The translations under genes were made by a program, and so were the position numbers. Below the pieces are notes generated by a model. It did no database searches, was not told the origin of the DNA, and saw nothing but the letters and a program-made list of their open reading frames with translations. A stretch of DNA of 64,000 nt, taken from Fidelibacterota bacterium. Its GTDB lineage: Bacteria; Fidelibacterota; Fidelibacteria; Fidelibacterales; Fidelibacteraceae. The stretch is taken from positions 1-64,000 of the forward strand of contig JAQUPD010000003.1 of the NCBI GenBank assembly GCA_028716785.1, written 5' to 3'. Shown one piece after another: positions 1-64,000 of this stretch (positions are counted from its first letter, which is position 1; each line of letters starts with the position of its first letter).

Positions 1-1
1 T

Positions 2-1432
2 ATTGATTCTGCGGCTATCACACGGCTTGAAGAGGGGCGAGCTTTTCTTGAAGAGGAAATACAAAAGGGGAAGGTGATGTATGGGGTAAATACAGGGTTT
101 GGCCATTTTGCCCAAGTACGTATCTCTGATGATAAATTGGATGAACTGCAGGTGAATCTGATACGAAGCCATGCTGCTGGGGTAGGTCCTCTTGTAGAAG
201 ATGACATTGTTCGCCTAATAATGTTTATAAAAATTCAAAGTTTAATTCAGGGATACTCTGGGGTTCGTCCAGATGTTGTTGATCAGCTTGTGTTCTTTTT
301 AAATCAGGATATTCTTCCCTGCATTCCTTCTAAAGGGAGCGTGGGTGCTTCTGGTGATTTAGCCCCCTTAGCCCACATGGCACTTTCCCTTCTCGGAGAA
401 GATAAGGTACGATATAAGGGGAGGGAGGAAGACGCTGCTAATATCCTGAAAACCCTAAGTCGAAAGCCCCTTATCCTTAAAGAAAAAGAAGGACTTGCCC
501 TTATTAATGGTACTCAATCCATGGCAGCACATGGTATTATGGCCTTGATTCGCACAGAGAATATTTTATATTCAAGTGAACTGATTTTTTCCCTTTCTCT
601 CGATGCCATGAAAGCTTCTCTTGCTCCTTTTCATAAAACCATCCATGAAGTAAAAGGCTCGCCTTTTAATGTAGCATGCGCCGAAAGAATCCGCTTTTAT
701 CTTCAAAAAAGTGAAATTAATCGCTCTCATGAGCATTGTGATAAAGTCCAGGATCCCTACTGCTTTCGCTGCTATGCGCAAGTGTGCGGCGCTGTTTGGG
801 AAGCTTTTGATCATGTAAAACAGATTGTTCTTAGAGAAGTAAATGGCGTTTCCGATAATCCCCTCATTTTTAAAGAAGAAAAGCTGGTAATCAGCGGTGG
901 AAACTTTCACGGTGAATCCCTAGCTCTTGCCTTGGATTACTTAGCTATGGCTGTGAGTGAACTTGCCAATATTGCCGAACGACGAATTTCTGAATTGGTA
1001 GATTCCCGCATGTCTCGCCTTCCAGATTTTTTAGTCAATGAAAGCGGTGTGAATAGCGGATTTATGATAGCCCATGTCACCGCAGCAGCCTTGGTCTCAG
1101 AAAATAAAGGACTCGCAACACCTGCCTCAATCGATAGCATTCCTACTTCTACTAATCAGGAGGATCACGTGAGTATGGGACATCGAGCAGCCCGTAAACT
1201 TCTGGAAATTATTGAAAATACCGAAACAGTTTTAGCTATTGAATACCTCGTGGCTGCCGAAGGCATTGATTTTCATAGACCCCTAAAAACAAGTCCATTC
1301 CTGGAAAAAATTCATGGACGGTTACGTCAACACGTTCCTCACCTCGATAAAGATCGCATCATGTATAAAGATATTCAACACTCTTTGGCTATTATCAAAA
1401 GTGGCTATCTATCTCACCTGGCCAGACAGTAA
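2..1432 (+). CDS. hutH: Histidine ammonia-lyase, 5' end cut by window edge
   Basis: Deaminates L-histidine to trans-urocanate, the first step of the Hut pathway, in the cytoplasm. The reading frame is open from base 2, so the gene starts outside the window; 476 codons are visible against about 500-510 in the family, so roughly 30 residues are missing. The Ala-Ser-Gly triplet that cyclises to the MIO cofactor lies in VGASGDLAPL (bases 347-355). YGVNTGFG carries the conserved active-site Tyr, and RSHAAGVG carries the His that favours histidine over tyrosine or phenylalanine. ISGGNFHGE and the C-terminal STNQEDHVSMG are further family motifs. No hutU, hutI or hutG follows: the next gene is rpsT on the other strand. 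An aromatic-acid lyase is possible but less likely given the SHAAG motif. Confidence 0.93.
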   Translation: MDSAAITRLEEGRAFLEEEIQKGKVMYGVNTGFGHFAQVRISDDKLDELQVNLIRSHAAGVGPLVEDDIVRLIMFIKIQSLIQGYSGVRPDVVDQLVFFLNQDILPCIPSKGSVGASGDLAPLAHMALSLLGEDKVRYKGREEDAANILKTLSRKPLILKEKEGLALINGTQSMAAHGIMALIRTENILYSSELIFSLSLDAMKASLAPFHKTIHEVKGSPFNVACAERIRFYLQKSEINRSHEHCDKVQDPYCFRCYAQVCGAVWEAFDHVKQIVLREVNGVSDNPLIFKEEKLVISGGNFHGESLALALDYLAMAVSELANIAERRISELVDSRMSRLPDFLVNESGVNSGFMIAHVTAAALVSENKGLATPASIDSIPTSTNQEDHVSMGHRAARKLLEIIENTETVLAIEYLVAAEGIDFHRPLKTSPFLEKIHGRLRQHVPHLDKDRIMYKDIQHSLAIIKSGYLSHLARQ

Positions 1433-1445
1433 ATAGGTAACAAAT

Positions 1446-1473
1446 AAAAAGGCCTTATAGAGGCCCTTCTTTG
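1446..1473. terminator. Putative bidirectional terminator between hutH and rpsT
   Basis: A short GC stem, GGCCT/AGGCC around a TATAG loop, has an A-run on its left and a T-rich stretch on its right. It lies between convergent hutH and rpsT and could end transcription from both sides. The stem is only 5-6 bp, so this is moderately supported. Confidence 0.5.
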
Positions 1474-1494
1474 AAAAATATGTTTTTAAGAGAT

Positions 1495-1749
1495 TTATTG
1501 AATAGAATGTAAATGACTGGCTAAACGGGATTTAATATCTGCAGCCCGATTTTTGTGGATAATTCCCTTCTGGGCTACTTTATCTACAAGAGAATAGACG
1601 CTTGGAAGCTTTTTTTCAGCATCCTCGCGGGACTCCAAAGCCATAAATTTTTTAACTTCAGTCTTTACCCTTGATTTATAATGTCGATTACGAAGTCTAC
1701 GTTTTTCTGCCTGACGAATTCTCTTCTTTGTCGATAATGAATATGCCAT
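1495..1749 (-). CDS. rpsT: 30S ribosomal protein S20
   Basis: S20 is a small primary 16S rRNA-binding protein of the 30S subunit. The 84-residue product matches the family in length and pattern: a highly basic N-terminus (STKKRIRQAEKRRLRNRHYK) and the conserved C-terminal KGIIHKNRAADIKSRLA motif. The ATG is preceded on the minus strand by a strong GGAGGAAC Shine-Dalgarno sequence. It is monocistronic and convergent with hutH. Confidence 0.97.
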   Translation of the reverse strand: MAYSLSTKKRIRQAEKRRLRNRHYKSRVKTEVKKFMALESREDAEKKLPSVYSLVDKVAQKGIIHKNRAADIKSRLASHLHSIQ

Positions 1750-1856
1750 GTTCCTCCTTTTCTTTTACAGGCTAAAAATTTATTTTTATTTCCATCTAAT
1801 GTCAATAAAATTGTATAAATATTATTTGAAAGTTTTCAAGCGTTTCAAACCATAGC

Positions 1857-2606
1857 GTGATAGGAATTATGGTCATTGTGCTTAAATGTATTATTGGAAT
1901 TTTAATATGTATCCTCTTGGTTTTTATTGGCATTCTTTTTATTCCTTTTCATATAAAAGTCCACGGAATAAAGCGGAATAAGGCAATTCAGGTAAAAAGT
2001 TCAGCCTATTGGCTTCCCTGGATTATGAGGATTCGATTCCTTTATTGCCAGAATACATTCAGTGTCTCGCTCATTCTCTTTGGTATCCCTCTAAAAATCC
2101 CCCTCAAAAAAAATCCCCCAAAAAAAGAGAGTGTGACAAAAAAGTCAAAAGAAGGGCAGAGGGGAGGGGAAAAAGAATTCTTCCAAGATAAAGAGCTTCT
2201 AAAAACAAAAACCATACCGGATGAAAAGAAACAACCTTCTAAAGGGAAACAGATTATAGAAAAAATTATTTTTTATAAACCTTTTATCAAAGATACGGTA
2301 TTGCCTGAAATAAAAAAAATAAGACATTATTTTCATATCCACATTAATCACATCCATCTTATGTATGGTCATCCGGATCCAGCCATCACGGGCTATTGTC
2401 AGGGAATGGTAGAAGCCATGAAGCCCTTTCTTGATGAGATTCCTATTTTTTCTTTGGTAGAAACATCCTTTTTTTATGACAAAAAGAGGTTAGATTTTAT
2501 TATCAAAGCATATTTTACCATGAATTTGTATGGTATTGTTCTTAGATTATTTATTATTTGGCGAAGATATCGAAAAGAGTATCAGCATTATGATGATAAA
2601 GGATAA
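1857..2606 (+). CDS. DUF2953-like (YtfI-type) membrane-anchored protein
   Basis: A 249-residue protein with one strongly hydrophobic N-terminal helix (about residues 5-28), then a short beta-rich stretch, a Lys/Glu-rich low-complexity linker (about 85-135) and a C-terminal part containing HIHINHIHLMYGHPDPAITG. The last segment and the single membrane anchor resemble the DUF2953/YtfI family, where a 'GxxDPAxTG' motif is typical. The next gene, 3 bases away, is a YtfJ homologue, and the ytfI-ytfJ pair is the arrangement known from Bacillus. The start is uncertain: GTG at 1857 has no Shine-Dalgarno, and an in-frame ATG at 1869 follows a weak AGGA. Molecular function is unknown. Confidence 0.7.
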   Translation: MIGIMVIVLKCIIGILICILLVFIGILFIPFHIKVHGIKRNKAIQVKSSAYWLPWIMRIRFLYCQNTFSVSLILFGIPLKIPLKKNPPKKESVTKKSKEGQRGGEKEFFQDKELLKTKTIPDEKKQPSKGKQIIEKIIFYKPFIKDTVLPEIKKIRHYFHIHINHIHLMYGHPDPAITGYCQGMVEAMKPFLDEIPIFSLVETSFFYDKKRLDFIIKAYFTMNLYGIVLRLFIIWRRYRKEYQHYDDKG

Positions 2607-2609
2607 GCC

Positions 2610-2972
2610 ATGAATCAAACTCTGGAAAAGCTTCTTGATAAAGCCCACGAGTTTTTAAATACAAAAACAGTTGTGGGAGACCCTATTTATGTTGAGGATG
2701 TGACCTTAATTCCCATATCAAAAATATCGGTTGGGTTTGGGAGTGGGGATCACAACAATAAAAAAAGTAGCAGTAATGATTCCTCTATCTCTGAGGGATT
2801 TGGTGGAGGGATGATAATAAATCCCATTGCTGTAATTGCTGTTCACGAGGGGCATGCAAAGCTCATGATGCTTTCTGAAAAAGACCATGAAGTGAGTAAA
2901 ATTTTGGATTTGGTACCCGATTTACTGGATCGTTTTGCCCCTAAAAAAACAAATACATCGGAGGAAAAATAA
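2610..2972 (+). CDS. ytfJ: GerW/YtfJ family protein
   Basis: A 120-residue protein of the Spore_YtfJ (GerW) family. Seen here: an N-terminal helix (LEKLLDKAHEFL), the VVGDPIYVEDVTLIPISKIS strand pair, a VGFGSG glycine motif, a Ser/Asn-rich insert, then GFGGGMIINPIAVIAVHEG, the hallmark second glycine motif of the family. A hydrophobic helix follows near the C-terminus. In Bacillus the protein is needed for spore germination, but the family is widespread in non-sporulating bacteria, where its role is unknown. It sits between the DUF2953-like gene and the Crp/Fnr regulator with almost no spacing, so the three are probably co-transcribed. Confidence 0.88.
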   Translation: MNQTLEKLLDKAHEFLNTKTVVGDPIYVEDVTLIPISKISVGFGSGDHNNKKSSSNDSSISEGFGGGMIINPIAVIAVHEGHAKLMMLSEKDHEVSKILDLVPDLLDRFAPKKTNTSEEK

Positions 2973-3653
2973 ATGGATATTTCATTACTACGCCAAATTC
3001 CCCTTTTTGAAGATCTTTCTGACGATGAACTTGCCCATATTGCCCAATTAATCCATGTAAAAACATACGAAAAAAATAAAGTGATTCTTTTGGAAGAGGA
3101 TCTTGGGGATACTCTTTTTATCATTAGTAAAGGTTCTGTAAAAATTAGTCGGATCAATGAGGATGGCAAAGAAGTGATTTTGAGTATTCTCTCTGATGGA
3201 GAATTCTTCGGGGAAATGTCTATCCTGGATGGAGAATCCCGGTCTGCCAATGTGGTTGCCCTTGAACCGTCAGAAGTGTTTATGCTGAAACGCTCTGATT
3301 TTCTTGATATGTTGGAAAAATACCCCAAAATTTCTATTCATTTACTTGAGGAACTTGCCCGCCGCCTTCGTCGGAGTGACCAGCAAATAGAAAGTCTCTC
3401 CTTAAGCGATGCCGAACATCGGGTCGCCAATACGCTTATCCGCCTTGCAGAAGATTTGGGGGTTCATTTTAAAGGATCGGTAACTATTGAGGAAATTCCT
3501 CTTCAACAAGATATTGCAAATATGGCAGGTACATCTCGTGAAACAGTTTCACGAATGCTAAAAATGCTCGAAAATAAAGGACTCATCACGCGGGATGGCC
3601 GGAAACTTATTATAAATAATTATTTGGAATTCTATCGGAATTTTGCAACATAA
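2973..3653 (+). CDS. Crp/Fnr family transcriptional regulator
   Basis: A 226-residue DNA-binding regulator. Residues 1-120 form a cyclic-nucleotide-binding beta-roll with the phosphate-binding cassette GEFFGEMSILDGESRSA; the Arg-Ser-Ala end resembles cAMP-binding members. Residues 150-220 form a winged helix with recognition helix TSRETVSRMLKML. There is no cysteine anywhere, so this is not an Fe-S FNR-type oxygen sensor. The ATG directly follows the ytfJ stop, with GGAGGAAAAATA as ribosome binding site. Targets cannot be read from the sequence; a TCACA-N6-TGTGA element upstream of the FecR gene is noted separately. Effector identity is inferred only. Confidence 0.93.
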   Translation: MDISLLRQIPLFEDLSDDELAHIAQLIHVKTYEKNKVILLEEDLGDTLFIISKGSVKISRINEDGKEVILSILSDGEFFGEMSILDGESRSANVVALEPSEVFMLKRSDFLDMLEKYPKISIHLLEELARRLRRSDQQIESLSLSDAEHRVANTLIRLAEDLGVHFKGSVTIEEIPLQQDIANMAGTSRETVSRMLKMLENKGLITRDGRKLIINNYLEFYRNFAT

Positions 3654-3695
3654 TTCCCACTTTTACGATTGATACAAAGAGAATTTTAGCTTATT

Positions 3696-4640
3696 ATGAT
3701 ATTCATGATACATGAAGTACTTCCTTATGCCCGGCATGGTTTTCGGTATAATCACTATAAATTTTTTCTTGACGATATGTTTCACACTCGTGTCCAGCGG
3801 CTGTCAATTGAAACAGGATTTACGTGTCCTAATCGCGATGGTTCAAAAGGAAAAGGGGGGTGCATTTACTGTAATAATCTGGCATTTATGCCCCCGTATG
3901 TTTTATCCGGTACTTTGGATGATCAAATAAAAAACGGTATCGCCTATCTCAAAAAACGGTTTAAGGCAGAAAAATTCATCCTTTATTTTCAAAGTTACAC
4001 AAATACCTATGGACCTGTGGCTGTGTTGGAAAAGAAAATCCAACAGGCCTTGGAAAACAAAGAGATCATCGGCATTTCCGTCTCCACGCGCCCCGATTGC
4101 CTTGACATGGATGTCCTTGCATTTTTACAGGATCTTAGTAAGAATATTCCTGTAAATCTTGAAATTGGAATCGAGTCTATCTATGAAAAAACCCTCACAT
4201 GGATGAATCGGTGTCATTCCATGAAAGATACCTACCAGGCTTTATCGCTTCTTGAAAAATATTCCTTTGATGTAACTGCCCATCTTATTTTGGGATCACC
4301 CACAGAAACGCGGGAAGAGATGCTTGCCATGACACGGGAAATTAATCGCTGGAATCTTCAGTTTCTCAAGCTCCACCATTTACAAGTTCTTAAAGAGTCT
4401 CCCCTGGGAAAAATCTATCAAAAAAATCCTTTTCACCTCTTTTTATATGAGGAATACCTTGATATTATCACTGAATTTATTGCCCGTATTAAGCCGGATA
4501 TCATTTTTCAACGCCTTTTTGCTGAAGCTCCTCGTCAATATCTTATAGCTCCTGTTTGGGGAAAAAGGACTCCAGAGATCGTTATGGATATTCAAAAAAC
4601 GATGAGAGAAAAGAATCTCTGGCAGGCAGACAAGCGATGA
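3696..4640 (+). CDS. YhcC/TIGR01212-type radical SAM protein
   Basis: A 314-residue radical SAM protein of the YhcC family. The iron-sulfur motif is the family's characteristic spaced form, C-x11-C-x2-C, in FTCPNRDGSKGKGGCIYC. Further family landmarks are the YFQSYTNTYGP segment, the VSTRPDC strand and EIGIESIYEKTLTWMNR. Enzymes with this fold cleave SAM to a 5'-deoxyadenosyl radical; the substrate of this subfamily is not established. It follows the Crp/Fnr gene by 42 bases. Two nearby Met codons (residues 1 and 4) make the exact start ambiguous by a few residues. Confidence 0.92.
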   Translation: MIFMIHEVLPYARHGFRYNHYKFFLDDMFHTRVQRLSIETGFTCPNRDGSKGKGGCIYCNNLAFMPPYVLSGTLDDQIKNGIAYLKKRFKAEKFILYFQSYTNTYGPVAVLEKKIQQALENKEIIGISVSTRPDCLDMDVLAFLQDLSKNIPVNLEIGIESIYEKTLTWMNRCHSMKDTYQALSLLEKYSFDVTAHLILGSPTETREEMLAMTREINRWNLQFLKLHHLQVLKESPLGKIYQKNPFHLFLYEEYLDIITEFIARIKPDIIFQRLFAEAPRQYLIAPVWGKRTPEIVMDIQKTMREKNLWQADKR

Positions 4641-4767
4641 AAGATATAAGAGATCCCTTGATAAGCGATTTCTTAACCCATCGTCGAAATTATCAATCAT
4701 CCTTTATCAATTAATTTCATATATTTGCACGTTGTTTTGAGAATCAATGATAACATGGAGTATATGC

Positions 4768-6063
4768 ATGACGGATCATGTTCTTGTTAAAGATGTCCCG
4801 CAATATGTAGAAAAAGAAATTACCTTGCGAGGATGGGTCTACAATATTCGTAAAAGTGGAAAAATTTGGTTTTTAATTTTTAGAGATGGAACGAATTGGA
4901 TTCAGTGCGTTATTGTGAGAAATGAAGTTTCAGAAGATGTTTTTGAAATGAAAAATACTTTAACCCAAGAGTCTTCCATCGAAATTCGTGGTGTCGTAAA
5001 ATCGGCACCTCGGCAAGCTTTTGGCTACGAAATATTGGTGAAAGATATCAAAATATTTCAAATTGCAGAATCTTATCCCATTGCTTTAAAAGAGCATGGG
5101 ATAGAATTTCTTTTAGATAATCGTCACCTTTGGCTTCGTAGCCATAAACCCCATGCAATCCTTACCATTCGGTCGGAAGTTGAAAAAGCGTGTAGGGATT
5201 TTTTTGATGAACGGGATTTTGTTCTTGTGGATTCCCCCATGTTTACTCCCAATGCTGCTGAAGGGACTACAACACTGTTTGAAACGGATTATTTTGGTCG
5301 GAAAGCGTATTTAACGCAATCGGGGCAGCTTTATAGTGAAGCAGCCATCATGGCTTTTCATAAAACCTATTGCTTTGGTCCCTGTTTTCGGGCAGAAAAG
5401 TCCAAAACACGCCGCCATTTAACTGAATTTTGGATGATTGAACCAGAAATGGCTTTTTACGACATTTTTGACACGATGGATTTGGCTGAAGAATTTGTGA
5501 GCTATTTAGTTCAACGAGTGCTGAAAAAATGTCAGAATCAATTGACGTTTCTGAAACGCGATTTCAATCGCTTAGAAGCAATTGTTCCCCCTTTTCCCAG
5601 AATTACGTATGATGAAGCGGTGGAAATTTTGAAGAAAAAAGGTTTTAATTTTACATGGGGCGAGGATTTTGGGGCACCTCATGAAACGGCGATTTCTGAA
5701 GATTTTGATAAACCTATCATGATTTGGAAATGGCCGGCAGAAGCCAAAGCGTTTTATATGAAACGAGATCCTGAGGATGAACGCTATGTATTGGGAGTCG
5801 ATATGATTGCACCCGAAGGATATGGCGAAATTATCGGAGGGAGTCAACGTGAAGAAGATATCAATAAGCTTCTTGCACGGCTTAAAAAAGAAAACCTTCC
5901 CGAAGAAGTATTCAATTGGTTTCTTGATATCCGTCGCTATGGCTCAGTGCCACATGCCGGTTTTGGCCTCGGCCTTGAGCGAACACTTCAATGGATTTGT
6001 GGTGTGCACCATATCCGCGAATGTATTCCCTGGCCACGAACTATGGTCCGCTTGAATCCCTAA
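4768..6063 (+). CDS. asnS: Asparaginyl-tRNA synthetase
   Basis: Class IIb synthetase that charges tRNA-Asn with asparagine. The N-terminal OB fold (ITLRGWVYNIRKSGK, then FLIFRDGTNWIQCV) binds the anticodon. The catalytic core has class II motif 2 in FRAEKSKTRRHLTEFWMIEP and motif 3 in GFGLGLERTLQWICG. The MIEPEMAFYD element supports AsnRS over AspRS. The reading frame could begin at ATG 4747, but ATG 4768 has GGAG seven bases upstream and gives the usual length (431 residues), so it is chosen. The gene stands alone, with about 100 bases before it and 180 after. Confidence 0.95.
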   Translation: MTDHVLVKDVPQYVEKEITLRGWVYNIRKSGKIWFLIFRDGTNWIQCVIVRNEVSEDVFEMKNTLTQESSIEIRGVVKSAPRQAFGYEILVKDIKIFQIAESYPIALKEHGIEFLLDNRHLWLRSHKPHAILTIRSEVEKACRDFFDERDFVLVDSPMFTPNAAEGTTTLFETDYFGRKAYLTQSGQLYSEAAIMAFHKTYCFGPCFRAEKSKTRRHLTEFWMIEPEMAFYDIFDTMDLAEEFVSYLVQRVLKKCQNQLTFLKRDFNRLEAIVPPFPRITYDEAVEILKKKGFNFTWGEDFGAPHETAISEDFDKPIMIWKWPAEAKAFYMKRDPEDERYVLGVDMIAPEGYGEIIGGSQREEDINKLLARLKKENLPEEVFNWFLDIRRYGSVPHAGFGLGLERTLQWICGVHHIRECIPWPRTMVRLNP

Positions 6064-6241
6064 CGGCCTGACATTTCCTGTACTTCCTAAGAGATATTCC
6101 CACTATGCCCTCAAAAGTGTGACAGGATAAAACGATTTTCTAAAAAAGATACTCAGAGTAAAGAGACTAACTTCCAAGGGATGTTATATATAAATCATTT
6201 TATTATCTTTTATTTTTAGCATTTTTTGTTTAAATTTTTCT

Positions 6242-6697
6242 ATGATAACACGTAAACCACTTATTGCAGTCTTTGGGGGACGGGAAGCAGATGAAAAAAC
6301 GTTGAAAGAGGCGGAATTATTTGGACAATTTTCTGCTGAAGCAGGATGGATTATCCTGTGTGGTGGTAAAAGCGGTGTTATGGAAGCGGTCTGCCGAGGC
6401 GTTGCTGAAAAAGGCGGACTTTCCATTGGACTTCTTCCTGAATCTGATAAGGCATCTGCTAATGAATATGTTACTATTTCCATTGCAACAGGACTTGGAT
6501 ATGCACGCAATGAGATTTTAGCCCTCGCCTGTGATGCTGCTTGTGCTTTTGGCGGAAAATATGGGACGCTTTCTGAAATTGCCCATACCTTGAATTTTCA
6601 AAAACCCGTTGCCAGTGTCTACTCGTGGAATATTGAAGGTGTTCATGTCTGTCAAACTGCCAGGGAGGCTTTTTTATGGATCAAAAAAAACCTCTAA
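6242..6697 (+). CDS. TIGR00725 / LOG-like Rossmann protein
   Basis: A 151-residue single-domain Rossmann-like protein of the TIGR00725 family, a relative of the LOG/DprA (SLOG) nucleotide-binding fold. Seen here: PLIAVFGGREADEKT, the glycine-rich LCGGKSGVMEAVCRG loop, the YARNEILALACDA helix and the AFGGKYGTLSEIA motif, equivalent to the LOG-family PGGxGTxxE motif. No function is established for the subfamily. Unlike true LOG enzymes the terminal motif is GGKYGTLSE rather than PGGxGTLEE, so phosphoribohydrolase activity should not be assumed. Its 3' end overlaps acyP by 22 bases. No clear Shine-Dalgarno precedes the ATG. Confidence 0.85.
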   Translation: MITRKPLIAVFGGREADEKTLKEAELFGQFSAEAGWIILCGGKSGVMEAVCRGVAEKGGLSIGLLPESDKASANEYVTISIATGLGYARNEILALACDAACAFGGKYGTLSEIAHTLNFQKPVASVYSWNIEGVHVCQTAREAFLWIKKNL

Positions 6698-6963
6698 TTA
6701 CACGAGAATATGTTCTTACGGGTCGTGTACAAGGTGTTGGATTTCGTTGGTTTACTCATAATCTTGCTTCTTATTATAACATCAAAGGATATGTCAAAAA
6801 CCAACCAGACGGCTCTGTTTTGGTGGTTGCCCAAGGGACAAAAGAAATGCTCGAACTCTTTGAAAAACGACTTGCTGAAGGTCCTACCTATGCTCTTATC
6901 AGAAATATGACAAAAGAAACGATAGAAACGGATGAAAGATATTCTCGTTTTGATATTCGGTAA
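6676..6963 (+). CDS. acyP: Acylphosphatase
   Basis: A 95-residue enzyme that hydrolyses carboxyl-phosphate bonds of acyl phosphates. The signature GRVQGVGFRWF contains catalytic Arg24, and GYVKNQPDGSV contains catalytic Asn42; both are intact. Length matches the family. The start overlaps the preceding gene by 22 bases, and GGAGG within CAGGGAGGCTT lies just upstream. nadE follows after 11 bases with its own AAGGAG, so the three genes look like one transcription unit. Confidence 0.96.
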   Translation: MDQKKPLITREYVLTGRVQGVGFRWFTHNLASYYNIKGYVKNQPDGSVLVVAQGTKEMLELFEKRLAEGPTYALIRNMTKETIETDERYSRFDIR

Positions 6964-6974
6964 AAGGAGAATCT

Positions 6975-8612
6975 ATGAAAATTGCTTTGATACAAATGAA
7001 CCCAACCGTTGGTGCCCTGAAAGAAAATACAGAAAAAATTCTTTCCTTTATTCAAGAGGCCCAGAAAAATGGAGCAGATCTTGTAGTGTTTCCTGAACTA
7101 TCCATTACAGGATATCCACCCCAAGATTTGATCTTTGAACCTAATTTTGTAACTAAAAATCGCACATTCTGCGAAAAAATTGCAAGAGAAACACAAACAC
7201 TGGATATAGTATCTTTAGTAGGATTTATAGATAACCCCACAAAAGACACGTATTACAATGCAATAGCTGTAATTTGTCAGGGAAAAATTGTTGATACGAT
7301 TTATAAAACCTTGCTTCCTACCTATGATGTTTTTGATGAGAAACGCTATTTTCAATCCAATCCATCCATTCATCCTGTTATCTGCAACATCAAGGGTAAA
7401 TCAGTATCCTTAGGCATTGAAATTTGTGAAGATTTGTGGGATGAGGCATATTCCATCAAAGTAACTCAGGAGCTTGTTCGACAGGGAGCTGATATAATTA
7501 TAAATTGTAGTGCCTCACCCTATAGTTATAAAAAGGTTGAAACCCGAAAAAAACAAATCCTCAAGAAGATACAAACATACCATATTCCCTTTTGTTATGT
7601 GAATTGTTGTGGAGGTCAGGATGAACTTATATTTGACGGGAATAGTTTTATGGTGGATTCTCACGGGCAATGGCTTGCTCATAACGGTTCTTTTGATGAA
7701 ACACTCTCTTATGTTGAATTGGATGATACCTTTTCAGCTCAAGATACCCTTGGTGAACCCATGTTTCATCCTGATGAAGAGCTATTTAAGGCATTAAAAA
7801 CGGGGGTACGGGATTATTTTCGAAAAACAGGGTTTACAGATGCTCTCTTAGGTCTTAGCGGAGGGATTGATTCCTCCCTTGTCGCTGTGATTGCTTCAGA
7901 AGCCTTAGGGTCCGATCATGTATGGGGAATTATCATGCCCTCCCAATTCAGTTCAGACCACTCAGTAAAAGATGCCATAGCACTGGCTAAAAATTTAGGA
8001 ATTCACTATGACATGTATTCCATACAAAAAATATATGAAATCGTTCTTGAAACCTTAAAAAAACCCTTTGAGGGAACGCCGTTTGGCTTAGCAGAAGAAA
8101 ATATTCAAGCACGAAGCCGAGGCATTCTTCTTATGGCTCTGGCAAATAAATTTCATCGACTTGTCTTGACAACAGGAAATAAAACGGAATTAGCTCTAGG
8201 ATATTCAACTCTCTATGGCGATATGGCGGGTTCATTGGCTGTTATCAGCGATTTAAATAAAGAAGATGTGTATCGCTTATCATATTTTGTGAATCAACAA
8301 GCTGGCTATGACAGAATTCCTGAAAATATTTTAACGAAAATTCCTTCTGCAGAACTTCGGGAAGGTCAAACGGACCCGTTTGACTATGCTATTGTGAGTC
8401 CACTCGTTGAAGCTCTTTTGAATCAGGAAAAATCGCTGGAAGACCTTGTGGAAGAAGGATATGATCGAGAGCTTGTGTGTCATATAAAAAAACTCATTTT
8501 TCAGGCAGAATACAAACGCCGGCAAACACCTCCGGGGCTCCGAGTTACTGAAAAGGCCTTTGGGATGGGACGTAAAATGCCAATTGTCAATAAATATATG
8601 GACGACGATTAA
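6975..8612 (+). CDS. nadE: Glutamine-dependent NAD+ synthetase
   Basis: Last step of NAD+ biosynthesis: ATP-dependent amidation of nicotinic acid adenine dinucleotide with glutamine as nitrogen donor. The N-terminal half (about 1-250) is a nitrilase-type amidase with the Glu-Lys-Cys triad visible in FPELSITGYPP, YKTLLPTYDVFDEKRYF and GIEICEDLW. The C-terminal half is the synthetase, with the PP-loop LGLSGGIDSSL and the downstream TTGNKTELALGYSTLYGD motif. The 545-residue length is typical of the two-domain form. The comEC frame overlaps its 3' end. Confidence 0.96.
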   Translation: MKIALIQMNPTVGALKENTEKILSFIQEAQKNGADLVVFPELSITGYPPQDLIFEPNFVTKNRTFCEKIARETQTLDIVSLVGFIDNPTKDTYYNAIAVICQGKIVDTIYKTLLPTYDVFDEKRYFQSNPSIHPVICNIKGKSVSLGIEICEDLWDEAYSIKVTQELVRQGADIIINCSASPYSYKKVETRKKQILKKIQTYHIPFCYVNCCGGQDELIFDGNSFMVDSHGQWLAHNGSFDETLSYVELDDTFSAQDTLGEPMFHPDEELFKALKTGVRDYFRKTGFTDALLGLSGGIDSSLVAVIASEALGSDHVWGIIMPSQFSSDHSVKDAIALAKNLGIHYDMYSIQKIYEIVLETLKKPFEGTPFGLAEENIQARSRGILLMALANKFHRLVLTTGNKTELALGYSTLYGDMAGSLAVISDLNKEDVYRLSYFVNQQAGYDRIPENILTKIPSAELREGQTDPFDYAIVSPLVEALLNQEKSLEDLVEEGYDRELVCHIKKLIFQAEYKRRQTPPGLRVTEKAFGMGRKMPIVNKYMDDD

Positions 8613-10650
8613 GAATTATTCCCTTTTTTCCGGTGTATTTAGCCCGGTTCCACCGTTACGGCTCGTTTGTTTGACCGTAATCCTTATTCTTTTTTCTCGT
8701 GTTTTTTCTCTCCCACTTTTTATCCTTATCTCGATAATCCTTATTGTTTTAACACGGTTTTTCTTTTTTAAAGGAACCATTGCTCTTTTGGGTGTTTTGG
8801 GAATTCTTGTTTTTTTTACAACAAAACCCTTAAATCCAGAGGCCTGTGAGACTTTAAAGACGGCTGATTCGCTCACCGTAAAGCTTTTAAAAAAACACAC
8901 AGACTGGAAAAAGCGGGTTTGGTGGGATGGAAGTATCGATGTTGAAAAGACAGCCTATCCAGCAACACTTTACTTTCATCTCCAGGATACATGCGAAGAG
9001 GCACAAAAATTTACAGCTGGAAGCCAATGGACCATCAGTCATCCTCGTATAACCCTTCAAACAAATTGGTTTTCGCAACGAATATCAATAGGAACAACTT
9101 CTTCATCATATATTGTACTTAAGAAAAAATCTCCTTCATTTGTTCTTGAAAATATCCTAGAAAAAGTTCGTGAGGTGATAAGGGATATCATTCTCATAGA
9201 CAGCGACTTACGGTCTTCGTTTATAGCAATGGGACTTTTTCTAGGTGAAAAGCACATGATTCCTGAACCTATTAAAGAAAAAATAAACAGTATTGGAATT
9301 AGTCATCTTTTTGCTGTTTCAGGACTTCATGTGGGATTTATTGTGATGATTATAACGGGTGTTTTGAAGAGGTTGGGAATTTCATCGCGCTTCCGCACAG
9401 GATTAATTCCTCTCTTTGCCTTTTTTTATGCGTTATTAACGCCTTTTTCATCCTCGGTTTTTCGAACAGTTTTAATGATATTGCTTTTTAGTTTGGCGAC
9501 TGTGATGAATCGAAAAATCCATGTTTTGCATGGTGTATTTTTGAGTGCATATATCATGCTTTTGGTGGATATTTCTCAAGTGACTCAGGTTGGATTTTGG
9601 TTTTCCTATTTGGCAGTAATTGGCATTCTCATTTTTTATCCTAAAGGTGAAAAGAAAATAAAGAAGGTCCCAGTTATTCCTCGTTATTTTCTAAATACTC
9701 TACTTGTTTCAGCAGCAGCCACATGGGGAATTATGCCAGCATGTGTTTCAGTCTTTGGTACGGTTTCAACGGGTGCAATTTTTTTGAATATCATAATGAT
9801 TCCACTCGTTTTTATTATGTTAGCACTTATTATGGGAAAGGTATTCTTTTATGGTATTCCCTTTGTAAATGTCCTTCTTGCGTCACTTTTTTTCCTCGTT
9901 TCATCGCTTTTTTTCACCATTCTTAATCGTGTTGCACCCTATGCAGAAACGTTGGTGTATTCTGTGAAAAATGTGCCCTTAATTCTTACAGCATGGCTGA
10001 TTGGAACACTTATTTTTTATAACATTCCTGAAAAGAAGGTTTATAAAGGATGGATCTATGCCTTACTTTTTGGGAGTGTTTTGCTTTTTCCCCATTTCAT
10101 AAACGATATTATCCTTTTATCTGAGGAGGATAATTCGCTTCTTATCCGCCAAGGGAAAAAGATCCTGATGATGAATGGCACAAAGCAAACATCGTTTGAA
10201 TCAACGCTTTTAAAAAAATTCAGACGCTTAGGAATCTCGCCAGACATGCTTCTTATTACTCATATCAATAACGCCGATCCTGAAAATATTTTACGTCTAA
10301 AAAGAAAATACAAAGGAGTAACTGTAATAACGCCGGAAGTTTGGAAAGACATCTCAGATATTCATCTTCAGAAAGATACAGTCTTTACCTGGCATGGGAC
10401 GCACGTAGCGTTATATCCTGAGAAGGAGAAAGTAAATATCCTGCTAAAACCAAAAGAAACCATGACACTTGGAATCATGGAATATGCTGATAGCATGGAA
10501 GAACCGGAAATAGTGATAGCTAGAAAAAAATATAGTAAAAGATGGACAGGAACCGATAAATTCCTCGTACTCCATCAACAAAAATCCCAACAGGAATTAA
10601 GAAAAACTATGAAAGCATTAAATATGGAGGATGACATAAAAATATGGTGA
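8560..10650 (+). CDS. comEC: ComEC/Rec2 family protein with degenerate C-terminal domain
   Basis: Polytopic inner-membrane protein of the ComEC/Rec2 family, the channel for single-stranded DNA import in natural transformation. The competence domain is clear: HLFAVSGLHVGFIVMII is its signature, followed by many hydrophobic helices (about residues 240-510). The N-terminal part (about 20-75) has hydrophobic helices, then an OB-like region. The C-terminal region (about 520-696) is where many homologues carry a metallo-beta-lactamase-like domain; here LITHINNADPENI replaces the HxHxDH metal motif, so it is probably not a metal enzyme. The start is uncertain: 8560 lies inside nadE and lacks a Shine-Dalgarno, and GTG 8635 is an alternative. 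It overlaps the next gene by 7 bases. Confidence 0.88.
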   Translation: MGWDVKCQLSINIWTTIKNYSLFSGVFSPVPPLRLVCLTVILILFSRVFSLPLFILISIILIVLTRFFFFKGTIALLGVLGILVFFTTKPLNPEACETLKTADSLTVKLLKKHTDWKKRVWWDGSIDVEKTAYPATLYFHLQDTCEEAQKFTAGSQWTISHPRITLQTNWFSQRISIGTTSSSYIVLKKKSPSFVLENILEKVREVIRDIILIDSDLRSSFIAMGLFLGEKHMIPEPIKEKINSIGISHLFAVSGLHVGFIVMIITGVLKRLGISSRFRTGLIPLFAFFYALLTPFSSSVFRTVLMILLFSLATVMNRKIHVLHGVFLSAYIMLLVDISQVTQVGFWFSYLAVIGILIFYPKGEKKIKKVPVIPRYFLNTLLVSAAATWGIMPACVSVFGTVSTGAIFLNIIMIPLVFIMLALIMGKVFFYGIPFVNVLLASLFFLVSSLFFTILNRVAPYAETLVYSVKNVPLILTAWLIGTLIFYNIPEKKVYKGWIYALLFGSVLLFPHFINDIILLSEEDNSLLIRQGKKILMMNGTKQTSFESTLLKKFRRLGISPDMLLITHINNADPENILRLKRKYKGVTVITPEVWKDISDIHLQKDTVFTWHGTHVALYPEKEKVNILLKPKETMTLGIMEYADSMEEPEIVIARKKYSKRWTGTDKFLVLHQQKSQQELRKTMKALNMEDDIKIW

Positions 10651-11663
10651 TAGATACTTCTTTGTGGTTATTTGATCAAAACATACGTGGAAAATCAACG
10701 GATCTTATTGCTGGGGTGGATGAAGCGGGGCGTGGCCCAATTTTTGGCCCTGTGGCTGTAGCTGCTGTCATTTTTCCCTTTCATCTTATTCCCGATCCTC
10801 TCATTCGGGATTCAAAAAATTTATCGGAAAAACAACGGGAATATGCAAGGGAGTGGATTATTCATCATGCCTTATCATGGTCGGTTGTTCTTGTTCCCCA
10901 CACAGAAATTGATAAAAAAAATATCCTTCAAGCAACACTGGAAGGAATGAAAAAAGCAGTGGAGGGTTTATCGATAAAGCCGGACAAAGTCCTTATCGAC
11001 GGGAATCATATTCCCTTAGGATTACAAGCAAGTCTTGCGATAAAGGGCGGTGATCGTCAATCCTTTTCAATTGCAGCGGCATCGATTTTAGCAAAAACAG
11101 AGCGGGATCATTACGTGAAAGCATGTGCAAAGCGGTATCCTTTTTATGAGCTTGAAAAGCATAAAGGATATGGAACAGCCACACACATAAAACTTCTCCG
11201 TGAAAATCTTCCTTCTCCAGAACATCGCCTAAGTTTTGAACCGTTAAAATCTTTCATCTTTCCTTCGTATCCCAATCGAAAAATTTTAGGACAGTGGGGA
11301 GAAAGCTGGGCTTTATATGTTATGCTAAAACATGGTTATACTTTTATTGAAAGAAATGTACGGATTCAAAAGGATGGAGAAATCGATCTAGTTATGAAAA
11401 AGGAGGAACAGTTTGTTCTTGTTGAAGTAAAAACCAGCGGACCCAATGATCGTTGGCAACCTGAAGAATGGATAACAGAACAAAAAATAAAAAAAATGGT
11501 CAAGTTATCGGGTTTATATTTCTATAAATTAGGGTATAGAGAATATCAGGTTCGCCTTGATGTGATTACAGTAAAAGCACAATCTTGGCGAAAACCCATC
11601 ATAAAACATTATTCTGACGTTATTTACGGTGGAGAAAGTGAGATAAATGCGGATGACATATAA
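10644..11663 (+). CDS. rnhB: Ribonuclease HII fused to a YraN/UPF0102 nuclease-like domain
   Basis: A 339-residue two-domain protein. Residues 1 to about 207 are RNase HII, which removes ribonucleotides and RNA from RNA-DNA hybrids: the DEAGRGP motif (Asp26, Glu27), the VLIDGNHIP strand and SIAAASILAKTERD are all present. Residues about 213-325 are a complete YraN/UPF0102 domain, a restriction-endonuclease-like fold: GQWGESWAL, the GEIDLV catalytic-type Asp and the VLVEVKT Glu-Lys pair are intact. rnhB and yraN are often separate neighbours; here no stop separates them. The gene overlaps comEC by 7 bases and lepB by 17 bases. A sequencing frameshift cannot be excluded but the junction (FIFPSYPNRKILG) reads as a normal linker. 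Confidence 0.93.
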   Translation: MVIDTSLWLFDQNIRGKSTDLIAGVDEAGRGPIFGPVAVAAVIFPFHLIPDPLIRDSKNLSEKQREYAREWIIHHALSWSVVLVPHTEIDKKNILQATLEGMKKAVEGLSIKPDKVLIDGNHIPLGLQASLAIKGGDRQSFSIAAASILAKTERDHYVKACAKRYPFYELEKHKGYGTATHIKLLRENLPSPEHRLSFEPLKSFIFPSYPNRKILGQWGESWALYVMLKHGYTFIERNVRIQKDGEIDLVMKKEEQFVLVEVKTSGPNDRWQPEEWITEQKIKKMVKLSGLYFYKLGYREYQVRLDVITVKAQSWRKPIIKHYSDVIYGGESEINADDI

Positions 11664-12558
11664 AGAATGGCGACAAAAACACAAAGAAAAGAAAAAAAAG
11701 AATAAGAAGGTCTTTGCATCCCGAAAAGAACATGTACTTTATGAAATTAAGTCGTGGGCTATCGTTATTCTCGCAGTCTTTTTTATTCGTGCAGGTATTA
11801 TCGAGGCATACCAAATTCCTACAGGCTCGATGGAAAAAACCATTAATGTGGGGGATTTTCTTCTTGGGAATAAATTTAGCTACGGAGCAAGAACCCCTGA
11901 TTGGATTGGAATTCCCTTTACACGGATTGGTTTTGATATTCCCTATTATCGCTTTCCTCCCTTAACATTACCCAAAGTAGGGGACATAGTTATTTTTAAA
12001 TTTCCCCTCGATCCAAGAACGAATTATGTCAAACGATGCCTTGGCGCTCCTGGAGATACGGTGGAAATTCTTAATAAAAAGGTCTATGTGAATGGTGTGC
12101 GTTTTGAAGACCCCCAAACGGCCATCATCAATTATTCTAATATCTTTCCTGCAACCTATCAAGAACCTCAGATTTTTCCATCAGGCAATGGAAATAGAGA
12201 TCAGTACAATCCCATTTATGTCCCTAAAGAAAACGACGTTCTTATTCTATCAGGACTTTCACCCAAAGAGGTAGAATTTATTCACCATATTATGATTTTA
12301 GACGGCCATAGTAAAGAAGATAACTTCGGAATTTACTACGAACAAGGGGTTCCTAAATATAAAGTTAAGCAAAACTATTACTTTATGATGGGGGATAACC
12401 GGGATAACAGCTTTGATAGCCGATACTGGGGACTAGTTCCTTATAAATATGTCATGGGGAAACCTCTAATTCTCTATTTTTCTTGGGATAAAACAGTCCC
12501 ATGGTCCCAGTTTTATAAAAAAGTCCGCTGGAATCGACTTTTTCATACGGTATCCTAA
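11647..12558 (+). CDS. lepB: Signal peptidase I
   Basis: Inner-membrane serine protease that removes signal peptides from Sec and Tat substrates. After a Lys-rich cytoplasmic start (residues 6-21) comes one membrane helix (about 37-53). The catalytic Ser61 is in YQIPTGSMEKTI and the general-base Lys129 in NYVKRCLGAPGDTVEI. The box E motif MMGDNRDNSFDSRYWGLVP is intact. At 303 residues it is longer than Gram-positive forms, with an insertion of about 90 residues between Lys129 and box E. The start overlaps rnhB; ATG 11653 is a second possibility. Confidence 0.95.
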   Translation: MRMTYKEWRQKHKEKKKKNKKVFASRKEHVLYEIKSWAIVILAVFFIRAGIIEAYQIPTGSMEKTINVGDFLLGNKFSYGARTPDWIGIPFTRIGFDIPYYRFPPLTLPKVGDIVIFKFPLDPRTNYVKRCLGAPGDTVEILNKKVYVNGVRFEDPQTAIINYSNIFPATYQEPQIFPSGNGNRDQYNPIYVPKENDVLILSGLSPKEVEFIHHIMILDGHSKEDNFGIYYEQGVPKYKVKQNYYFMMGDNRDNSFDSRYWGLVPYKYVMGKPLILYFSWDKTVPWSQFYKKVRWNRLFHTVS

Positions 12559-12567
12559 CTGAGAAAT

Positions 12568-13704
12568 ATGGAAAAACCTGGCATTTATATTCACATTCCA
12601 TTTTGTTTAAAAAAGTGTCCTTATTGTAACTTTTATAGTGTTATTGCGGATCGCAATACTCATCGGCTGTTTGTCCAAACACTCTGTGATGAAATCCTAC
12701 AAAAAGCGCCTTCCTATAAAAAAGTAGAATTTGATACGGTTTACATAGGGGGTGGAACACCAAATTCTCTTGAAAGTGATGCAATCGTAGAGATACTTTC
12801 AACTCTTTACAAAGTATTAACATTCAGTCACGAGACAGAAATTACCCTTGAACTTAATCCAGAGTGTGTAACAAAAAAAGATCTTGATGTGTATCGGAAA
12901 AGAGGTATTCATCGCCTTTCTTTGGGAACGCAGTCTTTCTTGGATAAAGAACTTGCTTTTCTCGGTAGAATTCACACAAAAGAAAAAAATTTACAGGCGA
13001 TTCAGTATATTCAATCTTTTAAAACTTTTTCATTATCGTGTGATATCATCATGGGATTACCAGAGCAGACAAAAGATGACCTTCAAAGGAGTCTCGAATA
13101 TATTGACACTATTCATCCTGAGCATCTTTCTGTTTATTTGTTAACAGCAGAGGAAGGAACTCCTCTTTATTCATGGTTTCAACAAGGGATTATTTCGCAA
13201 CCGGATGAGGAAAGGGTTAAAGAATTGTGGCTATTTGTCCATGAATTTTTAATCGAAAGAGGATATGAACATTATGAGGTATCCAATTATTCCCTTTCCG
13301 GATACCGTAGTCGACACAATTCCAAATACTGGAATAATACCAACTATCTTGGATTTGGTCCTTCTGCCCATTCTAAGTGGGGAAACATTCGTTTTTGGAA
13401 TCCCACATCTTTAGAAACATACTTGCAAAAAAATAGCGAACCTGAGTTCGAAATAATTACTGATGAACAAACCATGGATGAACGGCTTATGCTTGGACTC
13501 AGAACACAAGAGGGATTCAATGTGAATGCTATATCCAAGAAAAAGACGAAAGAGAATTTTTTAAAAACAGTTTATGCCTTAAATCATGATGCAGGAAAAG
13601 TGCTTTTGAAGATAGATAGGGGATTTTTAAAAGCAACACTTGAAGGGTGGACAGTGTTGGATACCCTTGTTGAACAACTCGTAGAAAAATTGATTGAACC
13701 TTGA
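12568..13704 (+). CDS. hemW: HemW-type radical SAM protein
   Basis: A 378-residue radical SAM protein of the coproporphyrinogen III oxidase-like family. The cluster motif is C-x3-C-x2-C in FCLKKCPYCNFYS; true HemN has a fourth Cys where this has Phe, so it is HemW, a heme chaperone, rather than the oxidase. YIGGGTPNSLE, the LELNPECVT strand and HRLSLGTQSF are family motifs; the C-terminal HemN_C region (LMLGLRTQEGFN) is also present. It lies 9 bases after lepB and ends the operon that begins at 6242. Confidence 0.93.
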   Translation: MEKPGIYIHIPFCLKKCPYCNFYSVIADRNTHRLFVQTLCDEILQKAPSYKKVEFDTVYIGGGTPNSLESDAIVEILSTLYKVLTFSHETEITLELNPECVTKKDLDVYRKRGIHRLSLGTQSFLDKELAFLGRIHTKEKNLQAIQYIQSFKTFSLSCDIIMGLPEQTKDDLQRSLEYIDTIHPEHLSVYLLTAEEGTPLYSWFQQGIISQPDEERVKELWLFVHEFLIERGYEHYEVSNYSLSGYRSRHNSKYWNNTNYLGFGPSAHSKWGNIRFWNPTSLETYLQKNSEPEFEIITDEQTMDERLMLGLRTQEGFNVNAISKKKTKENFLKTVYALNHDAGKVLLKIDRGFLKATLEGWTVLDTLVEQLVEKLIEP

Positions 13705-13944
13705 TTTTAATAAAATTAAATGATAAATTTTTATGTTGGGGAACAAAAACTATCTTACTAATTAGATAAAAGGGTAATGCTCGGAAGGAAAGCTTCAAAG
13801 CATAATGAAGAATTAACCTATTGTGGGTAGATTAATCTTCAAGGATATGATCAACGATATGATAGAAAGAAACGCAGATACTTTGAGATGAGTCAAAAAA
13901 GAGTCTTACATGATAACAATATAAGACAGAAACGATAAAGATTT
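13705..13944. other. 240-bp intergenic region with an inverted repeat
   Basis: No gene is seen between hemW and the next radical SAM gene. At 13806-13841 there is an inverted repeat, TGAAGA(A)TTAA and TTAATCTTCA, with a 15-base loop and one bulged A. It lacks a T-run, so it is not a standard terminator; it may be a leader structure or chance in AT-rich DNA. Confidence 0.3.
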
Positions 13945-14964
13945 ATGTATACAACAAATATTTTACACCGTGCAGATTGGTGGGATTCTATTGAGGATAA
14001 ACCAGGATTTGTTCAGTGTCATTTATGTCCCCACACGTGTCGGATTGCTCCAGATCACTATGGAATTTGTAAAGTTCGCCAGAACATCTCTGGAACGCTT
14101 TATTCAACAGCCTATGGTCGACCTGTGGCCTTGCATATAGATCCCGTTGAAAAGAAACCGTTATATCACTTTTATCCTGGTGAATCGGTGTATAGTATAG
14201 GGACTATGGGCTGCAATCTTGCCTGTGATTTTTGTCAGAACTGGACGATATCCCAGATGGGGTACGATAAAACACTGTCATCAAATATCTATACCCCTCA
14301 GGAAATTGTGGATTTAACCCTATCTGCTAACCTTCAGCTTCTTGCTTTTACCTATAATGAACCCACAGTGTATGCAGAATATATGCGAGATATTGCTGAA
14401 ATTGCTGTTAAACACGGAATAAAAACATTGTCAGTAACTAATGGATATATTTCAAACAATATCATTCAAGAAGTTTATGAAAATGTTCATGCTTTTAATA
14501 TCGATTTAAAAGCCTTTTCAGAAACCTTTTATAAAAAATATTCCAAAGCCTCATTTCACGAAATTCTTAAGACCATTAAAACGCTCTATGAATTGAAAAA
14601 ACACCTTGAAATCACAACGTTAATTATTCCGGGATTAAATGATTCTGAGGAAGAACTTCGACAGGAATTCCAATGGATAGTGGAAAATACGAGCCCCTTC
14701 ATACCGCTTCACTTATCGGCTTTTTATCCTTCCTATAAACGCCAATACCATATGCCTACTAGCCATGAAACACTCGTGAAAGTCCGTGAACTTGCCAAAG
14801 AGGTTGGATTAAGCTATGTGTACATTGGCAATATCGCCGGCGTTGATAATTCCACCTATTGCCCCGCATGTGGTGCCCGAATTGTCCGTCGACATGATTA
14901 TCATGTGCACATTGAACAAAGAGACGTTTGTTTATGTGGTAGAAAAATAGATATTGTAAGTTAG
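13945..14964 (+). CDS. amrS: AmmeMemoRadiSam system radical SAM enzyme
   Basis: A 339-residue radical SAM protein of the PflA-like subgroup named AmmeMemoRadiSam because it usually co-occurs with AMMECR1 and Memo proteins. Seen: an N-terminal Cys-rich segment (QCHLCPHTCRIAP and GICKVRQN), the DPVEKKPLYHFYPG motif, the radical SAM cluster site C-x3-C-x2-C in MGCNLACDFCQNW, and a C-terminal zinc-ribbon-like pair (YCPACGARIVRR and DVCLCGRKIDIV). The reaction is unknown. Neither partner gene is in the window. Downstream, 23 bases on, are two small unknown genes. Confidence 0.9.
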   Translation: MYTTNILHRADWWDSIEDKPGFVQCHLCPHTCRIAPDHYGICKVRQNISGTLYSTAYGRPVALHIDPVEKKPLYHFYPGESVYSIGTMGCNLACDFCQNWTISQMGYDKTLSSNIYTPQEIVDLTLSANLQLLAFTYNEPTVYAEYMRDIAEIAVKHGIKTLSVTNGYISNNIIQEVYENVHAFNIDLKAFSETFYKKYSKASFHEILKTIKTLYELKKHLEITTLIIPGLNDSEEELRQEFQWIVENTSPFIPLHLSAFYPSYKRQYHMPTSHETLVKVRELAKEVGLSYVYIGNIAGVDNSTYCPACGARIVRRHDYHVHIEQRDVCLCGRKIDIVS

Positions 14965-14987
14965 AACAATAAATATAGAAAAAATAT

Positions 14988-15386
14988 ATGATACAATTTG
15001 ACGATCAAAGCTGGTCGGGGATAAAACTCAAAGATACTATTGAAATAGAAATTACCCGGCAAAACTTATACTTTATGCAGCGCCAATTTTCCGTTGCAGA
15101 GCATATTAATTTTTTTCCTTATGATGTTATTGGTGCCATGAATCCTGCGGACAATGTGAATTTAAGTTATAAAGTAAAGACGATTACCATTGAGACAGAT
15201 GCTGGTTTTTCGATCGAAACAGATATTGTAGATAAACGGTATGTGCTTCGGAATCGGAGCTATACAAAAGGAACAACCCGCTATATGACTGAAAAAAATG
15301 TAAAACCAGGGGATATTATTGTCATTGAAAAATTGGATGCTTATACGTATCGCATGTATTTAAAAAGGGAGTCTGAAAATGCTTAA
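14988..15386 (+). CDS. Small protein of unknown function, possible DNA-binding pseudobarrel
   Basis: A 132-residue soluble protein I do not recognise with certainty. It is beta-rich and mildly charged, with no signal peptide or membrane segment. The second half (about 60-127) alternates strands and ends in KNVKPGDIIVIEKLDAYTYR; the order of a VLRN strand, an Arg-Tyr pair, a GD turn and a final strand recalls B3/EcoRII-N-type DNA-binding pseudobarrels. That resemblance is by eye and weak. Its stop overlaps the start of the next gene by 8 bases, so the two are translationally coupled. Confidence 0.6.
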   Translation: MIQFDDQSWSGIKLKDTIEIEITRQNLYFMQRQFSVAEHINFFPYDVIGAMNPADNVNLSYKVKTITIETDAGFSIETDIVDKRYVLRNRSYTKGTTRYMTEKNVKPGDIIVIEKLDAYTYRMYLKRESENA

Positions 15387-15573
15387 TAAACTTACCATAG
15401 AATTGGATGATGATCAATTACAGGAGTTTAAGGAATTAATCACCAAACTGGAAAAAACTTCACCCGGCGAGACAATCTCTGTTAAAATTACGGGAGTTCT
15501 CAAGGGAGCATTAAAAGATATTAATAAACAGTTACTTCACTTTGAGGACTTTAAAAAAAGAGATTTATGGTAG
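15379..15573 (+). CDS. 64-residue protein of unknown function
   Basis: A short acidic protein that looks real because its ATG lies 8 bases inside the previous gene, preceded by AGGGAGTCTGAAA (GGGAG) as ribosome binding site. Predicted layout is strand (LTIELDDDQ), amphipathic helix (LQEFKELITKLEK), strand (ETISVKITGVL) and another helix rich in Lys. No family is recognised. With its partner it could form a two-component complex; this is inference. Confidence 0.5.
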   Translation: MLNKLTIELDDDQLQEFKELITKLEKTSPGETISVKITGVLKGALKDINKQLLHFEDFKKRDLW

Positions 15574-15989
15574 AAATGATAAGAATAGGCTCTTTCCACT
15601 TTAAATTTTTCATATCATGAATCTCATAGAAAAAGACCCATAAAAAGGAAGAATTCCTATTCAAAGAATCATGGGGCTTTCTTGAATTTTAACAACCGGA
15701 AAGATAGCGTTAAAAAGTTAAACCTCAACACAAATTAAAAGAATGATAAGTAATTCAAAGACGTGAGAAAACAATTCAAAATAATTTTAAGCAAAAATAT
15801 GTCCAGAAATTCCCTATATTTTACGTCCCGATTGAAATAAGCAAAAATTACTTAGGACAGGTATTCATGTGTCATTGGCAGAGGATAGTTACAAAGGGAG
15901 TTAAAATTCACACAGTTAAGAAGACAATTATCTATACCTTAGGAAAGGGTCCACGCATAAACTTTTAACCAGATGTTGAAAGGGATACT
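15574..15989. other. 416-bp gap with a stem-loop and a spaced direct repeat
   Basis: No open frame of note. Bases 15632-15683 can form an imperfect long stem (GAAAAAG-CCCAT with ATGGG-CTTTCTT) enclosing a smaller AGGA/TCCT hairpin; this may be the terminator of the preceding pair. TAAGCAAAAAT occurs twice, at 15788-15798 and 15838-15848, exactly 50 bp apart, which could mark a regulatory site for the following gene. I see no glycine riboswitch despite gcvT downstream. Confidence 0.4.
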
Positions 15990-17141
15990 ATGGCATCAGT
16001 TCAGAAGTCGATTATTCGCCAAATTTTTGATGGAGCTCCAAAGGGGAGTATTAATTTAGCGCTTGGAGAACCTGTTTTTGATAAACCAGAGTGGTTTTAT
16101 TCTCTGATCAACCATGATGTTATCAACGATTTTTCCTATTCACCTACGGCAGGAACGGAAGATGCAAGAAAAGCTATTGTTACGATTAACAACTACCCAG
16201 GGACAGCCGATAATGTCTGTATTGTTTGTGGAGCCCAAGAGGGTCTTGCTGCTTCAATTGGTGGTGTAAAACTTTATTGGGAGGGCAAAAAAAATGAACT
16301 CCTTATTCCGTCACCCTATTTTTTAACCTATCCAACTCTTGGTAAAATGTTGGGAATGGAAACCAGAACTTATCCAATTCCACCATTTTGTAAAGGAAAC
16401 ATTACCGAAAGTATTGAGGAATCTATTCATGAAAAAACCGCCCTTGTACTTTTAAATACCCCAGCAAATCCCTCTGGCTTAATGATGACTGAAGAGGATA
16501 TTCAACAGGCTGAAGCCGTCTGTGAAAAATATGGAACTTTTCTTTTGGTTGATGAAGTGTATCGGTTTTTTGGAAATCGGGAAAACCCTATCAGTCACGA
16601 CTGGAAATCCCTTAGGGAAAGCACAATCCTTGTCAGTTCTTTAACAAAGTGTTTTGGCTTACCGGGTTTACGGTTAGGATGGGCCTTTACCCGTCATTCT
16701 GTAATTCAACAAATTTTTGCGGCTCATCAAGCCATGGTGTCGATTGCTCCCACTATTTCCCAACTAATAGTTAGCCAATTTCCCCACTATGATTATCACC
16801 AATGGATTGTTGATAATCAAGAAAAAGTCTTTGAAAATAGAGAAATTATTACGAACGAATTAAAGAAAAATAATCTTGAATATGTTTTACCGGGCGGTGC
16901 TTTTTATATTCTCTTAAAAATTCCTGAAGATGTTTTGCTTACGATGGATGAAATGGATATTGCCTTTTTTTTAAAGGATAATTTTGGCATCTTGGTCGTA
17001 CCGGGCAAAGCTTTTGGAGACTATTCCAAGGGTTTTATGCGCTTGAGTTATGGTGGAGATGCTAGCACCTTTGCTGAAGGTGTTTATAGAATTCGTCAAG
17101 GATTTCAAGCGATTCTTCAAAAAGGATCATCTCATGAGTGA
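15990..17141 (+). CDS. PLP-dependent aminotransferase, class I/II
   Basis: A 383-residue fold-type I aminotransferase. The PLP Schiff-base lysine is in VSSLTKCFGLPGLRLGW; LLNTPANPSG is the substrate/cofactor loop, FLLVDEVYR gives the pyridine-ring Asp, and FMRLSYGG contains the carboxylate-binding Arg. The N-terminal INLALGEPVFDKPEW resembles AspC/AlaA-type enzymes. Exact substrate cannot be told. AAGGGATACT precedes the ATG. Its stop overlaps gcvT by 8 bases (ATGAGTGA), implying coupling with glycine metabolism. Confidence 0.9.
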   Translation: MASVQKSIIRQIFDGAPKGSINLALGEPVFDKPEWFYSLINHDVINDFSYSPTAGTEDARKAIVTINNYPGTADNVCIVCGAQEGLAASIGGVKLYWEGKKNELLIPSPYFLTYPTLGKMLGMETRTYPIPPFCKGNITESIEESIHEKTALVLLNTPANPSGLMMTEEDIQQAEAVCEKYGTFLLVDEVYRFFGNRENPISHDWKSLRESTILVSSLTKCFGLPGLRLGWAFTRHSVIQQIFAAHQAMVSIAPTISQLIVSQFPHYDYHQWIVDNQEKVFENREIITNELKKNNLEYVLPGGAFYILLKIPEDVLLTMDEMDIAFFLKDNFGILVVPGKAFGDYSKGFMRLSYGGDASTFAEGVYRIRQGFQAILQKGSSHE

Positions 17142-18234
17142 AACACTAAAAAAAACACCGTTTTACTCAAAGCATGAAATGCTTCATGCAAAAATGGTTG
17201 AATTTGCTGGATTTCTTATGCCGGTGATGTATTCATCGATTCGAGAAGAGCATCTTGCAGTCCGTTCAAACGCAGGACTTTTTGACATTTCCCACATGGG
17301 TGAATTTTATGTCGAGGGGAGCGATGCAGAATCTTTTTTGAATTATTTGACCACCAATGATGTTACGACCCTAAAAGAAAATCAAGCGCAATATTCGGCC
17401 ATGTGTTATCCTTATGGTGGAATTGTAGATGATTTGGTGATTTATCGTTTCCAAAAAGATAAATACATGATGGTTGTGAATGCTGGAAATATTCAAAAGG
17501 ATTTTGAATGGATCAAAAAAAATCTTTACGGAAAAGTCTCTGTTAAAAATGTGTCCGATAAGATTGCTCTACTAGCCCTTCAAGGTCCCAAAAGTTTTTC
17601 GATTCTTAAAAAACTTGTTACGTTTAATCCCGAATCTCTCAATTTTTATCATTTTTGTGAAGAGCGCGTAGCAGAAATCCCTATGATTATTTCTCGTACA
17701 GGGTATACTGGCGAGCTAGGTTTTGAATTTTATCATCATCCTGATCAAAGTGAGCGCCTTTGGGATGCCTTGATGGAAGCAGGGAAAGAATATGACATAA
17801 AACCTGCAGGCCTTGGGGCGCGAGATACCCTTCGACTGGAAATGACGTATTGCCTATATGGCAACGATATCAACGAAAATACGAATCCCCTTGAAGCGGG
17901 TTTAGGATGGATTACAAAATTAGAGAAACCTTCGTTTATCGGAAAAGAATCCCTCATGAAGATTAAAGAGGCAAAACCCGCCCGAAAAATTGTAGGATTT
18001 ATCCTTAGGGAACGAGGAATTCCTCGACATGGATATCCTGTGTATTATGAGGGAAAAGAGGTGGGAATTGTAACCAGCGGGACTCACTCTCCTAGTTTAA
18101 ATGAACCAATCGGACTGGCTTATATACGTCGGGATTTGGCGAAAGTTGGAACAATCATTGAGATTGGAATTCGGAATAAAAATGTTAAGGGAGAAATTGT
18201 AAAAACTCCTTTTGTCACGTCAAAACCCTATTAA
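17134..18234 (+). CDS. gcvT: Glycine cleavage system T protein (aminomethyltransferase)
   Basis: T protein of the glycine cleavage complex: moves the aminomethyl carbon from lipoylated H protein to tetrahydrofolate, releasing ammonia. Motifs seen: MVEFAGFLMPVMY, GLFDISHMGEF, LALQGPKS, SRTGYTGELGFEF and the AGLGARDTLRLE segment with the catalytic-region Asp and folate contacts. The frame is open further upstream but ATG 17134 fits the family N-terminus, overlaps the aminotransferase stop and gives 366 residues, the usual length. gcvH and gcvP are not in the window. Confidence 0.96.
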   Translation: MSETLKKTPFYSKHEMLHAKMVEFAGFLMPVMYSSIREEHLAVRSNAGLFDISHMGEFYVEGSDAESFLNYLTTNDVTTLKENQAQYSAMCYPYGGIVDDLVIYRFQKDKYMMVVNAGNIQKDFEWIKKNLYGKVSVKNVSDKIALLALQGPKSFSILKKLVTFNPESLNFYHFCEERVAEIPMIISRTGYTGELGFEFYHHPDQSERLWDALMEAGKEYDIKPAGLGARDTLRLEMTYCLYGNDINENTNPLEAGLGWITKLEKPSFIGKESLMKIKEAKPARKIVGFILRERGIPRHGYPVYYEGKEVGIVTSGTHSPSLNEPIGLAYIRRDLAKVGTIIEIGIRNKNVKGEIVKTPFVTSKPY

Positions 18235-18241
18235 ACATGCT

Positions 18242-20605
18242 ATGAAAGAAAAGCTTAAAAAAGAAGTTATTGGTATCCTTTTTATGGTAGTTGCCATTCT
18301 GGTAGGTATGAGTCTGGCAACCTATTCACCCTCTGACGTTTTGTCTATGTCTCGCTTTTTTCTCATAGAAAATGCTATGGGAATTGCTGGCGTTTTTATT
18401 TCTCATGTGCTTATGAAATATGGGTTAGGCTATTTTTCCTGGGGACTTGTTTTGCTTTTGTTTGTCTGGGGGTGGACATTTTTTGCGGGGAAGGAATACA
18501 AAAAAACCTGGCGTTTTACAGGCTATTGGTGCTTATTTATTCTTTTTACTGCCGTGTTTGTTACAACACTTGCTAATCGTCATGTCCCAATTGTGTCTCC
18601 CAATTTTACAATCAGTGGTTTTCTCGGTGGCTCTCTAAGTCTTTTTTTCATGGATTGGTTGGGATTTATACCCACAATTTTATTGTTTGCTGTGGCAATT
18701 ATTGTGGTTGTAAGTCTTTATTTCCGATGGAGTATGTATAAACCATTCCAATACCTTTTTAAGTTTTTGAAAAGATCCAAAGGGACTGAACAAGGGCACG
18801 ATTCCTCGAAAAATCGTGAGAAAAAAAGAATAAAAAAAGAAAAAAAGTCTGAAAAGAAAAGAGAAAAGGAAAAGAAGAAAAAAGACAAGAAAAAGTCAGA
18901 CCAACACTATAAATCCATTCCGGAATTTTTAGACCAAGGGATACCTCAAAAGGCAGAAGAAACCCAAGAAACACCGGAAGCAGGTCAAGAACAGGAAGGA
19001 AAAACAGAAAAGTCAACCGACTTATCCTATATGTTTGAAGTAAGTCAAAAAAGGCAAGATGACACGGTTGATTATGATAAACATGTAGAAGAGGCAAAAC
19101 GAAAGGAATATCATTTTCCCAGTGTTGATTTACTAAATGATCCACCTCCTGGGTACGAGATTGATCCCAATGAACTTCAAGAAAATGCAGAAATTTTAAC
19201 AAAAACCCTTGCAGATTTCGGGGTATCTGGCAAAGTAGTTAAGGTTGTGCCAGGTCCAGTTGTTACGTTATATGAAGTTGAGCCTGCAACAGGGGTAAGA
19301 GTGAGTAAAATTTCATCACTAGCAGATGATATTGCCCGAGTAATGGCAGCAAAGCGCATTCGTATTATTGCTCCCATTCCCGGAAAAAAGGTAGTGGGCG
19401 TAGAAATTCCTAACCGAAAACGAGAGCTTGTCTATTTTAAATCCATTGTAAATTCTGAGCGCTTTATTAAGGCAGAAGATAAGTTGATTATTGCATTGGG
19501 TAAAACCGCCAATGGAGAGCCTTTTGTTTTCAATCTTGCAAAAATGCCTCATTTATTAATCGCCGGAACCACGGGATCTGGTAAATCTGTGTGTATTAAC
19601 ACCTTGCTAATGTCTGTGTTATATCGCGCAAAGCCCTCTGAGGTCAAATTTATTCTCATTGATCCCAAAAAACTTGAATTATCCGTCTATAAAGCTCTTA
19701 AAAATTATCATCTTATTACCAATGAGGATATTGGTGAACATGTGATTACCCGTTCACAAAATGCCGTGCTTGCCTTACGGAGTGCAGAAGTGGAGATGGA
19801 ACGGCGCTATACGCTGCTTGCTAATGCAACTGTCCGGAATATTGATGAATACAATAAAAAAGTTGATCAGGGGATGGAAGGAGAGCACCTGCCGTATTTG
19901 CTCATTGTTATTGATGAACTTGCAGACTTAATACTCACCGCAGGAAAGGAAATCGAAGAGCCCATTGCGCGCCTTGCTCAAATGTCTCGAGCCGTTGGAA
20001 TTCATTTGGTTATTGCAACTCAGCGTCCCAGCGTGGATGTGATTACTGGCGTGATTCGATCCAATTTTCCTGCCCGTATTGGCTTTCAGGTCCCCACGAA
20101 AATTGATAGTCGGACTATTCTTGATACTGGAGGAGCCGAGAAATTATTAGGAAAGGGAGATATGCTTTTTCTTTCACCAGGCCGTTCTGAACCCATTCGT
20201 GTCCATAACGCTTTGATTACCTTAGAAGAAATTGAACGGGTTCTTGCGCATATTAATGAGCAACCATATTCTGAAGATGAATTTGTTCTACCCTCTGTAA
20301 TAGGAGAAGAAGAGGAAAAAGAAGGTGCAGAGATTGAATTCCCTTCGGAACGAGACCCTCTTTTTGAAGAGGCGCTTAAATTGGTGGTGATACATCAACA
20401 AGGATCCATATCCCTCATTCAAAGACGATTACGCGTTGGATATAGCCGCGCTGCCCGCCTTATTGATGAACTAGAAAAAGAAGGAATTGTCGGACCTTTT
20501 ACTGGCTCAAAAGCACGGGAAGTCCTTGTTGATCCCAGTTATCTGGAACATTTGAAATCTTTGGAAGATAGAAGCTTTGATGACGACACGGATAACGATT
20601 TGTAA
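18242..20605 (+). CDS. ftsK: DNA translocase FtsK/SpoIIIE
   Basis: Septum-anchored double-stranded DNA pump that clears chromosome termini during division. About four membrane helices fill residues 8-170; a Lys/Glu-rich linker spans about 180-225 and an acidic linker follows. The motor domain (about 300-690) has Walker A GTTGSGKS near residue 442 and Walker B LLIVIDELADL; MSRAVGIHLVIATQRPSVDV is family-typical. The C-terminal winged-helix gamma domain (about 703-770, ISLIQRRLRVGYSRAARLID) recognises polar KOPS-like sites. ATG 18242 is chosen; a TTG at 18212 within gcvT is the only other option, and neither has a good Shine-Dalgarno. It is 7 bases after gcvT. Confidence 0.96.
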   Translation: MKEKLKKEVIGILFMVVAILVGMSLATYSPSDVLSMSRFFLIENAMGIAGVFISHVLMKYGLGYFSWGLVLLLFVWGWTFFAGKEYKKTWRFTGYWCLFILFTAVFVTTLANRHVPIVSPNFTISGFLGGSLSLFFMDWLGFIPTILLFAVAIIVVVSLYFRWSMYKPFQYLFKFLKRSKGTEQGHDSSKNREKKRIKKEKKSEKKREKEKKKKDKKKSDQHYKSIPEFLDQGIPQKAEETQETPEAGQEQEGKTEKSTDLSYMFEVSQKRQDDTVDYDKHVEEAKRKEYHFPSVDLLNDPPPGYEIDPNELQENAEILTKTLADFGVSGKVVKVVPGPVVTLYEVEPATGVRVSKISSLADDIARVMAAKRIRIIAPIPGKKVVGVEIPNRKRELVYFKSIVNSERFIKAEDKLIIALGKTANGEPFVFNLAKMPHLLIAGTTGSGKSVCINTLLMSVLYRAKPSEVKFILIDPKKLELSVYKALKNYHLITNEDIGEHVITRSQNAVLALRSAEVEMERRYTLLANATVRNIDEYNKKVDQGMEGEHLPYLLIVIDELADLILTAGKEIEEPIARLAQMSRAVGIHLVIATQRPSVDVITGVIRSNFPARIGFQVPTKIDSRTILDTGGAEKLLGKGDMLFLSPGRSEPIRVHNALITLEEIERVLAHINEQPYSEDEFVLPSVIGEEEEKEGAEIEFPSERDPLFEEALKLVVIHQQGSISLIQRRLRVGYSRAARLIDELEKEGIVGPFTGSKAREVLVDPSYLEHLKSLEDRSFDDDTDNDL

Positions 20606-21458
20606 TGGCTTTTTCTCACTTCTCATTCTCTTTCTTTTTTCAGCTTGCCAACAAAATGAAAAAATCTTTGAAGGGGACCCCGAATTCGTTGTAGGAAATC
20701 TAGCATTTCCAGAGGGACCCGTTTTTATGGGGAATGATCTTTACTTTTCTAATAGCTATGGAGGATGGATTGGTCGCTTTACTGAAAAAGGAACCTTGGA
20801 TACCTTTGTCGATTTATCCCCTTACAATTTTAAACCCAATGGCTTATATGCTTCAAAAAATCAAGAATTATGGGTTTGTGAATATCAACAAGGATTAATT
20901 CTTACGGTGAATAATCAGGGAGAGGTTACCGCTATTCTTGATTATCAAGGCACCCAGTTTTCACGGCCAAACGATATCACTTATCATAAAGGGCTGATTT
21001 ATTTTACAGATCCAAAAACCTATGCCACCAATGTACGGGATGGATGTATTTATATCCTAGATCCTGAAACCAAAAAAATTCGCTTATTTGCCACAGACCT
21101 TGCTTTCCCTAATGGGATTGCAGGTGATCCTAAAGGGGAAAAAATATATGTGTGCGAATCTGCTCTTAATAGAATTTCAACTCTCTCAATAAAAAATCCT
21201 GAAGAACGATCTGTCTTCATCAATCTTCCTGGCGGAGATCCTGATGGCATTGAATTCTTAGACGATCAGACTCTTTTTGTTGCCCATTTTGGCGGCGGGA
21301 AAATCTACGCTATCAATGTTTCGCAAAAAACACTTATCGATAGTGTTGAATTTCCAGGAAAACGTGTTTCAAATTGTGCTGTGAGTCCTGACAAAAAATA
21401 TCTTTATGTAACAGAAACGGAAACCCACGCGATTTATCGAGTTCCACTGCATCACTAA
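20580..21458 (+). CDS. SMP-30/gluconolactonase-like beta-propeller lipoprotein
   Basis: A roughly 292-residue exported protein. The N-terminus is a lipoprotein signal peptide ending in the lipobox LFSAC, so the mature protein starts at Cys and is lipid-anchored. The rest is a six-bladed propeller of the SMP-30/gluconolactonase/LRE type: NLAFPEGPVF, KPNGLYAS, FSRPNDITYHKG, FPNGIAGDPKG and LPGGDPDGIEF are repeated blade motifs carrying the metal-ligand Glu, Asn and Asp positions. It could be a lactonase or a non-enzymatic propeller. ATG 20580 is preferred over TTG 20577. The 5' end overlaps ftsK; the 3' end abuts the convergent GH57 gene with no gap. Confidence 0.87.
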   Translation: MTTRITICNGFFSLLILFLFSACQQNEKIFEGDPEFVVGNLAFPEGPVFMGNDLYFSNSYGGWIGRFTEKGTLDTFVDLSPYNFKPNGLYASKNQELWVCEYQQGLILTVNNQGEVTAILDYQGTQFSRPNDITYHKGLIYFTDPKTYATNVRDGCIYILDPETKKIRLFATDLAFPNGIAGDPKGEKIYVCESALNRISTLSIKNPEERSVFINLPGGDPDGIEFLDDQTLFVAHFGGGKIYAINVSQKTLIDSVEFPGKRVSNCAVSPDKKYLYVTETETHAIYRVPLHH

Positions 21459-24400
21459 TTATTTTAGTAGAGTTAACTTTTTAATCGATACGTGACCTGT
21501 CTTTGAATTTTTGAAAAGGGCAAAATAAATGCCTGACGCATAGGAAGATGCATCCCACGTAAAGGAATATTTACCAGATGTTAATGATCCATTGTGCAGA
21601 GTTGCTATGTGCTGACCTTTTAAATTGTATATAAAAAGTTGAGCGTGCTCTACGGACGGTGTGATAACGTGAAGAGTGGTGACAGGATTGAATGGGTTAG
21701 GATAAACAGCAGTGAGTTCAAATGTTTCAATGTTTGTTCTTTTCAGCGAATTGTGAATTTCTAAGGTAAAAATATTTATCCATTCATCAGGGTCAAGATT
21801 GATATCTCCATTTCCAGAAGGATATTGAAAGACCATTGATCCACCATCATTCGTTTCTATATGAACAAGTACTAACAAAAGGGTATCCTCTTCATGGGTA
21901 AGAAAGGGATCAAGTGGAATCGTTGCCTCCAGTATGTCTGCAGAAATACTTTGTGCTCCAATGCCACCTGGAGTCCAGCCATTCCATCCATTGGTGCTCT
22001 CCTGGGCTAAATAGGCATCCCATTCCATTGCCATTCCTGCTTTTGCCCAAGGCATGTTTATTAGGGTTGATTTGGGATGGGCAAGAAAGAGGAAGACATC
22101 TTTACCCACAGAGGGTGCAGGGGTTGTGCCCAGATAAAGGGTGTTATTTTGGACATGAACATAGAGCATAAGATTGTTATCATGATAAATAGGGGTTAGC
22201 CAAGGTTCTGGTTGACCATCAAGCACAAAAGTGTCATCAACATTGCCTGTATCGAGAATGCTAATGTGAAAATCGTTGCCATTATTGTTATTCCATGTGT
22301 TATCACTATATCGAATCACAAAATCAATTGTGCTAAAAAAATATCCCTCCGCTTTATTTAAGGGTCCTAAGGTAAGAATAAAAGAATCAGGCTGAGATGT
22401 TGTTAAAAAAGGTGTTTCAACGGCAGATCCTGTCGTAGTAACTGTATAAGGAGGATACAAACTTTCTGGAGGTGTTTGCCACCCATTAATACCCCAATGT
22501 AAAACTGGACTTGGTTTTGAGGTTACATGGATGAGCGTAATGGTATCATTTTTTGTGGGTTCAGAAGGTATCCAAGTAAGGCTTTCACCTGAACCTGGCA
22601 AAGTTCCTTGATGTGAACCAATCCAAACATGTTGAATTACACTTTTTGCAACATTACTGAAAATGTCTTCGGCTTCTATATAATAATCAATCAAGACATT
22701 TGTTGTATCAGGAAGGACTGCTTTGTATAGAGGTGCTTTTATCACGGGAAGAGGATCTGTTTGTGAAGGAAATTCAAAAGAATTCATTACGATAGTTTGC
22801 CAAGGGGTTACGTCTGAACCCCCATCATATCTCTCATTATCATCGGTATTTGGATCATTCATACCATCTTTATCAAAGCGATATTTTAAAAAAACATTGT
22901 CCTGATTGTTTTCCTTACAGAGACCACTTATATCATAGACGAAGGTCCAAATGGTATCCCGATGGGTCTGAGAGTGCATCCATTCAAATCCCCCTGGATT
23001 AAAAGGCTCACGTTGGGGATAAAAAATTGTGGGAGAGACATTTTCTTCCATAGTCAACAACGGAGCAATTAGTTCATAAGCTTGATTAATTGCACGGGTT
23101 GGATGGGAATCCCATCGTCCATCCTGACTGCCATCCCAGTACCAATAACAACTGGTTTGGGCATTCATGAGATATTTCCACGCTTCTTGAATTGTTTGAG
23201 ATTCCGAATTTTCTGCATCTGCAGTATATATAGCATTTTGCCCAGCCGTAACAACTGCCCAGCTATTCCAATCTGGACTATATCCATTATAAGGATCACC
23301 AAGCCATTTTTTAAATTCTGGATCTCCATTATCGGCACCGCTCCAACTTCCATTTTCAACTTCAATGATATCATTCTCGTCAGGAGGAAACTGATCTAAA
23401 TAATCCTGAATGGTCGTAAATTGAAAACGATGACTATTTTCCTGAATCCATGAAATAAAATTGTCAAAATTGTTATGATAATAACTTTCTGATCCACCCC
23501 CATAATTATCGCCGTCATGAGCTAAAATAATGAGCATGGGATGATTGGGGTCTGTATTATACGGTTCTAGCTGTGACATAACACTTTCATAATCCAAAGC
23601 ACCAAACCCTCCACGACCATCTTCATTCCCTAAATACCGATCTGCCGGGACAGCAATAAGTTTTGTTTTTTCACCCGTTTCTGGATCGATGTATTGCACG
23701 TAATGAGGCTGACGAGACCATAATGCAGACACGTAAGTAGGTGCCCATAGATTGTTTAAATGAATCCAATCGCCCGGATCTGGATTGAGCTGATATGCTG
23801 GATTAGGTTCGTAAAGATTCCCTTCTATAGAATAAGGATAATTTTTACACGCTCTTTCAAAATGAATATTATCCACTAGAACCCATGATATACCACTTTT
23901 TACAAGGGCAGGAATCATTTCATTTCGAAACGCATTTTCGGGAGGAAATAACCCCTTTGAAGGACGATACCCAAGCTCTTGCTGAACCGAGTTACGATGT
24001 GCCTCGATTTGACGGACAATATCCTCCTGAGGTATGAGCCCCATGAGTGGATGATGATATCCAAAGGCAGTAAACTCTATTCGTTGATTTCCTAAGGAGG
24101 TTGTTTTTGAGGAAAAAGCGTTCCAACTATTTTTCCACCCTACAAAATTTTCGTTACCAGCCTGCTCCAGGGCATTGAGATTCTCAATGAGTGATCCGGA
24201 AAAACTAATATGTGCTCCTCCATGCGGTAAGCCAGCATCAATCGCTTTTTGAATAGCATCCATAGGCCATGCTGTATAAGGCCCTGTCCGCTGATTGTGA
24301 ATATCCACTACAGAATAATCATAACGATGGTTTTGGTCCGTTTCAATAACTGTTTCATAAGGCCAGTATATCGGTTGATGCATGTGCCAGTGAAAAGCTA

Positions 24401-24464
24401 TATAAATGGGAGGATTCGCCCACACAATCAAAGGGATAAAAAAAAGAAAAATTATTTTTTTCAT
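21459..24464 (-). CDS. Secreted GH57 glycosidase with starch-binding and type IX sorting domains
   Basis: A 1001-residue exported alpha-glucan hydrolase. A signal peptide (MKKIIFLFFIPLIVWA) follows ATG 24464, which has GAGG just upstream; longer starts are possible. The GH57 barrel opens with HWHMHQPIYWP; the likely nucleophile Glu is in FPPENAF (near residue 173) and the acid/base Asp in AHDGDNYGGG (near 316). A CBM25-like module (about 650-730) shows LHWGINGW and NNNGNDF. A DOMON/CBM9-like region (about 755-895) follows. The last 80 residues (YPNPFNPVTTLHV to the end) are a Por/type IX secretion C-terminal sorting domain. Substrate (starch, glycogen or pullulan) is inferred. It is not in an obvious operon. 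Confidence 0.9.
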   Translation of the reverse strand: MKKIIFLFFIPLIVWANPPIYIAFHWHMHQPIYWPYETVIETDQNHRYDYSVVDIHNQRTGPYTAWPMDAIQKAIDAGLPHGGAHISFSGSLIENLNALEQAGNENFVGWKNSWNAFSSKTTSLGNQRIEFTAFGYHHPLMGLIPQEDIVRQIEAHRNSVQQELGYRPSKGLFPPENAFRNEMIPALVKSGISWVLVDNIHFERACKNYPYSIEGNLYEPNPAYQLNPDPGDWIHLNNLWAPTYVSALWSRQPHYVQYIDPETGEKTKLIAVPADRYLGNEDGRGGFGALDYESVMSQLEPYNTDPNHPMLIILAHDGDNYGGGSESYYHNNFDNFISWIQENSHRFQFTTIQDYLDQFPPDENDIIEVENGSWSGADNGDPEFKKWLGDPYNGYSPDWNSWAVVTAGQNAIYTADAENSESQTIQEAWKYLMNAQTSCYWYWDGSQDGRWDSHPTRAINQAYELIAPLLTMEENVSPTIFYPQREPFNPGGFEWMHSQTHRDTIWTFVYDISGLCKENNQDNVFLKYRFDKDGMNDPNTDDNERYDGGSDVTPWQTIVMNSFEFPSQTDPLPVIKAPLYKAVLPDTTNVLIDYYIEAEDIFSNVAKSVIQHVWIGSHQGTLPGSGESLTWIPSEPTKNDTITLIHVTSKPSPVLHWGINGWQTPPESLYPPYTVTTTGSAVETPFLTTSQPDSFILTLGPLNKAEGYFFSTIDFVIRYSDNTWNNNNGNDFHISILDTGNVDDTFVLDGQPEPWLTPIYHDNNLMLYVHVQNNTLYLGTTPAPSVGKDVFLFLAHPKSTLINMPWAKAGMAMEWDAYLAQESTNGWNGWTPGGIGAQSISADILEATIPLDPFLTHEEDTLLLVLVHIETNDGGSMVFQYPSGNGDINLDPDEWINIFTLEIHNSLKRTNIETFELTAVYPNPFNPVTTLHVITPSVEHAQLFIYNLKGQHIATLHNGSLTSGKYSFTWDASSYASGIYFALFKNSKTGHVSIKKLTLLK

Positions 24465-24538
24465 AAGAGACCTCATCTTCTTACACGCCTTTTCAATAAA
24501 ATAAGAGAACAAATTAAAAAAGGAAAGGTATTAGTTGT

Positions 24539-25807
24539 TTATAATTGAGTTAACAAAGAGAGCATTCCTTCAGCAGCGCACCATCCTGTTGAAAAGGCTG
24601 CTTGTAAATTGTAGCCTCCCGTATCGGCATCTAAATCAAGTAATTCCCCAGCAAAAAAGAGATTTGAAACAATTTTAGATTGCATTGTTATGGGGTCTAC
24701 TTCTTTTAAACAGACACCTCCGTGGGTAACAATCGCCTCCTCAAGGGAACGGTAACCTGTAATTGTCAAACGAAAGTGTTTCATCCACTGGACAAGTTTT
24801 TTTCTGTCTGCTGCTGGAACTGAATGGCACCACATATCTCCTAAAACCCCCGTCTGCTCTAAACAAAGCATTCCCAAGGCTTCTGGAAGTAGGAGAGGCA
24901 TAATATTTTTTAATTTTTTGTTATGATGACGAACAAACTCACGAATTAAACGAGCATCCAGTACTTTTTCTGTTAATGCTGGTTTAAAATCTATTTCTAC
25001 ATAAACTGCTTTATTTTTTTGAAGATTTTCTACAACATCTCGGCTAAGTGTAAGAATTACAGGGCCTGAAAGACCAAAATGGGTAAAAAGGAACTCACCA
25101 AAGATTGCATGTGTTGGTTTGTTGTTTATAAAAACGGTAACTTGCGCGTTTTTTATACTTAATCCTGACAATTTGAACGTTTCGCTTTCTTTAGTAGTCA
25201 AAGGAACGAGGGCTGGTAAAGGCGGAATGATTGTGTGTCCCGCTTGTTGAGCCAAAAGGTAACCATCACCAGATGATCCTGTGGAAGGATAACTAGTGCC
25301 TCCAGTCGATAAAAGAACAGCCTTTGTTTCAAAAGTTTTTAAGCCATTGGGTGTTTTACATTTTATAGCTTGAATACGGTTATTGTGAAGAAGAAGCTCA
25401 ACACACTGGTGATTATACAAGAGTGTTACATGATGTTGAGTAGCCCACTGCGTTAATTTATCCGCAATTTCATGAGCATTTTGAGAAACAGGGAAAATAC
25501 GCCCACCACGCTCTTCCATTAGATCAATGTGAAGATTTTGCTGAAAAAAAGCGACAAGATCATTGCTAAAAAAACGGGAAAAGGCAGAATGCAAAAATTT
25601 TCCATTTTTTCCAAAGGCATTAATGAACTCTGATTTGGGGCGACTATTTGTCACATTGCAGCGCCCTTTTCCAGTCATTCGGAGTTTTTTCCCTGTTTGT
25701 TCCATTTTTTCCAGGAGTGTTACCGAATAACCTGCTTTTCCAAGCTTGCCAGCTGCTATTAACCCTGCTGGTCCTGCTCCTACAATGATAATATCTTGCC
25801 GTGTCAT
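24539..25807 (-). CDS. HI0933/BaiN-family flavoprotein
   Basis: A 422-residue NAD(P)/FAD-dependent oxidoreductase-like protein. The dinucleotide fold IIVGAGPAGLIAAGKLG is at the N-terminus; MTGKGRCNVTNS and the C-terminal FAGELLDLDADTGGYNLQ are diagnostic of the HI0933/YhiN family. Some relatives (BaiN) act on bile-acid intermediates, but the general function is unknown, so no substrate should be assumed. It lies 75 bases upstream of the GH57 gene on the same strand and is divergent from the FecR gene. Confidence 0.92.
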   Translation of the reverse strand: MTRQDIIIVGAGPAGLIAAGKLGKAGYSVTLLEKMEQTGKKLRMTGKGRCNVTNSRPKSEFINAFGKNGKFLHSAFSRFFSNDLVAFFQQNLHIDLMEERGGRIFPVSQNAHEIADKLTQWATQHHVTLLYNHQCVELLLHNNRIQAIKCKTPNGLKTFETKAVLLSTGGTSYPSTGSSGDGYLLAQQAGHTIIPPLPALVPLTTKESETFKLSGLSIKNAQVTVFINNKPTHAIFGEFLFTHFGLSGPVILTLSRDVVENLQKNKAVYVEIDFKPALTEKVLDARLIREFVRHHNKKLKNIMPLLLPEALGMLCLEQTGVLGDMWCHSVPAADRKKLVQWMKHFRLTITGYRSLEEAIVTHGGVCLKEVDPITMQSKIVSNLFFAGELLDLDADTGGYNLQAAFSTGWCAAEGMLSLLTQL

Positions 25808-25858
25808 GGTGAAAATTAAAAAGAAAAGTCATAAAAGTTTATTTTTCTAGTAAATGAG

Positions 25859-25874
25859 TCACACCTTTTTGTGA
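25859..25874. promoter_or_regulatory. TCACA-N6-TGTGA inverted repeat in a divergent promoter region
   Basis: Perfect 5-bp inverted half-sites separated by six bases lie between the divergent BaiN-type and FecR genes. The half-sites are those of CRP but in reversed order relative to the E. coli consensus (TGTGA-N6-TCACA). It may be an operator or a small hairpin; chance is possible. Confidence 0.25.
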
Positions 25875-25959
25875 TAAATATCAGTTTTCTATAAACAATT
25901 ATCTGTAACAATTGATTATAGATTTATAAATTTAATAAATAATTAAAATGGAGGTGTTA

Positions 25960-28251
25960 ATGGGAAAACGATTTTTTCAGGCATGTATTCTATTCTTTAT
26001 CTCGATTTCTTTATTACCGGCTAGTATTGCCAGTGTAATAAAGGTTAAGGGGGATGTAAAGTTACTTCCTGCGGGAAGTTTTGATTTGCAATCGGTGGTT
26101 GTAGGGACTCAAGTTGAAAATGGGGATGTGATTCAAACAGCTTCTGATGGTTTTGCAATTCTTATGTTTCACGATGATAAAACTCTTTTGAAACTTCGTG
26201 AGAATGTACAGATCGGTCTTAACGATGAAGCGGCCACACGTGTAGTAAAAGTAGATAAAGGGGAGACTTTCTATGAAGTTCCACCTGGTGCCTCCAAAAA
26301 TTTTAAAGTCCAAACGCCTGTCTCCGTTGCATCCGTCAAAGGAACAAAATTTTGGGTTGTTAGCGACAGAAATCAAGATAAAGTGTTTACAACAGAAGGA
26401 ACTGTTGAGGTAAGGAATATCCTTTCTGGACTTACAGGAACTGTTTCACAAGGACAAGTGTGTATTACAACAATTGGTGGGGATATTCAGGTAAGATATT
26501 TCCAGTCTTCAGAACTTCCTGATGAGTCGGTTTTCGATAGCATGTTGGAAGAACCCGAGGTAGAACCTGCTCCCCAAGAAGAACCCGAGGTAGAACCTGC
26601 TCCCCAAGAAGAACCCATTCAAATAGAAAAGCCTATTGATCGAACCGAAAAAGCTGTTACTCCTGCTGAACCAATTGTTTCTCCTGAAGTAAAACCTGAA
26701 GAAGAAGAAAAAGAAGAAGAGGAAGAGCCACTTAAAAAAGAAAGAGATTATGGGGTAGGATTAGGAATTGGTTCTGTAACTATTAATGGCAAAATTTATA
26801 ATCAATTTGCAGCACGTCCCACGTTGCAGATGGGAAAATTCGGAGTTGGGCTAGATATTGCGCTATACATCGATAATGAAGGTAATATTCTGGAAGACAA
26901 TTGGAATTCATGGGATGATATTCTGGATAAAATTTATTTCTTAAGTTGGGGATTTCAAGAGGATCCTTTCTATATCCGTGTTGGGGGATTGGATCAGGTA
27001 ACAATTGCAAATGGTCTTGTAGTTTCTGGATATACCAATATGCTGGAATATCCTGAATTTAAACGATTAGGGACCTATGTAAAGTTTCGCACGGGTAAGT
27101 TTGGGTTCAATGGTTTTATCTCTGATTGGAATGAACTAGGTGGTGAATCGATAGCGCCAGGACTTTTAGGAGGAAGACTCTCCTATAATATCAAATTGGT
27201 TTTGCCTATAAGTCTGGGAGTGAGTCTGGTTACTGATATTAATCCTTATAATGCCTTTGATCGCGATCGTGACAAGGATGGCTATTCTGACCTTATGGAT
27301 ATGTTTCCCGATGATAAAGATGCTTATCGAGACACTGATGGTGATGGAATTCCAGACAATCGGGATGTGGATCCTGCAGGAACAGGAGGATGGTATTACG
27401 ATCCAACAATGAATTTGTCTCCTTCTGAAATTCAAGCTTTGGATAAATATTTTAAAGCTCTTGGATATACCAATGGTCCCGATTCGACCAGTATCCTGAT
27501 GGGAATGCCTACTATCTCAGATCTTATGGATGATCATCCCACTGTTTACTCAATAGGTGCCGATGTTACTATACCTGTCGTGAATAAGTCTTATCTAAAC
27601 CTGAATGTCTATTCTGAAGCAGCCATTCTTGGTTATGCAGGAGGACCAGTTGAGAAAGCGACCTTTGGTGCAGCACCTATAGGGTTAGCGGCGAATATTA
27701 TAAAAATGATTGATGCTCGGGTTGAATATCGATGGGCACAAGAAAATTTCCGCTATAATTTCTTTGATCGAAATTATGATATTAATCGTGTGTATATTGA
27801 AAGAGATGCTCAAGGAAATATTATTCCCCGCACAAAATTTGATAAAATATTAGATGAAAACATACCGTCTGTTCAGGGAATTTATGGTGCTGCTGGTGTG
27901 AAAATTCTTAATGTTGCTTATGGACAAGCATCTTACATGCACATGGTTTCAAAAGATAAAGATAAAATCCGCAGTTTTAACGCGGAAGCGGGACTTCAAA
28001 AAGGGCTCGTTCCCAAAATATCGGATCTCTCAGCTTATTATATCCGCAACAACGATCCCAATCCCTTCCTTTTTAAAGAGCCTTCAGAAAATACCATTTG
28101 GGGATATCGCATTGGCGCAGAAGTAAGCCCCGGTGTCTCGATTGTCTGGAATTTTATGACAACCTATCGAGATAAAAATGGTGATGGAATCATCCAAACA
28201 AAAGAAGAAGCATTAAAAATTACAACCATTGAAACAGGGATTACTTTCTGA
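25960..28251 (+). CDS. FecR-domain protein with calcium-type repeats and predicted outer-membrane barrel
   Basis: A 763-residue exported protein. ATG 25960 is chosen because GGAGG lies six bases upstream; an earlier ATG at 25948 overlaps that Shine-Dalgarno. A signal peptide ends near LPASIASV. Residues about 25-175 form a FecR-type domain (VKGDVKLL, then VQTPVSVASVKGTKFWV). An acidic Pro/Glu linker (about 190-265) includes a perfect duplicated 10-residue unit. The remainder alternates amphipathic strands with Tyr/Phe and Gly, typical of an outer-membrane barrel, and contains a thrombospondin-type-3-like Asp-rich loop (DRDRDKDGYSDLMD and DTDGDGIPDNRD, about 433-470). No sigma factor or TonB receptor gene is adjacent, so this is not a FecIR pair. 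Role unknown, probably envelope structure. Confidence 0.8.
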   Translation: MGKRFFQACILFFISISLLPASIASVIKVKGDVKLLPAGSFDLQSVVVGTQVENGDVIQTASDGFAILMFHDDKTLLKLRENVQIGLNDEAATRVVKVDKGETFYEVPPGASKNFKVQTPVSVASVKGTKFWVVSDRNQDKVFTTEGTVEVRNILSGLTGTVSQGQVCITTIGGDIQVRYFQSSELPDESVFDSMLEEPEVEPAPQEEPEVEPAPQEEPIQIEKPIDRTEKAVTPAEPIVSPEVKPEEEEKEEEEEPLKKERDYGVGLGIGSVTINGKIYNQFAARPTLQMGKFGVGLDIALYIDNEGNILEDNWNSWDDILDKIYFLSWGFQEDPFYIRVGGLDQVTIANGLVVSGYTNMLEYPEFKRLGTYVKFRTGKFGFNGFISDWNELGGESIAPGLLGGRLSYNIKLVLPISLGVSLVTDINPYNAFDRDRDKDGYSDLMDMFPDDKDAYRDTDGDGIPDNRDVDPAGTGGWYYDPTMNLSPSEIQALDKYFKALGYTNGPDSTSILMGMPTISDLMDDHPTVYSIGADVTIPVVNKSYLNLNVYSEAAILGYAGGPVEKATFGAAPIGLAANIIKMIDARVEYRWAQENFRYNFFDRNYDINRVYIERDAQGNIIPRTKFDKILDENIPSVQGIYGAAGVKILNVAYGQASYMHMVSKDKDKIRSFNAEAGLQKGLVPKISDLSAYYIRNNDPNPFLFKEPSENTIWGYRIGAEVSPGVSIVWNFMTTYRDKNGDGIIQTKEEALKITTIETGITF
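26551..26610 (+). repeat. Perfect 30-bp tandem duplication
   Basis: Two identical 30-bp units, 26551-26580 and 26581-26610, followed by the first six bases of a third, encode EEPEVEPAPQ twice in the acidic linker of the FecR-domain protein. Perfect identity suggests a recent slippage event. Confidence 0.95.
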
Positions 28252-28298
28252 TCGCAAAAGAATTGAGTTAATAACAAATAAATCAGTCATGACCCCTT

Positions 28299-28337
28299 GC
28301 CTCTCGTTGAATTAGCATTCTTCGAGAGGCTTTTTTT
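28299..28337 (+). terminator. Rho-independent terminator after the FecR-domain gene
   Basis: GCCTCTCG and CGAGAGGC form a perfect 8-bp stem around a 16-base loop, followed by seven T residues. It lies 48 bases after the FecR-gene stop. Confidence 0.92.
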
Positions 28338-28548
28338 AATCCGGAAAAGATGGACATCATACATTTAGAATGCTAACAGATATAACATACCATATCATGG
28401 TTAAGAAGGTAAGATATTATTAAAAGGGTATAAAATATTTTTGGGAAGTGTGACGGAGAAATTTTCGCTTATATAATTGCGGGGTATAAAGGTTCATTCC
28501 TGTGTAAATGATACCTGCATAAAGACCCATATCATAAGGATAATTAAT

Positions 28549-28577
28549 TTGTCTTTAAGGGTCACTTCTTTTAAATT
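28549..28577 (+). promoter_or_regulatory. Candidate promoter for the SRP RNA
   Basis: TTGTCT and TAAATT, separated by 17 bases, match sigma70-type -35 and -10 elements at four of six positions each. The predicted transcription start (about 28584) is some 15 bases before the SRP RNA stem. By-eye call only. Confidence 0.4.
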
Positions 28578-28598
28578 AACTGATGTGCAAAGAAGATT

Positions 28599-28702
28599 AA
28601 GGCCTCAGGTTCCGTGCAATTGGGAAATGCTGAACCCCGTCAGGTCCGGAAGGAAGCAGCGGTAGGCATCAGAACAATGTGTCGGCTCACCTGAGGTCGT
28701 TT
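28599..28702 (+). ncRNA. ffs: Signal recognition particle RNA, small bacterial (4.5S) type
   Basis: The conserved SRP domain IV is unmistakable: CTGAACCCCGTCAGG, then TCCGGAAGGAAGCAGC with the GGAA tetraloop. The ends GGCCTCAGGT (28601-28610) and ACCTGAGGTC (28689-28698) pair to close a single long hairpin of about 100 nt, and a T-run follows (28700 on) as terminator. With Ffh it targets nascent membrane proteins to the Sec machinery. Location just upstream of dnaX is a recurring arrangement in bacteria. The ends are approximate. Confidence 0.96.
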
Positions 28703-28722
28703 TTTATCCTCATGAGGAGTGA

Positions 28723-30288
28723 ATGAGTTATCAGGTAATATCGCGAAAATGGCGTCCCAATAGTTTTGAAGAAGTTATTGGTCAAACCCATGTGACAGAA
28801 ACGCTGGTGAATGCCATTAAACGGAATCGTATTGGGCAAGCCTATATTTTTAGTGGTCCAAGGGGAACAGGCAAAACGTCCACAGCGCGTCTCTTTGCAA
28901 AAGCTGTAAACTGTGAGCATCCAAAAGAATATAATCCCTGTAATGAATGTGTAAGTTGTCAGGAAATTACAGATGGACGTTCCATGGATGTCTTGGAAAT
29001 TGATGGCGCATCCAATCGTGGTATTGAAGATATAAAATCGATTCGGGAAATGGTTAAATATCCACCTACTCGAGGAAAATACAGGATTTATATTATTGAT
29101 GAATTCCACCAAATAACAGAACCTGCCTTTAATGCTTTGCTGAAAACTCTGGAAGAGCCACCTCCTTACGTTATTTTTGTTTTTGCCACGACAGAACTGA
29201 ACAAAGTACCCGCTACAATTCTTAGTCGCTGTCAACGATTTGAATTTCGCCGCATTCCTTTTGATGATATTTTAAATCGCTTAAAAGAAATTTGTCGCGT
29301 GGAAAAAATTAATATTGATGAGGACTCCCTTCATGTTATAACGAAAAAGGGCGAAGGAAGCATGAGGGATAGCCAGAGTATTTTAGAACAGGCTATCGCG
29401 TTTTCGTCAGAGAATGACATTACCTATGACAAACTTATAGATCTCCTCGGAATTGTTCATGATGATGTTTTTGTAACACTTACAGAAGCTATTATGAACA
29501 AAGATGTCAATACAATACTTGATCAAATCCAGGATGTCTCAAATGGTGGACACGATCTCTCTGATTTCATTCGAAACTTCTCAGCATTTATTCGCGATCT
29601 CTACGTTGTCCGTGTAACAGGTACGGCTGAAAAAATAGAGACAACGGATGCCATGAAAGGTACCCTGAAAAAACTTGCAGATAAGAGTGATGAACATAAA
29701 CTTATTCAAATGCTTTCTATTATTCATAATACCTTACCACAACTTGCAAATTCATCAAATGTTTGCCTACTTATTGAATCGCTTTTATTAAAACTCACAC
29801 GCATAGATGATTTGGTGAATCTGAATGAAATCTTGGAAAAAATTCCCCATCAATCTACCCTTACGAGTCGTTCTTCTTTACCAAAACAAGAAAAAACCAC
29901 ACAAAATGTTAAAGAAACATCCTTTCAACCCGAAGAGGCATCAAATCCTCCTGAAAATAAAGAAAAAAGGGAATTAAATCAGGGAAGCTGGGATCTTTTC
30001 ATTGAGGAATTAAAGAAAGAAAACCCAAAAATATCTACACTTTTAATAACTTTAGACATTACCTCTATTGATAAAAATATGGTCAAAGCAGACTGTGGAG
30101 ATGCTTTTACATATCAACAAATTCAGCGGAATAAAGGTATGTTACAGAAACTTTTAAACAAATTTTTCAAAGAAGAAATATCCTTTCACGTTGACCTTAA
30201 TAAAAAAGCAACGCCTAAAAATCAGAAAGAACCACAGGATAAAGGATTGCAAAATCTTCTAAATGTTTTTGATGGGGATATTGTGTAA
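28723..30288 (+). CDS. dnaX: DNA polymerase III subunit gamma/tau
   Basis: Clamp-loader ATPase and replisome organiser. Walker A GPRGTGKT is at residues 45-52, the zinc module uses Cys64, Cys73, Cys76 and Cys79, and the AAA+ Walker B region reads YIIDEFHQI (the common form is DEVHML). LEEPPPYVIFVFATTE and LSRCQRFEF give the sensor and arginine-finger SRC motif. A domain III and a charged linker (about 370-425) follow, then a shorter C-terminal domain. GAGGAG precedes the ATG by four bases. It lies right after the SRP RNA and 19 bases before ybaB. Confidence 0.96.
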   Translation: MSYQVISRKWRPNSFEEVIGQTHVTETLVNAIKRNRIGQAYIFSGPRGTGKTSTARLFAKAVNCEHPKEYNPCNECVSCQEITDGRSMDVLEIDGASNRGIEDIKSIREMVKYPPTRGKYRIYIIDEFHQITEPAFNALLKTLEEPPPYVIFVFATTELNKVPATILSRCQRFEFRRIPFDDILNRLKEICRVEKINIDEDSLHVITKKGEGSMRDSQSILEQAIAFSSENDITYDKLIDLLGIVHDDVFVTLTEAIMNKDVNTILDQIQDVSNGGHDLSDFIRNFSAFIRDLYVVRVTGTAEKIETTDAMKGTLKKLADKSDEHKLIQMLSIIHNTLPQLANSSNVCLLIESLLLKLTRIDDLVNLNEILEKIPHQSTLTSRSSLPKQEKTTQNVKETSFQPEEASNPPENKEKRELNQGSWDLFIEELKKENPKISTLLITLDITSIDKNMVKADCGDAFTYQQIQRNKGMLQKLLNKFFKEEISFHVDLNKKATPKNQKEPQDKGLQNLLNVFDGDIV

Positions 30289-30307
30289 TAAACACAAAGG
30301 AGAAAAG

Positions 30308-30631
30308 ATGTTGCCTAAAGGTGGAATACAAGAAATTATGAAGCAAGCTCAAAAATTGCAAAAAGAGGTAGAACGGGCGAAAGAAGAGCTTGAGCATGAA
30401 ACGGTTGAAGCTTCTGCAGGAGGAGGGATGGTTACAGTTATTGTTACAGGCAAAAAGACGATAAAATCTCTGAAAATTTCTCCAGAAATTCTCTCAGAAG
30501 ATAAAGAAATGCTGGAAGATCTCATTATTGCAGCAGTGAACCAAGGATTAAAAAAAGCAGATGAATTAGTGCAGGAGCGATTAGGAGTCTTAACAGGCGG
30601 ATTGAGAAATATTCCGGGGTTAGAATTGTAA
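30308..30631 (+). CDS. ybaB: YbaB/EbfC nucleoid-associated protein
   Basis: A 107-residue DNA-binding protein, dimeric in homologues. Family motifs: the long N-terminal amphipathic helix (EIMKQAQKLQKEVERAKEEL), SAGGGMVTVIVTGKK, then LIIAAVNQGLKKADEL. The frame extends upstream to 30263, but ATG 30308 has AAAGGAG upstream and gives the family length. Its stop overlaps the recR start by one base, the conserved dnaX-ybaB-recR arrangement. Confidence 0.96.
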   Translation: MLPKGGIQEIMKQAQKLQKEVERAKEELEHETVEASAGGGMVTVIVTGKKTIKSLKISPEILSEDKEMLEDLIIAAVNQGLKKADELVQERLGVLTGGLRNIPGLEL

Positions 30632-31233
30632 TGTCCTCCATTCCAAAAGTAATTCAAGAACTAACCGATTTATTGTCAGCATTACCTGGAATAGGCAAAA
30701 AGAGTGCCCAGCGCATTTGTTTTTATCTCATGGATCGACCGCGGGACGAAATAGTTCGCTATGCAAAAGCTCTGATTGATCTTAAAGACAAAATTACCCA
30801 TTGTCCTGTTTGTCACTTTATTACAGAAGAAACCCCATGCCCCATTTGTCGTGATCCCAAGAGAGATGATTCAGTTCTCTGCATTGTTGAAGATAGCCTT
30901 GATGTATTTGCCATTGAAAAAACAGCTGCCTTTCATGGTAAATATCATGTTCTTGGAGGATTAATTAGTCCCCTCGATGGTGTTGGTCCCGAAGATTTAT
31001 CCATTGATTTGTTGGTTAAACGATTGGATACTGTAAAAGAAGTTATCCTAGCAATAAATCCTTCAATTGAGGGCGATACAACAGCTCATTATCTTCATAA
31101 AATTCTGAGTCGATATAAAAATGTTAAAATGACAACCCTCGCCCGTGGCATTCCTGTCGGGGGAGATTTGGAATTCGCCGATGAAGCTACCTTGACAAAA
31201 GCCCTGGAAGGTCGATCGGAAATGAATAAATGA
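30631..31233 (+). CDS. recR: Recombination protein RecR
   Basis: Part of RecFOR, which loads RecA on gapped DNA. At 200 residues it has the helix-hairpin-helix LSALPGIGKKSAQRI, a C4 zinc finger (CPVCHFITEETPCPIC), and a Toprim domain with IVEDSLDVFAIEK and the INPSIEGDTTAHYL Walker-B-like motif. ARGIPVGGDLEFADEATL is the C-terminal signature. Starts in the TAATG overlap with ybaB. Confidence 0.97.
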   Translation: MSSIPKVIQELTDLLSALPGIGKKSAQRICFYLMDRPRDEIVRYAKALIDLKDKITHCPVCHFITEETPCPICRDPKRDDSVLCIVEDSLDVFAIEKTAAFHGKYHVLGGLISPLDGVGPEDLSIDLLVKRLDTVKEVILAINPSIEGDTTAHYLHKILSRYKNVKMTTLARGIPVGGDLEFADEATLTKALEGRSEMNK

Positions 31234-31249
31234 ATGAGAAAGACATATC

Positions 31250-31846
31250 ATGATTCGTAAAGAATTTATCCCAAATATCCTCACTCTTTTCCGTGTCCTT
31301 ATTACACCGGTATGCCTTTATTTTATTTTAAGTACAGGACCCTATTATAGCCTATATGCCTTAATATTGTTTATCATTGCTTCCCTTACAGATCTTATTG
31401 ATGGGTGGTATGCGCGAAAATATGACGTTATGACAGAATTTGGGAAATTTTTAGACCCTTTAGCCGACAAAATTCTTGTCATGGCAATGTTTATTGTTTT
31501 TGGGTTAAAAGATCTTGCTCCCTGGTGGATGATTGGGATTATCCTTTTTCGCGATATCTTTATAACCCTTCTTCGAAGTGTGATGATTCATAAAGGTGAA
31601 AGTATGAATACCAGCAAGTTTGCAAAGAAGAAAACCGGTATTCAAATGTTTATGATTTATTTAATTCTCTTTTTCCTTGCGTTACAAAATATTGCTGTTC
31701 TTAATCCTATGTACAATTTTTTGTGGAAACTTTTGATTTATCATGATCTCTTATGGGTCTTGATGCTGGTAACAACCATGATAACCCTTTACAGTGGAAT
31801 CCTCTATATCTTTGAGAATAAGCATGTCTTCGCAAAAAAGACCTAA
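31250..31846 (+). CDS. pgsA: CDP-diacylglycerol-glycerol-3-phosphate 3-phosphatidyltransferase
   Basis: Committed step of phosphatidylglycerol synthesis in the inner membrane. The CDP-alcohol phosphatidyltransferase motif D-x2-D-G-x2-A-R-x8-G-x3-D-x3-D is complete across residues about 47-69 (DLIDGWYARK and EFGKFLDPLADK). N-terminal IPNILTLFRVLITP and several hydrophobic helices are typical. The 198-residue length fits. Its 3' end overlaps pgpA by 23 bases. Confidence 0.95.
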   Translation: MIRKEFIPNILTLFRVLITPVCLYFILSTGPYYSLYALILFIIASLTDLIDGWYARKYDVMTEFGKFLDPLADKILVMAMFIVFGLKDLAPWWMIGIILFRDIFITLLRSVMIHKGESMNTSKFAKKKTGIQMFMIYLILFFLALQNIAVLNPMYNFLWKLLIYHDLLWVLMLVTTMITLYSGILYIFENKHVFAKKT

Positions 31847-32303
31847 CAACCGTACCTTTTGGTACCTTATAAGTACTTTTTTTTATGTTGGGTATTTTCC
31901 AGTTTTTCCTGGAACTGTCACTTCCTTTGTCACTGCTGTTTTAATTTATTTGGTATATCCTATTTTACCTTCTCCGTACCTTGAAATTCCCCTTTTATTG
32001 TTAATCCTTTTTTTAGGAGTAAAAGGGAGTCATTTTATTGAGAAAGATTTAGGCAAGCGGGATCCCCAATTTATTGTTATTGATGAAGTTGCTGGCATGA
32101 TGTTTTCCGTTTTGCTTATTCCTAAAAGTCTTCCCACACTGTTAGTAGGGCTGATTTTATTTCGAATTTTTGACATTTGGAAACCTTGGCTCATTGATCG
32201 AGTTCAAAATGTCCCCAAGGGATGGGGAGTTATGTTGGATGACCTACTAGCGGGTTTTGCCGCATGGATTTTTAATTGTGTATTTTTTTATTGTGTAAGA
32301 TGA
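31824..32303 (+). CDS. pgpA: Phosphatidylglycerophosphatase A
   Basis: Dephosphorylates phosphatidylglycerol phosphate, the step after PgsA, so the two adjacent genes make phosphatidylglycerol. Family motifs: FPVFPGTVTSF, the FIVIDEVAGM acidic motif, the FRIFDIWKPW motif and WGVMLDDLLAG. Membrane helices occupy most of the 159 residues. ATG 31824 is preferred to the upstream GTG 31794, which would lengthen the overlap with pgsA. Overlaps cinA by four bases (ATGA). Confidence 0.94.
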   Translation: MSSQKRPNNRTFWYLISTFFYVGYFPVFPGTVTSFVTAVLIYLVYPILPSPYLEIPLLLLILFLGVKGSHFIEKDLGKRDPQFIVIDEVAGMMFSVLLIPKSLPTLLVGLILFRIFDIWKPWLIDRVQNVPKGWGVMLDDLLAGFAAWIFNCVFFYCVR

Positions 32304-33526
32304 AGATGGTTGCTGAAATTATTACAGTCGGAGACGAAATTCTTGCAGGGTCTATCTTAGATACCAACGCTCATTGGTTAACTCAAGAACTTGTCACGTT
32401 AAATATTCCTGTCCTTAGAAGACATACAATTTCTGATGATAAAGAAGAAATAGTTTATGCTCTCAATACGCTATCAGAAAAAACGGATATTGTTATCTTT
32501 ACGGGTGGTTTAGGACCTACGCGGGATGATATTACCAAGAAGACCATCACAGAATATTTCGGAGGGAAATTAATTTTTTCTGAATCACTTTATGCGGAAA
32601 TAAAGGAAAAATTAAGCCATCGAAGCAAAAATTTTCCTATTAGTAATCGTGAACAAGCTTTTATTCCGGATAATGCAATTCTTCTTTCAAATCCGCTTGG
32701 GACAGCAGCTGGACTTTTTTTTCAAGACAAAAATAGAGAAATTTATCTCCTTCCAGGGGTTCCGGAAGAAATGAAGGCTATTTTTAATACCGCTATCCGT
32801 CCCCGATTATTACAAAAATTTGGCGAAAAAAATAAAGTTTTAGTGTTTAAAACTACGGGGATTATGGAATCAGAGATTGTAGACCGGATTGACGAAGGGC
32901 TCCAGAATTTTTCTGAAATAAAAGTTGGGTATTATCCATCTGTGCTGGGAGTAACCTTAAAATTTCTTATAAAAGAAAAGGATATTCTTAACGTTGAGCC
33001 GCGTTTAAAAGAATTTTTATATCATCACTTGGGAGATGATATTTATGCAGAAGAAGATATTGATATAAGTGAAGTGATTGCCAGAGAGTTAAAAAATCGG
33101 GAGTGGACGCTTTCAGTAGCTGAATCATGTACAGGGGGATTAATAAGTCATCGTTTGACAGAGATTCCTGGGATATCCGCTGTATTCAGGGAGGGGATTG
33201 TATCGTATAGTAATGAAGCAAAAATGCGTTTGTTAGGGATTTCTGAAGAGATGTTAAAACGCTATGGTGCCGTGAGTGAAAAAACAGTTATTGACATGGC
33301 GCGAGGAGTTCGGGAACGGGCAGGGACAGACACGGCAATCAGCATCAGTGGCATTGCAGGACCGGAAGGAGGAACACCCGAAAAACCTGTGGGAACCGTT
33401 TGGATGTGTGCTATAACACCTAACCAGGAAAAAACTTGTTGTATTTTTTTTAATAAAAATCGTTCGTTAAATAAACTATATGCCTCACAAGCGGCTTTAA
33501 ATCTTTTGCGTAAGCTGCTAATATGA
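32300..33526 (+). CDS. cinA: CinA: competence/damage-inducible protein, NMN deamidase
   Basis: A 408-residue two-domain protein. The N-terminal MoaB-like domain (AEIITVGDEIL, TGGLGPTRDDITK, LPGVPEEM) hydrolyses ADP-ribose-type pyrophosphates in characterised members; the C-terminal domain (SVAESCTGGLI, then AISISGIAGPEGGTPEKPVG) is nicotinamide-mononucleotide deamidase. Sits directly before thpR and recA, as in many genomes. ATG 32300 overlaps the pgpA stop; 32306 is an alternative. Confidence 0.95.
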   Translation: MKMVAEIITVGDEILAGSILDTNAHWLTQELVTLNIPVLRRHTISDDKEEIVYALNTLSEKTDIVIFTGGLGPTRDDITKKTITEYFGGKLIFSESLYAEIKEKLSHRSKNFPISNREQAFIPDNAILLSNPLGTAAGLFFQDKNREIYLLPGVPEEMKAIFNTAIRPRLLQKFGEKNKVLVFKTTGIMESEIVDRIDEGLQNFSEIKVGYYPSVLGVTLKFLIKEKDILNVEPRLKEFLYHHLGDDIYAEEDIDISEVIARELKNREWTLSVAESCTGGLISHRLTEIPGISAVFREGIVSYSNEAKMRLLGISEEMLKRYGAVSEKTVIDMARGVRERAGTDTAISISGIAGPEGGTPEKPVGTVWMCAITPNQEKTCCIFFNKNRSLNKLYASQAALNLLRKLLI

Positions 33527-34104
33527 ATAATATTCCTGAAATACGAACTTTTTTTGCCCTTCCATGTGGCGAGACTTTATCCCAAAACATTGATGAAAAG
33601 GTTGTCTTTTTAAGAGAATGTTCAGGAATAAAAGGGACTCCTTCACATGAATATCACATAACCTTGAAATTCCTCGGGGAAACACCTATAAATTTACTTG
33701 AGGAAACAAAAGAAAATTTGTATAGGACTATTGGACAAATTCCATCCTTTACCCTTAAATTATCATCAACGGGCACTTTTCCAAAAGGAAGTCATCCGCG
33801 AATCTTGTGGATTGGAAGTTATTTTGCTCCTCTTGCATTGCGACAAATTGTTCTTCAATTAAACTTGCTTTTCAAAGCGTATGGATATCCCCGGGAAGAA
33901 AGACGTTTTAAACCTCATATAACAATTGCTCGTGTGAAAGGGGATCCTTCTAAAGTGTGCCTTGAAAAATTTATGAACCTGAACTGCGAAGGGATGTTCT
34001 TGAAAGCAACTGATGTTATTTGGTATGAAAGCAAATTATCGCCAGTAGGTCCGGAATATATAGAAAGAATGCAAATTCCTTTAAACTTGGAAAAAGGGAG
34101 GTAA
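33523..34104 (+). CDS. thpR: RNA 2',3'-cyclic phosphodiesterase (2H family)
   Basis: A 193-residue 2H phosphoesterase, formerly called 2'-5' RNA ligase. Both HxT motifs are intact: [12 protein letters not shown] and [11 protein letters not shown]. Hydrolyses cyclic phosphates at RNA ends in characterised members. Starts in an ATGA overlap with cinA; recA follows after one base. Confidence 0.94.
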
Positions 34105-34105
34105 A

Positions 34106-35137
34106 ATGGGTTCTCAAGACAGAGAAAAAGCATTAGAAATGGCGATTTCTCAAATTGATCGTCAATTTGGGAAAGGGTCTATTATGAGAATGGGGGAAGA
34201 CCGGCCAATTATCCCTGTATCAGCCATTTCTACGGGATCATTAAGCCTGGATATAGCCATTGGTGTTGGTGGTATTCCTCGGGGACGAATAATAGAGATT
34301 TTCGGACCTGAATCATCGGGCAAAACAACACTTGCTCTTCAGTGTATTGCAGAAGCACAGAAAAATGGTGGATATGCTGCCTTTATTGATGCAGAACACG
34401 CTCTGGATATTACCTATGCTCAAAATTTAGGTGTTAACATTAATAATCTCTTGGTTTCTCAACCAGATAATGGGGAGCAGGCACTTGAAATTACTGAGAC
34501 ATTGGTTCGCAGCAATGCCCTTGATATCATTGTTGTGGATTCAGTTGCTGCTCTTGTACCAAGAGCAGAAATTGAAGGTGAAATGGGTGATAGCCACGTA
34601 GGCTTACAAGCGCGCCTTATGAGTCAAGCTCTTCGGAAACTTACAGGTGCAGTTAGCAAATCTAATATTGCAGTGGTTTTTATTAATCAAATTCGTGAAA
34701 AAATTGGTGTAATGTTTGGAAATCCTGAAACTACAACAGGCGGACGAGCACTGAAATTTTATACCAGTGTCCGAATTGATGTGCGACGCGTTGGCTCTAT
34801 TAAAAGCGGCGAAGATGTTATTGGAAGTCGGACAAAAGCTAAAATTGTAAAAAATAAAATTGCACCACCCTTTAAAAGCTGTGAATTTGATATCATGTAT
34901 GGAAAAGGAATTTCCTATGAAGGAGATGTCCTTGATTTGGCAACGACATTGGATATCGTGAATAAATCAGGATCTTGGTATAGCTATGGAGATGAACGTA
35001 TTGGTCAAGGACGAGAAAATACAAAAGCATATCTATCTGAACACCCGGATGTTCTTAAAGCTATAGCTGATGAAGTAAAAGCTGCCATGGGATTATCACC
35101 ACAAAAATCCCAAAACCATGAAACGGATAAAGAATAA
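34106..35137 (+). CDS. recA: Recombinase RecA
   Basis: Strand-exchange recombinase and SOS co-protease. Residues: Walker [31 protein letters not shown], the Walker B strand [16 protein letters not shown], and the L2 and MAW motifs ([20 protein letters not shown]). At 343 residues it is full length, with an acidic C-terminal tail. GGGAGG precedes the ATG. No LexA box was recognised upstream, as expected for a gene inside an operon. recX follows by six bases. Confidence 0.98.
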
Positions 35138-35143
35138 TCGCCC

Positions 35144-35767
35144 ATGATGCTGGAATCGCTACGATTTGATAATCGGCGAAAATCATGGATGCTTACTTTT
35201 AGTGAGAAAGAATCTTTTTCTGTAAGTGATGAATTGAAACAAAAGTATGGTCTTCATCCGGGCATGGAGATTTCAGAAGATCGAGTTTCTACGTTGAAAA
35301 AAGAGGCAGAACACCACTTTGTTTTTGAGAAAGCCCTTGAACTGCTTTCTTACCGCGAACATAGCACGTATGAACTCAAAACAAAACTTTTACAAAAGGG
35401 TTATTCCTTGTCTTTGGTTCACGATGTTATTAAACAGATGATATCCAAAGGGTATTTGGATGACGAAAGGTTTGCAACGTATTACTTTCAAGAGTTATTG
35501 CGACGAGGAAATTATGGTCCCTTTGTGATAAAAAGGAAAATGTTGGAAAAAGGGGTGAATAAACAAATCATTGAGAAAAAACTTGCGTCTGTTTCGCAGA
35601 AGGAATGGGAACAAATTGCTCGAAAAATTCTTAATAAAAAACAGAAAAAGTTAGGGAGAAATCCTGAAAAAATAAGAGACACGCTGTTGACAATTCTCAT
35701 ACAAAAAGGGTTTGATTACGGAAGTATTCAAAACGTGGTGAATGAATATTCTAAAATGGACTTATAA
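35144..35767 (+). CDS. recX: Regulatory protein RecX
   Basis: A 207-residue modulator of RecA filaments. Three-helix repeats are visible: FEKALELLSYREHSTYEL, then the second repeat GYLDDERFATYYFQELL with RRGNYGPFVIKRKML, then a third containing GFDYGSIQNVV. N-terminal about 60 residues are family-typical. Two adjacent ATG codons open the gene, so the start is ambiguous by one residue. Position directly after recA is standard. Confidence 0.93.
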   Translation: MMLESLRFDNRRKSWMLTFSEKESFSVSDELKQKYGLHPGMEISEDRVSTLKKEAEHHFVFEKALELLSYREHSTYELKTKLLQKGYSLSLVHDVIKQMISKGYLDDERFATYYFQELLRRGNYGPFVIKRKMLEKGVNKQIIEKKLASVSQKEWEQIARKILNKKQKKLGRNPEKIRDTLLTILIQKGFDYGSIQNVVNEYSKMDL

Positions 35768-36844
<1,077 letters not shown>

Positions 36845-36860
36845 TAATTACAATACTATA

Positions 36861-36886
36861 CCGGGAGAGATGTTATTCTCTCCCTG
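36861..36886 (+). other. Stem-loop between gap and GH57
   Basis: GGGAGAG (36863-36869) and CTCTCCC (36878-36884) form a perfect 7-bp stem with an 8-base loop, 16 bases after the gap stop. No T-run follows, so it may stabilise the gap mRNA end or attenuate read-through rather than act as a strong terminator. Confidence 0.55.
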
Positions 36887-36895
36887 GCATTAGCT

Positions 36896-38932
36896 ATGAC
36901 AAAAAATATTCAATTCATTTTCGGTGTCCATAATCATCAGCCAGTTGGCAATTTTGATTCGGTTTTTGAGGAAGCCTATCAAAAATGTTATTATCCCTTT
37001 ATAAAAGTCCTGGAAAAACATCCTTCTGTTGCTGTATCTATCCATTATAGCGGTTCTTTATTAGAATGGCTTATGAAACACAAGCCGGAATTTTTTGATA
37101 CGATCAAATATTTGGTAAGAAGAGGAAATATAGAACTCATTTCAGGTGGATTTTATGAACCGATTCTTCCAGCAATTCCTGAAAAGGATGCCGTCGGACA
37201 AATTGCAAAACAAAATCAATTTATTCGGAACCATTTTGGCTATGAGCCTTATGGACTTTGGCTTGCCGAAAGGGTGTGGGAGCCTCACCTGGCCAGTTAT
37301 ATTGAAGAAGCAGGACTTCATTATACCTTTATTGATGAATTTAACTTTATGTCCACTGGAATTTATGAAAAACCCTTTAAGGGATATTACAATACAGAAG
37401 AAAATGGACATACCTTAGGCGTTTTCCCTTTGTCTTATCAACTTCGAGCAATGATTCCCTGGGCAGATCCCGAAGAAATTATTCACTATCTCAAAACACT
37501 TTTAACAGATAATATTCAGGATGTTATTACTGTTATTGATGATGGGGAAAAATTAGGCCTTCATCCTGGAACCTATGAACGGGTTTATGAACACGGTTGG
37601 TTGGATCAGTTTATGACGCTTTTGGAAGGGACTCCTTTTATCACGACAAAAACCGTTAAGGAATATTGGAAATCTTTTCCTCCTAAAGGACTCGTATATC
37701 TTCCAACTTGCAGTTATTTTGATATGGGCAGACAAACATTAAATTGTGATGTCCGCAAAGATTTTGAGACATTTCTTAAAACGCTTGAAGATAACCATAT
37801 CGATGATTTAGCACGCCCCTTTGTGAGGGGTGGTATTTGGCGAAATTCTCTTACGAAATATCCAGAATCCAACTGGCTCCAAAAACGCATGCACCAAGTG
37901 AGTCGCAAATATTATCTTCTTGCTTCACGCTATAAACGCAATGATTGTTTACGCATGATTCACGAAGACCTTTGGCGAAGCATGTGCAACAATGCTTATT
38001 GGTATAATATTTCAGGTGGACTTTATTTGCCTCATTTACGAGCTGCTTTATGGAAACACCTTATTCGTGCTGAAAAAGAAATTGACAAGCGTTTGTATAA
38101 TCAGGGAGATAATTCTTATCTACGGGAGGAACTCGATATTAATCGAAATGGCTTTACTGAAATTGCCCTTTCTTCCCAAAATATCCATGCTGTTTTTAGC
38201 TCTAAATATGCCGGTTCTCTCATTGAATTCGATTATAGACCTGTCAATTATAATATTTGCAATACTATAGCTCGCTACAAAGAGTATGATTGTGATCCAA
38301 AGGACGGAGATGCCTATGATTTTTATCCCCGGCACTCCCTTCTTGAGCGGTATTTTGATATAGAAATTAATCCACAAGGATTAATGAATAATGCCTACAA
38401 AGAAGCGAGTGATTTTCTAAATGAACCTGTTGATATTTGTAGAGATTCAAATTCAGATTGCGTCGTTTTTACCCGAAAAGGGTGGATTAATTGGCAACGA
38501 TGTAATTTGAGAAAAAGTATTACCATGAAAAAAGACGGTTTTACCACTGAATATAAGATTTCTAATATTGGATTTGCGAACAATGCATTCCTCTTTGGTC
38601 CTGAATTTAATTTGGCATTCAATGTCGGTAACCCAGAAGAACGATATTTTGAAGCTAATAAACCATTATCCAATACAGATTTGGAAGCAATGCTGGACGA
38701 ACAGGAGATCGAGACGTTTAAAGTGGTTAATAAAGCCATTGGTATTGAAGTAATTTTTACCTTCGATCAAAAAGTCCGCCTTATTACATATCCTATCTAT
38801 ACAACTCTGAAAAAACCGTCAGGAAGAGAAAAGATCTTTCAAAGTACAACCCTTTTACCCCTTTGGGATATCCATATTAATCCAGGCATAACTATAATTT
38901 TATCTTTTACGTTTAAGGTAAAAAGTATATAA
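36896..38932 (+). CDS. Intracellular GH57 alpha-amylase / 4-alpha-glucanotransferase
   Basis: A 678-residue GH57 enzyme without signal peptide, so cytoplasmic. FGVHNHQPVGNFD opens the barrel, GLWLAERVWEPHLASYI contains the nucleophile Glu, and VIDDGEKLGLHPGTYE contains the acid/base Asp region. The C-terminal parts (about 390 to end) match the DUF1925/DUF1926 domains found in Thermococcus-type 4-alpha-glucanotransferases. It probably remodels maltodextrin or glycogen. It is 19 bases upstream of glgA, which supports that role; strict amylase activity is an alternative. Confidence 0.92.
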   Translation: MTKNIQFIFGVHNHQPVGNFDSVFEEAYQKCYYPFIKVLEKHPSVAVSIHYSGSLLEWLMKHKPEFFDTIKYLVRRGNIELISGGFYEPILPAIPEKDAVGQIAKQNQFIRNHFGYEPYGLWLAERVWEPHLASYIEEAGLHYTFIDEFNFMSTGIYEKPFKGYYNTEENGHTLGVFPLSYQLRAMIPWADPEEIIHYLKTLLTDNIQDVITVIDDGEKLGLHPGTYERVYEHGWLDQFMTLLEGTPFITTKTVKEYWKSFPPKGLVYLPTCSYFDMGRQTLNCDVRKDFETFLKTLEDNHIDDLARPFVRGGIWRNSLTKYPESNWLQKRMHQVSRKYYLLASRYKRNDCLRMIHEDLWRSMCNNAYWYNISGGLYLPHLRAALWKHLIRAEKEIDKRLYNQGDNSYLREELDINRNGFTEIALSSQNIHAVFSSKYAGSLIEFDYRPVNYNICNTIARYKEYDCDPKDGDAYDFYPRHSLLERYFDIEINPQGLMNNAYKEASDFLNEPVDICRDSNSDCVVFTRKGWINWQRCNLRKSITMKKDGFTTEYKISNIGFANNAFLFGPEFNLAFNVGNPEERYFEANKPLSNTDLEAMLDEQEIETFKVVNKAIGIEVIFTFDQKVRLITYPIYTTLKKPSGREKIFQSTTLLPLWDIHINPGITIILSFTFKVKSI

Positions 38933-38951
38933 ATATTTAGAGAGGTCACAT

Positions 38952-40412
38952 GTGAAAATTGTCATGGCAAGTGCAGAAGCCGTTCCATTTATCAAAGTTG
39001 GTGGCTTGGCAGATGTTGTTGGTGCTTTGTTTAAGCATTTACGCGTAGTGAATCAGGATGTTTGTCTATTTCTTCCTTTTTATGGTCATATCGACAAAGA
39101 AAAATATTCTCCTGTTCAAGTGTTAGAATATGTCGATCTTAGCGTCTCTTTTGATCATGATGTGATTCCTTTTACCCTCTATAAATATTCGGCGGTAGAT
39201 ACAAATTTTACAGATGTTTACTTCATTGATTGTCCCCGTTATTTTCATCGGGATGGCATTTATTCACATCCGAATAATGAACCTTTTGAGGATGAAGGGG
39301 AAATGTGGATGTTTTTTCAGTTGGCAGTAATTCACGCCGTTGAAGCACTGGAATTATATCCCGATGTCATCCATGTTCATGATTTTCATACCGCTCTCAT
39401 TCCAGCCCTTATCCGTACTACCTATAAAATGTCTCCCTATTTTAGTTATTCAAAATGCGTCCTTACCCTTCATAATTTACTCTATCAAGGTGTTTACAAT
39501 CCCTCAGTTCTTTTTAAAGGGGGAATTAGTGAAAATGCCTTTTATGCCTTGAGTCCCTTTGAATTCTATGGGAAAACGAATTTTGTCAAAACAGGTATGG
39601 AATTCTCCGATGTCATCAATACTGTTAGTCCACAATATGCAAAAGAACTCCTTGAAAAACCGGAGTTTTCCTATGGACTCTATGATGTTTTTAAAGCAAT
39701 CAGCTACAAATTTAAAGGCATTTTAAATGGCGCTGATTACAGTTACTGGAATCCCGAGAAAGATCCTCTGATTTTTAAAAATTATTCGGCTGAGACTCTT
39801 GAAGATAAGATAGAAAATCGTAAAGGACTTTTAAATTACGTAGAATTAAAAGCCGATGTTCAAACAATGGTGTGTGGCATGGTTGCCCGCATGACAGAAC
39901 AAAAAGGATTTAAGTTTCTTCTGGATTGCTGGAATGATATGAAGAAACGGAATATTAGACTTATTATCCTTGCGAGTGGCGATAAAAAACTTGAGAATCA
40001 ATGGAAAGAAATTGCCCGCCAAAATCCCGATCGTCTTTATCTTAATACATCGTTTGACGAGGAACTTGCTCATAAAATTCAAGCTGGCGTTGATCTTTTT
40101 CTTATGCCATCCCTTTTTGAACCCTGCGGATTAAGTCAAATGTATTCTCTTAAATATGGTACACCACCCCTTGCCCATGAAACAGGTGGATTGGCTGATA
40201 CGATCAATGATTCACCATCCTTTCAAACAGGCTTCCTCTTTAACCCCTATACACAAAGATTTTTTTTAAAAACATTAGATCGGGCTTATTCGACTTTTTT
40301 ACAGAAAAACGTCTGGACTCAAATACAAAAAAATGCTATGTCAATGGATTTTTCATGGGAAAAAGCAGCACAAAATTATCTTGAAATGTATCGAAGTCTT
40401 ATGAGGTTTTAA
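38952..40412 (+). CDS. glgA: Glycogen synthase
   Basis: GT5 glucosyltransferase that extends alpha-1,4-glucan from ADP- or UDP-glucose. The substrate motif KVGGLADVVGAL starts at Lys15; the C-terminal Rossmann domain shows VARMTEQKGF and LMPSLFEPCGLSQMYSLKYG. At 486 residues it is full length. The start is GTG 38952 with AGAGG upstream; the overlapping ATG at 38950 reads immediately into a stop (ATGTGA). Co-directional with the GH57 enzyme, forming an alpha-glucan pair. Confidence 0.96.
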   Translation: MKIVMASAEAVPFIKVGGLADVVGALFKHLRVVNQDVCLFLPFYGHIDKEKYSPVQVLEYVDLSVSFDHDVIPFTLYKYSAVDTNFTDVYFIDCPRYFHRDGIYSHPNNEPFEDEGEMWMFFQLAVIHAVEALELYPDVIHVHDFHTALIPALIRTTYKMSPYFSYSKCVLTLHNLLYQGVYNPSVLFKGGISENAFYALSPFEFYGKTNFVKTGMEFSDVINTVSPQYAKELLEKPEFSYGLYDVFKAISYKFKGILNGADYSYWNPEKDPLIFKNYSAETLEDKIENRKGLLNYVELKADVQTMVCGMVARMTEQKGFKFLLDCWNDMKKRNIRLIILASGDKKLENQWKEIARQNPDRLYLNTSFDEELAHKIQAGVDLFLMPSLFEPCGLSQMYSLKYGTPPLAHETGGLADTINDSPSFQTGFLFNPYTQRFFLKTLDRAYSTFLQKNVWTQIQKNAMSMDFSWEKAAQNYLEMYRSLMRF

Positions 40413-40679
40413 GCCGATGAAGTCGGAATATAATGCTGTTGTAGACCAAAAAATTAATCTTTCGCTCTTGTTAATGATTTTTAGAGGTGTGCTTGTTAGG
40501 TGGAAATTATCTCCTTTTAAGCCAAAATGCCTTGTAAGTCAAGAGTGTTGGATAAAACTCCGTATTTTTCCGAAGCCAATTCTTCCCAAAAGACGGTTTC
40601 AGTAAACTGGAATGGTTGAACTTTTTATGGAAAGTGGATTTCATCCGTATCATCGAAAGATGGGGAGGGAGTATTTTTA
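40413..40679 (+). pseudogene. Possible degenerate gene fragment between glgA and the surface-polysaccharide genes
   Basis: A 267-base stretch without a convincing gene inside an otherwise tightly packed run. ATG 40417 opens a 62-codon frame (stop at 40605) whose early part (LLLMIFRGVLVRWKLSPFKP) resembles the start of left-handed beta-helix acyltransferases. In the +1 frame an unrelated-looking but protein-like stretch (SKLEWLNFLWKVDFIRIIER) continues to a stop at 40691, inside the next gene. Together they suggest a frameshifted, truncated coding sequence. Chance open frames are the alternative. Confidence 0.3.
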
Positions 40680-41666
40680 ATGAAGACTGGTAAAACAACG
40701 GTGATGATTGAGCGTTTTGATCCAACCATGCACACATTTTGGGATTCTTTTGTTATGGCATCAAATAATGGAACACTCTTCCATGAACGCCATTTCTTAA
40801 ATTATCATCCTACTGGCCGCTTTATAGACCATTCCTTAGTTTTTAAGACAAAAAAGAGTGTTGTTTCTCTTTTCCCAGCTGTTGAATATGAACAAGCTGG
40901 TATGAAAATTCTCCATTCACATCGTGGCGCAAGTTTTGGTGGATTTGTCCAACTTCCTGATATGTCCCTCGATATGCATTTACAAATTACAGACTTTTTC
41001 CTACACTATCTTCATGATCAAAATTTTGATCGCGTTATTATCACCATTCCTCCTATAATCTATAATAAAAGGCTTTCCAATTATTCAGAATTTGCCCTTT
41101 TTCGAAACCATTTTCGCTATTTAAAACGGGATATTTCATCAGTCCTCTATTTAGAGGATTCTATTGAGAAAAATATTGAAAAATTCCGTCCCACAACCCG
41201 GACCGCTTTTCGGAAGGCGATTAAAATGGGAGTTACCGTTAAAAAGACTGATGATTATGCTTCTTTTTATGAAATCTTGAAAAAAAACCTGAAAATTCGT
41301 CATAATGTTCAACCAACTCATACACTTGAAGAATTAGAAGATATTAAACGGCGATACCCAACGCGTATTCACTTGTATGCTGCCTATCTTCAAGAGAAGA
41401 TGATTGCCGGTATTGTTCTCTTTGATGCGAATGATCAGGTTACTCTTGCGTTTTATATCTCACATGATGAGGCCTATCAGGAATATCGAGGCGTAAATTA
41501 CCTTTTTAAAGAAGTAATTAACGATTGTATCCAGAGAGGATTTTCTTATCTCGATTTTGGAATTTTTACTGTCAATATGGAACCGAATTTAGGACTAGCC
41601 CGCTTTAAAGAATCATTTGGTGCTGGCGGGATTTTTCGGGATACTTTTTATCTTGATCTGAAATAA
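40680..41666 (+). CDS. GNAT/FemAB-like acyltransferase
   Basis: A 328-residue protein with the tandem-GNAT fold of FemAB/BioF2-like transferases. Seen: RPTTRTAFRKAIKMGV (helix typical of the family), the HLYAAYLQEKMIAGIVLFD strand-turn and a C-terminal LDFGIFTVNMEPNLGLARFK with ESFGA, the segment that in relatives binds acyl or aminoacyl donors. The family includes peptidoglycan bridge formers and exopolysaccharide-linked acetyltransferases. Context (flippase and glycosyltransferase next) favours surface-polysaccharide modification. GGAGGGAG precedes the ATG; the stop overlaps the flippase start by one base. Confidence 0.82.
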   Translation: MKTGKTTVMIERFDPTMHTFWDSFVMASNNGTLFHERHFLNYHPTGRFIDHSLVFKTKKSVVSLFPAVEYEQAGMKILHSHRGASFGGFVQLPDMSLDMHLQITDFFLHYLHDQNFDRVIITIPPIIYNKRLSNYSEFALFRNHFRYLKRDISSVLYLEDSIEKNIEKFRPTTRTAFRKAIKMGVTVKKTDDYASFYEILKKNLKIRHNVQPTHTLEELEDIKRRYPTRIHLYAAYLQEKMIAGIVLFDANDQVTLAFYISHDEAYQEYRGVNYLFKEVINDCIQRGFSYLDFGIFTVNMEPNLGLARFKESFGAGGIFRDTFYLDLK

Positions 41667-43105
41667 TGGCAAGTGATATACGAAAATTAGGGACTCAGAC
41701 CCTTATTTATGGAACGGGTTACGTTTTAACTCGTATGCTGAATTTTTTTCTTCTCCCTTTTTATAGTCATCTCTTTCATCCGTCAGAATATGGTGTTGTT
41801 TCCCTTGTTTTTTCAGGTATTGCTTTTATGAATATTATCTATCACTATGGCCTTGATAGCGCCTTTTTGCGTTTTTATACCAAAAAAGAAAATTATGCCC
41901 GAGAAGAAGCCTTTAGTGCTACGTTTTTTTCCCTGTTGAGTACGGGCATCCTTTTCTCGATAATAATCTTTTTTGGAAGTTCATGGATTAGTCGCGTTTT
42001 TTTAGGGTCTTCAGCATATATATCTCTTATTCGCCTTGCAGCAGGGATTCTGCTTATGGATACTTTAGTCAATATCCCATTACATACGTTAAGAATGAAC
42101 GATAAAGCTATGACCTTTACAGGGATAAATCTTGCTAATGTCCTTTTGAATATTACCTTGAATATTTGGTTTATTCGATACAGATCTATGGGAATTGAAG
42201 GAATATTCTGGGCAAATATTGCAGCATCAACCCTGAGTTTTATCCTTTTAATCCCCATCCTTAAACAAAACCTGAAAGCTGTCTTTAATGCTGAACTCTA
42301 TAAAAAAATGCTTCGTTTTGGACTTCCTTTTGTGCCAGGTGGAATTGCTTCCATGGTTTTGGAACTGATTGATCGCTATATGCTTCGAATTATGGTCGAT
42401 TATGAAACTGTGGGATTGTATTCTGCCGGCTATAAACTTGGAATTTTCATGTTGGTTGTCGTTACGGGGTATAAATTTGCCTGGCAACCTTTTTTCCTTA
42501 ATAAAGCAGATGATCCCCAGGCAAAAGAAAGTTTTGCTCGCATCTTTACGGTATTTAATGCCATAATGGCTCTTGTTTTTTTAGCTGTTACTCTGTTTAT
42601 TCGTGAATTTATTACACTTCGTATTTTTGGGGTTTCTCTCTTTAGTGAAGCATATTGGCAATCCGCAAATATTGTCCCCATTATTTTGGGCGCTTATCTT
42701 TTTCTGGGTATGTATGTTAATTTTCTTCCGTCAATCTATTTTTCTGAAAAGACAGGTATCATTCCACTTATTAGTGGTTCTGCAGCAGCCTTAAATGTGG
42801 TGCTCAATTATTTTCTTATTCAAAAGTATGGAATGATAGGGGCAGCCTGGGCAACATTTTTGTCCTATCTATGGATGGCTTGCTTTACTTACTTTGCCGT
42901 TCGTAAATGGTATTTTATTCCTTACAATTGGAAAAAAGTCTTTATTATTTATGGATTGTTAGGAGTGATTTTAATGATTTATTTCATGGGAAATATTACA
43001 TCCCCCTTAGTAAAACTTGGACTTTTTCTCTTGTATACAGGATGCCTTTTTGTCTTTAAGGTAGGAAATTTTCGATCCGTTAAAGAGATTTTTAAACGTG
43101 AATGA
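41666..43105 (+). CDS. Polysaccharide flippase (Wzx/MATE-like)
   Basis: A 479-residue inner-membrane protein with about 14 hydrophobic helices, typical of Wzx-type O-unit or polysaccharide flippases of the MOP superfamily. N-terminal LGTQTLIYGTGYVLTRMLNF is the usual opening; FGLPFVPGGIASMVLELIDR is the conserved mid-protein motif. It would move lipid-linked sugar units across the inner membrane. The start lies in a TAATG overlap; the stop overlaps the next gene by 8 bases. Confidence 0.9.
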   Translation: MASDIRKLGTQTLIYGTGYVLTRMLNFFLLPFYSHLFHPSEYGVVSLVFSGIAFMNIIYHYGLDSAFLRFYTKKENYAREEAFSATFFSLLSTGILFSIIIFFGSSWISRVFLGSSAYISLIRLAAGILLMDTLVNIPLHTLRMNDKAMTFTGINLANVLLNITLNIWFIRYRSMGIEGIFWANIAASTLSFILLIPILKQNLKAVFNAELYKKMLRFGLPFVPGGIASMVLELIDRYMLRIMVDYETVGLYSAGYKLGIFMLVVVTGYKFAWQPFFLNKADDPQAKESFARIFTVFNAIMALVFLAVTLFIREFITLRIFGVSLFSEAYWQSANIVPIILGAYLFLGMYVNFLPSIYFSEKTGIIPLISGSAAALNVVLNYFLIQKYGMIGAAWATFLSYLWMACFTYFAVRKWYFIPYNWKKVFIIYGLLGVILMIYFMGNITSPLVKLGLFLLYTGCLFVFKVGNFRSVKEIFKRE

Positions 43106-44276
43106 AACAATTAACATACTTCATATAAGTTGTACTCATAACCCTGATGATGACAGGATTTTTTATCGGGAAGGATTGAGTTTAAAAAAACACTATTCAT
43201 CCATTAGCATTATAGGGGTTGACAAACAAGAAAGGGTGGATACAAAACGTGGGATTCGAATCCTTGCAGTAAAAGAAGCAAATTATAAAAAAAACATTCA
43301 AGAAATCATGATGGAAGTCCAAAAGCAAAAACCGAATCTCCTGCATGTCCATGATCTTTTTATCCTTAAACAAGCAATGAAGTATGCCAAGGGAAAAAAA
43401 ATTCCTCTTATTTATGATGTCCATGAGCATTTTCCCCTCTTAGTAAAGCGCTATTTACCTGGAAGTCTTTTAAAAAAAGAAGCCCATTATGCAATGTTAT
43501 CTCTTCTTGAAAAGAGAGAGAGTCATCAGGCATCTCATATTATCACGGTTGTTCCCCAATTGACAGAACGTTTTTCTAGGTGGAATAATCATGTAACAGA
43601 AATACGGAATTATCCGCGAAAAGACCTTTTTCAAAAACAGGAAGGAAAAGAAACACCGAAACTCCGTATCCTACGGGATGTGGCAAAAGACCATATTGTA
43701 ATAATTTATGCGGGAAATATTTCTAGATATCGGAATCTTTTTCTTATGGGAGAAACCATTAAAGCACTTAATAAAGAGAGCAATTCATACATCGGAGTTA
43801 CCCTGGGGGATGGTGAAAAAGAAGACATTGATGCGTGGAAAACGTATTGTAATACCAGTAGCGGACAGCTGATTCATCTTGGATATGTACCTCATGAGAA
43901 TATTCCTCAATATCTTCGTGAAGCTCATTTGGGATGGTGCGTACTGCCCAATTATTCCCCTTTTACGATGAGTCTGCCCAACAAAATTTTTGAATATTTA
44001 GCGTGTGGACTCCCTTTTATTGCTTCAAATTTTTACACCATTTGCTATCTTTTTAAAAATAATCCTGCGGCATTGCTTGTGTCTGAAGAAGATCCCAAAG
44101 TCTTATCTGCGCGTATTCACACTGCCTTTCCCCATCGAGCTTACCTTCAAGAACTTAGAAAAATAGCTAAAAAAACTTTTTTAAATCAGTTTACATGGGA
44201 GAGCGAAGAGAGTAAATTACTTGATGTGTATCAGCAAGTTTTAGGGGGATATAGAAACAATGACAAAATTTCGTGA
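43098..44276 (+). CDS. Glycosyltransferase, GT-B fold
   Basis: A 392-residue GT4-like glycosyltransferase. N-terminal domain motifs include PDDDRIFYREGLSL and LLHVHDLFILKQA, then IYDVHEHFPL; the C-terminal domain carries HLGYVPHENIPQYL and LPNKIFEYLACGLPFIAS, which contains the nucleotide-sugar contact region with the EX7E-like Glu. Starts with GTG inside the flippase gene. Donor and acceptor cannot be inferred. Its end overlaps the RNase HI gene by 17 bases. Confidence 0.9.
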   Translation: MNETINILHISCTHNPDDDRIFYREGLSLKKHYSSISIIGVDKQERVDTKRGIRILAVKEANYKKNIQEIMMEVQKQKPNLLHVHDLFILKQAMKYAKGKKIPLIYDVHEHFPLLVKRYLPGSLLKKEAHYAMLSLLEKRESHQASHIITVVPQLTERFSRWNNHVTEIRNYPRKDLFQKQEGKETPKLRILRDVAKDHIVIIYAGNISRYRNLFLMGETIKALNKESNSYIGVTLGDGEKEDIDAWKTYCNTSSGQLIHLGYVPHENIPQYLREAHLGWCVLPNYSPFTMSLPNKIFEYLACGLPFIASNFYTICYLFKNNPAALLVSEEDPKVLSARIHTAFPHRAYLQELRKIAKKTFLNQFTWESEESKLLDVYQQVLGGYRNNDKIS

Positions 44277-44958
44277 TGAAGTAGAAAAAGAATCCCTTCG
44301 GTTTATTAACTTTTTAAAGCAAACCTTGAATCTTACAGCAGAATTAGATTTGAATAGTTATCGTGATTACTCCGTTTCGACGAACATTCCCGCCATGAAT
44401 TTGCGATTCACTGTGTGGTATAGTCCAAAGAAAAAGTCTTACAAAATAACGATTATTCAAAGTGATGACCCTGCAAATTGTGAAAAAATTCAAATGGCCT
44501 GGCATGCTTTTCAATTTAGAGATAATCTGGAAAATGGAGAGATTCATGCTTTTGTGGATGGGAGTTTTATAGACAATGACGTTGGGTATGGTCTCATTAT
44601 TATACAAGATGGGGTTGTTTTACAAGAGATTCAAGGAAAGGTGACTCAGCCAGAATATAGTGCATATCATCAAGTTGGGGGAGAGTTAATTGCCGTTGTA
44701 AAATTTTTTGAGTGGTGTATCAAAAATAAAATTTCACGGTGTATCGTTCACTATGATTATGATGGAATTTATAAATGGGCAACAGGGGAGTGGCGTGCTA
44801 AGAACGCGTTGACCCAAAAATATCAGGAATATGTTAAAAAGCTTCCTTTGGATATAACATGGAATAAAGTGAAGGGACATTCAGGCAATATCTGGAATGA
44901 GCAGGCTGATCGTTTAGCAAAGGAAGCAATTAAGAGGAAAGCCGATGGAACAAATTGA
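44260..44958 (+). CDS. RNase HI with an unusual N-terminal domain
   Basis: A 232-residue protein whose C-terminal part (about 93-230) is RNase HI. The active-site carboxylates are visible: Asp in AFVDGSF, Glu in GGELIAVV, Asp in HYDYDGI and Asp in NEQADRLAKEA, with KVKGHSGN supplying the His loop. It should cut the RNA strand of RNA-DNA hybrids. The first 92 residues do not match the usual hybrid-binding domain and are unrecognised; they hold a charged helix and beta strands. The gene is embedded between a glycosyltransferase and a membrane protein, probably by operon drift. RNase HII is encoded elsewhere in the window. Confidence 0.88.
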   Translation: MTKFRDEVEKESLRFINFLKQTLNLTAELDLNSYRDYSVSTNIPAMNLRFTVWYSPKKKSYKITIIQSDDPANCEKIQMAWHAFQFRDNLENGEIHAFVDGSFIDNDVGYGLIIIQDGVVLQEIQGKVTQPEYSAYHQVGGELIAVVKFFEWCIKNKISRCIVHYDYDGIYKWATGEWRAKNALTQKYQEYVKKLPLDITWNKVKGHSGNIWNEQADRLAKEAIKRKADGTN

Positions 44959-45838
44959 TCAACATGAGTTATCAGACATTCAAAAAAAATTAGATGATAT
45001 TCAAAAAGCGCTGAGAGAGAGGGGGCAAGGGGAAAATCATGAAGAGAAAACCTGGGAATTAGTTGAAAAAGTTACGGCAATTGAAGACAAACTTGAAGAA
45101 CTTAGCAAACGTCAAGCCTCAATGCACAAAATATTAACTGTGCTTCAACAACAAATTTCTGGATTAAAGGTTGGGATTAGTACCTTAGAGGATTTTTGGG
45201 AAAAACAAGAACCTGAGAGTAAACAAAAGCGAGTCAATAGGTATGCACCACATCGCTCTTCATCAAAAGCAGGAAAGATAATTGCTGGTATCGTTGTTTT
45301 GGCACTAATTTTTTTCTTTTTAAACCGCTGGATTACTGGATATTTAGATAGTCGCTGGGATGAACATGCTGAAGCGGTTCCAGGAATCTATGAATCGTTA
45401 GAAACGCCACAAACTGACCAATCGCCTATAACAACTGAAACAATGCCTTATGAGCAAGAAATTCAAACACAAATTGGGAAAAAGCTTGATGAAATCGTAC
45501 CAAAAGATGACGACTCTAAAGTTACAGATCACATACTACCTGACATTTTTGTCCCTAAAGTTCTTATCTTAAATGGGTGTGGAGTATCAGGTATTGCAGA
45601 AAAATTGGCGACCTATCTGAGACAAAATGGTATTCACGTTGTAGACAGTAAAAACGCAGATAATTTTAACTATCCTTCGACAATTATTTTTTCCACATCG
45701 GATAATCCAGATGATCACATTTGGTTAGAATTCATTGGGGTAAATCCTAAAACTGTAAAGCCCTTACAAGAAGAACGTGAAAATGCAAATACCGTTATTA
45801 TTTTGGGGAAAGATTATAAGAATCTTTCTGTTTTTTAA
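44945..45838 (+). CDS. Coiled-coil membrane protein with LytR C-terminal domain
   Basis: A 297-residue single-pass protein. Residues 1-90 are predicted coiled coil (LDDIQKALRERG, LEELSKRQASMHK); one membrane helix sits at about 113-129 (IIAGIVVLALIFFFL); a Thr/Pro/acidic periplasmic linker follows. The last 95 residues (VLILNGCGVSGIAEKLATYL, then NTVIILGKDY) match the LytR_C domain, usually found behind an LCP catalytic domain, which is absent here. Probably envelope-associated. Starts inside the RNase HI gene with AGAGGAAA upstream. Confidence 0.8.
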   Translation: MEQIDQHELSDIQKKLDDIQKALRERGQGENHEEKTWELVEKVTAIEDKLEELSKRQASMHKILTVLQQQISGLKVGISTLEDFWEKQEPESKQKRVNRYAPHRSSSKAGKIIAGIVVLALIFFFLNRWITGYLDSRWDEHAEAVPGIYESLETPQTDQSPITTETMPYEQEIQTQIGKKLDEIVPKDDDSKVTDHILPDIFVPKVLILNGCGVSGIAEKLATYLRQNGIHVVDSKNADNFNYPSTIIFSTSDNPDDHIWLEFIGVNPKTVKPLQEERENANTVIILGKDYKNLSVF

Positions 45839-45947
45839 ATATAATAAATTCAGAATTTCAATAACAGGTCATGGTTAAGTGTAAGATTGAAGACACCGTA
45901 TGGAAAGGGAAAATGTGAAGCAAATTTTGCCATTTCGTGCAAAACAA

Positions 45948-45976
45948 TTGATTTTTTTATCAGGAAATGTTAATCT
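45948..45976 (+). promoter_or_regulatory. Candidate promoter for the tRNA pair
   Basis: TTGATT and TAATCT with a 17-base spacer, 20 bases before tRNA-Cys. The -35 matches four of six consensus bases; the -10 match is weak. Confidence 0.35.
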
Positions 45977-45996
45977 AGTTTGCTTTTGAAAAATGT

Positions 45997-46069
45997 GGTG
46001 ACGTACCCAAGAGGCTAAGGGAGAGGTCTGCAAAACCTTTATTCGCCGGTTCGATTCCGGCCGTCACCT
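45997..46069 (+). tRNA. tRNA-Cys (GCA)
   Basis: Acceptor GGTGACG pairs perfectly with CGTCACC. The anticodon stem GAGGT/ACCTT holds the loop CTGCAAA with anticodon GCA, and the T loop is GGTTCGATTCC. The 73-base gene does not encode the 3' CCA, so a CCA-adding enzyme is required. Confidence 0.95.
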
Positions 46070-46079
46070 CATGGAGTAT

Positions 46080-46164
46080 GCCGAAGTGGCGGAATAGGCA
46101 GACGCAAGGGACTTAAAATCCCTCGGGGATTATCCCCGTGCCGGTTCAAGTCCGGCCTTCGGTA
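46080..46164 (+). tRNA. tRNA-Leu (TAA)
   Basis: Class II tRNA of 85 bases. Acceptor GCCGAAG pairs with CTTCGGT (one G-U), anticodon loop CTTAAAA gives TAA, the long variable arm CGGGGATTATCCCCG is typical of Leu, and the T arm is CCGGTTCAAGTCCGG. CCA is not encoded. Ten bases after tRNA-Cys, likely one transcript. Confidence 0.96.
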
Positions 46165-46170
46165 CACACA

Positions 46171-46210
46171 TAAACCCCTGTATATCAAGAGATTACAGGG
46201 GTTTATTATA
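46171..46210 (+). terminator. Terminator after the tRNA pair
   Basis: TAAACCCCTGTA and TACAGGGGTTTA form a perfect 12-bp stem around an 11-base loop directly after tRNA-Leu, followed by a short T-rich tail. Because the stem is symmetrical with flanking A and T, it may also serve the convergent ogt gene. Confidence 0.88.
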
Positions 46211-46248
46211 GTGTAATGATTTTCTTTTATTGAAATGTTCTTACAAAT

Positions 46249-46779
46249 TTAATGTAAACTGTTAGGGATAAAATTTTTTTCCAATGATAGCAAAAAATAT
46301 TTTATTGATGCTCCCATAGCATATTCTCCAGGGTTACCATTGGAACGAATTACCCGATGACAGGGGATTATAAAGGGGAGAGGATTTATTTTCATGGCCG
46401 TACCAACAGCTCTTGCTGCTTTTGGATAGCCAGCTAAGAGTGCAAGATTTTTATAACTTATTGTTTGTCCATAGGTAACCTGAGCCTGTAATGTTTGATA
46501 CACATTTTGTTGGAAGGGCGTGCCTCTTATAGTAAATGGGAGAGTAAATACATCCCGATCACCCGATAAATATTCTATTAATTCTGTAGCAATGTGATTT
46601 GAAAGAGGTGTATCATAATAAAAAGGTGACAAAATCTTATAGTTATTCATGAAATATTTCAAAAAAATTTTACTTGAAGTGATGCATTCTACGTGATCTT
46701 CAGATGTAAGAATATGGAGGGTTGGTATTCTCTTGTGGATATTTTTTGTTGTTAAAAAGTAACTTTTCTTATTTTCCAT
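46249..46779 (-). CDS. ogt: Methylated-DNA-protein-cysteine methyltransferase
   Basis: Suicide repair protein that removes alkyl groups from O6 of guanine. The acceptor Cys is in the invariant PCHRVIRSNG motif; RGTPFQQNVYQTLQ and GYPKAARAVGTAMKINPLP are the DNA-binding helix-turn-helix and Tyr/Arg finger regions. 176 residues, family length. Its 5' end overlaps the EamA gene by 11 bases. Confidence 0.96.
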   Translation of the reverse strand: MENKKSYFLTTKNIHKRIPTLHILTSEDHVECITSSKIFLKYFMNNYKILSPFYYDTPLSNHIATELIEYLSGDRDVFTLPFTIRGTPFQQNVYQTLQAQVTYGQTISYKNLALLAGYPKAARAVGTAMKINPLPFIIPCHRVIRSNGNPGEYAMGASIKYFLLSLEKNFIPNSLH

Positions 46780-47698
46780 ATAACATCATCCTGTATTTTT
46801 TGGCATCAATTAAAGAAATTCCCAAAAAGATAAATAACATTCCCAGATATGATTGAATGTTCAATGATTCATGATAAAACAGAACACCAATAATAAGGGA
46901 TACCAGAGGGGTTAAATAGGAAGATAGGGATAATTTTGTGAGTTGAACATGGCGCATAAGCCAGAAAAAAGCAATCAACGTATAGCAGGATGCAAACGCT
47001 GATAAATAGAGCAGTACAAGCCAAAAAGGAAGATCTTTTGGGAGTTGGAGGGGAGATTCTACGATAAAAGCTGTTATGAGAAGGAATACGCCGCCTAAAA
47101 GCATCCCGAGAGAATTTAAAACTAGAACATTAAGGTGAATACTATATTTTCGGATAAGAACCGTGGGAAAAGCAGCGAAAAAAACCGATAAAACCATAGA
47201 GAAAAAAGCCAATGAACCAATGGGAATTTCCAAAATGAGAGGATCAAAAAAAATTAAAACAACCCCCAAAAAAGAGACAAAAGTTCCTAAAATTTTCAGA
47301 AGATGTATTGTTTCATCCTGTAAAAAAAGAAAAGATAGCACAAGAATCAACATAGGATAAAGGCTAAAAATAATAGAGCATAGGCTTGAAGGCAAAAATT
47401 GTTGACTCCAAAAAACGAGAGCATTGGACAAAGCAATAAAAAAAAGTGCATAACAAAAAAGAGAGAGAATATCCTTTTTGGTTAAGGGTTTTTCTCTTAT
47501 TGATTTAATGGCAAAGGGAAAAATGATAAAGCCGGCAAGAACGTAGCGTAAACCAGCAATAAAAAAGGGTTTAGAAGTAGGGGAACCAACAATTTGGGTA
47601 TATCTTTCAAGGAGAAAACGGACAGATGCCCAGGAACTTCCCCAAATCAGGATATTCAAAAAAAATAAGGAATAGAGCAGGGATTTTTTTTGCATCAT
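46769..47698 (-). CDS. EamA/DMT-family transporter
   Basis: A 309-residue inner-membrane protein with ten hydrophobic helices in two EamA repeats of five: LNILIWGSSWASVRFLLER opens repeat one and LLYLSAFASCYTLIAFFWL lies in repeat two. These are drug/metabolite exporters, often of amino acids; the substrate is unknown. Two ATG codons open the gene immediately after a terminator-like hairpin whose right arm supplies the AGGAG ribosome binding site. Confidence 0.9.
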   Translation of the reverse strand: MMQKKSLLYSLFFLNILIWGSSWASVRFLLERYTQIVGSPTSKPFFIAGLRYVLAGFIIFPFAIKSIREKPLTKKDILSLFCYALFFIALSNALVFWSQQFLPSSLCSIIFSLYPMLILVLSFLFLQDETIHLLKILGTFVSFLGVVLIFFDPLILEIPIGSLAFFSMVLSVFFAAFPTVLIRKYSIHLNVLVLNSLGMLLGGVFLLITAFIVESPLQLPKDLPFWLVLLYLSAFASCYTLIAFFWLMRHVQLTKLSLSSYLTPLVSLIIGVLFYHESLNIQSYLGMLFIFLGISLIDAKKYRMMLYGK

Positions 47699-47722
47699 AA
47701 AAAGGCTCCTAAAGCTGGAGCC
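47699..47722 (-). terminator. secDF terminator overlapping the EamA ribosome binding site
   Basis: On the minus strand GGCTCC and GGAGCC form a 6-bp stem around AGCTTTA, followed by five T residues that run straight into the EamA ATG. The AGGAG within the right arm is also the only Shine-Dalgarno for that gene, so folding would both end secF transcription and hide the start. Confidence 0.75.
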
Positions 47723-47740
47723 TAAGTTATGGGATAATAT

Positions 47741-48634
47741 TTATTTTTTTGTTTTTATTTTATTCCGTTTTCTTTGTTCAAGCATAATGAGAATGGGTGA
47801 TGCAATAAAATTAGAAGAATAGGTCCCTACTATAACTCCAATTACCATGGCAATTGAGAAACCAAATAAAACTTCACCCCCAAAAAGGACAAGGGCAAGC
47901 ACAACGAGTAACGTTGTAAATGACGTTATAATAGTTCGTGATAAACTTTCATTAATGCTTAAATTAATAATATCAGGAAACGTTTTGTTTTTATGGGAGA
48001 GTTTATTTTCTCGAATTCTATCAAAAATAACAATGGTATCATTCAGGGAATATCCCACAATGGTCAGGAAAGCTGCTAAAACAGGCATAGATATTTCCCA
48101 TTGAAAAATGGAAAAAAATCCCAATGTAATGAGAACATCATGAAACAAGGCTATAACAGCTGATAAAGCAAATTTAAATTCGAAACGAATGCTAATATAA
48201 ATAAGAATAAAAAAGAGAGCGACGAGAATTGCATTAATAGCTTTTTGGCGCAATTCTAAACCAATTATAGGTCCAATAATTTCCACACGTCTTACTTCAA
48301 AAGATTTTTCTTGCAAATCTTCTTCTATTATCTTTTGAATTTCATCGCCTGTACCGACGGTAAGGACACGGATCATATATTCATCGGGTCCACTGCGTTG
48401 AATTTGTGGTGTACCTAATTTAGGATTTTTTAGTAGGGAACGAATTTCACCAGCGGTAATTGGCTCATTAAATTTCATTTGAATCAACGTACCGCCACTG
48501 AAATCAATGCCAAAATTTAGTCCTTGAAACATTAAACTTAAAAGGCCAAGAAGGATAAGTATGCCGGAAATCCAGGATGCATAGACGCGTTTCCCAACAA
48601 TATCATAATGTGTATCAACAAATATTTGAAGCAA
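47741..48634 (-). CDS. secF: Protein translocase subunit SecF
   Basis: Partner of SecD, driving late steps of Sec export with the proton gradient. Six membrane helices; the SecF signature LNFGIDFSGGTLIQMKF lies in the first periplasmic segment and GYSLNDTIVIFDRIREN in the TM4-5 region. At 297 residues it is full length. The start is TTG 48634, since GGAAAGGAGATATACC lies just before it and no ATG is available. Downstream of secD by 16 bases. Confidence 0.95.
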   Translation of the reverse strand: MLQIFVDTHYDIVGKRVYASWISGILILLGLLSLMFQGLNFGIDFSGGTLIQMKFNEPITAGEIRSLLKNPKLGTPQIQRSGPDEYMIRVLTVGTGDEIQKIIEEDLQEKSFEVRRVEIIGPIIGLELRQKAINAILVALFFILIYISIRFEFKFALSAVIALFHDVLITLGFFSIFQWEISMPVLAAFLTIVGYSLNDTIVIFDRIRENKLSHKNKTFPDIINLSINESLSRTIITSFTTLLVVLALVLFGGEVLFGFSIAMVIGVIVGTYSSNFIASPILIMLEQRKRNKIKTKK

Positions 48635-48650
48635 GGTATATCTCCTTTCC

Positions 48651-50531
48651 TTAAATGCTTAGTTTTTTCAGCGTCTTGTTATGAGTAATACTTGTTAAAA
48701 TTGTTTTGGAGATAAAGTAACCGGAAACGAAATTAAAGACAATTCCCCAAAACAAGACAACAGCAAAACCACGTATGGGACCTGTTCCAAATTGCCAGAG
48801 CACGAGTGCGGCAATGAGTGTTGTCAAATTTGCATCAAGAATAGTAATAAACGCTCTTGAAAAGCCATTATCAACCGCTGCTTTCACAGTTTTTCCTTTT
48901 CGAAGTTCTTCGCGAATTCGTTCAAAAATGATCACATTGGCATCAACAGCCATACCGACAGTTAGTACCAATCCTGCAATTCCAGGTAAGGTTAACGTTG
49001 CCCTAAGCAAAGCAAGAGCCGATAGAACAAAAGCAATGTTAAGAACGAGAGTGACAAAGGCAATCACGCCTGCACCTTTGTAGTTAATAATGATGAATAT
49101 GATGACAATAAGAAGCCCCATTAAAACACTCGTTGTACCCTTTCGAATGGAATCTGCACCAAGAGAAGGTCCAATTGTTCGCTTTTCAATAATTTCAACG
49201 GGAGCCGGTAAAGCACCAGCTTTTAAGCAAATTTCAATATCTTTTGCTTCTTCAATGCTTGTCAATCCCTCGATTACGGTTTTTCCACCAGCAATACGGT
49301 CTCTAATTACAGGAGCAATTTGAACCTTATTGTCGAGGACAATCGCAATGCGTTTGCCGATATTGGCACCTGTCACACGTGCCCATGTTTTTGCCCCTTC
49401 ACTATTCATGCTTAAATTCACAATAGGTTGACCCATATTGGTGCCGCTCATTCCCCCTAATGTTGCCTTAGCATCTGTAATAACATTACCCGTAAGGACA
49501 GGCTCTCTGTTTACAAAATAGAGGCGATAAAAAGCAACCTTTGAACCATCCTGTGTGGTAAAGGTCTCTGTTTTATTTGACCATAAAATGCGCAAATCAG
49601 CAGGAAGTGTCCGCTGGACTTCAGGATTTTGTAGAATTCTGTTTACGGCATAATAATTTTCTACAGGAACCCCAATATCATTCCCAAGATTTCTTAAAAG
49701 GGCACTAAAGGGACGTTCCTCAAAAATATTTTCATCTACAAGTGCTACAGAGTCTTTAGCTTCCTCATCCGCTAATCCAAATAATTCTTCAATAGAGACT
49801 TCTTTGTCTTTACTAACGGTCTCTTCAATTCTTGTTGTATCTTTTAACGTTTCGGGATCAACCTTTTTCATTACAGCATCAATTCTGGCAATGGCATCTT
49901 GTACAACTTCTGGGTCTTTCAACAGGACAAACTCCAACTGAGCGGTACTTTGTATAAGATTTGTTGCCCGCTCTGGATCAGTAATACCTGCAAGTTCAAC
50001 GATGATTCTCCTATCTCCCTGACGCTGAATGGTTGGTTCAGAAACGCCAAATTGATCCACCCGGTTTCGAATAATTTCCTGAGCGCGTATCACGGCATCT
50101 TTTGCCTCTTGTTTTAAAGATGAAACAATTTGTGAATTGTTATCTCCTCTTCCAGGGAAATGTCTTGCTAAACGAAAATTTTGTGCATTGGCCATTTCTT
50201 CTAAAATATCAAAATAATCTCTATCAGGATCGGCTTTATAAGCTTCTTGCACTTGGGACATGAACTGGTAATAGGATTGACTTTTATTTTGAGCGATATT
50301 TTGTGTCAGCTGAGCAACATCTACTTCCAAAACAAGATGCATGCCACCTTGAAGATCTAAACCTCTTCGAATAATCTTTTCTTCTAAAGCTTGTAATTCT
50401 CCTGTCATTCGAAGTTCTTCTTTTCGCTCTTCCGACATCAATTCATATCGAAGTGTTGGCGTTAATTGCCAAGCAGCCCATACCAGGAGAAGACCAATTA
50501 TAACATAGTTTAACATAAATTTTTTCTGCAT
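48651..50531 (-). CDS. secD: Protein translocase subunit SecD
   Basis: A 626-residue SecD with an N-terminal helix, the GLDLQGGMHLVLEVD motif, a large periplasmic domain (about 80-430) and six membrane helices with GMAVDANVIIFERIREELRKG. The periplasmic region has an extra acidic insert (about 215-290) between the two base subdomains. AGGAGG lies on the minus strand before the ATG. SecD and SecF are separate here, unlike the fused form of many Bacteroidetes. Confidence 0.96.
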   Translation of the reverse strand: MQKKFMLNYVIIGLLLVWAAWQLTPTLRYELMSEERKEELRMTGELQALEEKIIRRGLDLQGGMHLVLEVDVAQLTQNIAQNKSQSYYQFMSQVQEAYKADPDRDYFDILEEMANAQNFRLARHFPGRGDNNSQIVSSLKQEAKDAVIRAQEIIRNRVDQFGVSEPTIQRQGDRRIIVELAGITDPERATNLIQSTAQLEFVLLKDPEVVQDAIARIDAVMKKVDPETLKDTTRIEETVSKDKEVSIEELFGLADEEAKDSVALVDENIFEERPFSALLRNLGNDIGVPVENYYAVNRILQNPEVQRTLPADLRILWSNKTETFTTQDGSKVAFYRLYFVNREPVLTGNVITDAKATLGGMSGTNMGQPIVNLSMNSEGAKTWARVTGANIGKRIAIVLDNKVQIAPVIRDRIAGGKTVIEGLTSIEEAKDIEICLKAGALPAPVEIIEKRTIGPSLGADSIRKGTTSVLMGLLIVIIFIIINYKGAGVIAFVTLVLNIAFVLSALALLRATLTLPGIAGLVLTVGMAVDANVIIFERIREELRKGKTVKAAVDNGFSRAFITILDANLTTLIAALVLWQFGTGPIRGFAVVLFWGIVFNFVSGYFISKTILTSITHNKTLKKLSI

Positions 50532-50655
50532 TCTGTATTTTACCTCCTAAGTGATATCGGAACGTTGATATGTTTTAAGCAAGCGAATTTAACGTGACAT
50601 AGGGTGAATTTCAATCTCAAAAGAAAAACCCAAAAGCATTTTCTTTAATAGTCAT

Positions 50656-51873
50656 TCACATAGCAGCGTTTTTCATAACAGACAAAACATAATCAACGTC
50701 TTTTTCTGTGTGTTCTGTGGAAATTTGAAAACGAATTTCTTCTTCTCCTTTCGGAACGACAGGATAATTGAGTCCAGTTGCAAGAATACCGTTTTGATGA
50801 AGGTATTTTGTGAGCTTTCCTGTCTTTTCAGTATTGCGTATCATAATTGGTACTATAGGATGAGGCCCAAGAATGGTTTCATACCCTACATTTTTAACGC
50901 CCAATTTAAATCGCTGCGTTAAATCATTTAGCCATTCCAAAAGAGCATGCCCCTCTGAAGAATCTACAATGGAAAGAGCTGCTTCTGCTGCAGCAGCTTC
51001 TGATGCAGTGATAGGATTGGAATAAATATACATTGGTGCGGTTTCTCTTAAGTATTGAATGAGAATTTGACTGCCTGTCACGTAGCCACCATTTACGCCA
51101 AATGCTTTTCCAAGGGTTCCAATGAGGATATCAACAGTGGTGTCTGTATATTCTTCTGTGCCACGACCTGTTTTTCCGAAAGCACCAACACCATGTGAAT
51201 CATCCACAATACTTATAACACCCTCCTCAAAAAAATCATCATACTTTTTACACAAAGGGACTAAAGCATTTAACGGTGCAAAATCTCCGCGCATGCTGAA
51301 AACACCATCGGTAATAACTAGGACACGTTTTCCTTTTCCTTTTGAAGTGTTGAGTTTGTTTTCCAAATCCTCCATATCGTTGTGATGATAAATATATTTT
51401 TCTTTAGGACGAGAAATGCGAATCGCATTAATAATGCAATTGTGGTTGAGCTCATCACTTATAACAATGGTTTCAGGGGTAATAAGGGGATATATCACCC
51501 CCATGCTTGTTACGTATGCAGAACTTAAAATCATGGCTGAAGGTTTATGATGAAATTGTGCTAAACGGTTTTCCAAAATAATATGGGGTTTAAAAGTTCC
51601 ACTAATAAATCGAACAGCACCCGGTCCGCTTCCAAACTTTTTTGCAGCTCTTTCTTCAGCCTCAATAACTTTCGGATGCCGAGAGAGTCCGAGATAAGAA
51701 TTGGAATTCATGCGAATAAAAGGCTTTTTTCCCATCCCCTCAAGATAATATCGAGGTCCATGGCCATTTTGTGGTGCTTTTATGCTATAAATTACCATTT
51801 CATGGCTCTTTGTTGTGCCCTCTTTTTCAAGGTCATCAAGAATACATTGTAGGGTAGATTCGACTTTTATCAT
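50656..51873 (-). CDS. kbl: 2-amino-3-ketobutyrate CoA ligase (glycine C-acetyltransferase)
   Basis: PLP enzyme of the alpha-oxoamine synthase family. Second step of threonine breakdown: 2-amino-3-oxobutyrate plus CoA to glycine and acetyl-CoA. The PLP Lys is in ILIGTLGKAFGVNGGY; NSYLGLSRHPKVIEA and VDDSHGVGAFGKTGRG are family motifs. The frame extends upstream, but ATG 51873 has GAGGAG before it and overlaps the tdh stop (ATGA), giving 405 residues. 8-amino-7-oxononanoate synthase is a near relative, but the adjacent tdh settles the call. Confidence 0.93.
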   Translation of the reverse strand: MIKVESTLQCILDDLEKEGTTKSHEMVIYSIKAPQNGHGPRYYLEGMGKKPFIRMNSNSYLGLSRHPKVIEAEERAAKKFGSGPGAVRFISGTFKPHIILENRLAQFHHKPSAMILSSAYVTSMGVIYPLITPETIVISDELNHNCIINAIRISRPKEKYIYHHNDMEDLENKLNTSKGKGKRVLVITDGVFSMRGDFAPLNALVPLCKKYDDFFEEGVISIVDDSHGVGAFGKTGRGTEEYTDTTVDILIGTLGKAFGVNGGYVTGSQILIQYLRETAPMYIYSNPITASEAAAAEAALSIVDSSEGHALLEWLNDLTQRFKLGVKNVGYETILGPHPIVPIMIRNTEKTGKLTKYLHQNGILATGLNYPVVPKGEEEIRFQISTEHTEKDVDYVLSVMKNAAM

Positions 51874-52844
51874 GATAGTTTCTCCTCTTGTGTTAATTGT
51901 TTTTTTAAGGTAGAGAGCATATCTTTTACCATCTCTGGCAGAGTATACGTAGCATGCCAATGCCACTCTTTTTTTGCCATACTATCGTCCATGTTGTCAG
52001 GCCAACTATCAGCAATGGCTTGCTTAACAGGATCAGGCTTATACTCGATAACAAAAGTGGGGATATGTTTTTTGATTTCTTCAGCCAAATCGCGTGGACA
52101 AAAGCTCATGGCTGAAACATTATAGGCATTTCGGTGAATTAACGTCTTGGGATTTGCTTCCATAAGAGTAATAGCAGCTCGTATTGCATCTGGCATATAC
52201 ATCATATCAAGATAGGTATCTTCTTTTAAATAGCAGGTGTATATGCCTTTTTGAAGCGCATCATAAAAAATCTCTACTGCATAGTCTGTTGTTCCGCCAC
52301 CAGGTTTTGTCACATTGGAAATAATGCCAGGAAATCGTATGCCTCGCGTATCAACACCATATTTTTTAAAATAGTAATCCCCCAGCATTTCACCACAAAT
52401 CTTTGTAATGCCATAAATTGTTATAGGACGCATGATTGTCTCTTGTGGTGTATTTTTTTTGGGAGTTGATGGGCCAAAAACGCCAATTGAGCTAGGAATG
52501 AAAACAGAGAGATGAAGTTCCCGGGCAATTTCAAGGACATTGAGCAGACTTCCAACATTAATATTCCATGCCATGAGGGGCTTGTGTTCACCCACTGCCG
52601 ATAAAAGCGCTACTAAATGATAAATTTGAGTAACTTTGTGCTTAATAATGACTTCAATTAACCGTTGATTATCCATACAATCCATAAGTTCAAAAGGGCC
52701 CCCCTCCAACACGGCTGGACAAATATCACTCCGAATATCGGAAGCAATAACATTATTTTCTCCATATTCTTTTCGCAAAACAGGTGTCAATTCTGAACCA
52801 ATTTGTCCCCCTGCACCAATAACTATAATTCGTGTTTTTTGCAT
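51870..52844 (-). CDS. tdh: L-threonine 3-dehydrogenase, SDR type
   Basis: A 324-residue extended short-chain dehydrogenase. NAD motif VIGAGGQIGSELTPVLR is N-terminal; the catalytic Ser and Tyr/Lys lie in FIPSSIGVFGP and YGITKICGE. ETIMRPITIYG, RGIRFPGIIS and GGGTTDYAVEIFY are characteristic of the epimerase-like threonine dehydrogenases, distinct from the zinc MDR type of E. coli. Together with kbl it converts threonine to glycine and acetyl-CoA. AGGAGAG is upstream of the ATG. Confidence 0.92.
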   Translation of the reverse strand: MQKTRIIVIGAGGQIGSELTPVLRKEYGENNVIASDIRSDICPAVLEGGPFELMDCMDNQRLIEVIIKHKVTQIYHLVALLSAVGEHKPLMAWNINVGSLLNVLEIARELHLSVFIPSSIGVFGPSTPKKNTPQETIMRPITIYGITKICGEMLGDYYFKKYGVDTRGIRFPGIISNVTKPGGGTTDYAVEIFYDALQKGIYTCYLKEDTYLDMMYMPDAIRAAITLMEANPKTLIHRNAYNVSAMSFCPRDLAEEIKKHIPTFVIEYKPDPVKQAIADSWPDNMDDSMAKKEWHWHATYTLPEMVKDMLSTLKKQLTQEEKLS

Positions 52845-53002
52845 GCTTCTCTCCTAAAAGGTCTGAACATTAAAGTTTTCAGAAATTTCTCTCTCCTATA
52901 ATATTTATCTTTAAAAAATATCATAAGTAAATTTAATGTGAATAAAAATGGAATCAAAAAGACAATTCATCTTTAAAGAAAACCATTACTATGACATTCT
53001 GA

Positions 53003-53032
53003 ATTGACTAATGGTCAATCTATCTGTAATTT
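53003..53032 (+). promoter_or_regulatory. Candidate promoter with an operator-like palindrome
   Basis: ATTGAC-TAATG-GTCAAT (53003-53019) is a perfect inverted repeat of six bases per arm. Its left arm contains TTGACT, a good -35, followed 17 bases later by a weak -10 TAATTT (53027-53032). The next gene is an acyl-CoA ligase, so a repressor site is plausible. By eye only. Confidence 0.4.
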
Positions 53033-53059
53033 TAAAAGCTTAAGAGATGAGTAAAGGGT

Positions 53060-54610
53060 ATGAATTTTTCAATGTCGTTATACTCAAGTTTTTTTCAGAT
53101 TACAAAACAAAAGCACGATCAAGTTTTTCTCATGCAGGAGGGTGAAAATTATACATATTATGATGTTTTAAATAAATCACTCCAAATTGCAGGGTATTTA
53201 TTGGAAGTTGGGGTAAAAAAACGCTCACGGGTAGCAATAATGCTTCTCCCTTCTCCTGAATTTTATTTTATCATTCTTGCCTTATCACGCCTTGAGTGTA
53301 CTGTTGTTCCTGTAGACCCTAATTTTAAGTCCTTGGCACTGAGGCATGTTCTTTCTGATGCTGACATTTCAACAATTATTTATTATCAAAAATTTGAAAA
53401 GAGTGTAGCAGATGCTATTGACATTTTAGAAAGCATTTCAACAATTATTGCGGTGGGTCAAAAGGGAGATCTCTCGGATTTATATATTGATTCTACGTTG
53501 AAACATTCTTTATATGGGGGACCTTTTCATCCTGATAATAAGCAAGAAGCAGTGATATTTTTCAGTTCTGGAACAAGTGGCCCTTCAAAGGGGGGGATTT
53601 TTACCAATCAACAGTTGCTTAAGAATGCCCAGTCTTTTTATGAAACCATGATGTTTCATAAAGATGAAATCCTATGCGCTCAGTTTCCTCTGCATCATTT
53701 TTGGGGATTTACGACTGTTTTAGTAACATCTTTGATGAAAGGGAACCGCGTTATTTTAAACCCATCATTCACATTACCCTCTGTTCCAGAATCCTCAAGA
53801 GGAATAATACTTATTGGTGAAACCACCTATTTTGAAGCGTTATCAACATCACTCGAAACGATGCCAGAAAACTATTTATATGGCATTACGGCGGGTGGAC
53901 ATTTGAAATCTGAGGTGCAATCGTGGTTTTATCAAACGTTTCACTTCCCAATTTATCGGGGATATGGATTAATTGAAGCAGGCCCAATCATTCTAATTAA
54001 TAATGATGAGAGAAAACTCCGTTCAATTGGCGTACCTCTTCATAATATTGCCATTTCTCTACGGAACGGGGAAAAAGTTGTCTCCGATCAAAAAGTTTGT
54101 GAATTGTGTATTTGGAAAGAATCCTTGATATCGGGATTTACTTCCAATCAAGATAAGTTAAAAACATCACTGGATGATGATGGGTGGTTTCATACGGGCG
54201 ATTTGTGCTATCAGGATTTGGATGGCTATTTTTACTTTGTTGATCGGGTAGAAAATCGAATTCGAATCAATGGGTTCGATATCTTCCCCGAAAAAATGGA
54301 AGATATTCTTAAAAAACATCCTAATGTACAAGAAGCCGTGATCGTTGGTATTCCTATTGATAACCGAGGCAATGAAAAATGTGTTGCCTTTGTGGTTCCT
54401 AAAAAATTGAGTCAGGCAAATGCAGACGAATTAAAAGCTTATTTGAAAGGAAAAGTTCCACGCTATCAAATTCCCTCTGATGTTATTTTTACTGATCATT
54501 TATTGGTTGGTGCGACGGGTAAAATTGCACGACAAACAATTCGAATAAATGCAATACATCGAAATAGCAAAAACAACAATATATCTTCAAAAATGGAGGA
54601 TGATGAATGA
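53060..54610 (+). CDS. AMP-forming acyl-CoA synthetase/ligase
   Basis: A 516-residue class I adenylate-forming enzyme. Motif A3 VIFFSSGTSGPSKGG binds ATP; A5 is YRGYGLIEAGP; A7 is WFHTGDLCYQDLDGYF; A8 is DRVENRIRINGFDIFPEKME; the catalytic Lys is near the C-terminus in GATGKIARQT. It activates an organic acid, probably fatty, to an acyl-AMP and then CoA thioester. The substrate is not readable. Its stop overlaps the EF-G paralogue start (ATGA). Confidence 0.9.
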   Translation: MNFSMSLYSSFFQITKQKHDQVFLMQEGENYTYYDVLNKSLQIAGYLLEVGVKKRSRVAIMLLPSPEFYFIILALSRLECTVVPVDPNFKSLALRHVLSDADISTIIYYQKFEKSVADAIDILESISTIIAVGQKGDLSDLYIDSTLKHSLYGGPFHPDNKQEAVIFFSSGTSGPSKGGIFTNQQLLKNAQSFYETMMFHKDEILCAQFPLHHFWGFTTVLVTSLMKGNRVILNPSFTLPSVPESSRGIILIGETTYFEALSTSLETMPENYLYGITAGGHLKSEVQSWFYQTFHFPIYRGYGLIEAGPIILINNDERKLRSIGVPLHNIAISLRNGEKVVSDQKVCELCIWKESLISGFTSNQDKLKTSLDDDGWFHTGDLCYQDLDGYFYFVDRVENRIRINGFDIFPEKMEDILKKHPNVQEAVIVGIPIDNRGNEKCVAFVVPKKLSQANADELKAYLKGKVPRYQIPSDVIFTDHLLVGATGKIARQTIRINAIHRNSKNNNISSKMEDDE

Positions 54611-56691
54611 AAACATATGATACGAAGCATATTCGAAATTTTTCTCTTATGGGACATTCGGCAAGTGGAAAAACAATTCTTTCCGAGGCCTTGTTATTTT
54701 TAGCTGGTGAAATTAACCGTATTGGCTCCATCCAGGAAGGAAACACAGTGTCTGATTATTCGAGTGATGAAATTGAGCGTCAAATATCCATTAAGACATC
54801 TTTGATACATGTTGATAAAGAAGGGGTAAAATGTAATATTTTAGACACACCAGGCTATATGGATTTTATAGGCGAAGTAATGAGTGCGGCAAAAGTCGCT
54901 GAAAATACTATAATTCTCGTCAATTCTACATCAGGCATAGAAGTGGGTACAGAATTTGCCTGGAATTATGTCAATGATTTCAAAACAACAGCAATGTTTG
55001 TCATGTCTATGCTGGATAAAGAACACACACAATTTGATGCCATTGTCAAAAGCATTCAAGAACGCTTTTCAAATAGAATTTTCCCGTTGCAAATTCCTGT
55101 CAATGCCGGTCCTGCTTTTGATCGCGTCATCGATTTATTAAAGCGCAAGATGTTGGTATTTGATGACAAAGGTACTTATACTGAAGAAGAGATTCCCGCT
55201 GAATATATGGATGACTTTGAAGCAAGGTATGAAGAACTTATTGAATTAGTTGCTGAATCGGATGATGTGTTATTGGAAAAATATTTTGAAGCGGGAGAGC
55301 TAACGGAAAACGAATTAAAGGATGGCCTTCGTAAAGCAATCCTGGAACGCAATTTTTTTCCTTTAGTGAGCATATCTTCAGAAAAGAAAGTTGGTATTTC
55401 ACGACTAATGGAAATGATGGTTGATTATTTTCCAGATCCCTCACAAAAAAGTGAATGGAAGGTAAAAAAAGCCGAAAAGGCAGATCCTGAACCCATCGCG
55501 ATTGATGAAAAAGGAATTACTTCTCTCTTTGTGTATAAAACCACCCATGAACAGCATGTGGGAGATATGACATATTTTAAAGTCGTGACGGGTGCGTTGA
55601 AAATTGGTGATGAGTTAAAAAATCCTACAACAAATACTTCTGAACGATTTAACAATCTCTTTGTTGTGAATGGAAAAAATCGAAAGGAAGTTTCTGAATT
55701 AAAAGCTGGGGATCTTGGTGTTGCAGTTAAATTAAAAAACACACTTACCAATCATACCTTGATCGATTCAAAAGAACCTTGGGAATTCGTTGGGATTAAA
55801 TACCCTGAGCCTGTTATCCGCGTTGCCATTGAAGCAGCTTCCAAAGGAGATGAGGAAAAAATTAGTGCTGGGTTAGCTCAAATTCAAGCAGAAGACCCTA
55901 CCTTTCATTATGTTGTGGATTCCGAATTAAAACAAACTATTATTTCAGGGATGGGTGAAATTCATTTAGATATATCAATAAAAAAGATAGAGCAACGATT
56001 TAATGTTGAAATCATTCAGGCTGAACCAAAAATACCTTATCGAGAAACAATACGTAAAACAGCAACTGCACGTTATCGGCATAAGAAACAATCAGGGGGT
56101 GCAGGACAATTTGGTGAAGTGGAGCTCCGCGTAGAACCGCTACCACGAGGAAGTGGAGTAGAGTTTGTTAGCGAATTGGTAGGAATGAATGTTGATCGCT
56201 CTTTTGTCCCCTCTATTGAAAAGGGAGTTCGACAGGCTTGTGATGCTGGCCCCCTGTCTGGAAATAAAGTAATAGATGTAAAAGCAGCTGTTTTTGATGG
56301 GAAACAACACCCAGTGGATTCTAAGGATATTGCTTTCCAAATTGCCGGCCGGGGTGCTTTTCGTGATGCTTTTATGAAGGCAGATCCAATTCTTCTGGAA
56401 CCAATTTATGAAATTGAAGTGACAGTTCCCGAAGACTATATGGGAGATGTAATGGGAGATATCTCTGCTCGTCGTGGAAAGGTTCTTGGAATTGATTCTG
56501 ATGGCAACTTTCAGATAATTAAAGCTGAAGTACCCTTGGCAAATCTTTATAAATATTCCAATACTCTCCGTTCTTTGTGCCAGGGAAGAGGCTATCACCG
56601 AAGAAAATTTAGCCATTATGAATATGTCCCTAGGGAAATTCAAGATAAAATTGTTGAAGCATATCAAAAAGAACGAGAAGAAGGACATTAA
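54607..56691 (+). CDS. Elongation factor G paralogue with altered GTPase motifs
   Basis: A 694-residue five-domain translational GTPase of the second EF-G class. G1 is GHSASGKT (residues 16-23, Lys22). The G2 Thr is replaced by Ser61 (ERQISI). G3 reads DTPGYMDF with Tyr84 where canonical EF-G has His, as is common in this subclass. G4, normally NKxD, is SMLD (134-137), so both Asn and Lys are lost. Domain IV (KKQSGGAGQFGEVELRVEP) and domain V are intact. Context is acyl-CoA ligase upstream and a HIT protein downstream. It is probably not the main EF-G. Confidence 0.9.
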   Translation: MKTYDTKHIRNFSLMGHSASGKTILSEALLFLAGEINRIGSIQEGNTVSDYSSDEIERQISIKTSLIHVDKEGVKCNILDTPGYMDFIGEVMSAAKVAENTIILVNSTSGIEVGTEFAWNYVNDFKTTAMFVMSMLDKEHTQFDAIVKSIQERFSNRIFPLQIPVNAGPAFDRVIDLLKRKMLVFDDKGTYTEEEIPAEYMDDFEARYEELIELVAESDDVLLEKYFEAGELTENELKDGLRKAILERNFFPLVSISSEKKVGISRLMEMMVDYFPDPSQKSEWKVKKAEKADPEPIAIDEKGITSLFVYKTTHEQHVGDMTYFKVVTGALKIGDELKNPTTNTSERFNNLFVVNGKNRKEVSELKAGDLGVAVKLKNTLTNHTLIDSKEPWEFVGIKYPEPVIRVAIEAASKGDEEKISAGLAQIQAEDPTFHYVVDSELKQTIISGMGEIHLDISIKKIEQRFNVEIIQAEPKIPYRETIRKTATARYRHKKQSGGAGQFGEVELRVEPLPRGSGVEFVSELVGMNVDRSFVPSIEKGVRQACDAGPLSGNKVIDVKAAVFDGKQHPVDSKDIAFQIAGRGAFRDAFMKADPILLEPIYEIEVTVPEDYMGDVMGDISARRGKVLGIDSDGNFQIIKAEVPLANLYKYSNTLRSLCQGRGYHRRKFSHYEYVPREIQDKIVEAYQKEREEGH

Positions 56692-56693
56692 AA

Positions 56694-57221
56694 ATGGAGT
56701 ATCTTTGGGCTCCTTGGCGTATTGAATATATTCGTCGCGATAAATCTCAAGATGAGGGATGTATTTTTTGCAAAAAAAATTCTGAAGAGAACGATGAAGA
56801 CAATCTTATCGTTTATCGAGGCGAAACTGCTTTTGTGTTGATGAATCTTTTTCCCTATAATAATGGCCATCTCATGATTGCACCCTATCGACATACATCA
56901 GATATCCTATCCCTCTCTGAGGATGAAAGCCATGAAATCTTTGAGCTTACAATGCTTTCTATTTGTGTTATAAATACCTGTCTGAAACCTCAAGGATACA
57001 ATATTGGTATGAATTTAGGACATGTGAGCGGTGCAGGTATTGCCGATCACCTCCATCAACACATTGTGCCGCGATGGCTTGGAGATACAAATTTTATGCC
57101 AATCGTTGGACACACAAAAGTCATGATGAATGGATTGAAAGAGACATGGAAAGTGCTTCATGATGCTTTTGAGGAAATAAAAATCAATCAAAAACACCTT
57201 AACGATAAAGTTACTTTTTAG
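56694..57221 (+). CDS. HIT family hydrolase
   Basis: A 175-residue histidine-triad protein. The active site is HxHxH in DHLHQHIVPRW; YLWAPWRIEYIR with the CIFCKK zinc-type pair is the N-terminal signature of the bacterial diadenosine polyphosphate phosphorylase-like branch. NNGHLMIAPYRH is the conserved strand. Likely acts on Ap4A-type or other nucleotide substrates. AAGGA sits eight bases before the ATG. Confidence 0.93.
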   Translation: MEYLWAPWRIEYIRRDKSQDEGCIFCKKNSEENDEDNLIVYRGETAFVLMNLFPYNNGHLMIAPYRHTSDILSLSEDESHEIFELTMLSICVINTCLKPQGYNIGMNLGHVSGAGIADHLHQHIVPRWLGDTNFMPIVGHTKVMMNGLKETWKVLHDAFEEIKINQKHLNDKVTF

Positions 57222-57245
57222 AACATAGAAAGTGACAAGAAATTT

Positions 57246-58520
57246 ATGAAAGCAATAAAAGCTGTTAAAGGAACAAAGGATATTCTACCCTGGGAAATTC
57301 CCTTATGGCATCAAATAGAAACCCTTTGCAAAGAGTTATTTGCTTCTGCAGGATATCAAGAAATCCGGACACCAGTCTTTGAAAAAACAGAACTTTTTGC
57401 TCGTGGGATCGGTGAATTTTCAGATATTGTCAGTAAAGAGATGTATACTTTTCAGGATATGGGAGGTGAATGGCTAACGCTAAGACCTGAATTTACAGCT
57501 TCGGTGATTCGATCCTATATTCAACATCACTATTATCAACGCGCTTCTCTTCACAAATTATGGTATTTTGGCCCCTTATTCAGACAAGAACGTCCTCAAG
57601 CAGGCAGACTGAGACAATTTCATCAATTTGGTATTGAGCTTATTGGCTCGGAATATCCTGAAGCTGATGCCGAAATTATCACCCTTGCTTGTGACTTTTA
57701 TAAAAAAATAGGTCTGAAAGATTGGGAACTCCATATAAACAGCATTGGAAATACAAAGGATCGCTTAAACTATATTGAAGTTCTTAAAAAGTCATTAACT
57801 CCTTATGTTGACGATTTGTGTCCAACATGTCAAGACCGTTTTGATAAAAATATTCTAAGACTTTTTGATTGTAAAAACGAATTGTGTCAACAGATTTTGG
57901 ATACCCATGCTCCCAAGATCATTGATTATTTATCCGAGAAGGATAAGGCTCATTTTGAGGAAGTTTGCGAGTATCTTGATCTTCAAAACGTACCCTATCA
58001 GATCAATTCAAAACTTGTAAGAGGCCTTGATTACTATACGCGAACAACGTTTGAAATTAAAAGTAACCACTTAGGGGCACAAGATGCCTTATGTGGGGGT
58101 GGGAGATACGATAATTTGGTGGAAGAGTTAGGAGGACCTTCAACGCCTTCTATTGGGTTCGCCGCAGGAGTAGAACGACTAATAATGGCACTGGAAGCTG
58201 AAGAAAAAGCGTCTGTTCAATTATCACCTCCGGATCTTTATATAGCTCCTATAGATAACCAAGCTTACAAGGGAATTGTAAAATACTGCACGCATTTACG
58301 CAATCAAGGATTCATTATTGAGACAGATTTACTCCGCCGCAGTGTGAAAGCCATGATGCGAGAAGCAAATAGAAAACAAGCCCGCTTTGTTACGGTGATT
58401 GGCTCTGAAGAGCTCAATTCGGGAACACTTACCCTTAAGCATCTTGAAACGGGTCAAGAATATCCTGTTAACTGGGATAACCTTGGTGAATTTCTTGAAA
58501 AAACAATCCTTCCCTTTTAA
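57246..58520 (+). CDS. hisS: Histidyl-tRNA synthetase
   Basis: Class IIa synthetase, 424 residues. Motif 2 spans FRQERPQAGRLRQFHQFG; LVRGLDYYTRTTFE is the histidine-specific loop and FAAGVERLIMALE is motif 3. The C-terminal anticodon-binding domain starts at about 330 (DLYIAPIDNQAYKG). N-terminal AVKGTKDILPWE is the family opening. The lpxL-like gene overlaps its 3' end. Confidence 0.97.
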   Translation: MKAIKAVKGTKDILPWEIPLWHQIETLCKELFASAGYQEIRTPVFEKTELFARGIGEFSDIVSKEMYTFQDMGGEWLTLRPEFTASVIRSYIQHHYYQRASLHKLWYFGPLFRQERPQAGRLRQFHQFGIELIGSEYPEADAEIITLACDFYKKIGLKDWELHINSIGNTKDRLNYIEVLKKSLTPYVDDLCPTCQDRFDKNILRLFDCKNELCQQILDTHAPKIIDYLSEKDKAHFEEVCEYLDLQNVPYQINSKLVRGLDYYTRTTFEIKSNHLGAQDALCGGGRYDNLVEELGGPSTPSIGFAAGVERLIMALEAEEKASVQLSPPDLYIAPIDNQAYKGIVKYCTHLRNQGFIIETDLLRRSVKAMMREANRKQARFVTVIGSEELNSGTLTLKHLETGQEYPVNWDNLGEFLEKTILPF

Positions 58521-59430
58521 ATATAAACTTGAATATTTTGTACTCTTAATTGTGCGTTTTATTGCAATGGCTCCATCTGTTTCTGTTGCAGAGTGGTTTG
58601 GAAGACGGCTGGGAGATTGTATGTGGTATCTTTTCCCCTATCGCTATCAGATAATGATGTACAACATGGATATTGTTTTTCCCAATAAAACGGATGAAGA
58701 AAAGCTCTGTCTTGCCCATAAAGTGTATCAATTTTTCGGAGAAATGATAATTCAGTTTTTTAGTCAGGATAAAAAGGCTAACCGAAAAAGAATAAAGAAT
58801 GCAGACGTGACGGGGATTGACTACCTTAACAACGCTTTTAAGCGTGGAAAGGGTAGTATTTTAAATGGTATTCATTTTGGAAATTGGGAGTTTATCGCAT
58901 CGTGGATGAACATCCAAGGGATCCCATCTGCAGCTATTTACAAACCCATGAAGAACCCTTTAAGTGATGCCTTTTTTTTAACTTTGCGCAAAAAAATGGG
59001 GCATTCAATGAAGATGATTTCAACGCGAGAAGGAATGAAAGCTTACGAAAAAGCTCTACACGAGAACCGAGCTCTTGCGATTGCTGTTGATCAAAATGCC
59101 CATAAACGTGGCGTAAAAGTTCCCTTTTTCCATAATACCACATCCATAGCAAAAGGTACTGCTGTTTTAAAATATAGAACAGATGCTGAAATAATTGGCA
59201 TGGTTCCTTTATATGAGAATAAAAAATTTTCTCTCCACTTTTTTCCCATTTATACACAACCCATAGAAACACTGGATGAAAAAACCATAGCTCAAACTAT
59301 GGAACAGGTTATGAAATCTTTTGAACCTTGGATTACACGATATCCCACACAGTGGATGTGGTTTCATAAATTGTGGGGAAAACCGAAAAAAAAGTACAAA
59401 CGAACACTGGGACAAATTTTAAAATATTAA
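58495..59430 (+). CDS. LpxL/HtrB-family lysophospholipid or lipid A acyltransferase
   Basis: A roughly 311-residue membrane acyltransferase of the lauroyl/myristoyl transferase family. The catalytic HX4E dyad is in IHFGNWEFIASW; DQNAHKRGVKVPFF is the second conserved block. One hydrophobic N-terminal segment anchors it to the inner membrane. This supports a diderm envelope. The frame opens upstream to 58399 inside hisS, but TTG 58495, with GGTGA six bases before it, gives the family length. No lpxA/B/D genes are in the window. Confidence 0.85.
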   Translation: MKKQSFPFKYKLEYFVLLIVRFIAMAPSVSVAEWFGRRLGDCMWYLFPYRYQIMMYNMDIVFPNKTDEEKLCLAHKVYQFFGEMIIQFFSQDKKANRKRIKNADVTGIDYLNNAFKRGKGSILNGIHFGNWEFIASWMNIQGIPSAAIYKPMKNPLSDAFFLTLRKKMGHSMKMISTREGMKAYEKALHENRALAIAVDQNAHKRGVKVPFFHNTTSIAKGTAVLKYRTDAEIIGMVPLYENKKFSLHFFPIYTQPIETLDEKTIAQTMEQVMKSFEPWITRYPTQWMWFHKLWGKPKKKYKRTLGQILKY

Positions 59431-59763
59431 ACGTTAAGCTATTTTGAATAAAATTATTTCTTAGAATTTAAAAGGATAAAAGATATTGAGGCCTTTATTA
59501 TAATGTGAGATCAGGAATCTTTTTAATTTATAGGGTGGGAATCATTAAAAACTCCTAAAATTTATGCTTATAATATATGGAAAAGATTATCTATAAGCTC
59601 CCCCGGGGATAAAATAGACCTGAATTGTGAAAAAGCAAGTTTATATAATAATTCATATATTATAAACTCCAACGTTTTATTATATTTTCTGTGTTTTTCG
59701 ATTTCAATTATTCTACCATGAAATATAAAACAAGCGTAAGTATTTATTTTTTAACGAGATTCT
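59431..59763. other. 333-bp convergent intergenic region
   Basis: Very AT-rich, with no plausible gene. GTTTATA and TATAAAC around 59639-59667 form a 7-bp inverted repeat that might act in termination. Nothing else stands out. Confidence 0.4.
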
Positions 59764-60513
59764 TTAAGCGTGATCATTTTTTTGGAGCAGATATTCACAC
59801 CCCATTGCACATACTTCACGAATGAAGGGGATATTGGGAAAACGCAAGGGTCTTAAACCGAAGCGGATTCTGTATATCGGTCGGATCAGGAATAATTCTT
59901 TTATGACTGCTTTAAAGTGGAATTTGGTATAATAACGTTCAAATCTCTTGATCGTTAATCCGTTTTTATAATTTCCTATGATTGCTTCAATCACTCGTGG
60001 ATCTTCTTTTTGGCGTTTTCCCATTTTCCGAATCATACTACTTGGCAGGATATGTAGAAAAGGAATCCTCCTTAAAAAAGAACGACAATTCTGTTGATGT
60101 CCAGCAAATGCGGAATATTTAGGGGGGAACGTTATATAGAGATAAGCATGATCCGATGATAGGTACTGCAAATTTGAAAAAGCAGCTTCCCGATCGAAGA
60201 CATGTTCTATAACATCCCTTAATATGATTAGATCATAGGTACCTAACTGATCAAGAATCTTTGGGTCTGTAATATCCATCACACGAATATCCAATTCTGG
60301 ATTCTTATTCTTTCCAATGGCAACCCTTCCGGGTTCTAGTTCCGCGCCAGTCACACACATCCCGAGATCATGAAAGACCTTCAAGCTTCCGCCTTCTGCG
60401 CATCCCACCTCAAGTATTCGGAAAGTTTTAAAATCCGGGATGTGTTTTTGAAAATAGGGTACCAAATACTCCTGTGTGTGCTTGAACTGTTCATAATAAT
60501 GTTTTTCTGCCAT
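59764..60513 (-). CDS. Class I SAM-dependent methyltransferase
   Basis: A 249-residue methyltransferase. SAM-binding motif I is ILEVGCAEGGSLKVF, acidic motif II is VTGAELEP, and YDLIILRDVIEHVFD is the post-motif strand. The C-terminal about 80 residues are Arg-rich and hydrophobic, as in lipid- or quinone-acting relatives. The acceptor cannot be named. Convergent with the lpxL-like gene; about 285 bases of gene-free DNA separate it from the glycerate kinase. Confidence 0.85.
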   Translation of the reverse strand: MAEKHYYEQFKHTQEYLVPYFQKHIPDFKTFRILEVGCAEGGSLKVFHDLGMCVTGAELEPGRVAIGKNKNPELDIRVMDITDPKILDQLGTYDLIILRDVIEHVFDREAAFSNLQYLSSDHAYLYITFPPKYSAFAGHQQNCRSFLRRIPFLHILPSSMIRKMGKRQKEDPRVIEAIIGNYKNGLTIKRFERYYTKFHFKAVIKELFLIRPIYRIRFGLRPLRFPNIPFIREVCAMGCEYLLQKNDHA

Positions 60514-60798
60514 GATAAGAACTTAATCCTCCACCTCTTTTTTTGAATCAACACAAACCATTGATCCTGAGAGGTTGTTCCCCCTCAAGATTAACTATAA
60601 AATATACATCATTAATGTGTAACCATCTGTATCAATTTTCTGGATATTATTTTGTTGTTCACGTTATTTCTGCACTGTTTATCCGCGTTTATTTTTGATT
60701 CTGTAAATTTGAAAAGTCTTTGAGGATTTTCAACTCCCTTATCCCTTAAGGAAATTCTCTTCTTACAAATAATACTTATAAATTTTTGTTTGATAGAG

Positions 60799-62058
60799 TT
60801 ATTTCTTTCGCTTTTTATCAATAAAGGCAATAAACATATCGTTTAAATTTATTCCTGTATATCCTGTGTATATCAGTCCATTAATGGCTTTAAAAAAGGT
60901 ATAAGAGTCGTTATCTTTAAGTGCTTGAATACCCATAGTTTTTATAGTTGGTGTGATTTTTTCATGAGATATCCATGCACCTGCAGCATCGGTGGGGCCA
61001 TCAATGCCATCGGAACCAACAGCAGCAATTCCCCATACTAAATCCGTATCACATAACTCAAGAGCGACTTGTAAGATCAATTCCATGTTTCGGCCGCCTT
61101 TCCCGTGTCCTTTTACGGTCACCGATGTTTCACCACCACCAATATAAACCATAGGAAAAACTCCCGAATGCCGCACAAGCCATCGTGCAATCTTTTTTCC
61201 ACAGAGGGATGCTTCCCCAGAAAGCTGAAAAGGGAGTTCTTTGACAGGAAACCCCCTCTCTACAATAACTTTTTTCCCTTGTTCAATAAGCGTGCGATTA
61301 TTTGAAATTATGGTTGTTGTTACATGAGAAAAATCTATCCACGCTCTTTTTTGGCATTGCTCAGGAATTACCGTGGCATCAAGCCCATAACGCGTTAAAA
61401 TACGTTTTGCATCGTGAGGCGTTGTTGTGTCAGGTGTAACTGGACCAGAAGCAATAAATTCAAGGTTATCTCCTAACACATCAGACATTATAAAGGCATG
61501 AATTTTTCGAGGATATAAGATTTGAGCGAGTTTTCCTCCTTTAACAGCGGAAAGATGCTTACGCACTGTATTCAGTTCCTTAATGTTTGCCCCTTTTTCC
61601 ATAAGCATCTTTGTTATTTTTGAAATATCCTGAATTGTAATAGGGGGTAGGGGGATTTCAAAAAGTGATGAACCGCCACCTGACAAAAGAAGGACAACCT
61701 CTCCGGAAAGGGGAATGGTGTGTTGAAGAGTTTCTAAGACACTACGAGAGACTTGAACTGTTTTTTCACCAGGAAAAGGATGCTCACTTAGATAAAGGGG
61801 TAATTGCTTGTGAAACGTTTTAGGAAGATACGTATCTGACGTTATAATACAGGTGATCAGCGGAGGAGATGAAATATGATTCAAAAAAACCTCTGCCATG
61901 GAAAGTGCAGCTTTCCCGATTGTAAGAAGGCCATAAGGCTCCCTGAAAGTCATCTTTTCCAAATAGGGAGGAAAGGTTTGTTCAGGATGACTCTTTTGAA
62001 TGGATTCATGGATGATATTCTGTAAAACTTGTGCTATATTTTCACTGCTTTTTCTCAT
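60799..62058 (-). CDS. Glycerate 2-kinase (MOFRL family)
   Basis: A 419-residue kinase of the GckA/TtuD family, phosphorylating D-glycerate to 2-phosphoglycerate. Family motifs: LLSGGGSSLFE, the NTVRKHLSAVKGGKLA segment, IMSDVLGDNLEFIASGPV, and the C-terminal MOFRL domain with YIGGGETSVTVKGHGKGGRNMEL and VGSDGIDGPTDAAGA. GAGG precedes the ATG by six bases. Divergent from the fetA-like gene. It fits glycine/serine-glycerate metabolism, but no partner is adjacent. Confidence 0.93.
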   Translation of the reverse strand: MRKSSENIAQVLQNIIHESIQKSHPEQTFPPYLEKMTFREPYGLLTIGKAALSMAEVFLNHISSPPLITCIITSDTYLPKTFHKQLPLYLSEHPFPGEKTVQVSRSVLETLQHTIPLSGEVVLLLSGGGSSLFEIPLPPITIQDISKITKMLMEKGANIKELNTVRKHLSAVKGGKLAQILYPRKIHAFIMSDVLGDNLEFIASGPVTPDTTTPHDAKRILTRYGLDATVIPEQCQKRAWIDFSHVTTTIISNNRTLIEQGKKVIVERGFPVKELPFQLSGEASLCGKKIARWLVRHSGVFPMVYIGGGETSVTVKGHGKGGRNMELILQVALELCDTDLVWGIAAVGSDGIDGPTDAAGAWISHEKITPTIKTMGIQALKDNDSYTFFKAINGLIYTGYTGINLNDMFIAFIDKKRKK

Positions 62059-62105
62059 TGATACCTCATGATATTATATAAAGAAGGAATAAGAAGGAGC
62101 ATCCT

Positions 62106-62723
62106 TTGATAAAGTTTGAAAATATTTATGTAAAAAAAAAGAATAAAGTAGTTCTGAATCATCTCTCCGGCGAAATTCATGAGGGAGATAAGATTTTAAT
62201 TACAGGTCCCTCGGGAAGTGGTAAAACAACATTCCTCAAAACGCTCTTATTTTTTGATTATCCTCAAACAGCTGAAATTACCTTAAACAATCAAAAAGTA
62301 GGGAAGAAACATATTCATAACTATAGAGCTTTATTTGGATATATTGGTCAAAATCCCCCTGCATTTACTGGAAAAACGTCATCCCTTATGCACCTTATGG
62401 TCCGCAATATTGATGCGAAAGAAGAAAAGCTTCATACCTTCATGGACTTTTTTTCTCTTGACCCTGCTTTGCTAGAAAATCCCTTTCTATCTCTCTCAAA
62501 TGGAGAAAAACAGCGGATAAATATTATCATTTCTCTTCTTTTAGACCGAAAAATTTATCTTCTGGATGAAATTACCTCAAATCTTGATCCTGATAATGTT
62601 CAAAAAACAATTCAATGCTTTACCCGAGATGATTTAACGTGCCTTATTGTGAGCCACCAAAAAGAATGGCAAACGTTAGCAACACGCCATTGGATTTTAA
62701 ACAAAACCTTAACGGAGAAATAA
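62106..62723 (+). CDS. ABC transporter ATPase, FetA/YbbL-like
   Basis: A 205-residue ATP-binding subunit. Walker A GPSGSGKTTFLKT, signature LSNGEKQRINI (variant of LSGGQ) and Walker B KIYLLDEITSNLD are intact. It is short, like E. coli FetA. Begins with TTG 62106 after AAGGAG. The permease gene starts directly after its stop (TAAATG), so the two form the transporter. In E. coli FetAB exports iron under stress; that role here is an inference. Confidence 0.88.
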   Translation: MIKFENIYVKKKNKVVLNHLSGEIHEGDKILITGPSGSGKTTFLKTLLFFDYPQTAEITLNNQKVGKKHIHNYRALFGYIGQNPPAFTGKTSSLMHLMVRNIDAKEEKLHTFMDFFSLDPALLENPFLSLSNGEKQRINIIISLLLDRKIYLLDEITSNLDPDNVQKTIQCFTRDDLTCLIVSHQKEWQTLATRHWILNKTLTEK

Positions 62724-63521
62724 ATGACATCTCAAGGGACGTATGATATTCCTATTCTGAATATGATTTGGTATAGTTCCATTCTTATTGTACCTCTTGT
62801 TATTTTTATATGGATGGATTTAAAATTGTACAAAGACTTATTCATTTCAATAGTTCGCATGGTTTTACAACTCTTTTTAATTGGACTTTTTTTAAAATAT
62901 CTTTTTCTTTATGATAATATCTGGTTGAATCTTCTTTGGGTTTTAATCATGATTTTTGCCGCTAATTTTACTATTCTAAAAAATAGTGGCATGCTAAATA
63001 AACGAATTTATTTGACAACAATCCCCGTTTATATCGTTATTATTTTGCTTGTTTTTCTCACGTTTTTTATTCCCTTAGGATTTAACAACGTGCGTTCAGC
63101 ACAATATATGATTCCCCTTATAGGCATGATTCTCGGAAATATCCTCAGCAGTAATATTATCGGTCTTCAACGATTTTATGAAGACCTTATCCATCATGAA
63201 GATGATTACATTCAATATATTTTAGCAGGTGCTGGGTTTATGGAAGCCATTAAGCCCTTTGCACGACAGGCTTTAAAGACTGCCATTCTCCCTAAATTAG
63301 GAATTATGGCAACTATGGGACTTGTATCGATTCCAGGAATGATGACAGGTCAAATTTTAGGAGGGGTTCCGCCCATATCAGCTATAAAATATCAAATTAT
63401 AATTATGATCGGCATTATCGCTTCTGCAACATTGTCAGTAATTTGTTCCATTATTGTTTCAGCTCTCTTGAATTTTGACAGCTATGGTAGAATTTGCAAA
63501 GATGTACGGGATCTTTTATGA
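62724..63521 (+). CDS. FetB/YbbM-like ABC permease (UPF0014)
   Basis: A 265-residue inner-membrane protein with about seven helices. The UPF0014 signature blocks LIGMILGNILSSNIIGLQRF and TMGLVSIPGMMTGQILGG are present, and the ARQALKTAILPKLG stretch is the cytoplasmic loop contacting the ATPase. Overlaps the next gene by four bases (ATGA). Confidence 0.92.
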   Translation: MTSQGTYDIPILNMIWYSSILIVPLVIFIWMDLKLYKDLFISIVRMVLQLFLIGLFLKYLFLYDNIWLNLLWVLIMIFAANFTILKNSGMLNKRIYLTTIPVYIVIILLVFLTFFIPLGFNNVRSAQYMIPLIGMILGNILSSNIIGLQRFYEDLIHHEDDYIQYILAGAGFMEAIKPFARQALKTAILPKLGIMATMGLVSIPGMMTGQILGGVPPISAIKYQIIIMIGIIASATLSVICSIIVSALLNFDSYGRICKDVRDLL

Positions 63522-64000
63522 TATCTTTTATACAGAATTATGAAGAAAACAAAGAACGCATAATTTCAGCTTTAAAAAGGGGAAAAATTCTTGCCTATCC
63601 TACTGATACTCTTTTTGGCTTAGGAGTAGATGCACTCAATGTAGAGGCTGTAAATTCTTTGTATGACCTTAAAAAAAGACCTAAAATGTTCCCTTTTAGC
63701 ATAATGGTCTCAGACCTTTCTGTGATTCTCAAGAATGTTTCTGTCCCTCCAAAAGTATCCCTTTTCTTAACAAAGGTGTTTCCCGGCCCCGTAACCGCAG
63801 TTTTGCCTCTAAAAGAAGATTCGCTTTTTCAATCGGCGATTCTTAAAGATCACTATATGGGATTTCGTATTCCCCAACACCCTTTTTGTCAATGGTTGGG
63901 GCATAATTATGATCATCCTGTTGTTACAACATCGGCCAATCCTTCTGGCAAAACGCCTCTTTTAACCCTGAAAGATATTGCCTTATACTACCAACATAAA
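63518..64000 (+). CDS. tsaC: Threonylcarbamoyl-AMP synthase, 3' end cut by window edge
   Basis: The first 161 codons of a YrdC/Sua5-family enzyme, without a stop by the last base. It makes threonylcarbamoyl-AMP for the t6A37 modification of ANN-decoding tRNAs. Seen: AYPTDTLFGLGVDALN, KRPKMFPFSIMVSDL, VFPGPVTAVLPLK, GFRIPQHPFC and TTSANPSGKTPLL, all conserved nucleotide and carbonate-site motifs. Whether it is the short TsaC or the long Sua5 form cannot be told. Starts in the ATGA overlap with the permease. Confidence 0.94.
   Translation, partial: MISFIQNYEENKERIISALKRGKILAYPTDTLFGLGVDALNVEAVNSLYDLKKRPKMFPFSIMVSDLSVILKNVSVPPKVSLFLTKVFPGPVTAVLPLKEDSLFQSAILKDHYMGFRIPQHPFCQWLGHNYDHPVVTTSANPSGKTPLLTLKDIALYYQHK

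Follow-up and report, generated by a model that had tools for sequence, protein, structure and literature searches.

A class II elongation factor G of Neomarinimicrobiota with a lysine-less G4 motif and a possibly lower dependence on GTP

The window analysed here, a stretch of 64,000 nucleotides from a Neomarinimicrobiota bacterium, contains an intact open reading frame (positions 54607–56691, forward strand, ATG start), whose translation and profile matches identify it as a class II paralogue of elongation factor G (EFG II) of 694 amino acids. Its G4 motif reads SMLD instead of NKxD, which raises the question of whether such a factor still selects and uses GTP as other EF-Gs do. The original prediction had proposed either a relaxed nucleotide specificity or ribosome binding without classical GTP selection. 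Judging from its sequence, the window EF-G may depend less on GTP than a normal EF-G.

Motifs and class of the window protein

All the motifs lie on the forward strand. The P-loop (G1, GHSASGKT, residues 16–23, positions 54652–54675) retains Lys22. In G2/switch I (RQISI, residues 58–62, 54778–54792) Ser61 replaces Thr, and in G3/switch II (DTPGYMDF, residues 80–87, 54844–54867) Tyr84 replaces His. The G4 motif SMLD occupies residues 134–137 (55006–55017, codons TCT ATG CTG GAT), and the G5 region ISS (residues 256–258, 55372–55380) aligns with canonical GSA. A scripted reading of the translation confirmed Ser61, Tyr84, SMLD and the intact Lys22 as originally predicted, while the description of NKxD as broken holds for Asn and Lys, which are replaced, but not for Asp137, which is retained. 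In the predicted structure (pLDDT 90.4), the strand 128–134 terminates at the G4 motif, and Asp137 is near-invariant in one of our alignments (A1) and invariant in the other (A2); the alignment of G4 is therefore unambiguous. Five Pfam EF-G domain models (GTP_EFTU, EF-G_D2, EFG_III, EFG_IV and EFG_C) scored above their cut-offs. Domain IV (residues 474–592, 56026–56382) has Lys-Lys 493–494 in loop 1 and His568 in loop 2, the latter being invariant in both alignments.

The protein scored 873.7 bits with the NCBIfam model NF009381 (PRK12740.1-5; cut-off 583) and passed the general EF-G model NF009891 (603.3 vs 597 bits), whereas it stayed below the canonical equivalog TIGR00484 (613.7 vs 659.4 bits). 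Class II rows part from canonical rows on a branch with an SH-aLRT support of 100. The assignment to class II is thus well founded, and Ser61 and Tyr84 are, as had been stated, usual for this class. The traits of EFG II are present: domains I–V (the five Pfam models), the relaxed form of RGITI with Ser for Thr, Gly16 and Leu25 in the P-loop, and, in comparison with T. thermophilus EF-G, T312 and K375 in domain II and K493-K494 in loop 1 of domain IV, the published class II positions having been mapped here onto domain II numbering by this analysis. The protein therefore has the same class residues as the EFG II of Margus, Remm and Tenson (2011), and likewise occurs alongside a canonical EF-G, but it lacks the G4 Lys; those authors give a conserved NKxD for the subfamily, as part of a general description rather than as a strict criterion.

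None of the canonical traits (RGITI, switch-II His, NKxD, location in the str operon) was found in the window protein. The same genome also encodes a canonical str-operon EF-G with NKMD, sited elsewhere between S7 and EF-Tu reading frames that were recognized by eye; all five canonical EF-Gs read in the phylum have NKMD.

Distribution and history of the lysine-less G4 motif

A class II EF-G was found in 146 of 199 Neomarinimicrobiota genomes, and its G domain was readable in 144 (the samples of 199 and 198 genomes used in this work are subsets of their phyla). The G4 count leaves out two rows with no G domain (L231 and L232), the fragment L007 and identical copies; it includes L147, a 323-residue open piece of a stop-bearing copy, which was omitted from the analyses of conservation (143 rows), compensation and change counts. 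Lys was present at G4 in none of the 144 copies, its place being taken by Met, Gly, Leu, Gln, Phe, Ala or His, while the P-loop Lys and the switch-I Ser were present in all 144. The G4 Asp was kept in 138, with Asn instead in the other six (TMLN, NMMN, NMVN). Five further sampled genomes belong to the genus, and all have S/T-M-L-D; at the family level, each of the 18 class II copies detected has Met135. The Lys-less state is thus clade-wide at the level of genus, family and phylum, which rules out a read error or a private mutation, and no homologue with intact NKxD was found among the phylum copies. The reported loss of both Asn and Lys holds for the genus and for some other members of the phylum. 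Across the phylum as a whole only Lys is lost, and loss of Asn is not a general trait, as Asn is kept in 102 of the 143 rows. A search of the available literature joining Marinimicrobia with elongation factor G found nothing on the loss of the G4 Lys.

Elsewhere, Lys is present in 80/80 canonical EF-Gs and in 29 of 30 Calditrichota class II copies, a set outside which six further full or near-full copies lie; the Calditrichota relatives with intact G4 share 46–52% identity with the window protein. It is also kept in 63 of the 72 Bacteroidota copies read, out of a longer list. A further search covered 149 genomes from the phylum to which a Clostridiaceae MAG belongs, of which 97 gave a match; of the best 29 new class II loci, which were read, 27 have Lys and the other two Arg. 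None of the 14 Latescibacterota sequences (13 full class II copies plus L240) has Lys.

A 72-row tree contained 40 Lys-less rows. Uniting 38 of them (Neomarinimicrobiota, Latescibacterota and Bacteroidota) in a single clade was strongly rejected by the AU test (p 1.2e-58); this group was picked after the tree was seen and excludes one Calditrichota row and the Arg-bearing L244. The G4 state thus changed several times, an older loss followed by regain being still compatible with the test. The 26 Neomarinimicrobiota rows were not rejected as one clade (p 0.387), so that a single loss within the phylum is possible. On the phylum tree, position 135 changed 15 times, Asp137 four times and Lys22 never; 15 is below the median of a G-domain column (20), and position 135 is therefore not free of constraint. 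The same position changes five times in Calditrichota and Bacteroidota taken together.

Among the domains of the phylum's class II proteins, domain IV shows the highest conservation (0.784, against 0.619 for the G domain). Bacteroidota class II proteins share this pattern; the canonical set does not (0.770 and 0.756). In six pairs of close relatives among L088–L091, a set of pairs that does not involve the window gene, dN/dS was 0.030–0.042 for the whole gene and 0.050–0.083 for the G domain; the gene is under purifying selection. Compensating residues are not claimed: Lys-less proteins more often have a basic residue at position 138 and, in domain IV, the pair R491/F502, but the comparison gave only six independent pairs (median p 0.25 and 0.5), and 13 of 80 canonical EF-Gs share R491/F502.

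The gene is preceded by an AMP-binding, acyl-CoA-ligase-like gene (53060–54610, forward strand), whose stop overlaps the EF-G start (ATGA), and is directly followed on the same strand by a HIT-domain protein resembling Ap4A phosphorylase (56694–57221; Pfam HIT, PDB 3ano), which scored 171.5 bits with the NCBIfam ATP adenylyltransferase model, below its cut-off of 290. Histidyl-tRNA synthetase (57246–58520, forward strand) comes next in the gene run. Promoter-like sites in the region (29, against a shuffle mean of 25.3) were not above chance. The HIT gene lies downstream of the class II EF-G in 130 of 144 cases in the phylum and in 26 of 30 in Calditrichota, where NKxD is kept in 29 of the 30, and is therefore rejected as an explanation of the missing Lys. 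In the available literature, no paper was found that joins elongation factor G with a HIT family gene neighbourhood.

Comparison with known EF-G2 proteins and nucleotide handling

Among PDB entries, phmmer ranked Bacteroides thetaiotaomicron EF-G2 (8dmf/7uvp; family NF058620) first; with a profile, which includes one canonical row, canonical EF-Gs slightly outscore it. The structure 8dmf superposes on the window model with Z 45.9 and rmsd 3.0 over 687 residues, at 41% identity. Its G4 is NQLD and its G3 DCPGSDDF, so both proteins lack the G4 Lys and the switch-II His. Going by the title of Han et al., Bacteroides EF-G2 reportedly has no GTPase activity. The window protein differs from it in having no counterpart of its additional segment in domain IV (model positions ~512–537 unmatched) and in scoring below the cut-off of NF058620 (729.5 vs 1000 bits), which was exceeded in 0/21 genomes. 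The Lys-less Bacteroidota rows do not form one clade with the Neomarinimicrobiota ones, and B. thetaiotaomicron EF-G2 itself is outside the tree.

Thermus thermophilus EF-G-2 (1wdt/2dy1), also of class II, has the same fold as the window model (Z 43.8). It is reported to be active in GTP hydrolysis and in poly(Phe) synthesis, unlike what is proposed below for the window protein; on its intrinsic GTPase the two papers concerned disagree. Mycobacterium smegmatis EF-G2, a paralogue with a ribosome complex in the PDB (9k0z), is reported to bind guanine nucleotides but to have no ribosome-dependent GTPase. In M. tuberculosis EF-G2, G1, G3 and G4 are conserved according to the part of PMC8446442 that covers them, whereas G4 is altered in the window protein; the lack of GTPase in mycobacterial EF-G2 is thus independent of a G4 change.

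By analogy with Bacteroides EF-G2, we propose, with a probability of about 0.48, that the window gene encodes an EFG II factor that acts on the ribosome, holds guanine less tightly and probably shows slow or no ribosome-coupled GTP hydrolysis. Retained beside the canonical EF-G, it would bind the factor site of the ribosome and use domain IV to assist tRNA–mRNA movement or a related step. The phosphate-binding P-loop and DxPG are intact, and guanine nucleotide would be bound with lowered affinity, since the contact made by Lys is missing but recognition of guanine by Asp137 is still possible. Canonical EF-G has a P-loop Asp with a catalytic role; because neither this residue nor the switch-II His is present here, GTP hydrolysis or product release would be slow or absent on the ribosome. 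The factor might serve in slow growth or energy shortage, as suggested by Bacteroides EF-G2. The available passages of PMC4532990 report slow Pi release for E. coli EF-G H91A, H91E and H91Q, and release too slow to measure for H91R; on the other side, H91Q hydrolysed GTP normally and the H91 mutants kept their GTP affinity, and the set described there includes no Tyr mutant. Also set against the proposal are the active GTPase of T. thermophilus EF-G-2, the conserved G4 of M. tuberculosis, the missing domain IV segment, the NF058620 score, the higher profile scores of canonical EF-Gs, the constraint on position 135 and the 53 of 199 phylum genomes without a class II copy at E 6e-159 or better. 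Of the original prediction, action on the ribosome with no classical turnover of GTP is plausible, given NQLD and the reported lack of GTPase in Bacteroides EF-G2.

It is also quite possible that the protein is an ordinary class II GTPase, in which Asp137 together with the G4 backbone and G5 is enough to hold guanine, the replacement of Lys is near-neutral, and GTP is bound and hydrolysed on the ribosome as by the active T. thermophilus EF-G-2. The conservation of Asp in 138 copies speaks for it, and the Rho-family GTPases with TQxD are a precedent, while the constancy of Lys in canonical EF-Gs and its near-constancy in Calditrichota and the best new loci shows that this residue is normally constrained. 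The lysines 117 and 147 of a published case study are presumably those of G4 and G5 in Ras numbering. The passages available from PMC11594714 bear on both sides: 43.3% of 298 guanine–protein complexes bind guanine without NKxD, and 20.5% do so through an Asp or Glu pattern, but Lys 117 and 147 together provide 59.6% of the guanine binding energy in the case study.

A relaxed specificity, by which the pocket would accept GTP, ATP, XTP or some other nucleotide, or else a dinucleotide, for example Ap4A, with the intact P-loop holding the phosphates, appears unlikely. In EF-Tu, Asp to Asn in G4 shifts the preference to xanthine nucleotides, and six phylum members combine this change with the general absence of Lys; the HIT gene downstream points the same way. 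However, the window protein keeps Asp137, and therefore its selectivity for guanine should not be taken as lost by default; given this and the guanine complexes lacking NKxD, the earlier suggestion is not supported in the form in which it was made. The HIT linkage, moreover, is not tied to Lys loss. A specialized recycling or rescue factor like mtEFG2 or Borrelia EF-G2, rather than a translocase, seems improbable: divisions of EF-G function are known from Borrelia and mitochondria (available passages of PMC3832671), but the profile scores mitochondrial EF-G2 (7l20, 7nsh) at 478–488 bits against 884 for canonical EF-G, distance alone being a weak guide to function. Least credible is a duplicate decaying towards a pseudogene. 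The class II copy of G035, of the same family (source of L147), has five in-frame stops, two other phylum genomes (G019 and G024) have one TGA each in the matched stretch, and the genomes without a copy fit decay; yet the other class II matches listed contain no stops, and the low dN/dS and the invariant P-loop Lys and Ser61 argue against it.

A bolder form of the proposal, which we consider doubtful, is that these second EF-Gs drive ribosome movement with an unusual mode of GTP recognition and consumption, or with none, the base pocket having been repeatedly freed from guanine selection, in some cases with loss of Asp, against an unchanging phosphate site and tRNA-contacting tip. Translocation independent of GTPase would then, if this is true, be a strategy reached several times in bacteria, beyond Bacteroides. 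The available passages of PMC12775393 present as still debated the question of which translocation steps need GTP hydrolysis by EF-G. The Lys-less EF-Gs of Neomarinimicrobiota and the NKxD-bearing ones of Calditrichota form a comparative series for the role of the G4 Lys on the ribosome, and for whether low-GTP or GTP-independent translocation arose more than once.

A second EF-G beside the str-operon copy

The ORF at 54607-56691 on the forward strand encodes a complete EF-G of 694 residues, and lies in a 2.19 Mb genome of 71 contigs, of which the window represents C3:1-64000. Reading the translated ORF bore out the residues named in the original prediction, i.e. K22, S61, Y84 and SMLD at 134-137. 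The closest named relatives are Candidatus Marinimicrobia/Neomarinimicrobiota MAGs (UBA6817 at 79% identity, the next at 62%, then about 50%). The same genome also carries a canonical EF-G (C2:84187-86247; 34% identity to the class II copy) that has NKMD, RGITI and a switch-II His and is flanked by S12-S7 and EF-Tu ORFs (recognised by eye), which is the str operon.

The window EF-G was placed in NCBIfam PRK12740.1-5 (873.7 bits vs a cut-off of 583). It narrowly passed the general EF-G model NF009891 (603.3 vs 597), and fell below the cut-offs of TIGR00484 (613.7 vs 659.4) and of the Bacteroides EF-G2 model (729.5 vs 1000). It shares with the EFG II subfamily, as described by Margus et al. (2011; PMC3150367), G16, L25, the Ser in G2, the Lys-Lys of domain IV loop 1 and, in our own mapping, T312 and K375 in domain II. 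In the tree, a starred branch separated canonical from class II rows. As had been supposed, Ser61 and a missing switch-II His are the usual state among the class II copies read, none of which has His84. In domain IV, K491/Y502 and R491/F502 are mostly paired across canonical and class II EF-Gs, which suggests that positions 491 and 502 form a coupled site in loop 1.

From its sequence, the window-type class II gene looks functional. The dN/dS ratio was 0.030-0.042 over the six pairs among the loci L088-L091 (0.050-0.083 for the G domain alone); comparisons with the window gene itself gave no dS over the full gene length. Domain IV is the most conserved domain in the class II copies of the phylum (mean identity 0.784 vs 0.619 for the G domain). 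Because it also ranks highest in Bacteroidota class II copies (0.676 vs 0.581) but not in the canonical set, where it is close to the G domain (0.770 and 0.756), this is a trait of class II rather than of the Lys-less proteins; in Calditrichota, domain V is slightly above domain IV (0.837 vs 0.828). Both alignments show no variation at His568, in domain IV loop 2. Ribosome-bound EF-Gs align with the AlphaFold model (pLDDT 90.4, pTM 0.83) over almost all of its length, the best at Z 54.0, and so does Bacteroides thetaiotaomicron EF-G2 (8dmf), at rank 22 (Z 45.9, rmsd 3.0, 687 residues, 41%). Bacteroides EF-G2, whose motifs are NQLD and DCPGSDDF, was the top phmmer match in the PDB; when a profile search was used instead, canonical EF-Gs ranked slightly above it. 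The chain of 7uvp_A/8dmf is named tetracycline resistance protein TetQ, a misleading molecule name, given that the title of 8dmf is B. thetaiotaomicron EF-G2.

Distribution and history of the G4 lysine

A class II copy, called at an E of 6e-159 or better, was found in 146 of the 199 sampled genomes of the phylum, one per genome, and 144 of these copies include the G domain. Lys135 is absent from all 144, so that the change at G4 is indeed clade-wide, the point on which an alignment had been proposed as a check. The motifs are NGLD (40), NMLD (26), TGLD (17), TMLD (11), SMLD (8) and fifteen rarer forms, and in the window's family all 18 class II copies have Met135. K22 and S61 are present in 144/144, while position 84 is Y in 109, F in 29, S in 3, A in 2 and T in 1. 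The G4 Asp is kept in 138; the remaining six (L110, L111, L119, L122, L135 and L161) have Asn (TMLN 4, NMMN 1, NMVN 1), and L123, from the same genus as L111, has Asp. In EF-Tu, an Asp-to-Asn change in G4 turns specificity towards xanthine.

One genome of the window's family has a class II copy (L147, G035:C152:2689-4755) with three TGA and two TAG codons in frame, which is a frameshift or a pseudogene. Genus f7/g9, with small genomes (0.7-1.0 Mb, some incomplete), shows no class II EF-G in 19/20 (best E weaker than 1e-142), G155 being the sole exception.

In the comparison groups, which are samples and not full sets, Lys is kept in 29/30 Calditrichota and 63/72 Bacteroidota copies, and in none of 14 from Latescibacterota (NLLD 13, NHVD 1). 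A further nine class II copies have Lys (7) or Arg (2), as do 29 more from the phylum to which a Clostridiaceae MAG belongs (Lys 27, Arg 2), and canonical EF-Gs have NKxD in 80/80. Every EF-G II read in Neomarinimicrobiota lacks the G4 Lys, whereas in 2011 G4 had been described as conserved in EFG II (PMC3150367). While EF-G II and GTPase-deficient EF-G paralogues are already known, no paper on a phylum-wide loss of this Lys in EF-G II was found in the literature searched.

On a tree of 72 rows, built with the G4 columns left out, the Lys-less proteins are scattered over Latescibacterota, Neomarinimicrobiota, some Bacteroidota, one Calditrichota and one Firmicutes-type row with Arg. Parsimony requires 7 or 8 state changes, a count that does not tell loss from regain; because Lys is found in canonical and Clostridia-type rows, we infer that the direction was probably loss. 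A single clade for 38 of the 40 Lys-less rows, a grouping picked after the tree was seen, was rejected (p = 1.2e-58). Monophyly of Neomarinimicrobiota was not rejected (p = 0.387), so the phylum may have lost the Lys just once, at its base. Inside Neomarinimicrobiota, 15 changes were counted at position 135, 4 at D137 and none at K22; Calditrichota and Bacteroidota together show 5 changes at position 135. Compared with the median G-domain column (20 and 21 changes, respectively), this indicates that constraint at position 135 was eased but not abolished.

The neighbouring HIT gene

The EF-G gene belongs to a same-strand run encoding an AMP-binding ligase, whose stop overlaps the EF-G start (ATGA), the EF-G, a HIT protein, HisRS and an LpxL-like acyltransferase. 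The HIT gene (56694-57221, same strand, downstream of EF-G) is Ap4A-phosphorylase-like: in the PDB, its product matched an unnamed HIT protein first (131.6 bits) and Ap4A phosphorylase 3ano second (130.7 bits), and it was below the cut-off of the NCBIfam ATP-adenylyltransferase model. Of 144 loci of the phylum, 130 have a same-strand HIT match downstream of EF-G (138 have at least 250 bases downstream), and in 108 of these 130 it is within 150 bases of the EF-G stop. Downstream matches were also found in 26/30 Calditrichota, 26/32 Bacteroidota with flank and 2/20 further Bacteroidota, and in none of the Latescibacterota (0/14), other (0/9) and Clostridia-type (0/29) loci. The link between EF-G II and HIT looks old, and it is not tied to the loss of Lys; the two form a conserved gene pair.

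Nucleotide handling and possible role

In a case study, two lysines supplied 59.6% of the guanine binding energy, and the double hydrogen bond is commonly made by Asp; the paper also found NKxD absent in 43.3% of 298 guanine complexes (PMC11594714). With Lys gone and Asp137 kept, binding of guanine is therefore predicted to be weaker, and would still be guanine-preferring. As for switch II, His mutants of E. coli EF-G are described as having unchanged GTP affinity; H91Q hydrolyses GTP normally and other H91 mutants more slowly, and Pi release is slow in the A, E and Q mutants and not measurable in R, the series described having no Tyr (PMC4532990).

That the protein is an ordinary class II GTPase comes close behind the likeliest reading, that of a factor with a weakened grip on guanine, and class II precedents for GTPase activity point both ways. 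T. thermophilus EF-G-2 is described as hydrolysing GTP and as active in poly(Phe) synthesis, and M. smegmatis EF-G2 as binding guanine nucleotides without ribosome-dependent GTPase, even though G4 is reported as conserved in M. tuberculosis EF-G2 (PMC8446442). Bacteroides EF-G2, going by the title of Han et al., reportedly lacks GTPase activity. Carbon limitation raises Bacteroides EF-G2 (PMC6989115; PMC10994844), and it is by analogy with this protein that the likeliest role of the Lys-less EF-G II would be that of a slow, GTP-sparing ribosome factor, which may serve the cell in lean times.
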